Positions 1 through 28,294 of a stretch of 28,294 bases of DNA are shown piece by piece. The position numbers and the translations under genes were made by a program. The notes beneath the pieces are model-generated. The model saw only the letters and a program-made list of their open reading frames with translations. It was not told the origin of the DNA and ran no database searches. Source of the DNA: Clostridia bacterium (GTDB lineage Bacteria > Bacillota_A > Clostridia > Oscillospirales > CAG-272); NCBI GenBank assembly GCA_017632155.1, contig JAGBRZ010000135.1:1-28294 (forward strand). Direction: 5' to 3'. The number at the start of each line of letters is the position of its first letter. Positions within the stretch are counted from its first letter, which is position 1.

Positions 1-1
1 A

Positions 2-673
2 GATAGTGCTAAGCTCATCGACCGTTCGAAGGCTTACGATCCCTCTGAGGCTATGGCTCTCGTTTGCCAGACCGCAAAGGCAAAGTTTGATGAGACTGTT
101 GAAATCCACATCCGTCTGGGCGTTGACTCCCGTCACGCAGACCAGCAGGTTCGTGGTGCAGTTGTTCTCCCCAACGGTACCGGTAAGACCGTTAAGACTC
201 TCGTATTCGTAAAGGATCCCGCTAAGATCGAGGCTGCTACCGCAGCAGGCGCAGATTACGTTGGCGGCGCAGAGTTCGTTGAGAAGATCACCAAGGAAAA
301 CTGGTTCGACTTCGACGTTGTAATCGCATCTCCCGACATGATGGGCGTTATCGGCCGTCTCGGTAAGGTTCTCGGTCCTAAGGGACTTATGCCTTCCCCC
401 AAGAACGGTACCGTTACCCCCGATGTTGCTCGTGCAGTTAACGAGGCTAAGGCAGGTAAGATCGAGTACCGTCTTGACAAGACCAACATCATCCACTGCC
501 CTCTCGGCAAGGTTTCCTTCGGCGAGCAGAAGCTCCAGGAGAACTTTGACGCTCTCGTTGGCGCAGTTATCAAGGCTAAGCCCGCTGCTGCTAAGGGTCA
601 GTACATCAAGAGTTGCGTAATCGCATCCACGATGGGCCCCGGCGTTAAGATCAACCAGGCTAAGCTTGGCTAA
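2..673 (+). CDS. rplA: 50S ribosomal protein L1 (3' part, start outside window)
   Basis: L1 binds 23S rRNA at the L1 stalk of the large ribosomal subunit and takes part in release of deacylated tRNA from the E site; in many bacteria it also represses its own operon. The frame is open from base 2 and gives 223 residues, so roughly the first 10 residues of a protein of about 230 are missing. An in-frame ATG at base 53 is internal, because the residues before it ([14 protein letters not shown]) already match the L1 N-terminal region. Family hallmarks seen are [18 protein letters not shown], the segment [39 protein letters not shown] and a C-terminal [15 protein letters not shown]. Codon use is strongly biased, as expected for a ribosomal gene. 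A terminator follows at once, so rplJ/rplL are not directly downstream. The identification is secure. Confidence 0.98.
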
Positions 674-687
674 TTCAGCCACAATAT

Positions 688-714
688 AAAAAGACCGCTT
701 CGGCGGTCTTTTTT
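688..714 (+). terminator. Intrinsic terminator of the rplA transcription unit
   Basis: A perfect 8-bp stem, AAGACCGC (691-698) with GCGGTCTT (703-710), is closed by a stable TTCG tetraloop. It is preceded by A residues and followed by a T run to 714. It lies 15 bases after the rplA stop codon. Confidence 0.95.
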
Positions 715-776
715 ATTTGATTTTGCCCACTATCTTCCCTTTTCCTTATCTAATTATTAATTTTCACGCAAAGTAG

Positions 777-804
777 TTGACTTTTCCGTTATTTATGATA
801 TGAT
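777..804 (+). promoter_or_regulatory. Sigma-A type promoter for the YwaF-like gene
   Basis: TTGACT at 777-782 and TATGAT at 799-804 are separated by 16 bases. TG at 796-797 makes an extended -10. The core closely resembles the promoter at 9867-9895 (TTGACTTTT, then CCG, then TATGATAT). It lies about 35 bases before the start codon. Confidence 0.75.
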
Positions 805-823
805 ATTTATATCAGATCACAAC

Positions 824-830
824 GAGGAGG
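824..830 (+). promoter_or_regulatory. Ribosome binding site fixing the start at 839
   Basis: GAGGAGG lies 8 bases before ATG 839. The upstream in-frame codon at 800 overlaps the promoter -10 and has no ribosome binding site, so 839 is the start. Confidence 0.85.
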
Positions 831-838
831 GACAAAGC

Positions 839-1570
839 ATGCCTTGGGGAACATTTGGTGTTGCGCATTTTGCCACGCTCGTTTTTGCCGTGGTTTTGAA
901 TGTCGCGCTTTATTTCATACTCAAAAAATGCTCGCAGAAAGTGCAAGTGACCGTTCTCGGGATTCTGTCATTCTGGGGGATCGCCGCGATAATATATAAT
1001 CTCTTTCCACTCGAGTCAGCACTTGAGTATCTCCCGCTCCACCTTTGCTCCTTCAACGCGATGATACTGCCCTTTGCGGTATTCACGCGCAACAAGGTGA
1101 TTGGAAATCTGACCCTTCTTTGGTCGCTCGGCGCTGCCATGGCGCTGATACTCAACCATTCTATAGCACACGCAGAGATCGGCGGGCACATTTTCTGCTT
1201 CTATTATTTTCCGCACGTTTTTGAAGCGAGCATACCGATCCTGCTTTTCAAGCTTGGACTTTGCAAGCTTGACGCAAAATGCATCCGCTCCACCGTTGGC
1301 ATCTCCGCGGCAGTCTACACCGCCGTTCACCTTACCAATCTGGCGATCAACGAGTACTGCAAGAATAACAATATTGTCGACGCGGCGGGCAACATCATTG
1401 ACGTCAACTATATGTACTCAATGGCGCCCGACAACCCTCTGCTCGATCTTTTCTACGAGTGGATCCCACAGCCGTTCTGGTATATGCTCCCCGTCATCCC
1501 GATCGTGCTTATATACCTCGGTGCCATTTACGGCATCGCGGCACTTGTCAAAAATAAAAAGTCTGCATAA
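839..1570 (+). CDS. YwaF/TIGR02206-like integral membrane protein
   Basis: A polytopic membrane protein of 243 residues with about six or seven hydrophobic segments. The pattern LEYLPLHLCSFNAMILPFAV (acidic residue, then LPLHLCS), a later HLTNLAINEY and the NYMYSMAPDNPLLDLF region before the last helices resemble the YwaF/TMEM164-like family TIGR02206. No function is established for that family in bacteria. The start at 839 is chosen from the GAGGAGG site 8 bases upstream. The gene has its own promoter and ends in a shared terminator, so it is probably monocistronic. It is convergent with the DUF4340 gene. Family membership is judged from motifs alone. Confidence 0.75.
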   Translation: MPWGTFGVAHFATLVFAVVLNVALYFILKKCSQKVQVTVLGILSFWGIAAIIYNLFPLESALEYLPLHLCSFNAMILPFAVFTRNKVIGNLTLLWSLGAAMALILNHSIAHAEIGGHIFCFYYFPHVFEASIPILLFKLGLCKLDAKCIRSTVGISAAVYTAVHLTNLAINEYCKNNNIVDAAGNIIDVNYMYSMAPDNPLLDLFYEWIPQPFWYMLPVIPIVLIYLGAIYGIAALVKNKKSA

Positions 1571-1610
1571 AAACAACACAGAAGGCTCGAAAAAGCCTTC
1601 TGTGTTGTTT
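1571..1610. terminator. Bidirectional intrinsic terminator between convergent genes
   Basis: A perfect 17-bp stem runs from 1571-1587 to 1594-1610 with a 6-base CGAAAA loop. A runs on the left and T runs on the right give a U tract in both directions. It lies just after the YwaF-like stop (1570) and 7 bases after the stop of the minus-strand DUF4340 gene (1618), so it can end both transcripts. Confidence 0.93.
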
Positions 1611-1617
1611 TTTATTC

Positions 1618-3855
1618 TTACGAATACTTATCGGTCGCCTTGATGGCTTCGCCGGTGATAACCTTGCCCGCTTCCTCGGCAACCTTCTTGGTGAAGGATC
1701 GGAGAACTCGGAACTCGCCGTCGCCGTCGTTGACCGTGATCATAGCGGCACGCTCGGAGTAGTTATAGTATTTGTATTCGTAATAGGTGTATTCGTTGGT
1801 ATCGGGATCCTTATGGGATGTTTCAACCTTGATGCGAACGTCGTAATTATCGCGGTTTGCAAGAATTGCATCGACCTCTGCCTCAGTCAGACCGTTAGTT
1901 CCGTCGTGGACGCTTCCCTGCTTGGATGCATAGAGGAGTGCCGAGAAGAACTTACGGAAGTTCGACATACCGTATCTCATATACTCCTTGACGAGCACGC
2001 CGTCATGAGTGGTGATGCGGATCTGGTTTGCGGTAACGGCAACCTGATAGTCGGGGCAGTCGATAACGCCCTTGAGGACAACGACTTCCTCATCGCGGTT
2101 GTTGGTGGCATAATAGCCGCCCGTGATGTTAACACGTTCGCCTGCGCTGTTATAAGCCTTGACGGTTTCGTGGTCGATGACCCACTTGAAGCCCTTCTTA
2201 TCGATAACGGTAAGCTCGGAGAGCGATTCCATCTTGTTTCCTTCCGAATCATAGGCGCTGATAGCCATCTGTGCAGAAGAGATGGTTCCCTTCTTCTTTG
2301 CATCTGCGGAGCAAGTGGGGTTGGTCACTGAATCGGACATCGAGTTATCAAGCTCGAAGGTGTAAAGCTTGCCATCATACTCAACCTCAACCTTGGTCGC
2401 CCAAGAGAGGTTCATCGAGAAATACAGGTCGTTTACCCAATCATTCTTGGTGTAGCTGAGGAATGTGAGCGCGGAGCGGTCGATCTCGACGATGAAATCG
2501 TAAAGTCCCGAGGTCATATAGCGGGTGCCCTGCTCGGTCTCTGCGCTGATGAAGATGAGGTGCTCATACTTCTCCTGGAAGCTGAAGTAAATGACGTATT
2601 CGGGCTCATCAAGGCCGTACTTTATGAGGGATTCGTCATCGATTCCAAGCTTAACAACTCCGAGGGGAGCGAGCGTGTAGAAGGTCTGCAGACAAGTGTC
2701 GATGGAGTTATCGTTTGCCACGTAGCCTGCGGGGAAATCGAGAGTGTAGGGAGTGTTCGCATTGAAGGTACCTGTTCTCTCGTCAAGATCCTGGAATGTG
2801 AAGGAAACGATGGGATCGAGATCGAGCTTGTCGATCTCCTCATCGGTGGCATTATCGGGGATGGAGTTGAACTTCTCGCCCTCCCAGATGGTGAAGTTTT
2901 CAACGTCAAAATAGTTGTTGAGCTCCATCGGGTAAGTGACGAGAGGAGTTATGAACTTCTCGATCGGAACATGAAGCACGCTTTCGATACTATCGTAGGT
3001 CTTGCCGTCATACATTCCGAGATAGGAGCCGTCAAGGCTGTAGTTCATAACGTAAACCGCGTCGCGGTCGGTCAGCTTGACGTAATAGCCCGTGTTCGAG
3101 GGAACTGCATCGCCAACGTAAACGGTGTGAGAGTTGCCGTCGATGTCGGTCACGCGGTACCAGTTGGGAGCGTAATCGTATTCGTTACCGTTTTCGTCCA
3201 CTCTCTTTTCGGGAGCGAGGCCGTATTCGGTGTAAAGACCGTTTTCGTCCTTGATGGGATCCTGAATCTTTCTTGTGGAAAGCGAATAACCGCAGGAAAC
3301 CGCGAGCGAGGAGAACATTACCTGCGAGAAGGGAGTGCCCTCGTAGCCCTTGATCTGGAAATCGCCGTCCTTATCGACGTAGAAAACATATGAGCCTTGA
3401 TCGTTGTGAACCTCGATCTTGTCGATGTTATCCTGCTTGATCTGCTTGAACATCTGAATTCGGTTCGCAACGCCGACCTCTTCGCCCTCAACGGTATCAA
3501 TGACCGAGTAAACGGTGTTGATACCCGTGTCGGGGTCGACCTTGACCTCGGTACCGAGGGCGGTCACATAGATATAAGTGTTCTTTGAAGTATCCGCGGA
3601 AACCGATAAATCGAGCGTGTCGCCCTTATCGTCGCACATAACGTAGATGCCGTTTTTCTGCTTGATCTGGTACTTCGCGCCGTCGTAATCCTCAAAATAA
3701 ATGATATTGACGATATAATCGACGACAATGAAGGCTGCGATCAGAAAAACGATAAGCACGGAGAGCGCGATTATCCAGTTTCTCTGCATCTTTGCCACCG
3801 AACGGCGGCGGCGAAGACGCGCGGTGCTTTCATTTATTGCCTTGCCGTTTGTCAT
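1618..3855 (-). CDS. DUF4340-type membrane-anchored extracytoplasmic protein
   Basis: A protein of 745 residues, last gene of the ABC-2/Gld-like operon. A basic N-terminus (TARLRRRRSVAKMQRNW) precedes one transmembrane helix (IIALSVLIVFLIAAFIVVDY, about residues 25-45). The rest is a large beta-rich extracytoplasmic region with repeated W/Y and D/G patterns such as YSLSTRKIQDPI, NWYRVTDIDGNSHTVYVGD and KNDWVNDLYFSMNLSWATKVEVEYDGKLYTF split across the chain. DUF4340 proteins commonly sit next to GldG-like genes, and their biochemical role is unknown. The start is ATG 3855, with AAGGAG 9 bases upstream; it overlaps the GldG-like stop in an ATGA, which implies translational coupling. An upstream in-frame extension to 3936 has no ribosome binding site and lies inside the neighbour gene. 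Confidence 0.8.
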   Translation of the reverse strand: MTNGKAINESTARLRRRRSVAKMQRNWIIALSVLIVFLIAAFIVVDYIVNIIYFEDYDGAKYQIKQKNGIYVMCDDKGDTLDLSVSADTSKNTYIYVTALGTEVKVDPDTGINTVYSVIDTVEGEEVGVANRIQMFKQIKQDNIDKIEVHNDQGSYVFYVDKDGDFQIKGYEGTPFSQVMFSSLAVSCGYSLSTRKIQDPIKDENGLYTEYGLAPEKRVDENGNEYDYAPNWYRVTDIDGNSHTVYVGDAVPSNTGYYVKLTDRDAVYVMNYSLDGSYLGMYDGKTYDSIESVLHVPIEKFITPLVTYPMELNNYFDVENFTIWEGEKFNSIPDNATDEEIDKLDLDPIVSFTFQDLDERTGTFNANTPYTLDFPAGYVANDNSIDTCLQTFYTLAPLGVVKLGIDDESLIKYGLDEPEYVIYFSFQEKYEHLIFISAETEQGTRYMTSGLYDFIVEIDRSALTFLSYTKNDWVNDLYFSMNLSWATKVEVEYDGKLYTFELDNSMSDSVTNPTCSADAKKKGTISSAQMAISAYDSEGNKMESLSELTVIDKKGFKWVIDHETVKAYNSAGERVNITGGYYATNNRDEEVVVLKGVIDCPDYQVAVTANQIRITTHDGVLVKEYMRYGMSNFRKFFSALLYASKQGSVHDGTNGLTEAEVDAILANRDNYDVRIKVETSHKDPDTNEYTYYEYKYYNYSERAAMITVNDGDGEFRVLRSFTKKVAEEAGKVITGEAIKATDKYS

Positions 3856-5441
3856 CTGTACTTTCTCCTTACGAGAACGTAAACGCCTGCAATAGCGGTG
3901 ATGAGGGTGGGGATAAGGATGAGGGCAACAGTCCACCTGTTGGCCTGAGCAGTGGTGAGAGTTTCGATGGTGGTCGAAGCGAAGGGCTTGATATCAAGTC
4001 CGACGGGAACGTTCTCGCGTCCTGTTGCGCGGAGGGCGCTGAGCATCATATCGGTGTTACCGTAGGTGTTCGAGAGAAGGAGAGTGCTCGAAAGGAAATC
4101 GGTCGAGCCGCAAGCAAGAACGTAGGAATAGTCCTCGTTGGTGTTGTCAACCATTCTCGATTCACGGGTGATGGTCATAAGCTTGAAGGGATGCTGCTCG
4201 GTTGCCTGTGCCACAACTGTGGTGTCAACAACTGCGGTTGCTGTGGAGGGAGAAAGGAAAATATCGAACATCGAGCGCGATACGCCGTCCTTGTAGTAAG
4301 AACCGTAGTTGAAGTTCTGGGTGGGATCCTCCTCATCCTGATGCCAAACGCTCTGATAGGTATCGGAATAGGAGATACCCATTGCGTTCTTGAAGATGAC
4401 CTTGGGAGGATAGGTGGTTCTCAGATCCTTGTGGAGAGAAGCGCCAAGACCGAGTGTAGCATATTTGCCAACAACGGTCATACCGTCCTCGGTAAGCGAG
4501 CTTGTATAGTCGCGGACCGTTGTGCCGAGGGTGTTGCCCATATTATTGGTGTGGCGATCGAACTTGATGCCCCATTCCTCAAGATATTCCTCAAGATTGG
4601 GAAGCAGGGGTGTGGTGGGGTTGAAGAAGACCATGAGGGCGTTTGTGCCGTCAAGGAATCTGTCAAGCTTTTCGATCTCGGAGATATTCGAAACGCCGTC
4701 ATTGATAAGGAAGTCGTCCTGTGGGTCATAGATGACCATAAGGCGGCAATCCTCGGGGATCTCCTGGTGTGCAAGGTCGAGCAGCTGAACCTTGTAGCCG
4801 CCGTCCTCGAGCATAGAGAGCATATACTGCGTTTCTGCAATATCTGTGGGGTTTACAAAGGGCTCGCCGTGGTTTACGGTTACGCAAGCGATGGGAGCAT
4901 CCGCCTGAGTTACGGCAAGAATACCCGAAACGAGCTTCTTTTCACCGTTGTACGCCCAGGGAGCAGAGTTTTCATCGTTGAAGTAGAACATCGAACGAAG
5001 CGCGTAAACGCGGAATTCGGTGCCGGAGTATACGATAACGTCGGTCGAATAGATCGAGTCCTTCGAATTGTTCTTGAACTTGTTTACAGCAGAGGGCTCG
5101 CGCCAGATATTCACGTTTTCAACGTGGATGTAATCGTTCTTCTCCGCAAGGCCGAGGGCGGTCTTGTAGATCATCTTGCTGTAATACTCGTTTTCGATAT
5201 TGTCGGGATCGTCACAGAAAAGGATGTGAACGTCCTTGTCGATATTCTCGAGAGCCTGAACGGCTGCATCGGCAAGAGTGTAGATCTCGTCACGGGTGAG
5301 ATCGGTGTACCAAAGGTACTTGTCCGCCAGAAGCTTGAAAACTCCGTTGAAAAGGAGAACTGCCGCGATGATGACGCAGGTCATCATAACCGAAAGGCTT
5401 CCGTACTTGAACTTGCGGGAAGAGAAAGCAGAATTCTTCAT
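3852..5441 (-). CDS. GldG-like ABC transporter auxiliary protein
   Basis: A protein of 529 residues that resembles the GldG/ABC_transp_aux family, the extracytoplasmic partner of a GldA/GldF-type ABC-2 transporter. It has an N-terminal transmembrane helix (about residues 17-37), then LWYTDLTRDEIYTLADAAVQ, typical of GldG N-terminal domains. A long extracytoplasmic domain follows, with VNHGEPF and a VIYDPQDDFLINDG segment. A C-terminal helix (about residues 503-523) and a basic tail VRRKYR close the protein. The start is ATG 5441, because AGGAA lies 7 bases upstream at 5449-5453. A GTG at 5456 in the same frame is possible but worse placed. It follows the permease by 21 bases and overlaps the DUF4340 start by 4. 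In Bacteroidota the family is tied to gliding; here that role is unlikely and the real one unknown. Confidence 0.85.
   Translation of the reverse strand: MKNSAFSSRKFKYGSLSVMMTCVIIAAVLLFNGVFKLLADKYLWYTDLTRDEIYTLADAAVQALENIDKDVHILFCDDPDNIENEYYSKMIYKTALGLAEKNDYIHVENVNIWREPSAVNKFKNNSKDSIYSTDVIVYSGTEFRVYALRSMFYFNDENSAPWAYNGEKKLVSGILAVTQADAPIACVTVNHGEPFVNPTDIAETQYMLSMLEDGGYKVQLLDLAHQEIPEDCRLMVIYDPQDDFLINDGVSNISEIEKLDRFLDGTNALMVFFNPTTPLLPNLEEYLEEWGIKFDRHTNNMGNTLGTTVRDYTSSLTEDGMTVVGKYATLGLGASLHKDLRTTYPPKVIFKNAMGISYSDTYQSVWHQDEEDPTQNFNYGSYYKDGVSRSMFDIFLSPSTATAVVDTTVVAQATEQHPFKLMTITRESRMVDNTNEDYSYVLACGSTDFLSSTLLLSNTYGNTDMMLSALRATGRENVPVGLDIKPFASTTIETLTTAQANRWTVALILIPTLITAIAGVYVLVRRKYR
3865..3870 (-). 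promoter_or_regulatory. Ribosome binding site fixing the DUF4340 start at 3855
   Basis: AAGGAG on the minus strand lies 9 bases before ATG 3855, within the end of the GldG-like gene. It supports the short start and the 4-base ATGA overlap. Confidence 0.8.
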
Positions 5442-5462
5442 CAGTTTATTCCTCACTTTCTC

Positions 5463-6236
5463 TTAAGCCCAACGGCGGCGCTCATAGACGCGAACCGTGA
5501 GATAAATTGCGATAAAGGTCATGGATACGTAGTAAAGCAGTGCGGACCAATCAAGGATGCCGTACTGGAAGTTATTGAAGCGCGAAACAACGCTTACCCA
5601 GTCGATGATGTAACGGGCAACGTAGTTGTTGATAAGTCTTGTGCCTTCCTCCTCGCTTCCGACGCTGTTGAGCATATTGAGAATAAGCATAACAGCGAGA
5701 ACAGCGATGGTAACGACAGCCGCGGAGAGCTGGTTTTCTGTCATCGAGGAGATCAGAATGCCGATCGCGATAAATACCGCGCCGACGAGAAGCACGCCGA
5801 GAAGCGAGCCGATGATCTCGGGGGTTACGGGACCCTTGATGGTAAGACCGTCGGGATCAAGCGCACTTTCCTGCTTACCGATGATGTAAAGAGGAATGAG
5901 GTTTACGCAGGAAACAGCCAGACAACCTGCGTAGATAGTCATAGCGGCAAGGAACTTGCCCATAACCATACCCGTGATAGAAATGGGCGCGGTCATAAGC
6001 ATCTGCTCGGTGCGCATTTTACGCTCCTCGGAGAAGGTTCTCATTGTGAGAAGCGGAATGATGATGATCATACTGAGTATGAGCCAATAGTAATATGATG
6101 CGGTGCTGTAAGAATTGCTCTGGAGGGTGGTGTAACAGCAGAGACCTGCCGAAAGAGCCAGAAAAACTCCGATAAATACGTATCCCACGGGGTTGATGAA
6201 ATACGAACGCATCTCCTTCTTATAAATTGCAAGCAT
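5463..6236 (-). CDS. ABC-2 type permease (GldF-like)
   Basis: An integral membrane subunit of 257 residues with about six transmembrane helices. MLAIYKKEMRSYFINPVGYVFIG is split here as MLAIYKKEMRSYFINP plus VGYVFIG and is the usual N-terminus of ABC-2/GldF permeases: an amphipathic KKE-R-YF-P stretch before helix 1. The cytoplasmic signature LLTMRTFSEERKMRTEQML followed by TAPIS (about residues 62-86) is also typical. It would form the membrane channel partnered by the ATPase encoded just upstream (5-base gap). A GGAAAA-type ribosome binding site lies inside the end of the ATPase gene. The substrate is unknown. Confidence 0.9.
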   Translation of the reverse strand: MLAIYKKEMRSYFINPVGYVFIGVFLALSAGLCCYTTLQSNSYSTASYYYWLILSMIIIIPLLTMRTFSEERKMRTEQMLMTAPISITGMVMGKFLAAMTIYAGCLAVSCVNLIPLYIIGKQESALDPDGLTIKGPVTPEIIGSLLGVLLVGAVFIAIGILISSMTENQLSAAVVTIAVLAVMLILNMLNSVGSEEEGTRLINNYVARYIIDWVSVVSRFNNFQYGILDWSALLYYVSMTFIAIYLTVRVYERRRWA

Positions 6237-6241
6237 TGCGT

Positions 6242-7399
6242 TTAGTTTTCCTTTCTGTCTTCGTTCTTATTCTCTTCGGAAGCGAAAGTGTCTTCCTTGA
6301 TCGAATGATCCTCATAGTACGCGGAATCCGAGCTTTCTTCCTCAAAAGAAGCGTTCTTCTGCTCTTCTGCGGTCTTATCAATGATATCCGCGGCAACTTC
6401 CTTTTCTTCCGCCGCGCGAACGCCCTCATATCGGGTCTTCTTCTTTGCGGGTGCCTGTGCCTCGGGAGCTGTCTTATCAACAACGGCGATAAAGATGTCC
6501 TCGATGCTCATGCCGAGCGCCTCAAGACCGATGAGGGGCCACTTTCTCTCCGCAAGCGCCCAGAAGAGCTTCTTACGGATGTCGATGCCGACTTCGCTTT
6601 CGATCATATAAGTATAAGCATCGCCGTCGCGTGCCGCGAGAACCTCGGCATAGCAAATACCGGGAAGATTGCGGAGAAGCGCAAGGACGTCGCGCTGAGG
6701 ACCGCTGATCTTGACGTTGAAGCGTCGAGTGTTTTCGACCGCGCGGGAGATGTTCTCGGTCAGCTCGTTTGCAACGATCTTACCCTTGTTGATGATGACG
6801 ATTCTGTCGCAGACCGCCTGAACCTCCTGCAGGATGTGCGTGGAGAGAATGACGGTGTGCTCCTTACCGAGGGTACGGATAAGGTTTCTGATCTCGATGA
6901 TCTGCTTGGGGTCAAGTCCGATGGTGGGCTCGTCAAAGATGATGACGGGCGGGTTGCCGACGAGTGCCTGCGCGATACCTACACGCTGCTTGTAACCCTT
7001 CGAAAGGTTCTTGAGCATTCTGTGGTAAACGTCCGTGATCTTAACGACCTCGCAGATCTCGCGGAGGTGTTTTTCCTTGTTGAGCTTACAGTTTTTGAGG
7101 TCGTAAGCAAAGGAGAGATACTCTTCAACTGTCATATCGGGGTAGAGCGGAGGCTGTTCGGGGAGATAGCCGATCAGTCTTTTTGCGTTCAGCGGGTCGT
7201 CGAGCACGTCAACACCGCCGATCTTGATCGAGCCCGAGGTGGAGGAAAGATAGCCCGTGAGCATATTCATCGTGGTACTCTTGCCCGCGCCGTTGGGACC
7301 GAGGAATCCAAGAACCTCGCCCTTCGCAACCTCAAAGCTGATATCGTCCACGGCTGTAAAATTGCCGTAGTTTTTCACCAGGTGAGAAATTTTAATCAT
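6242..7399 (-). CDS. ABC transporter ATP-binding protein (GldA/CcmA-like) with charged C-terminal tail
   Basis: The ATPase of the ABC-2 exporter, 385 residues. The nucleotide-binding domain is complete: Walker A GPNGAGKST at 34-42, Q-loop near Q82, signature LSKGYKQR at 132-139, Walker B PVIIFDEP at 151-158 and H-loop H188 in LSTHI. The N-terminal 310 residues match the normal length of a GldA/NatA-type ATPase, including the C-terminal regulatory region. The last ~75 residues are an unusual low-complexity Ala/Lys/Glu/Ser-rich tail rich in acidic residues. It is the first gene of the four-gene minus-strand operon; AAGGA lies about 9 bases before ATG 7399. A candidate promoter is at 7439-7467. 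Function as an ATPase is secure; the transported substrate is not known. Confidence 0.95.
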   Translation of the reverse strand: MIKISHLVKNYGNFTAVDDISFEVAKGEVLGFLGPNGAGKSTTMNMLTGYLSSTSGSIKIGGVDVLDDPLNAKRLIGYLPEQPPLYPDMTVEEYLSFAYDLKNCKLNKEKHLREICEVVKITDVYHRMLKNLSKGYKQRVGIAQALVGNPPVIIFDEPTIGLDPKQIIEIRNLIRTLGKEHTVILSTHILQEVQAVCDRIVIINKGKIVANELTENISRAVENTRRFNVKISGPQRDVLALLRNLPGICYAEVLAARDGDAYTYMIESEVGIDIRKKLFWALAERKWPLIGLEALGMSIEDIFIAVVDKTAPEAQAPAKKKTRYEGVRAAEEKEVAADIIDKTAEEQKNASFEEESSDSAYYEDHSIKEDTFASEENKNEDRKEN

Positions 7400-7438
7400 T
7401 TCGGTGATCCTTTCAATTAAGCTTCCTATAACTATATT

Positions 7439-7467
7439 ATTATAATATAATTATAGCATTTTGACAC
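7439..7467 (-). promoter_or_regulatory. Candidate promoter of the ABC/Gld-like operon
   Basis: On the minus strand GTGTCA (7467-7462) and TATAAT (7444-7439) are separated by 17 bases, about 40 bases before the ATPase start. The region is very AT-rich, so chance -10 matches are likely, and the -35 is only a 4/6 match. Confidence 0.45.
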
Positions 7468-7560
7468 ATAGTATAGTATATCATAAATATATTACATATA
7501 TATGAACATTACACAAAATTGCGAGAAAAGCGAGTGAAATGTTGGTGATTTTTGTGTGAC

Positions 7561-7589
7561 TGGACTTTTTTTGAAAAGTGTGATATAAT
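7561..7589 (+). promoter_or_regulatory. Promoter of the long sigma factor gene
   Basis: TGGACT (7561-7566) and TATAAT (7584-7589) are separated by 17 bases. TG at 7581-7582 makes an extended -10. The predicted start of transcription near 7596 leaves a leader of about 58 bases before ATG 7654. Confidence 0.7.
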
Positions 7590-7653
7590 TTTAAAAAACT
7601 ATGCAACCAAATTTGGAATTGCCACACTATATGGATGAAGGGAGGCGAGAACG

Positions 7654-9291
7654 ATGAGTCACAAGAACGATATGCGCGATCGACTTATCAACGAATTTGT
7701 CGAAAGCTATATGGAAAAGCTCTTTTATTTCTGTTTGAAAAAGGCGGGAAATCACTATGAGGCGGAAGATCTTGCGCAAGATATTGCACTCCAGATCATC
7801 ACGGCTTTGAACGGCGGGACAATCCCGACGAGCTTTTCGGCGTGGGTATGGCAGATCGCGCGCAACCGTTATTCGCTTTGGGCGGCACGAAAACATAACA
7901 AAAACGAGTTGGTAACCGGTTCCGACATCGGAGATTATGAGATCGAAGACGAAAGTGAAAACTTGCTTGGTGAAACGATACACGCAGAGGAAATGTCCCT
8001 GCTCCGGCGCGAACTGGCGTTCATCAAGAGCGACTACCGAAATATCGTCATCGCCTACTACATCGAAAACAAAAGCGTCCGCGAGATCGCATCGACACTT
8101 TCGCTCCCCAAAAACACAGTAAAGTCACGGCTTTTCCGTGCAAGAGAAATTTTGAAAGAAGGTATGGATATGGCAAGAGAATTTGGTGTAAGAAGTTACA
8201 AGCCCGAGGAAGTGGATTTCACCTGCAGTTGCAAATCTTTTGGTGACAAGGGACAGCCCTGGAACGTGCTCTCTCACAAGATCTACAATAATATTTTTCT
8301 TGAGGCTTACGGCAATCCTTCAACAGCAGAAGAGCTCTCTCTCGAGCTCGGCATAGCACTCCCCTATATGGAGGACGAGCTTGATTATCTGACAAATCAA
8401 ACAATGTTAATTAAAAACGCGGACAGATACGAAACGGCATTTCCCATCGTCAGCAAAGATGCGCAGGAAAAGGTTTGGAACTATAATTGCCGTGTGATCT
8501 CAAGTCTCACAGATTTATTCACAAAGCTTATCGACGATTTTACCGCCGCGTGCAATGCTCACGGTATCAGTTATTTCGGCAAGTATCAGACTTATGAAGA
8601 TGCAAAATGGGTACTTCTGATGCGCGCATTCGATAAACTTATGTATTCCGCATCGCCCGACAAAGAATTTGCTTATACCAAACGTCCCGACCACGGGCAG
8701 TGGGATATCGTGGGATTCCAGAGCAGCAACATCCCCTATATTCCTTGGGTAGGACTTCACGGATGCCCCCAAGAACGCAAGGATAAACCCGTAGTTCAAT
8801 TTCAGCAGTTCAAATACAGGTACAAGGATATTATGGGAAACACTCCCGATTATCTCAGCCACGACGAAGCATTGACACTTAAATCTGTGGCTGAAGGAAA
8901 ATCGAGCGAATGCGAAGAATACTATCTTAGCAGACTTGCCGATTACGGTTATATCGTGAAAACCGATTCGGGATATGAACCGACAATCATCGTATTTGAC
9001 GGCAAAAACAGCGAAGAATATCTTGCCGAATTCACCGATTCGGAGAAGAATTCTATCACAAACACCGTCGCAGAGATCCGCAGAATACTCAAAGAAGTAT
9101 CGGAATACGCTTACAAAACAACCGCAGAAGACCTTCCCGCCGCGATCGCAAGCAAAGAAAATATGTGCGTGCTTGCGTGCCGCGACAATGCATTTGACAG
9201 ATGTTACATCCTCGATCAGGCTCTGAACAACGGTTGGCTCAAATATGACGAGCACACAAGCCGTGTAATTGGCGCGTATATGTATCTTTAA
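7654..9291 (+). CDS. ECF-type RNA polymerase sigma factor with a ~375-residue C-terminal extension
   Basis: A protein of 545 residues. Residues 10-82 look like sigma region 2 (EAEDLAQDIALQII, then FSAWVWQIARNRY). Residues 118-168 look like region 4, with the helix-turn-helix SVREIASTLSLPKNTVKSRL at 141-160. Ordinary ECF factors end here, near 180 residues. The extension begins with a short Cys-containing linker (C191, C193). It continues with a winged-helix-like segment around 205-265 (PSTAEELSLELGIALPYMED), then about 280 residues of soluble alpha/beta sequence that I do not recognise. There are no membrane helices and no adjacent anti-sigma gene, so the extension may regulate the sigma part directly (inference). 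GGGAGG lies 8 bases before ATG 7654. The gene is divergent from the ABC/Gld-like operon, a possible target. It is monocistronic, with its own terminator. Confidence 0.85.
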   Translation: MSHKNDMRDRLINEFVESYMEKLFYFCLKKAGNHYEAEDLAQDIALQIITALNGGTIPTSFSAWVWQIARNRYSLWAARKHNKNELVTGSDIGDYEIEDESENLLGETIHAEEMSLLRRELAFIKSDYRNIVIAYYIENKSVREIASTLSLPKNTVKSRLFRAREILKEGMDMAREFGVRSYKPEEVDFTCSCKSFGDKGQPWNVLSHKIYNNIFLEAYGNPSTAEELSLELGIALPYMEDELDYLTNQTMLIKNADRYETAFPIVSKDAQEKVWNYNCRVISSLTDLFTKLIDDFTAACNAHGISYFGKYQTYEDAKWVLLMRAFDKLMYSASPDKEFAYTKRPDHGQWDIVGFQSSNIPYIPWVGLHGCPQERKDKPVVQFQQFKYRYKDIMGNTPDYLSHDEALTLKSVAEGKSSECEEYYLSRLADYGYIVKTDSGYEPTIIVFDGKNSEEYLAEFTDSEKNSITNTVAEIRRILKEVSEYAYKTTAEDLPAAIASKENMCVLACRDNAFDRCYILDQALNNGWLKYDEHTSRVIGAYMYL

Positions 9292-9299
9292 TATCAACC

Positions 9300-9333
9300 G
9301 CCGAGAGCGACAAAATGTCGCTCTCGGCTTTTT
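9300..9333 (+). terminator. Intrinsic terminator of the long sigma factor gene
   Basis: A perfect 13-bp stem, GCCGAGAGCGACA (9300-9312) with its complement at 9316-9328, has an AAA loop and is followed by TTTTT. It lies 9 bases after the stop codon. Confidence 0.95.
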
Positions 9334-9420
9334 ATAATCAAGGCGGATATAATATAAATTTCGCACGTTCAGATAGTATCCGGAATTCAGAGCGTTGAGC
9401 AAATGAGTTCGTGCCAACAA

Positions 9421-9465
9421 ACTCCCTCCTCGGTTTACGAGGAGGGGGAAGGGGGGGAGGAGTCC
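9421..9465 (+). repeat. GTTTA-loop, G-rich intergenic repeat, copy 1
   Basis: A 9-bp hairpin, CCCTCCTCG (9424-9432) with CGAGGAGGG (9438-9446), has a GTTTA loop. It is followed by a purine tract of G runs ending GGAGGAGTCC. It aligns over its whole length with the copy at 9540-9585. Stem bases differ between copies but remain paired. It lies in the 639-bp gene-free stretch 9292-9930. Confidence 0.75.
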
Positions 9466-9539
9466 ATATTTGCAGATGCAAAATTGCATGGATATCGGCA
9501 AAATCAATATAATCAAGCTGTGCTCTTCCGCTCGCGGGG

Positions 9540-9585
9540 CTTCCCCCTCCCGGTTTACGGGAGGGGGAGCGAGGGGGAGGGTTCC
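9540..9585 (+). repeat. GTTTA-loop, G-rich intergenic repeat, copy 2
   Basis: An 11-bp hairpin, TCCCCCTCCCG (9542-9552) with CGGGAGGGGGA (9558-9568), has the same GTTTA loop as copy 1. It is followed by GCGAGGGGGAGGGTTCC. It is in direct orientation with copy 1, about 120 bp downstream. From memory, similar CCTCCC/GGGAGG intergenic elements are frequent in gut Clostridia, but this needs a search. Confidence 0.75.
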
Positions 9586-9616
9586 TATTGAAAGCGCGCG
9601 AAAATTAACTGTATAT

Positions 9617-9771
9617 GCGTCGTCCGAGGACGGCGCGAGGTGACAGAGCGCAATACTTCCCTACATTCGGGAAGTATTGACTCTGTCCAAAATCCCGAAG
9701 CGGAGCTTCGTGGTTTTGAAGCACGGAAGCGAGAGCTAAAGCTCTCGAATTAGTTCGAGACTCCGTCTCGA
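9617..9771. repeat. Cluster of small hairpins in a gene-free stretch
   Basis: Several perfect or near-perfect palindromes follow one another. CGTCC/GGACG lies near 9621-9632. A nested palindrome spans 9642-9687: GACAGAG/CTCTGTC outside, CAATACTTCCC/GGGAAGTATTG inside, loop TACATTC. CGAAGC/GCTTCG with loop GGA is at 9696-9710. GAGAGCT/AGCTCTC is at 9731-9746. TCGAGAC/GTCTCGA with loop TCC is at 9755-9771. No T run follows them and no convincing reading frame runs through, so these look like repeat-derived structures rather than terminators. Confidence 0.7.
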
Positions 9772-9777
9772 GCTCTG

Positions 9778-9825
9778 CTAAAGAAACTTTTTGAAAAAAG
9801 TTTCTTTAGAATCTTCAAAAACTTT
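9778..9825 (+). repeat. 48-bp dispersed repeat, copy 1 (inverted partner at 12307-12354)
   Basis: These 48 bases are the exact reverse complement of 12307-12354, and identity stops sharply at both ends. The element has a perfect 15-bp hairpin, CTAAAGAAACTTTTT (9778-9792), loop GA, AAAAAGTTTCTTTAG (9795-9809). A 16-base tail, AATCTTCAAAAACTTT, follows. It lies just upstream of the promoter of the redox cassette. Confidence 0.9.
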
Positions 9826-9866
9826 TGTTCCAATATTGGTCAAATATTGCTCTCTAAAATTCGCGT

Positions 9867-9895
9867 TTGACTTTTTCCGCAATATATGATATAAT
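9867..9895 (+). promoter_or_regulatory. Promoter of the redox cassette
   Basis: TTGACT (9867-9872) and a consensus TATAAT (9890-9895) are separated by 17 bases. TG at 9887-9888 forms an extended -10. It lies about 35 bases before ATG 9931. It is nearly the same as the promoter at 777-804. Confidence 0.85.
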
Positions 9896-9930
9896 ATAAT
9901 GAATTATTATGTTATGAGGAGTTTTCACGA

Positions 9931-10695
9931 ATGAACGAGAAAAAGCTTCGGCTTATACATACCGTGTGCGGATGCGTGATCTCTGCCGCGCTGATCGTTG
10001 CGGCTGTTGGCCTGATCGTTTCGGCTTACACAATCTATAATCTGGGCGACTCGCCCTATACGCCCGAAAGCATCGGTGCGGAATACGATAAGATCGCAGT
10101 TCCGCTTTGGGTCGCAATCTTTGCCGTAATTGCGGGAATTGTGCTCAATATCGCACTTCCGATGCCCAAAAGCAAGGCAAAAGCAATAAAAGATCCCTTC
10201 ATCAAGCTTCGCATCCTGCAAAAGAAGCTTTCCGCCGACTGCAATCACACGGGCATCGCGCGTGAAAGGCAGAACAGAAAGATCGCGCGCATCGTTTGCA
10301 CTCTTCTTTGTGCCGTCGCATTCATCCCCGCAATAGCCGTCCTTTGCGACTACGATTCCTTCACGGTGGACAATCTCACGCCCGCGCTTCTGCGAGTTGT
10401 TGGTATGCTCTCCCTCGGCGCGATCATCTCCGGTGTGCTGCTTTTCGTCCTTTCCGTCATCGAAAGAAGAAGCGCGGAACAAGAAATCGAATGGACAAAA
10501 CTTGCTATTTCGGAATGTAAAAAATCCGATAAAATCAGCACTAAAAATGACACCGAAAACACCAAAAAGATCGTCCGCCTCATCCTTGTCGGAGCCGCTT
10601 GCGCGCTTATAGTGGTCGGTCTGACGCAGGACGGATTTTATGACGTTCTTCAAAAAGCAATCAGAATCTGCACCGAGTGCATCGGTCTTGGTTAA
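9931..10695 (+). CDS. Membrane protein with CD1871A-like C-terminal CXXC tail
   Basis: A protein of 254 residues with two hydrophobic helices near the N-terminus, two more in the middle and one near the C-terminus. The N-terminal 200 residues are not recognised. The last ~45 residues (KKIVRLILVGAACALIVVGL, then a segment ending LQKAIRICTECIGLG) resemble the small CD1871A-family CXXC proteins. Those usually exist as separate ~45-residue membrane peptides beside ferredoxin or TlpA-like genes. Here the tail seems fused to a larger membrane domain. The CTEC motif could carry a redox-active disulfide. GAGGAG lies 9 bases before the ATG. The next gene begins 12 bases after the stop and encodes a ferredoxin-thioredoxin fusion, so the two probably work together in electron or thiol transfer (inference). 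Confidence 0.75.
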   Translation: MNEKKLRLIHTVCGCVISAALIVAAVGLIVSAYTIYNLGDSPYTPESIGAEYDKIAVPLWVAIFAVIAGIVLNIALPMPKSKAKAIKDPFIKLRILQKKLSADCNHTGIARERQNRKIARIVCTLLCAVAFIPAIAVLCDYDSFTVDNLTPALLRVVGMLSLGAIISGVLLFVLSVIERRSAEQEIEWTKLAISECKKSDKISTKNDTENTKKIVRLILVGAACALIVVGLTQDGFYDVLQKAIRICTECIGLG

Positions 10696-10707
10696 GGAGG
10701 TAGAATT

Positions 10708-12159
10708 ATGAAAATCAAAGAATGGTTCTCCTCGCATAAGCCGACCAAGCGCAGACTGATCCAGCTTTACGCCGCGCTTCTTTTCAATGCCAATCTCAAA
10801 GGATTCGGCAACGGACGCATCTATCGCGGCCCGCTCAAGGGCATCTGTGCGCCCGGAATCAACTGTTATTCCTGCCCCGCGGCATCCGCCGCTTGCCCCC
10901 TCGGCTCGCTCCAAAACGCGCTGACGGCGGCAAACAAATCCGTCCCCTATTATATGGTGGGCATCATCCTGCTCTACGCACTCCTCCTCGGACGCTGGAT
11001 CTGCGGATTCCTTTGCCCCTTTGGACTCATTCAAGACCTTCTTTATAAGATCAAGACCCCAAAGATCAAGAAAAACCGCCTGACCAAGATACTTTCGAAG
11101 CTGAAATACGTCATTCTTGCCGTTTTCGTCTTCGCACTTCCGCTCATTTACTCCTTCCGCGAATTCGTTTTGCCCGCTTTTTGCAAATACATATGCCCCG
11201 CGGGAACGCTTGAGGGCGCAGTTGGACTTCTCTCGAACCCCGAAAACGAGAATATGTTCTCGATGCTCGGCCCGCTTTTCACCTGGAAATTCTTCCTTCT
11301 CGTCATCTTTATCCTCGGCGCGGTGTTCATTTACCGCTTCTTCTGCCGCTTCTTCTGTCCGCTCGGACTGATCTACGGTCTTTTCAACAAGATCTCCTTC
11401 ATCGGCGTTTCGGTTGAAAACAGCAAATGCACCGAGTGCGGACACTGTCTTTCGGTCTGCAAGATGGACATTTCGAAGGTTGGCGACACCGAATGTATTC
11501 AGTGCGGCGACTGTATTTCCGAATGCCCGACAAACGCGATCTATCGCCGAGGCCCGCGTTTTCTGATCGATCCCGGCACTCCGGGCGGCAAAATTGACGA
11601 AAAAACCGCCAAAAAGAACCGCCTCGGTCAGCGCATCGTTGCCGCGCTTCTCGCAGTTATCCTTTGCGGCGCGCTTGTTTACTATAACTTCATCGATAAA
11701 GTCCCCGAAGCCGTGACCGGTGCCGAGGTCGGACAGATGTGCCCCGACGATGAGATTCCGCTTTACAACTCCGACCAAACCTTCGGCTTCAGCGTGACCA
11801 CAACGAACAGCAAGGTTCGCGTTATTAACTTCTGGGGCACTTGGTGCGGTCCTTGCGTTGCCGAGCTCCCCCACTTTGACGAGCTTGCAAGCGAATTTGA
11901 CGGCGAAGCGGTGTTTATCGCGATCCATTCAAGCTACGCCGCAGATACCGCGCTTGATTTTGTCCTTGCAAATTACCCCGAATCGAAGATGCTCTTCGGT
12001 CAGGGCGACGACGTTGACTCCTACTTCTACGCCCTCGGCGGCGGCGACACATGGCCGATGACGGTCGTGCTCGACTCCGAAGGTATCGTGACAGCGAGAT
12101 TTGACGGCTCTGTCGATTACGAAACGCTGAAGGCGGCGATTGAAGACGCACTTGATTAA
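10708..12159 (+). CDS. NapH-like membrane ferredoxin fused to a TlpA/thioredoxin domain
   Basis: A protein of 483 residues predicted to move electrons across the membrane to an extracytoplasmic thioredoxin. Residues 1-230 hold about four helices and the CX3CP motifs typical of NapH/NosR-type proteins: C99-GFL-C103-P, C159-KYI-C163-P and C213-RFF-C217-P. There is also a Cys-rich segment at 48-63. Residues 241-273 are two classical 4Fe-4S clusters: C241, C244, C247, C251 and C263, C266, C269, C273. A helix near 308-327 leads to a TlpA-like thioredoxin domain with active site WCGPC at 379-383 and the cis-Pro region TWPMTVV. AAGGAGG precedes the ATG. Likely role: supply of reducing power to extracytoplasmic disulfides or oxidised proteins (inference). 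The complete motif set makes the family call firm. Confidence 0.92.
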   Translation: MKIKEWFSSHKPTKRRLIQLYAALLFNANLKGFGNGRIYRGPLKGICAPGINCYSCPAASAACPLGSLQNALTAANKSVPYYMVGIILLYALLLGRWICGFLCPFGLIQDLLYKIKTPKIKKNRLTKILSKLKYVILAVFVFALPLIYSFREFVLPAFCKYICPAGTLEGAVGLLSNPENENMFSMLGPLFTWKFFLLVIFILGAVFIYRFFCRFFCPLGLIYGLFNKISFIGVSVENSKCTECGHCLSVCKMDISKVGDTECIQCGDCISECPTNAIYRRGPRFLIDPGTPGGKIDEKTAKKNRLGQRIVAALLAVILCGALVYYNFIDKVPEAVTGAEVGQMCPDDEIPLYNSDQTFGFSVTTTNSKVRVINFWGTWCGPCVAELPHFDELASEFDGEAVFIAIHSSYAADTALDFVLANYPESKMLFGQGDDVDSYFYALGGGDTWPMTVVLDSEGIVTARFDGSVDYETLKAAIEDALD

Positions 12160-12162
12160 TTA

Positions 12163-12275
12163 TCGCGGCGTTGCCGCGAATGATAATCTGCTTCGCAGAA
12201 TGATGATCGGCTGCGCCGAATGATGATTTGCCTGCGGCAAAATGAAGGTGAATTTCCTCGCTGCGCTCGGAAATT
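12163..12275. repeat. Array of small hairpins with constant 7-nt spacers
   Basis: Four perfect hairpins come in a row: TCGCGGC-GTT-GCCGCGA (12163-12179), TCTGC-TTC-GCAGA (12187-12199), TCGGC-TGC-GCCGA (12207-12219) and TTTGCC-TGC-GGCAAA (12227-12241). The spacers are ATGATAA, ATGATGA and ATGATGA; the last two steps have an exact 20-base period. After a fourth, variant spacer a fifth, imperfect hairpin has outer arms AATTTCC (12251-12257) and GGAAATT (12269-12275), with a GC-TGC-GC tip. Stem sequences differ between units but stay complementary. It begins 3 bases after the stop of the ferredoxin-thioredoxin gene. No U tract marks it as a terminator. Confidence 0.85.
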
Positions 12276-12306
12276 TTCAATCAAAATAAAAATCAACAGC
12301 AGCGGT

Positions 12307-12354
12307 AAAGTTTTTGAAGATTCTAAAGAAACTTTTTTCAAAAAGTTTCTTTAG
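12307..12354 (-). repeat. 48-bp dispersed repeat, copy 2 (inverted partner of 9778-9825)
   Basis: The exact reverse complement of 9778-9825. In plus orientation the tail AAAGTTTTTGAAGATT comes first. The 15-bp hairpin follows: 12323-12337 with 12340-12354, loop TC. With copy 1 it encloses a 2577-bp segment holding the two redox genes. Confidence 0.9.
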
Positions 12355-12420
12355 TCGCCCTCCGCAGAGGGCGAAATATCCCCTGCGCTTCAAGCGGGCG
12401 GCGCCCCCGCCGAACGCTTG
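12355..12420. repeat. Further GC-rich hairpins beside the 48-bp repeat
   Basis: TCGCCCTC (12355-12362) pairs with GAGGGCGA (12367-12374) around a CGCA loop. CAAGCG (12391-12396) pairs with CGCTTG (12415-12420) around an inner GGCGG/CCGCC stem (12397-12401 with 12407-12411). These start directly at the end of the 48-bp repeat. No gene is supported in 12160-12461. Confidence 0.65.
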
Positions 12421-12421
12421 G

Positions 12422-12459
12422 AATAACAGAAGCCTCCCTCGCGGGAGGCTTCTGTTATT
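12422..12459 (-). terminator. Strong hairpin after the sigma/anti-sigma operon
   Basis: A perfect 17-bp stem (12422-12438 with 12443-12459) has a 4-base loop and lies 2 bases past the TAG stop of the anti-sigma-like gene. The U tract on the minus strand is short (TTATT, formed by the stem itself), so termination efficiency is uncertain. Confidence 0.7.
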
Positions 12460-12461
12460 CA

Positions 12462-13508
12462 CTAATTCACAGGATACTCGACAAGTCCTTTATTATTCGG
12501 ACCCATCTTAACAATGGAAACAAGCTCGGAGTTTTCATAAAACAACTTAAGGATCGCATCGGTTGCCTCTTTTCCCACATTGAAGAAAACGGTAGGCTGA
12601 CGGAATCCCGAATACGCTATATAACCGTTTTCGTGAACCCATATATTGCAATACATATCACCAACGGAAGCAATATTAACTATCAGATTGAGCGTCGGCT
12701 TATTTTTAACATCTGCTATCCTTTCGTCGCCCGTGCTGTAACCTCCCGTGATCTCCGCGGGAGCATCAAGCGTAAGCAGAATTTTTATGATATCACCATC
12801 CGCACCATTTTTGAGGCTGTATTTTTTATATTCAATTCCGCGGAGCTCTACGGTATCGTCTTCCAAGCGAACTTCTGTCATACTCATAAATGCAGGAGCA
12901 TTATAATCCGAAATCAGATCCGCTAATGAGGTGAACTCATAATCGGTATTCACCGCAGCAAAGTAGTGCTCAAGCGAGTTAAATGGACCCTCTTCAATAA
13001 ACTTGATCGCAACTCCCGCATCGGGAGCAACGCCATTTACAGCATAGACCTCTGCCTTGACTACCTTTAAGTCGTGTTCTACCGCGGGCCGCTCACTAAA
13101 ATATCCCCAGCCATTCAAAACATTGATATCGTCAAGCTTTTCGCCGATGATCTCGCCGTACATTTCCACAGGATATGCATTTCTGATAAGGTATTCGGAG
13201 TATTTATAGCCCACGATCCTGAAAATCGGGTATTTTGCGTTCGTTCCCACGCCCGTTTCAGCCGTTTCAACCGAGCCGTAAAACGGATCAAACAGGTATA
13301 GTGTTTCTTCACCAACGATAGTTTCCTCGGGCTCAATATCAAGGAGCATCGGCAGTACCGCCAGCATACTTGCCGCAAGAAGCGCGATTGCCGCAGCTAT
13401 CGCAATCAGTTTCGGGAAGGAGCTTTTCTTTACGACTTTTCTCTCCGCGCGCTCGACAAGTGCGGGATCGATCTTTCCCATTGCATCAAAAAATTCATTC
13501 GTCTTCAT
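12462..13508 (-). CDS. Membrane anti-sigma-like protein paired with the ECF sigma factor
   Basis: A protein of 348 residues. Residues 1-30 (MKTNEFFDAMGKIDPALVER then AERKVVKKSS) form a short cytoplasmic segment typical of Firmicutes anti-sigma-like proteins, beginning with the I/M-x-x-IDP-L-E-A pattern. One transmembrane helix follows (about 32-56, rich in Ala, Ile and Leu). About 290 extracytoplasmic residues follow that I cannot assign to a family. The start is ATG 13508, where ATGA overlaps the sigma stop and GGAGG lies upstream; a longer frame to 13658 lies inside the sigma gene and is not used. The layout predicts that the protein holds the sigma factor at the membrane until a signal reaches the outer domain. 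That role is inferred from position and topology. Confidence 0.75.
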   Translation of the reverse strand: MKTNEFFDAMGKIDPALVERAERKVVKKSSFPKLIAIAAAIALLAASMLAVLPMLLDIEPEETIVGEETLYLFDPFYGSVETAETGVGTNAKYPIFRIVGYKYSEYLIRNAYPVEMYGEIIGEKLDDINVLNGWGYFSERPAVEHDLKVVKAEVYAVNGVAPDAGVAIKFIEEGPFNSLEHYFAAVNTDYEFTSLADLISDYNAPAFMSMTEVRLEDDTVELRGIEYKKYSLKNGADGDIIKILLTLDAPAEITGGYSTGDERIADVKNKPTLNLIVNIASVGDMYCNIWVHENGYIAYSGFRQPTVFFNVGKEATDAILKLFYENSELVSIVKMGPNNKGLVEYPVN

Positions 13509-14065
13509 AGTGTGTAACCTCCTTTTTGAAGTGCTTTTTTCAGACTTTTTCTGGTTCTCGAGAGAATAACGAGAACATTGGATTCTTTCAGCGCAAATCT
13601 GCGCGCGATGGATGACGTCGAATCGCAGTAGAAATAGCGGCGCACGAAGATGTCGCACTCGCGCTCGGGGAGCGAATGAAGGAAATTATTCAAAAACTTC
13701 ACAAATTCGCGTCGTTCGTATTCCTCGGATATGCTTTTCGTGTCGGCAAGGAACTCTTCCGCTTCTTCAAGACAGAGCGAGACCTCACAGCCGCTGCGCT
13801 TTTCCGCTTTCATTTTTCTGTATCTGTCAAGCGAGAGGTTCCGCGCGAGCGTTCCGAGATAGGTTTTCAGCGACTTCGGTTCTTCGGGCGGGATGGAATT
13901 CCACGCAGAGAGAAGCGTGTCGTTGAGCACTTCCTCGGCATCCTCGTCGCTCGAGAGTATGTTTCTCGAGATCGACTGGCAATACCTGCCGTACTTTTTC
14001 TGACTTTCGCTCAATGCTTTTTCATCGCGGGCAAAAAAGAGTTCAATGATATTTCGGTCGTCCAT
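13505..14065 (-). CDS. ECF-family RNA polymerase sigma factor
   Basis: A protein of 186 residues, the usual length for an ECF sigma factor. Region 2 covers about residues 5-88 (DEDAEEVLNDTLLSAWNSIP, then TYLGTLARNLSLDRYRK). Region 4 covers about 118-180 (FLHSLPERECDIFVRRYFY, then STSSIARRFALKESNVLVIL and SRTRKSLKKAL). It directs RNA polymerase to a small regulon, normally including its own operon. The start is ATG 14065, with AAAGGAG 6 bases or so upstream; an extension to a GTG at 14110 has no site. The stop overlaps the next ATG in an ATGA, which couples sigma and anti-sigma translation. The signal it responds to is unknown. Confidence 0.93.
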   Translation of the reverse strand: MDDRNIIELFFARDEKALSESQKKYGRYCQSISRNILSSDEDAEEVLNDTLLSAWNSIPPEEPKSLKTYLGTLARNLSLDRYRKMKAEKRSGCEVSLCLEEAEEFLADTKSISEEYERREFVKFLNNFLHSLPERECDIFVRRYFYCDSTSSIARRFALKESNVLVILSRTRKSLKKALQKGGYTL

Positions 14066-14117
14066 GTCATTCTCCTTTCTCAGCTTTAAAGCCGATTGGT
14101 GGCGCCTCACCCTATAA

Positions 14118-14143
14118 GACGTAATTTTTATGGAATTCTAACA
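14118..14143 (-). promoter_or_regulatory. Possible autoregulated ECF-type promoter
   Basis: On the minus strand a CGTC (14121-14118) followed by TTATAGGGTGAG resembles the -10 region of Firmicutes ECF promoters upstream of ECF operons. A weak GTTAGAA lies about 16 bases upstream as a -35 candidate. It lies about 55 bases before ATG 14065. The -35 is not convincing. Confidence 0.3.
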
Positions 14144-14213
14144 TATTTACACATAGATTTTGAAAAAAAATCAAAATGCTGGCAAGTTGTTAGTCGCTAG
14201 TTGCTAGCAACTT

Positions 14214-14254
14214 AAAAACGGCTGATCCGCTTTCATTGCGAATCAGCCGTTTTT
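14214..14254 (-). terminator. Intrinsic terminator of the small lipoprotein gene
   Basis: AAAAACGGCTGAT (14214-14226) pairs perfectly with 14242-14254, with a further GC pairing toward the loop. On the minus strand the stem ends in a T run, 7 bases past the stop at 14261. The outer A/T pairs also give a T run on the plus strand. Confidence 0.9.
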
Positions 14255-14260
14255 CTGTTC

Positions 14261-14683
14261 TTACTTCTTTTCAAGTACGATGGTAAGTTCCTTGCCGCCG
14301 TTTTCGAAGAAATACTCCTCGGTGGTGTCAACGGCATATCCGTCAACGGGTGCGGCGATGAGAACGTGGAAATCGCTTGTGTCAAAATTGAAGGTCACGG
14401 TTCCGTCCGCGCCGGTGCCCTGGGGCATTCTGCAGCCCTTGGAATCGCACATCTGGATCTGAACGCCTGCGATGGGATTGCCGTCCTTATCGGTAACGGT
14501 TACCTTGTATCCGTTGAATGCGGCTTCGGTCTGCGCCTCGGTTGCCTCTGCGGTGGGCTCGTCGGTTACAGTGGGAGCTGCTGTGCTCTCGGGTGCTTCT
14601 GTGGTTACCTCTCCGCCCTCGTTGCAAGCGACAAAGGACATCATCATGCAGAGTGCGAGCAGGATCATAATAATTCTTTTCAT
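14261..14683 (-). CDS. Small lipoprotein with a C-terminal beta-sandwich-like domain
   Basis: A secreted lipoprotein of 140 residues. The signal peptide MKRIIMILLALCMMMSFVAC ends in a lipobox with Cys20. A linker rich in Thr, Glu, Ala and Pro (about 25-55) is followed by one small domain (about 58-138). Its pattern YKVTVTDKDGNPIAGVQIQM resembles carboxypeptidase-regulatory or SpaA/Cna-B-like beta folds. C79 and C84 in that domain could form a disulfide (CDSKGC). CAGGAG lies about 6 bases before the ATG. The gene is divergent from the giant protease gene, has its own promoter and terminator, and has no assigned function. Confidence 0.8.
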   Translation of the reverse strand: MKRIIMILLALCMMMSFVACNEGGEVTTEAPESTAAPTVTDEPTAEATEAQTEAAFNGYKVTVTDKDGNPIAGVQIQMCDSKGCRMPQGTGADGTVTFNFDTSDFHVLIAAPVDGYAVDTTEEYFFENGGKELTIVLEKK

Positions 14684-14718
14684 TGGTTTTCTCCTGTATT
14701 ATTCAATTTTACCGTCCT

Positions 14719-14748
14719 ATTATATCACGTGGGGGTACTTAATATCAA
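14719..14748 (-). promoter_or_regulatory. Promoter of the small lipoprotein gene
   Basis: On the minus strand TTGATA (14748-14743) and TATAAT (14724-14719) are separated by 18 bases, with TGA directly before the -10 (extended -10). It lies about 35 bases upstream of ATG 14683. Confidence 0.75.
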
Positions 14749-14853
14749 TGAATTTTTTGTAAAATTAATTGCACTATTTTTTGCGCAAAAACGCATTTTG
14801 TGAATGACTTTCCGCCATAACGGAAACAAATTGTTATATATTATAGGAAGCTA

Positions 14854-14882
14854 TTGATATTTTGATGCCGTTGTGGTATAAT
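14854..14882 (+). promoter_or_regulatory. Promoter of the protease/peptide-transport operon
   Basis: TTGATA (14854-14859) and TATAAT (14877-14882) are separated by exactly 17 bases. TGG directly before the -10 makes it extended. The predicted leader to ATG 14990 is about 100 bases and very AT-rich. The apparent upstream coding frame from 14882 overlaps the -10 and is not used. Confidence 0.8.
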
Positions 14883-14989
14883 TGTTCAGTCACGCTAAAT
14901 TTATATTATATATCTTTTTAATAAAAAACATTATATATTATTATATTATATATTTATCGTTACGTAATTACGCGAAAGGCGAAGGAAAA

Positions 14990-17900
14990 ATGAAGAAACA
15001 AACCAAAACAAGAATCCTGTCAGCGGTGCTTTCCGTGCTCTTGCTGACAACGATGATCGTCGGAGTTTGCGTCGAAGCTGCGGGAGATGTTGCCGCAGAA
15101 GCCTACATCGGGCTCTTTGACGGCAAGCTGAATCACGATATCTCGAAGTATTTTTCGAATGCTATCGTGGCTCTTCCGAGCACGGTCAAGGATGACCAGA
15201 TCATCTCGCTCATCATCGAGGTCGATGCGGAAAGTCTGCTTGACGCATACGAAGCCTCCGATAAGACGATGAGCATATCCGAATTTGCAAAGAGTGACGA
15301 GGCTGCCGCTCTGCGCGAGAATATCGCAAAGGAGAACGCAGAGCTCATCGAAAAGCTCGATAAGGCGGGATACTCCTATGAGCTCGGACTTGATTACGAT
15401 ACCGTTTTGGCGGGCTTTGAGCTCCTCATCACCGCCCGCGATTTCGAGGGCGTTTGCAAAACTCTCGGCAACAAGACAAACGTTATCGTCGGCGACGTTT
15501 ACAAGTCGATGGAGAACAAGCTTGTTGAAAACACCGTCAACGTTCAGGATACGGGTATTTTCAACAGCGTCGGCTGTGGATATGACGGTTCGGGAACTGT
15601 TGTCGCGGTTCTTGACACGGGTCTTGACTACTACCACACCGCGTTTTCTACCGAGAATTTCACGTCTGACACACTCGGCATGACATTCGCCGATGTTGAA
15701 GGCTTTATTGGTGACACCGTCGCTTCGGACAAGCAGGCGGGACTGACTGCCTCCGACGTTTACGTCAGCACGAAGGTCCCCTACGGATTTGACTACGCTG
15801 ACGGCGACGCTGACGTTTTCCCCATCCACTCGGACCACGGCACGCACGTTGCGGGCGTTATTGCGGGTAAGGATGACGTTATCACCGGCGTTGCTCCCAA
15901 CGCACAGCTCGCCATTATGAAGATCTTCTCGGATATCGAGGATACCGCAAGAACCTCCTGGATCCTCGGTGCACTTGAGGACTGTGTTGCTCTTGAGGTT
16001 GACGTTATCAATATGTCGATCGGTACCTCCGCGGGCTTCTCACGCGAGGGCGATAAGGAAAAGGTCACGGGAGTTTACGACCGCATCCGCGAGCTCGGAA
16101 TCAGCATGGTTGTTGCGGCTTCCAACAGCTTCACCTCCACCTATGGCTCCGAGAAAAACGGTAACCTCGGTCTTACCTCCAACCCCGACAACGGCACCGT
16201 CGGCTCTCCCTCGACCTACAAGGGTGCGCTCTCCGTTGCATCGGTCAACGGTGCAAAGACCCCCTATATGCTTTACGGCGAGAGCATCATCTATTACATA
16301 GAAGCAACCGACCGCGTTTCCGAGGAAAAGGAATTCGTTGCCGACCTCCTCGGTGAAGGAGTCAATGAGGCTGAATACGAATTTGTAACCATTCCCGGCG
16401 CGGGACGATCTGCCGACTACACGGGAATTGAGGTTTCGGGCAAGATCGTTCTTGTAAGCCGTGGCTCGACCACCTTTGAGGAAAAGGTTCAGGTTGCGGG
16501 ATCTAAGGGCGCCGCCGGCATCATCATCTACAACAACGTTGCGGGTGACATCAAGATGACCGTTGGTGATGCAAAGCTCGCAGTCTGCTCGATCAGCCAG
16601 GACGAGGGCGAAATGCTCGCGGCTGTCGGCACGGGCAAGCTCAAGATCTCCCGCGGACAGACCTCCGGTCCCTTCATGTCCGACTTCTCCTCTTGGGGTC
16701 CCTCCCCCGACCTTGAGATCAAGCCCGAGATCACCGCACACGGCGGAATGATCCTCTCCTCCGTACCCGGTCAGGCTTACGACAGAATTTCGGGTACTTC
16801 GATGGCGTGCCCCAACGTTTCGGGTCTTGTTGCCATCCTTCGTCAGTACGTTCGTGAGAACTTCCCCGCTATCGCAGACAATAACGTTGAGATCGCGGCT
16901 GTCGTCAACCGACTTCTCATGTCCACCGCTGACATAGTTATCAACAAAAACGGTCTGCCCTACGCCGTAAGAAAGCAGGGCGCGGGTCTTGCAAATCTGA
17001 CAAGCGCGATCGCAACCGATGCTTACATCCTCACAAAGAGCCGTAAGGACGGAAGCATTCTGGATAAATCCAAGATCGAGCTTGGCGATGACCCCGCAAA
17101 GACAGGCGTTTACACCCTGAATTTCTCAGTATATAACTTTGGTTCTTCTTCACTTTCCTATGATATATCAGCATACGTTATGACCGAGGGTATCAGCGAT
17201 ACCAAGACAAATGACGGTAAGTACACCGTTGACGAGCAGGGCTACCTCCTCGAAAATGGCACCACCGTCGAGATCACCAATGTTTCCGGCGGAACTCTCA
17301 GCGGAAAGAACCTCACCGTTGCCGCAGGCGCTACCGCTGACGTGACAATCACCGTCACCGTTTCTGATGCGGACAAGGAATATCTTAGCCGCTTTGAAAA
17401 CGGTATGTATATCGAGGGTCACGTAACTCTCACCGCAACCGCAGGCACAGAGATCGACCTCTCCGTCCCCTACCTCGCTTTCTACGGCGACTGGACGAAG
17501 GCTCCCCTCTTTGACATCGACTATTTCGAGACCAACGCCGACGAGCTCGACAAATCGATCGACCTTGCCGACAAGACTCTGCCCGATGCTTATGCAACAC
17601 GCCCCGTCGGATCGCTTTACGACGATTACGTTTCCTTCCTCGGCGGCTACTACTTCGAGCAGAATCCCGCATCCAAGCTCATCGCGGCTGACCGCAAATA
17701 TATATCCATCTCGAACGTTGAGGGCACGGTCCACGCGCTCCAATACGTTTGGGCAGGTATGCTCAGAAGTGCCGCACGCGTTGAGATCACCATCACAAAC
17801 GATGCAACAGGCGAGGTCGTATTCGAGAAGACAGAGAATGACATCCGCAAGTCCTACGGCGACGGCGGCTCGATCTATCCCTCAAATATCGAAATCGGCT

Positions 17901-20900
17901 TTGACGCTTACGAGCAGGAGCTTGAAAACAACACCCGCTACACCGTCACGCTCAAGGGCTTCCTTGATTACGGCGACGGCGGCGAGGCAAACAACCTTTC
18001 AAACACCTTCACCTTCCCCCTCTACGTCGACTTTTCCGCTCCCGCGGTAACCGACGTTGAGTACTACACCGAATATGACCGTTCTGCGGAAAAGACCCGT
18101 CTTTTTGCAAAGGTTGCCGTTTACGATAACCACTATTCGATGGGCGCACAGTTCGGTTACGTTGCAAATGACGGAAACGGTGAATTCGTCTTCAAGGCGT
18201 TTGACAGATACATCACTTCGATCTACTCGGATTTCAATTCAACCTCATACGTTGTTTACGAGTTGACCGATTACGTATCACAGATCAAGCAGGATGCGGC
18301 AAATGCAAACACCTTCACCGTGGTCACATACGACTATGCGCTCAACACCGCAACCTACGAGATCTCGCTTCCCGACGAGTACGTTGATATGTACTTCGAG
18401 GAAGGAAGCATCAGCCTTTCCCCCAACCAGACATATGATCTTCGTCCCATCCTCTACCCCGGCAGTGAATGGAGCGAGCTTCTTGAATACTACTCCACCA
18501 ATATGAACGTTGCGGACATCGTCGGCAACAAGGTAATTGCACTCAAGCCCGGCGTAACGAGAATCGTTGCGCGCGATCCCGTGACAAAGAAGACCGCGCA
18601 CCTTGCACTCACCGTTCTCGGCGAGGGTGACGAGGGCTTCCAGAAATTCGACAAGCCCGTCACAGACAACTTCGTCCTGACCGGCTACTACACCAAAAAA
18701 GCATACTATCAGCTTGATTCCACCGAAAGAGATATCGGCGCTGACGGTGACGAGCGCAAGTTCGTCGGAGAGAACTACTCCCTCTCAATGTTCCCCTCCG
18801 AGTCCGTCATCCTCCGCTATCAGCTTGAAGCCTTCTTCCCGAAGGACACAAAGGTAGTATTTGAATCGAGCAACGAAAACATCGTCAAGGTTGACGAAAA
18901 CGGAACCATTACTGCAATGGCAGAGGGCTTTGCAAGCATTTCGGTCAACGTCGAAATGGATGGCAAGGCAACCTATTACTCAAAGTCGATCTCCGTTGAG
19001 GTCAAGGAGCCCTGGATCACATCGGGTCCATCGCTCTCACACTACTTCGGACTCGGCGGAACAGTAACCTTCCCCGAAACTCTTGCGATCACGGAGATCG
19101 GTCAGTATGCATTTGCAAACTTCGACTACGTTCCCAAGACCGAGGAGGACGAGATCTCCGAGGAAGTTCCCGAAACAACCAAGATGTGGTATCTCGGTGA
19201 CAACACCATTGAGGAGGTCATCATTCCCGAGGGCGTTGAAAAGATTGGACGCTTCGCGTTCGCTAACCTCACCGCTCTTCGTCGCGTTGTTCTTCCCTCC
19301 ACCCTCACCACCATTGACTACGGCGCGTTTGCGGGTTGTATCTCGCTCGTTTCGGTCGAAGGTATCGGCAATGTCAAATTCATCAACGAAAAGGCGTTTA
19401 TGGACTGTAACATTTCGGGCGCCATCACCCTTACAGAGGGCGTTGCGCTCGGTGAATATGCCTTTGCAAATAACAAGAATCTTCAGAAGCTTACACTCAC
19501 CGAAAAGACAAAGTCTGTCGCTTCATACGCTTTCTCGGGCTGTACCAAGCTCAAGACCGTAACCATCCAGGCTGAAAAGATCAAGCTCGGTCAGTACGTA
19601 TTTGCAAAATGCGAAGCGCTCAAGGAGATTTCCGTCAATGCATCGGTCATCCCCGCGGGCAGCTTCGACGGATGTAAGAACCTTGAAAAAGTGACCATCG
19701 GACGTGACGTTGCCGTTATCGGAGAATACGCGTTCCGCGGCACAAAGGTTGCATCCTTCACGGTTGCCGAGGGCAACACCACCTTCAAATCGCAGGGCGG
19801 CGGAGCATATCTCCTTTCCGCAGACGGCAAGACCCTTCTTCTCTGCGCTCCCATAGCAGAAGATATCGAACTTAACGCATCAGTCACCACAGTTGCAGAC
19901 GGCGCGTTCTCCGGTAACAACCACATTACTTCCGTCAAGCTTCCCGGTGTCACCAAGCTTGGCAACTACGCATTCGCAAACTGCGAAGAGCTTGTAAACG
20001 TTGAATTCAGCAAGCTTACTCACATTGGCGACTACGCATTTATAAACACTGCCATCAAAGCAACTCCCGATCTTTCGGCTGTCAAGTACATTGGTGCCGG
20101 CGCGTTCAGAAGCACCGAGATCCCGTCCGTCAAGATTGCGGACAACACCGAGGTTGGCAGAGATGCCTTCCGCGATTGCGAAAAGCTTGAGAGTGTCACA
20201 ATCGGCAACTCTGCCGTTATCGGTCATAATGCCTTCCGCATCTCAAACAAGGACAACTGGACATACGAATATTACAGACTTGCAGATAACTCGCGTATCT
20301 ACTACTACGTATTCACCTCCCCACTCCACTCGCTGACGATCGGCGATAATGTCACTCTCGGCAACTCCGCATTCTACGGTGCGGCTGAACTGACCGAAGT
20401 TAAGCTCGGAAAGAACGCAGAGATTGGCGACTACGCATTCTACAACGCATCGAAGCTCGAAAAGATCGACCTTTCAAAGGTCAAGTCGATTGGTGCTTAC
20501 GCTTTCTCGGGCGATGCCACCTATGAATATCTCGACCAGAGCTTTTCTGCTATCGCAACCGACGAGGATAACAGCTATCTCTATCATTACCACGCTCCCA
20601 TTATGACCTCGATCGAGCTCTCCTCCGCAGAGAAGATCGGCGAGGGTGCATTCTCCTATATGAGAAGCCTCAAGACGGTAAAATCGGGTGCAAAGCTGAC
20701 CGAGATTGCGGACAGCGCGTTCTATTACTGCTCCGCCCTTGAAAGCGTAACCTTCGCAAGCATCGAAAAGATCGGCAAGAACTCATTTGCTTACACCGCG
20801 CTCAAGTCTGCGGACCTCGCAAAGGCAACCGAGATCGGCGATTATGCCTTCACGGGCACAGAAACTCTCGCATCCGTCAAGTTTGCGGACGGTGCAAAGG

Positions 20901-22165
20901 TTGGCGAGGGCGCATTCGGATACTGCATCGTGCTCACAACGCTCACGGGCGCTGATAAGATCGCATCCGTTGGCAACTACGGCTTTGCTTATACCGCGCT
21001 GACCGAGATTGATCTTTCGTCCGCCGAATTCATCGGAAAGTATGCCTTCATCAAGGAAGAAAAAGCTCCCTTCAAGGTAACTCTCGGTGAAAAGCTCTCG
21101 AACATCGGCGACAATCCCTTCGCAATGTGCATTCTTGAGCCCTTTGCAAAGGTCAACAAGATCGACTTTAACGGCAAGGTTTATGACGAGATAAGCCTTG
21201 ACTACGATCTTTCCGAAAACGTAAAGGTCATTGGCGGCTCGCTCTACCGCGTGATCCCGAACGGCCTTGAGCTCATCACCTATGCGGGTGAGGGCAAGAA
21301 CGCAACCGTTGCAGACGGCACATCAAGAATTTCCGCATGGGCATTTGCGGGAAGCGACGTCAAGAGCGTCGAACTTCCCAAGGAAGTTGCCTCTATCGGC
21401 CACAAGGCGTTCTTCGCCTGCGAAAACCTCTCGCTTGTGACCTTCCAGAGCTACAACGCCCCGATTCTTGAGGAAGAATTCGATTACAACTACTTCGCAT
21501 CCTACGAAAATCTCCCCGCAACGGGTGATTACGACTTTGTCGATCAGAACGGCAAGGAGCTCATCTTCAAGGGTCTTGGCATCGTTGACTACTTTATGTG
21601 GAACGCTACCGACGCACCCTACGTTATTTACTACGGCGCAAACTTCATCGACTACATCGGTCACATTGAAAGCCCGATCACCATGGTTTGCCCCGCAAAC
21701 GGTAAAAACTACGATTCCTTCATTCTTTCGAACTATTTCGATAACGTCCTCCTCGGCGCGGCGGCTGCCGATGATGCCACTCTTGCCGCCATCAACCTTA
21801 TCGAAAAGCTTCCCGAAACGGTATCTCTTGACGACCGCGCGGCAGTTGAAGCCGCTCGCGCCGCATATGACGCGATCTCGACACTCGAACAGCGTGCACT
21901 CGTCACCAATTACCAGAAGCTGACTGAAGCAGAGGCGAGAATCGAAAAGCTTCTCACCCTTGAAAACGGTGAAACTACCGAGCCTCCCGCAGTTGAAGAA
22001 CCGACCGAGGAGATCGGTACTCCCACAGTAATCATTATCACTCTCACCGCGATTCTTGTGATCGCAGTGGTCGCAATTATCATCTGCGACAGCGTAATTA
22101 TCAAAAAGAACAAAAAGGCAGAGGAAGGAGAAAAGAAAGACGAAAATGAAAATGACAAAAATTAA
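14990..22165 (+). CDS. Giant membrane-anchored subtilisin-like (S8) protease with BspA-type leucine-rich repeats
   Basis: A surface protease of 2391 residues. The signal peptide covers residues 1-31 and a propeptide-like region about 32-195. The S8 catalytic domain holds D209 (VAVLDTGLDYYHTA), H283 (SDHGTHVAGVIAG), oxyanion N379 (VVAASNS) and S604 (SGTSMACPNVSGL), so it should be active. A PA domain is inserted at about 436-524, as in lactocepin/C5a peptidase-like enzymes. Fn3/DUF1034-like beta domains follow, then two BIG2-like domains (about 1134-1214 and 1285-1345). About 27 BspA/LRR_5 repeats span 1364-2155. A helical FIVAR-like segment (about 2261-2324) precedes a C-terminal transmembrane helix (about 2347-2369) and a Lys/Glu-rich tail; there is no LPXTG. 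AAAGG and AAGGA sites precede ATG 14990. It overlaps the next gene by 20 bases and heads a peptide-uptake operon. Confidence 0.93.
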   Translation: MKKQTKTRILSAVLSVLLLTTMIVGVCVEAAGDVAAEAYIGLFDGKLNHDISKYFSNAIVALPSTVKDDQIISLIIEVDAESLLDAYEASDKTMSISEFAKSDEAAALRENIAKENAELIEKLDKAGYSYELGLDYDTVLAGFELLITARDFEGVCKTLGNKTNVIVGDVYKSMENKLVENTVNVQDTGIFNSVGCGYDGSGTVVAVLDTGLDYYHTAFSTENFTSDTLGMTFADVEGFIGDTVASDKQAGLTASDVYVSTKVPYGFDYADGDADVFPIHSDHGTHVAGVIAGKDDVITGVAPNAQLAIMKIFSDIEDTARTSWILGALEDCVALEVDVINMSIGTSAGFSREGDKEKVTGVYDRIRELGISMVVAASNSFTSTYGSEKNGNLGLTSNPDNGTVGSPSTYKGALSVASVNGAKTPYMLYGESIIYYIEATDRVSEEKEFVADLLGEGVNEAEYEFVTIPGAGRSADYTGIEVSGKIVLVSRGSTTFEEKVQVAGSKGAAGIIIYNNVAGDIKMTVGDAKLAVCSISQDEGEMLAAVGTGKLKISRGQTSGPFMSDFSSWGPSPDLEIKPEITAHGGMILSSVPGQAYDRISGTSMACPNVSGLVAILRQYVRENFPAIADNNVEIAAVVNRLLMSTADIVINKNGLPYAVRKQGAGLANLTSAIATDAYILTKSRKDGSILDKSKIELGDDPAKTGVYTLNFSVYNFGSSSLSYDISAYVMTEGISDTKTNDGKYTVDEQGYLLENGTTVEITNVSGGTLSGKNLTVAAGATADVTITVTVSDADKEYLSRFENGMYIEGHVTLTATAGTEIDLSVPYLAFYGDWTKAPLFDIDYFETNADELDKSIDLADKTLPDAYATRPVGSLYDDYVSFLGGYYFEQNPASKLIAADRKYISISNVEGTVHALQYVWAGMLRSAARVEITITNDATGEVVFEKTENDIRKSYGDGGSIYPSNIEIGFDAYEQELENNTRYTVTLKGFLDYGDGGEANNLSNTFTFPLYVDFSAPAVTDVEYYTEYDRSAEKTRLFAKVAVYDNHYSMGAQFGYVANDGNGEFVFKAFDRYITSIYSDFNSTSYVVYELTDYVSQIKQDAANANTFTVVTYDYALNTATYEISLPDEYVDMYFEEGSISLSPNQTYDLRPILYPGSEWSELLEYYSTNMNVADIVGNKVIALKPGVTRIVARDPVTKKTAHLALTVLGEGDEGFQKFDKPVTDNFVLTGYYTKKAYYQLDSTERDIGADGDERKFVGENYSLSMFPSESVILRYQLEAFFPKDTKVVFESSNENIVKVDENGTITAMAEGFASISVNVEMDGKATYYSKSISVEVKEPWITSGPSLSHYFGLGGTVTFPETLAITEIGQYAFANFDYVPKTEEDEISEEVPETTKMWYLGDNTIEEVIIPEGVEKIGRFAFANLTALRRVVLPSTLTTIDYGAFAGCISLVSVEGIGNVKFINEKAFMDCNISGAITLTEGVALGEYAFANNKNLQKLTLTEKTKSVASYAFSGCTKLKTVTIQAEKIKLGQYVFAKCEALKEISVNASVIPAGSFDGCKNLEKVTIGRDVAVIGEYAFRGTKVASFTVAEGNTTFKSQGGGAYLLSADGKTLLLCAPIAEDIELNASVTTVADGAFSGNNHITSVKLPGVTKLGNYAFANCEELVNVEFSKLTHIGDYAFINTAIKATPDLSAVKYIGAGAFRSTEIPSVKIADNTEVGRDAFRDCEKLESVTIGNSAVIGHNAFRISNKDNWTYEYYRLADNSRIYYYVFTSPLHSLTIGDNVTLGNSAFYGAAELTEVKLGKNAEIGDYAFYNASKLEKIDLSKVKSIGAYAFSGDATYEYLDQSFSAIATDEDNSYLYHYHAPIMTSIELSSAEKIGEGAFSYMRSLKTVKSGAKLTEIADSAFYYCSALESVTFASIEKIGKNSFAYTALKSADLAKATEIGDYAFTGTETLASVKFADGAKVGEGAFGYCIVLTTLTGADKIASVGNYGFAYTALTEIDLSSAEFIGKYAFIKEEKAPFKVTLGEKLSNIGDNPFAMCILEPFAKVNKIDFNGKVYDEISLDYDLSENVKVIGGSLYRVIPNGLELITYAGEGKNATVADGTSRISAWAFAGSDVKSVELPKEVASIGHKAFFACENLSLVTFQSYNAPILEEEFDYNYFASYENLPATGDYDFVDQNGKELIFKGLGIVDYFMWNATDAPYVIYYGANFIDYIGHIESPITMVCPANGKNYDSFILSNYFDNVLLGAAAADDATLAAINLIEKLPETVSLDDRAAVEAARAAYDAISTLEQRALVTNYQKLTEAEARIEKLLTLENGETTEPPAVEEPTEEIGTPTVIIITLTAILVIAVVAIIICDSVIIKKNKKAEEGEKKDENENDKN
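19081..21450 (+). repeat. Coding array of BspA-type leucine-rich repeats
   Basis: About 27 units of roughly 20-30 residues follow the pattern IGxYAFANCxxLxxVxLxx. The units diverge at DNA level but share short identical blocks, for example ATTGGCGACTACGCATT at 20024-20040 and again at 20423-20439. One unit near 20245-20340 and one near 20515-20620 carry Tyr-rich inserts. BspA repeats are known for binding to host or bacterial surfaces and matrix proteins in other species. Confidence 0.85.
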
Positions 22166-23504
22166 GCTCACCGCACTTCTTGCGGCTGCGCTTACCGTCC
22201 TCTGTGTCCTCACGGGATGCTCCCAATGGGAGCTCCCCTATGAGGGGCTCGACAAAGATGGCTACACGGTAAGTGTGCGCTTCGACCCTGCGGGCGGTGC
22301 TTTTGCAAACACCGAAAACGTTCAGGTTGTGGACGTTTTCAGACTTGCGGATGCGAAAAAGGATGCCTCGGGCAACTATCAGCTGAAGCTGATCACCCCC
22401 GATGACAGCCGCCGCGGCGACCGCGCATTCTCGATTTCAAAGAACGGATGCTTCTTTGCGGGATGGTACCGCGAGTGCTCGCCCCGCACCGATGCTTCGG
22501 GTAATCCCCTTGATGCTTACGGCAGACCCACCTCCGAATCGGGACTTGCACAGGGCTACACCTATTCGGGTCTTTGGAACTTCGAGAGCGACACCCTTTC
22601 GGTCCCCGAGGGCAATTACAGCTCCGAGCAGCCCTTCCTGACGCTTTATGCGGCTTGGATCCCCTATTTTAACTTTGAATTCTACGTTCAGAACGATCAG
22701 GGAAGCTTTGATCTTTATGAATCAAAGCAGCTCATCGAGCTTGACATCCCGGTTTGGGATCTTTCAACCGGCAAGCTGAATATGAATTCCTTCCCCGAGA
22801 TCGAGGGCAAAACCTTTGAAGGTGCATACCTTGATGCGGCTATGACACAGCCGATAACCGAAACACTCACCGGCGACATCGACTACGAGCACGGCGTCAG
22901 CGCGACCGAAAAGATCTGCGTTTACACCAAGTTCGCAGAGGGCGAATGGTATCGCATCTCGTCAGCCGAACAGTTCGTCAAGAACAGCAAGCTCGGCGCA
23001 TGCTACTATATCGAGGCAGATCTCGACTTCACCGGTCTTAACTGGTCCGCGGCTCTTGCGGGCGGTGCTTTCACCGGCAAGATCGAGGGTAACGGCCACA
23101 AGTTCTCGAACATCACCTTCATTCAGGCAGATAACTCAAAGACGAACGGCGGTCTTTTCGGCTCGCTTGCTTCGGGTGCTTCGATCCGCGGCGTAAGCTT
23201 TGAGAATATCAAATACACCCTCGGCGCGGGCTCGCGTATGCAGGCGGCGCACTTCGGGCTTCTTTGCGGTCAGCTTTCCGCTGATGCAACACTTGACTCT
23301 GTCAATGTAACGAATTCCGAATTCATCATCTCGGGCGACATCTACCCGCAGGAATACACTCTCGGTACTCTCGTCGGCAACGGCGACAACCGCGGCGTAT
23401 CCCTTTCGGGCATCACCGTCAAGCTCGCTGAAGGCGCAGACAGCAAGATCTCGATCGCTACCGATTCCGCTTCGGGCGAGATCACGCTCACGTTCTTAAA
23501 CTGA
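22146..23504 (+). CDS. Lipoprotein with InlB-like and GLUG-like repeats
   Basis: A predicted surface lipoprotein of 452 residues, with lipobox LTGC and Cys25. Residues about 38-185 resemble Listeria-Bacteroides (InlB B-repeat/Flg_new) domains: VSVRFDPAGGAFANTENVQ and FAGWYREC, then LYAAWIP. Residues about 280-430 resemble GLUG-type beta-helix repeats: FTGKIEGNGHKFSNITFI, then GGLFGSLASGASIRGVSFEN. Such domains often mediate adhesion or substrate binding; no catalytic motif is visible. The start ATG 22146 overlaps the protease end by 20 bases; a second ATG at 22152 is possible. AAGGAG at 22125-22130 is rather far (15 bases). It sits between the protease and the peptide-binding protein, which suggests an accessory surface factor. 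Confidence 0.8.
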   Translation: MKMTKIKLTALLAAALTVLCVLTGCSQWELPYEGLDKDGYTVSVRFDPAGGAFANTENVQVVDVFRLADAKKDASGNYQLKLITPDDSRRGDRAFSISKNGCFFAGWYRECSPRTDASGNPLDAYGRPTSESGLAQGYTYSGLWNFESDTLSVPEGNYSSEQPFLTLYAAWIPYFNFEFYVQNDQGSFDLYESKQLIELDIPVWDLSTGKLNMNSFPEIEGKTFEGAYLDAAMTQPITETLTGDIDYEHGVSATEKICVYTKFAEGEWYRISSAEQFVKNSKLGACYYIEADLDFTGLNWSAALAGGAFTGKIEGNGHKFSNITFIQADNSKTNGGLFGSLASGASIRGVSFENIKYTLGAGSRMQAAHFGLLCGQLSADATLDSVNVTNSEFIISGDIYPQEYTLGTLVGNGDNRGVSLSGITVKLAEGADSKISIATDSASGEITLTFLN

Positions 23505-23528
23505 TAAAATTTTTTGTAATATAAATTT

Positions 23529-23533
23529 GGAGG
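23529..23533 (+). promoter_or_regulatory. Ribosome binding site fixing the start at 23542
   Basis: GGAGG lies 8 bases before ATG 23542. It rules out the in-frame TTG at 23527, which overlaps the site itself. Confidence 0.85.
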
Positions 23534-23541
23534 AAACAAAA

Positions 23542-26112
23542 ATGTCAAAGAGAATTCTCTCATTGATGCTTGCCGCCGTTATGCTCTTCGGCGTTCTGGC
23601 ATCGACCACCGCGTGCGGCGGCACAACTTCCGCGCCCGACGCTCTCGTTATCATGACCGAAGAACTCGACGGTCTTTTCAACCCCTTCTTCTCAACCACC
23701 GGTGCAGACGCAACCATCGTTTCGATGACACAGATCGGTATGCTCGGCTCCGACTACGTAAACGGTGACGTTGCCGTTGCCTACGGTAAGGATCATTCGG
23801 TTGCTGTCCTTGACTACGCAATCAACTATGATTCCGCCGCAGACAAGACCACCTACACCTTCGTTCTCAAGAACGACATCGTATACTCCGACGGTCATCC
23901 CATGACCATGGAGGACGTCCTTTTCAACCTCTACGTTTACCTCGATCCCGTATATACCGGTTCTTCCACCATGTACTCGACCGATATCGTCGGTCTTCAG
24001 GACTACCGCACACAGACCATCGGCTCGGGTTCGAACAACGTTGACGACACCATCACCTCTGCCGCAAACGACCGCGCGCAGAACCGCATCAATGAGCTCA
24101 TCAACCTCTTCCGCTCCGTCGGCAAGACCCAGACTGCAGGCTCTTACAGCGCAGACTACGCAAAGATGGTAGATGCGATAGGCAAGCACTCCCTCTCCTC
24201 GGGTTACGTCAATGCTATCTCCAATAACGCCGCAGACGTAACAAATGCAACTCTTCTTGCAGACTACGAGGAAGCTCTCCGCCTCTTCAAGGAAGAACTC
24301 GGCACCGACTATATCTCCGCAAAGGAAGCATACCTTGAGGAGCCCTACAAGTCCACGGGCGAATTCGACGAAGTCACCTCCTTTATGTACGCAGAGGGCT
24401 ACGTTACCGTTGAGTACGCAAAGGATCCCGAGACCAACAAGGACATCAAGTCCAAGATCGAAAAGGTCACCCGCCTTTACAACGCAGACGTTGTTAAGGA
24501 TATGAACTCCGCGATCGACTACGTTTACAACTCCAAGATCGAGCAGGAGCTCGACATCATCCTTTCCTACTGGGCAACCGCAAACAAGCTTCGCACCACC
24601 TATGCCGCAAAGGCAAAGGAAGTCATCCTTCGCGCTAATATGAAGGACGGCGAGCTCACCGTTCCCAACATTTCGGGTATCGTTTCCCTCGGCCACACCA
24701 CAGACGTTGCTACCGTTACCGCTTCGAATGGCACCTACACCGTTGCTCACGAGCACGACGCTGACGGCAAGCCCGTAAACGCTGAGGAATACGACGTTCT
24801 CGAGATCACCATCAACGGCACCGACCCCAAGGCTATCTGGAACTTCTCCTTCTCTGTTGCTCCCCAGCACTACTATGCAGAGGGTTACACAGTTGATATC
24901 GCAAACAACAAGTTCGGCGTTGACTATGCATCCTTCAACTATATGAAGGAAGTAATTCAGTCCTCCAGAAACGTTAAGCTCCCCATGGGTGCAGGCGCAT
25001 ACAAGGCTACCGACTCCCAGAACAGCGACACCCCCGCAGAAGGCGACTTCTTCAAGGACAACGTTGTTTACTTCAAGTCCAACAACAACTTTATGATGGG
25101 TCAGCCCAAGATTGAAAAGGTTCGTTATCAGGTTGTTTCCGCATCGAACGCCATCTCTGCTCTCGAGTCCGGCTCGGTTCACTTCGTAACTCCTCAGTTC
25201 ACTCAGGCTAACATCGACCTCATCAACGGCCTTGCTTCCAAGGGCATCGAGAAGACCTACACCGATCAGCTCGGTTACGGTTACATCGGCGTCAACGCAG
25301 GTAAGGTTCCCAACATCTACGTTCGTAAGGCAATTATGTCCGCTATGAACACCTCTCTTGCACTTTCCTACTACTCCACCGGTATGGCAGAGACCATCTA
25401 CTGGCCTATGTCCACCGTTTCGTGGGCTTACCCCAAGGATGCGAGCGGCAACAACAGCCGTGACAACCTCCACGACTACCCCGCTATCCTCTTTGACCGC
25501 GAGGAAGCAAAGAAGACTATTCTTGAATATATGCAGCTTGCAGGCGTTTCCGCGGGCGACTCCGCACTCTCCATCAAGTTCACCATCGCAGGCTCTAACC
25601 TCACAGATCACCCCACCTACCAGACCTTCCAGTCCGCCGCTGACCTTCTCAACGAGTGCGGATGGAACATTGAGGTAGTTCCGGATACTCAGGCACTCAC
25701 CAAGCTTTCGACCGGTTCGCTCGCAGTTTGGGCAGCAGCTTGGGGAACCACCGTTGACCCCGATATGTATCAGGTCTACCACAAGAACTCGACAGCAACA
25801 AGCACCCTTGCTTGGGGCTACCGCGAGATCCTTGCTTCTCCCGCATCTTATCCCGAGGAGACTCAGATCCTCAACAAGCTCAGCGACGTCATCGACGATG
25901 CACGTGAGATCAACGATCAGGCAGAGCGTTCCGCACTTTACCGCGAGGCTATGGGCTACGTTCTCGACCTTGCAGTTGAGCTCCCCGTATATCAGCGTAA
26001 GGTTCTTTACGCTTACAACGCAAAGGTGATCAATTCCGATTCTCTCCCCGCAGAGATCAACCCCTACACCTCTCCCCTTGATAAGATCTGGGAGATCGAA
26101 TTTGCTAACTGA
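23542..26112 (+). CDS. Peptide ABC transporter substrate-binding lipoprotein (SBP_bac_5 / OppA-DppA-like)
   Basis: A lipoprotein of 856 residues, with a signal peptide ending at Cys25 (ASTTAC). Family-5 features include LNPFF-like FNPFFSTTGADATIVSMTQI, VYSDGHPMTMEDVLFNLYVY (about 114-133), ALESGSVHFVTPQFTQANID, VRKAIMSAMNTSLAL and, near the C-terminus, WAAAWGTTVDPDMYQVYH and ELPVYQRKVLYAYNAKV. Normal family members have about 500-600 residues. The excess is mostly a helix-rich insertion at about residues 150-410. The protein captures peptides outside the membrane and delivers them to the permeases encoded next. The codon bias (AAG, CTC, ATC, GTT) is as strong as in rplA, which suggests high expression. 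Identity of the ligand cannot be read from sequence. Confidence 0.92.
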   Translation: MSKRILSLMLAAVMLFGVLASTTACGGTTSAPDALVIMTEELDGLFNPFFSTTGADATIVSMTQIGMLGSDYVNGDVAVAYGKDHSVAVLDYAINYDSAADKTTYTFVLKNDIVYSDGHPMTMEDVLFNLYVYLDPVYTGSSTMYSTDIVGLQDYRTQTIGSGSNNVDDTITSAANDRAQNRINELINLFRSVGKTQTAGSYSADYAKMVDAIGKHSLSSGYVNAISNNAADVTNATLLADYEEALRLFKEELGTDYISAKEAYLEEPYKSTGEFDEVTSFMYAEGYVTVEYAKDPETNKDIKSKIEKVTRLYNADVVKDMNSAIDYVYNSKIEQELDIILSYWATANKLRTTYAAKAKEVILRANMKDGELTVPNISGIVSLGHTTDVATVTASNGTYTVAHEHDADGKPVNAEEYDVLEITINGTDPKAIWNFSFSVAPQHYYAEGYTVDIANNKFGVDYASFNYMKEVIQSSRNVKLPMGAGAYKATDSQNSDTPAEGDFFKDNVVYFKSNNNFMMGQPKIEKVRYQVVSASNAISALESGSVHFVTPQFTQANIDLINGLASKGIEKTYTDQLGYGYIGVNAGKVPNIYVRKAIMSAMNTSLALSYYSTGMAETIYWPMSTVSWAYPKDASGNNSRDNLHDYPAILFDREEAKKTILEYMQLAGVSAGDSALSIKFTIAGSNLTDHPTYQTFQSAADLLNECGWNIEVVPDTQALTKLSTGSLAVWAAAWGTTVDPDMYQVYHKNSTATSTLAWGYREILASPASYPEETQILNKLSDVIDDAREINDQAERSALYREAMGYVLDLAVELPVYQRKVLYAYNAKVINSDSLPAEINPYTSPLDKIWEIEFAN

Positions 26113-26129
26113 TAAAACGGCAAAAAATT

Positions 26130-27122
26130 ATGTTTAAGTATATCATCAAAAGACTTGCGCTTGCCCTGCTTATCCTGCTTGGCGTTTCGCTGATCATTTA
26201 CATTCTCGTTCGCTGTATGCCCTACGACTATGTATCGAACAAGATCGCGGCGCTGCAATCGAATACCTCGCTTGATGCAACGGCAATCGAAAAGATGTAC
26301 GAAATGTACGGTCTTTCCGACTCAAGCTTCCTTGGTATTCTCAAGGGATACGTGCAGTGGCTCGGCGCGCTCTGCCGATTCGATTTCGGCACGAGCTTCG
26401 TCTACGGTCAGCCCGTTCTTGACGTTATCGTCGACCATATGGGTGTTTCCTTCGCCGTAGCGCTTATCGCGACCGTCTTTGAGTTTATGATAGCGATCCC
26501 TCTTGGTATCACCGCGGCAACGCATCAGTATTCGATCCGCGACTACCTTGTTACCATCTGCGTAATGATAGGCATCTCACTTCCCTCCTTCTTCTTCGGA
26601 CAGGTGCTCAAGGACTTCCTTGCAAACAAGCTCGGGCTCTTCCCGCCCTCGGGCCTCGTTGACGCGACCGCATCGAACACGGGAATCGCCCTTCTCGGCG
26701 ACTACTTTATGCATATGTTCATCCCGATTCTCACCGTCGTTATCCTTTCGATCGGCGGACGAATGAGAATGACCAGAACAAATATGCTTGAGGTTCTCAA
26801 CTCCGACTACATCCGCACCGCGCGCGCAAAGGGACTCAAAGAAAGCGTTGTTATCAACAAGCACGCATTCCGCAACACTCTGATTCCCCTTGTCACCTCG
26901 CTTGCGGGACTTCTCCCCTCGCTCTTTTCGGGAGCTATCATAACCGAGCAGGTCTTTGACCTGCCCGGTATCGGTAACGTAGCCTTCAAGGCAATGATGC
27001 AGGCGGACATTCCCTTCATTATGGGATACAATATGTTCCTGGCGCTCCTCTCGGTTATGGGCGTGCTCCTTGCCGACCTTATGTACGTTATCGTTGACCC
27101 GCGCGTCAAGCTGACCAAGTAA
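26130..27122 (+). CDS. Peptide ABC transporter permease, OppB/DppB-like
   Basis: An inner-membrane permease of 330 residues with six predicted helices. The N-terminus MFKYIIKRLALALLILLGVS and the conserved FDFGTSF (84-90) are typical of OppB/DppB. The EAA cytoplasmic loop lies at about 226-251 (SDYIRTARAKGLKESVVINK), and the C-terminal region IITEQVFDLPGIGNVAFKAM is also conserved. It pairs with the next gene's product to form the channel. It starts 17 bases after the binding-protein stop. No clear Shine-Dalgarno sequence is visible upstream (AAACGGCAAAAAATT), so initiation may depend on translation of the gene before it. Confidence 0.95.
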   Translation: MFKYIIKRLALALLILLGVSLIIYILVRCMPYDYVSNKIAALQSNTSLDATAIEKMYEMYGLSDSSFLGILKGYVQWLGALCRFDFGTSFVYGQPVLDVIVDHMGVSFAVALIATVFEFMIAIPLGITAATHQYSIRDYLVTICVMIGISLPSFFFGQVLKDFLANKLGLFPPSGLVDATASNTGIALLGDYFMHMFIPILTVVILSIGGRMRMTRTNMLEVLNSDYIRTARAKGLKESVVINKHAFRNTLIPLVTSLAGLLPSLFSGAIITEQVFDLPGIGNVAFKAMMQADIPFIMGYNMFLALLSVMGVLLADLMYVIVDPRVKLTK

Positions 27123-27136
27123 AGGAGGTAATTATT

Positions 27137-28177
27137 ATGTCAAGTGAAAATGAAAAAGTAGTTACCCCCGAAGCGAATGCCACCGAGCCGCACGACAAAA
27201 ACGTCAAGCTCCTCTCGCCCGGCAGAATGGTTGCTCGCCGCTTCTTCCGCTCGAAGCTTTCGATGGTCGGACTTCTTATGATCGTCGGGCTCTTCCTCTT
27301 CTGCTGGCTCGGGCCGATCGTTTACCCCGTTTGGGGCGAAACCGAACAGGATTTTTCGGGCAAGACCGAGTATACATACTCTCTCGTCACCTACGAGGAA
27401 AACGGCGAAACACACTCCTTCTATCAGCTCGTTGAAACAGGCAAGGAGATCAATTCGCTTGCAAAGCCCTCGAAGGATCACATCCTTGGCACCGACAAGG
27501 ACGGCCGCGACGTCTTCACCCGTCTGATGTACGGCGGACGCATCTCGCTTGCAGTATCCTTCATTGCCGTTTTCGCCATCAACATCCTCGGCGTTGTTCT
27601 TGGCGGCATTTCGGGTTACTTCGGCGGCGTTATCGACGACGTTATTATGCGTGTCTGCGATATTCTGATGTGCCTGCCCGGATTCCCGATCCTTCTCATC
27701 ATCTCGACTCTGCTTGACGCGGCAAACGTCGCGGCAAATATGCGAATCTACTTCCTGATGGCGTTTTTGACGCTCTTCTCGTGGCCCGGAACCGCGCGTC
27801 TCGTGCGCGGACAGATCCTTTTCCTCCGCGAGCAGGAATATATGGTTGCGGCAGAGGCAATGGGCTATTCGACCTCGCGTAAGATCTTCAAGCATCTTAT
27901 CCCGAACGTAATGCCCCAGCTGATCGTTTCGATGACCCTCTCCCTTGGTAGCATGATCCTTTACGAGGCATCGCTCTCCTACCTCAACATGGGTGTTCGC
28001 GCGCCCTTTGCGGCTTGGGGTACGATGATCAACATCGTTGCCGAGGACTCGAACATTCTTCAAAACTTCTTCAACGTCTGGGGACCTCCCGGCCTTTGCA
28101 TCATCATTGCCGTTCTCGGCTTCAACTTTGTCGGTGACGGTCTGCGCGATGCTCTCGACCCCAAGCAAAGGAGGTAA
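27137..28177 (+). CDS. Peptide ABC transporter permease, OppC/DppC-like
   Basis: The second membrane subunit of the peptide importer, 346 residues. A cytoplasmic N-terminus (about 1-40) carries the usual R-F-x-R-x-K-L-S-M-G pattern before helix 1. The family signature HILGTDKDGRDVFTRLMYGG lies at 115-134. The EAA loop is EYMVAAEAMGYSTSRKIFKH at 234-253, and near the end lies APFAAWGTMI. A long extracytoplasmic loop between helices 1 and 2 (about 62-112) is larger than in textbook DppC. AAAGGAGG lies directly before the start, 14 bases after the oppB-like stop. Confidence 0.95.
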   Translation: MSSENEKVVTPEANATEPHDKNVKLLSPGRMVARRFFRSKLSMVGLLMIVGLFLFCWLGPIVYPVWGETEQDFSGKTEYTYSLVTYEENGETHSFYQLVETGKEINSLAKPSKDHILGTDKDGRDVFTRLMYGGRISLAVSFIAVFAINILGVVLGGISGYFGGVIDDVIMRVCDILMCLPGFPILLIISTLLDAANVAANMRIYFLMAFLTLFSWPGTARLVRGQILFLREQEYMVAAEAMGYSTSRKIFKHLIPNVMPQLIVSMTLSLGSMILYEASLSYLNMGVRAPFAAWGTMINIVAEDSNILQNFFNVWGPPGLCIIIAVLGFNFVGDGLRDALDPKQRR

Positions 28178-28183
28178 TTTTCT

Positions 28184-28294
28184 ATGGCTAATAATAAAAT
28201 AGGAAAGAAAAATGCATCAGGACACTATCTTTCGCGCAAGGAGGTTCGTGCGATCGCCAAGGCAAACGCCAAGGTTATGCGCGAGCTTGAGGCA
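28184..28294 (+). CDS. Start of the next operon gene (cut by window edge), possibly an ABC ATPase with an N-terminal extension
   Basis: Thirty-seven codons are open to the window end after ATG 28184, which follows AAAGGAGG with good spacing and lies 6 bases after the OppC-like stop. The visible peptide is basic and helix-prone (GKKNASGHYLSRKEVRAIAK, then ANAKVMRELEA). It does not match the start of a standard OppD or OppF ATPase. Position suggests the ATP-binding subunit with an extra N-terminal segment, but another protein is possible. Confidence 0.6.
   Translation, partial: MANNKIGKKNASGHYLSRKEVRAIAKANAKVMRELEA

Follow-up and report, generated by a model that had tools for sequence, protein, structure and literature searches.

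A gene-edge array of short covarying hairpins in Clostridia and its dispersed relatives of the Gut-1 kind

A 28,294-nt stretch of DNA from a Clostridia bacterium (the window, that is, the whole stretch that was analysed) carries a string of short perfect hairpins behind a gene, joined by a nearly constant linker. The stems differ from hairpin to hairpin. What kind of element is this, and what keeps the two arms of each stem matched? A preliminary description proposed structural selection or a copying process that rewrites both arms, and these proved to be the right pair of alternatives.

The array in the window

The array and its surroundings comprise the following features (window positions).

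10708–12159, + strand: upstream gene, 483 aa, 4Fe-4S/thioredoxin-like protein (Pfam Fer4_5, Thioredoxin, Redoxin)
12163–12179, + strand: hairpin 1, TCGCGGC-gtt-GCCGCGA, 7-bp stem, loop GTT
12180–12186, + strand: linker ATGATAA, joining hairpins 1 and 2
12187–12199, + strand: hairpin 2, TCTGC-ttc-GCAGA, 5-bp stem, loop TTC
12200–12206, + strand: linker ATGATGA, joining hairpins 2 and 3
12207–12219, + strand: hairpin 3, TCGGC-tgc-GCCGA, 5-bp stem, loop TGC
12220–12226, + strand: linker ATGATGA, joining hairpins 3 and 4
12227–12241, + strand: hairpin 4, last unit, TTTGCC type, TTTGCC-tgc-GGCAAA, 6-bp stem, loop TGC
12242–12275, + strand: end module, ATGAAGGTG, then stem AATTTCC/GGAAATT (12251–12257 with 12269–12275)
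12304–12420, no strand assigned: second structured element, AAAGTTTT type, ends set by eye
12421–12460, no strand assigned: 18-bp inverted repeat between convergent genes, possible bidirectional terminator

The four perfect hairpins, their loops and their linkers were confirmed as first described. The array starts 3 nt past the TAA stop (ending at 12159) of the ferredoxin/thioredoxin-like gene. Hairpin starts lie 24, 20 and 20 nt apart, not at the uniform 20-base period reported before. The sequence at 12251–12275, previously taken for an imperfect fifth unit, belongs to a separate recurrent end module and is neither an array unit nor a decayed one. In the window this module reads AAGGTGAATTTCC...GGAAATT, with a 7-bp stem and an 11-nt loop. 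The last stem, TTTGCC, is the commonest last stem of ATGAT arrays (8/20). Simulation of 200 first-order Markov windows gave one array of at least three hairpins and none of four or more, by which chance is excluded as the origin of the window array.

Fold z-scores were −3.4 and −3.7 for the two DNA strands of 12160–12280, −2.4 for sense RNA (12155–12290) and −2.2 for antisense RNA. The predicted DNA fold of either strand contained the four hairpins and the end-module stem, and so did that of the antisense RNA. In the predicted sense RNA, units 1 and 3 paired and the four hairpins were not formed. Between 11900 and 12700, no intrinsic terminator (GC stem followed by a T-run) was found on the + strand; one site on the − strand lay within the array (12199–12187), one found against 1.2 expected. 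Two sigma-70-like sites were located in the same interval, both on the − strand, one of them inside the array (12186–12159). The same terminator scan did not flag the inverted repeat at 12421–12460, so its terminator role is put forward only as possible.

A CRISPR was rejected, because the constant part is the 7-nt linker and the hairpins recur between arrays; no Cas domains were found among the 17 window proteins scanned. Elsewhere in the window, positions 14882–22165 encode a predicted 2427-aa subtilase with PA, Fn3-like, Ig-like and BspA-type leucine-rich repeat domains.

Relatives of the array

A protein search with the window gene returned 31 loci, of which four were close (91–94% identity; L001–L004). 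They belong to Clostridia MAGs from cattle colon, goat cecum, yak colon and goat colon (genomes G001–G004). After the stop codon of this gene, L001 and L002 had no array and instead a AAAGTTTT-type structured element at the same site. L003 had an end module preceded by heptad repeats, without hairpins, and L004 had four hairpins with the linker GTTAATR and a like end module. At the 3' site of ptsI, a GTTAA array was present in G004 and G002 and a GTGATAA array in G001, with no array in G003 or the more distant G116. The gyrA site held an ATGAT array in G002, a AAAGTTTT element in G001 and the end module alone in G004; no hairpin array was found there in G003, which had short GTGGACA-type repeats, and no array in G125 or G116. 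The slot is therefore re-used, and hairpins and linker turn over within one genus.

The AAAGTTTT-type element has several hairpins and shares intergenic slots with the arrays, at 12304–12420 in the window and after the same gene in L001, L002 and L004. Its stems vary from copy to copy, pairing seemingly being kept (by eye). Window positions 9639–9778 are an inverted match of L004 11768–11629, also of this type. Heptad-like short repeats (AGTGCAA/AGTTCAA, CTAGCAA, GTGGACA) occurred where other species have hairpins, at L003 2705–2740 and 5360–5380, where they precede the end module, and at the G003 gyrA site (L175).

The search of relatives that the preliminary description had set as its test turned up dozens of like arrays. 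Adjacent GTTAANR linker pairs numbered 85 in G004, 69 in G002, 3 in G003 and 0 in G001. GTGATRA pairs were found 62 times in G001 and not in G002, G003 or G004, and ATGATRR pairs 31 times in G002, 8 in G003 and 7 each in G001 and G004, a few of these not being hairpins. The reversed-pattern control gave 0–1 pairs per strand in G001–G004. The linkers are lineage-specific, with GTGATRA in G001, GTTAANR mainly in G002 and G004, and ATGATRR mainly in G002 and the window. Most other genomes of the genus had none of the three above background. Across 295 genomes of the order, GTTAANR matched in 44, not exceeding the reversed control, and none was hairpin-like by eye. Outside the genus, ATGATRR was matched in 44 of 118 family genomes; by eye, hairpins accompanied few of these matches, most of which are due to chance.

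When 702 kb of G002 and G004 were scanned without regard to spacer, further linker kinds appeared among the 70 arrays listed of 123, and pieces of other genomes showed yet more. Tandem hairpin arrays with the linkers TATGGAAT/ATTCCATA, TATATCAT, CGATAT, GCTAAAT and ATGATG were seen at G004_C9 24926–25665, G004_C31 17754–17877, G002_C18 7410–7568 and 30777–30941, L201, L215 and L216. Among stem words seen at least three times, 26 of 31 were common to two or more linker families; this shared vocabulary may reflect constraint as much as copying.

Pairs of arrays facing each other on opposite strands were frequent (G002_C53, G002_C18, L035, L187 and several Gut-1 matches, e.g. G017:C12, G040:C1, G011:C59). 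In some of the Gut-1 matches the two lie only about 20 nt apart, so that certain copies look like a single large inverted-repeat element. In L187, positions 205–297 form a long inverted repeat of ATTCATT-like units, with sub-cut-off matches to plant microRNA models that probably arise from palindromy. The draft contigs G002:C6, C53 and C126 begin inside or beside an array; arrays may therefore break assemblies and be under-counted. No arrays were found in phages and plasmids by blastn. A pattern scan of IMG/VR returned at least 120 stretches, and among the 80 listed one of 86 matches had a hairpin, judged to be chance. Array strand compared with contig GC skew, tallied by eye, gave no clear replication-strand bias.

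The 3' close of the arrays recurs. A last unit was recognised in 89 arrays; AAGG[TA] followed 61 of them, and a stem of at least 7 bp lay within 60 nt after 53, against 97 of 1780 random 60-mers. Some end modules read GGTAG. At the array 5' end nothing was conserved beyond a purine, and no target duplications were evident by eye.

Nothing in the window reached the gathering threshold of any Rfam model. In a permissive search, the Gut-1 model (RF01706) aligned over its full length, positions 1–77, to 12157–12228, with 24.9 bits (E 0.004 for 161 bases) against a gathering score of 50. Taken alone, this match is weak; at E 0.01, sub-threshold matches also appeared in two of 14 control genomes (E. 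coli, Bacteroides ihuae). At the same E value Gut-1 matched 4 of 19 array-bearing or related loci, GTTAA and most other variants having no match. Only one of the four, the GTGAAAT array of L215, was over the cut-off (63.9 bits). Copies over the cut-off were present in at least 8 of 13 genomes of the genus, including G001, G002 and G004, and, under stricter filters, in 44 of 78 family genomes and none of the 14 controls.

Both Gut-1 and the window array are tandem runs of perfect, small-looped hairpins with covarying stems and a constant 7-nt linker, and the Gut-1-type GTGAAAT arrays of G116 also have a like end module. The Gut-1 linker is GUGAAAU and its model has three hairpins, whereas the window array has ATGATRR linkers and four hairpins plus the end module. 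The available text of Weinberg et al. 2010 (PMC2864571) files Gut-1 as a likely noncoding RNA found in human gut sequence only; the arrays described here are a gene-edge repeat of cattle, goat and yak MAGs. The window array fails the Gut-1 model and linker, so it is a variant and not a member: it is a linker variant of the known Gut-1 kind. Shared architecture, end module and genomes tie the linker kinds together. A search of the openly accessible literature found no description of these linker variants.

BOX elements of Streptococcus, as given in the available text of PMC3049150, resemble the arrays in being modular, with a variable number of inner modules, intergenic, species-restricted and thought parasitic. 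They have boxA and boxC ends and a recurring boxB, whereas in these arrays the inner stems differ and constancy is largely confined to the linkers and the 3' end. Of BOX-style fixed ends, a candidate 3' module was seen and, beyond a purine, no 5' one.

Pairing, loops and unit order

Parsing gave 104 distinct arrays with three or more units each (31 from G001, 42 from G002, 6 from G003, 24 from G004 and the one in the window), taken from fetched stretches that cover part of each genome. Full Watson-Crick pairing was found in 380 of 400 units. First and last units were admitted only when paired, so the inner-unit figure (222/242) is less biased. In an initial collection of 71 arrays, pairing was seen in 1535 of 1553 arm cells (268 of 273 units, those of 13–17 nt); dealing the arms anew 1000 times gave 1038 on average and 1089 at most. 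The inner and last units included 65 distinct 15-mers; of their 390 cells, 96.2% paired against 69.0% after shuffling, and pairing was 14–47% when the partner was slid by 1–3 columns. In these 15-mers, 110 pair cells had changed on both sides and 2 on one side (a G-U step), while 15 were unpaired. The earlier observation that stem changes are matched on the other arm thus extends to the relatives. Array-by-array alignment for single-step stem changes was uninformative among the 25 listed of 833 alignments, because whole units differ.

Selection on RNA should tolerate G-U pairs and purge C-A. Across the 1383 cells of 242 inner units, whose own pairing was not demanded, we counted 3 G-T, 5 C-A and 22 other mismatches; in these small numbers there is no sign that G-U is tolerated above C-A. 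In 21 GTGAAAT arrays of G116, 82 of 84 units paired fully, and none of 537 cells was G-T. The near absence of G-T pairs therefore tilts the evidence towards a process at the DNA level.

On the sense strand, triloops had the form TNC in 254 of 328 cases and tetraloops the form TNNC in 39 of 49, hence GNA and GNNA on the other strand. The loop-closing pair was C-G in 373 of 380 units. Loop inversion was nearly absent (TTC 181 against GAA 3). The DNA mini-hairpin GCGAAGC, known for its stability, has C(GAA)G as its core, and a general GNA rule applies to such stable DNA loops. According to the available text of PMC8794818, intrastrand template switching may be promoted by loops that are stable as DNA, and template-switch events can create perfect stems at once; its authors term the evidence on the upkeep of short stems circumstantial.

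Stems were not repeated freely within arrays of G002 and G004. In 66 arrays of these genomes there were no identical neighbouring stems against 11.4 expected (position kept), and 2 identical pairs at any distance against 15.0. The 31 G001 arrays showed no avoidance (neighbours 3 against 5.1 expected, any distance 11 against 12.8), and those of G003 were too few to judge. Unit order itself was conserved, by eye, in the GTGAAAT arrays of G116, so non-repetition there may simply be order.

Folding was compared for arrays with all units perfect (55 of the 66 from G002 and G004, 25 of the 31 from G001). For the + strand of G002 and G004 DNA, canonical pairing was 0.941, against 0.839 with units dealt anew and 0.908 when extra identical stems were forbidden; none of 30 deals reached the observed value in either case. 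The corresponding RNA values were 0.721 against 0.687 for the + strand (3 of 30 deals reached it) and 0.746 against 0.707 for the − strand (1 of 30). G001 arrays fold no better than identity-controlled deals, of which 24–27 of 30 were equal or better in three of four tests and 15 of 30 in the fourth.

Gene edges and the explanations weighed

To count positions, we called genes with our own hexamer script on the contigs fetched from G002 and G004, which carry 54 arrays. A gene 3' end lay on the array 5' side in 35, a gene 5' end in 17, and no called gene in 2. Two other gene sets gave 37 gene 3' ends with 16 5' ends, and 39 with 16; a different placing of first units accounts for the gap between the first of these and 35 and 17. 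Of the 35 arrays after gene 3' ends, 32 began no more than 60 nt past the stop, 18 of them no more than 10 nt past it, and 10 of the 17 by gene 5' ends were within 60 nt. The array 5' side was the one closer to a called gene in 44 of 50 arrays with both flanks (binomial p 3e-8), and in 40 of 50 with a 100-nt margin (p 2e-5). In G116 this polarity was 12/15, dropping to 6/15 with the margin.

On balance, we think it somewhat probable that the arrays are a dispersed gene-edge repeat, BOX/REP-like and of the Gut-1 kind, non-autonomous and largely selfish, whose hairpins are kept as DNA. Dispersal, covariation, the recurring end module, the polar placement at gene edges and the lineage-specific linkers are observed; mobility, like transcription and function of the arrays, we infer. 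The repeat mostly consists of 3–5 short hairpins with a lineage-specific 7-nt linker, usually closed at the 3' side by a TTYGCC-like last hairpin and a AAGGTRAATTTCC...GGAAATT-like end module, and would be copied between sites. Template switching at replication, favoured by bottom-strand C(GNA)G mini-hairpins, may act on it. Fold-back copying, together with loss of arrays that fold badly as single strands, could keep the arms matched while stems drift, and copying between arrays could give each genome its uniform linkers. Any influence on mRNA ends would be secondary. The suggestion of a self-propagating repeat in the preliminary description fits as far as dispersal goes; no mobilising enzyme was identified. 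Several observations count against the gene-edge DNA repeat. Loops are almost never inverted, which speaks against pure inter-strand template switching, as that allows inversion. Stem avoidance and better-than-dealt folding occur in G002 and G004 but not in G001, the polarity in G116 is weaker once the 100-nt margin is set, and more arrays follow gene 3' than 5' ends, as an RNA role also predicts.

A more far-reaching version of the DNA reading is tentative: the arrays could be natural recorders of template-switch mutation, their arms rewritten together by fold-back synthesis and new perfect stems arising in single events. Most hairpins would carry, on the bottom strand, a C(GNA)G or C(GNNA)G loop of extra stability at their tip, and the Gut-1 'RNA', instead of being a structured RNA, would represent one of the linker types in a superfamily of DNA repeats.

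Rather unlikely, in our estimate, is an RNA-level element: an array transcribed together with the upstream gene, whose hairpins shield the end of the mRNA or mark it. The 3' transcript stabiliser first suggested is of this type; the array itself has a precedent in Gut-1, which has the same architecture. The stems covary, 35 of 52 arrays follow a gene 3' end (37/53 and 39/55 in the other gene sets), often close to the stop, and the window antisense RNA is predicted as four hairpins. However, 17 of 52 arrays have a gene 5' end on their 5' side, and about five of the 35 seemed by eye to lie beyond a terminator-like hairpin (the script flagged one). The window sense RNA is not predicted as four hairpins, G-U pairs are nearly absent, and the sense loops are mostly TNC triloops, not UNCG or GNRA tetraloops. 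The stabiliser was thus not well supported.

Improbable, too, is an array of sites for a linker-binding protein, with the hairpins holding the sites open or spaced. Within one genome the first five linker bases are near-invariant while stems vary, and hairpin plus linker mostly measures 20–22 nt, about two helical turns. Unit length is variable, however, and sister species differ in linker at the same gene, so protein and sites would have to change together.

REP/BIME and GTAG/CGTC palindromes are likewise short and present in many copies, and complementary stem changes are reported for REPs (available text of PMC3733652 and PMC8266576). We regard movement of the arrays by a RAYT (TnpA-REP) transposase as quite improbable. 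They are many short intergenic palindromes able to fold as single-stranded DNA, some end modules read GGTAG, and a Y1 domain was found in 3 of 13 draft genomes of the genus (G002, G003, G122). Unlike REPs, the arrays have head-to-tail units and a fixed linker; no GTAG or CGTC tag stands beside the units, where the linkers ATGATRR, GTTAANR and GTGATRA adjoin. No Y1 domain was found in the array-rich drafts of G001 and G004. In these drafts the domain does not track the arrays, and RAYT was set aside as their driver.

There is little to recommend a free-standing small noncoding RNA, as which Gut-1 was filed (Rfam type 'Gene; sRNA'). The sub-threshold full-length match in the window speaks for it; dozens of copies per genome at varied gene edges speak against it, as does the placing of both sigma-70-like sites found in 11900–12700 on the − strand. 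Ordinary tandem duplication or chance is hardly credible: the period is roughly regular and G001 arrays hold three identical neighbours and 11 identical pairs, as expected without avoidance, but the lack of identical neighbours in the 66 arrays of G002 and G004 is the opposite of fresh duplication, and the simulated windows exclude chance for the window array.

Functional RNAs are usually recognised by covariation. In these arrays, 110 covarying cells with only two G-U steps, G-T mismatches about as few as C-A ones, copies by the dozen at gene edges and linker differences between sister species are signs of a DNA repeat. If this is true, the Rfam family Gut-1 needs re-reading, and dozens of hairpin arrays per genome would provide a test system for one-step compensatory change by replication. 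Whether replication itself makes compensatory changes in one step is a question raised in the available text of PMC8794818.
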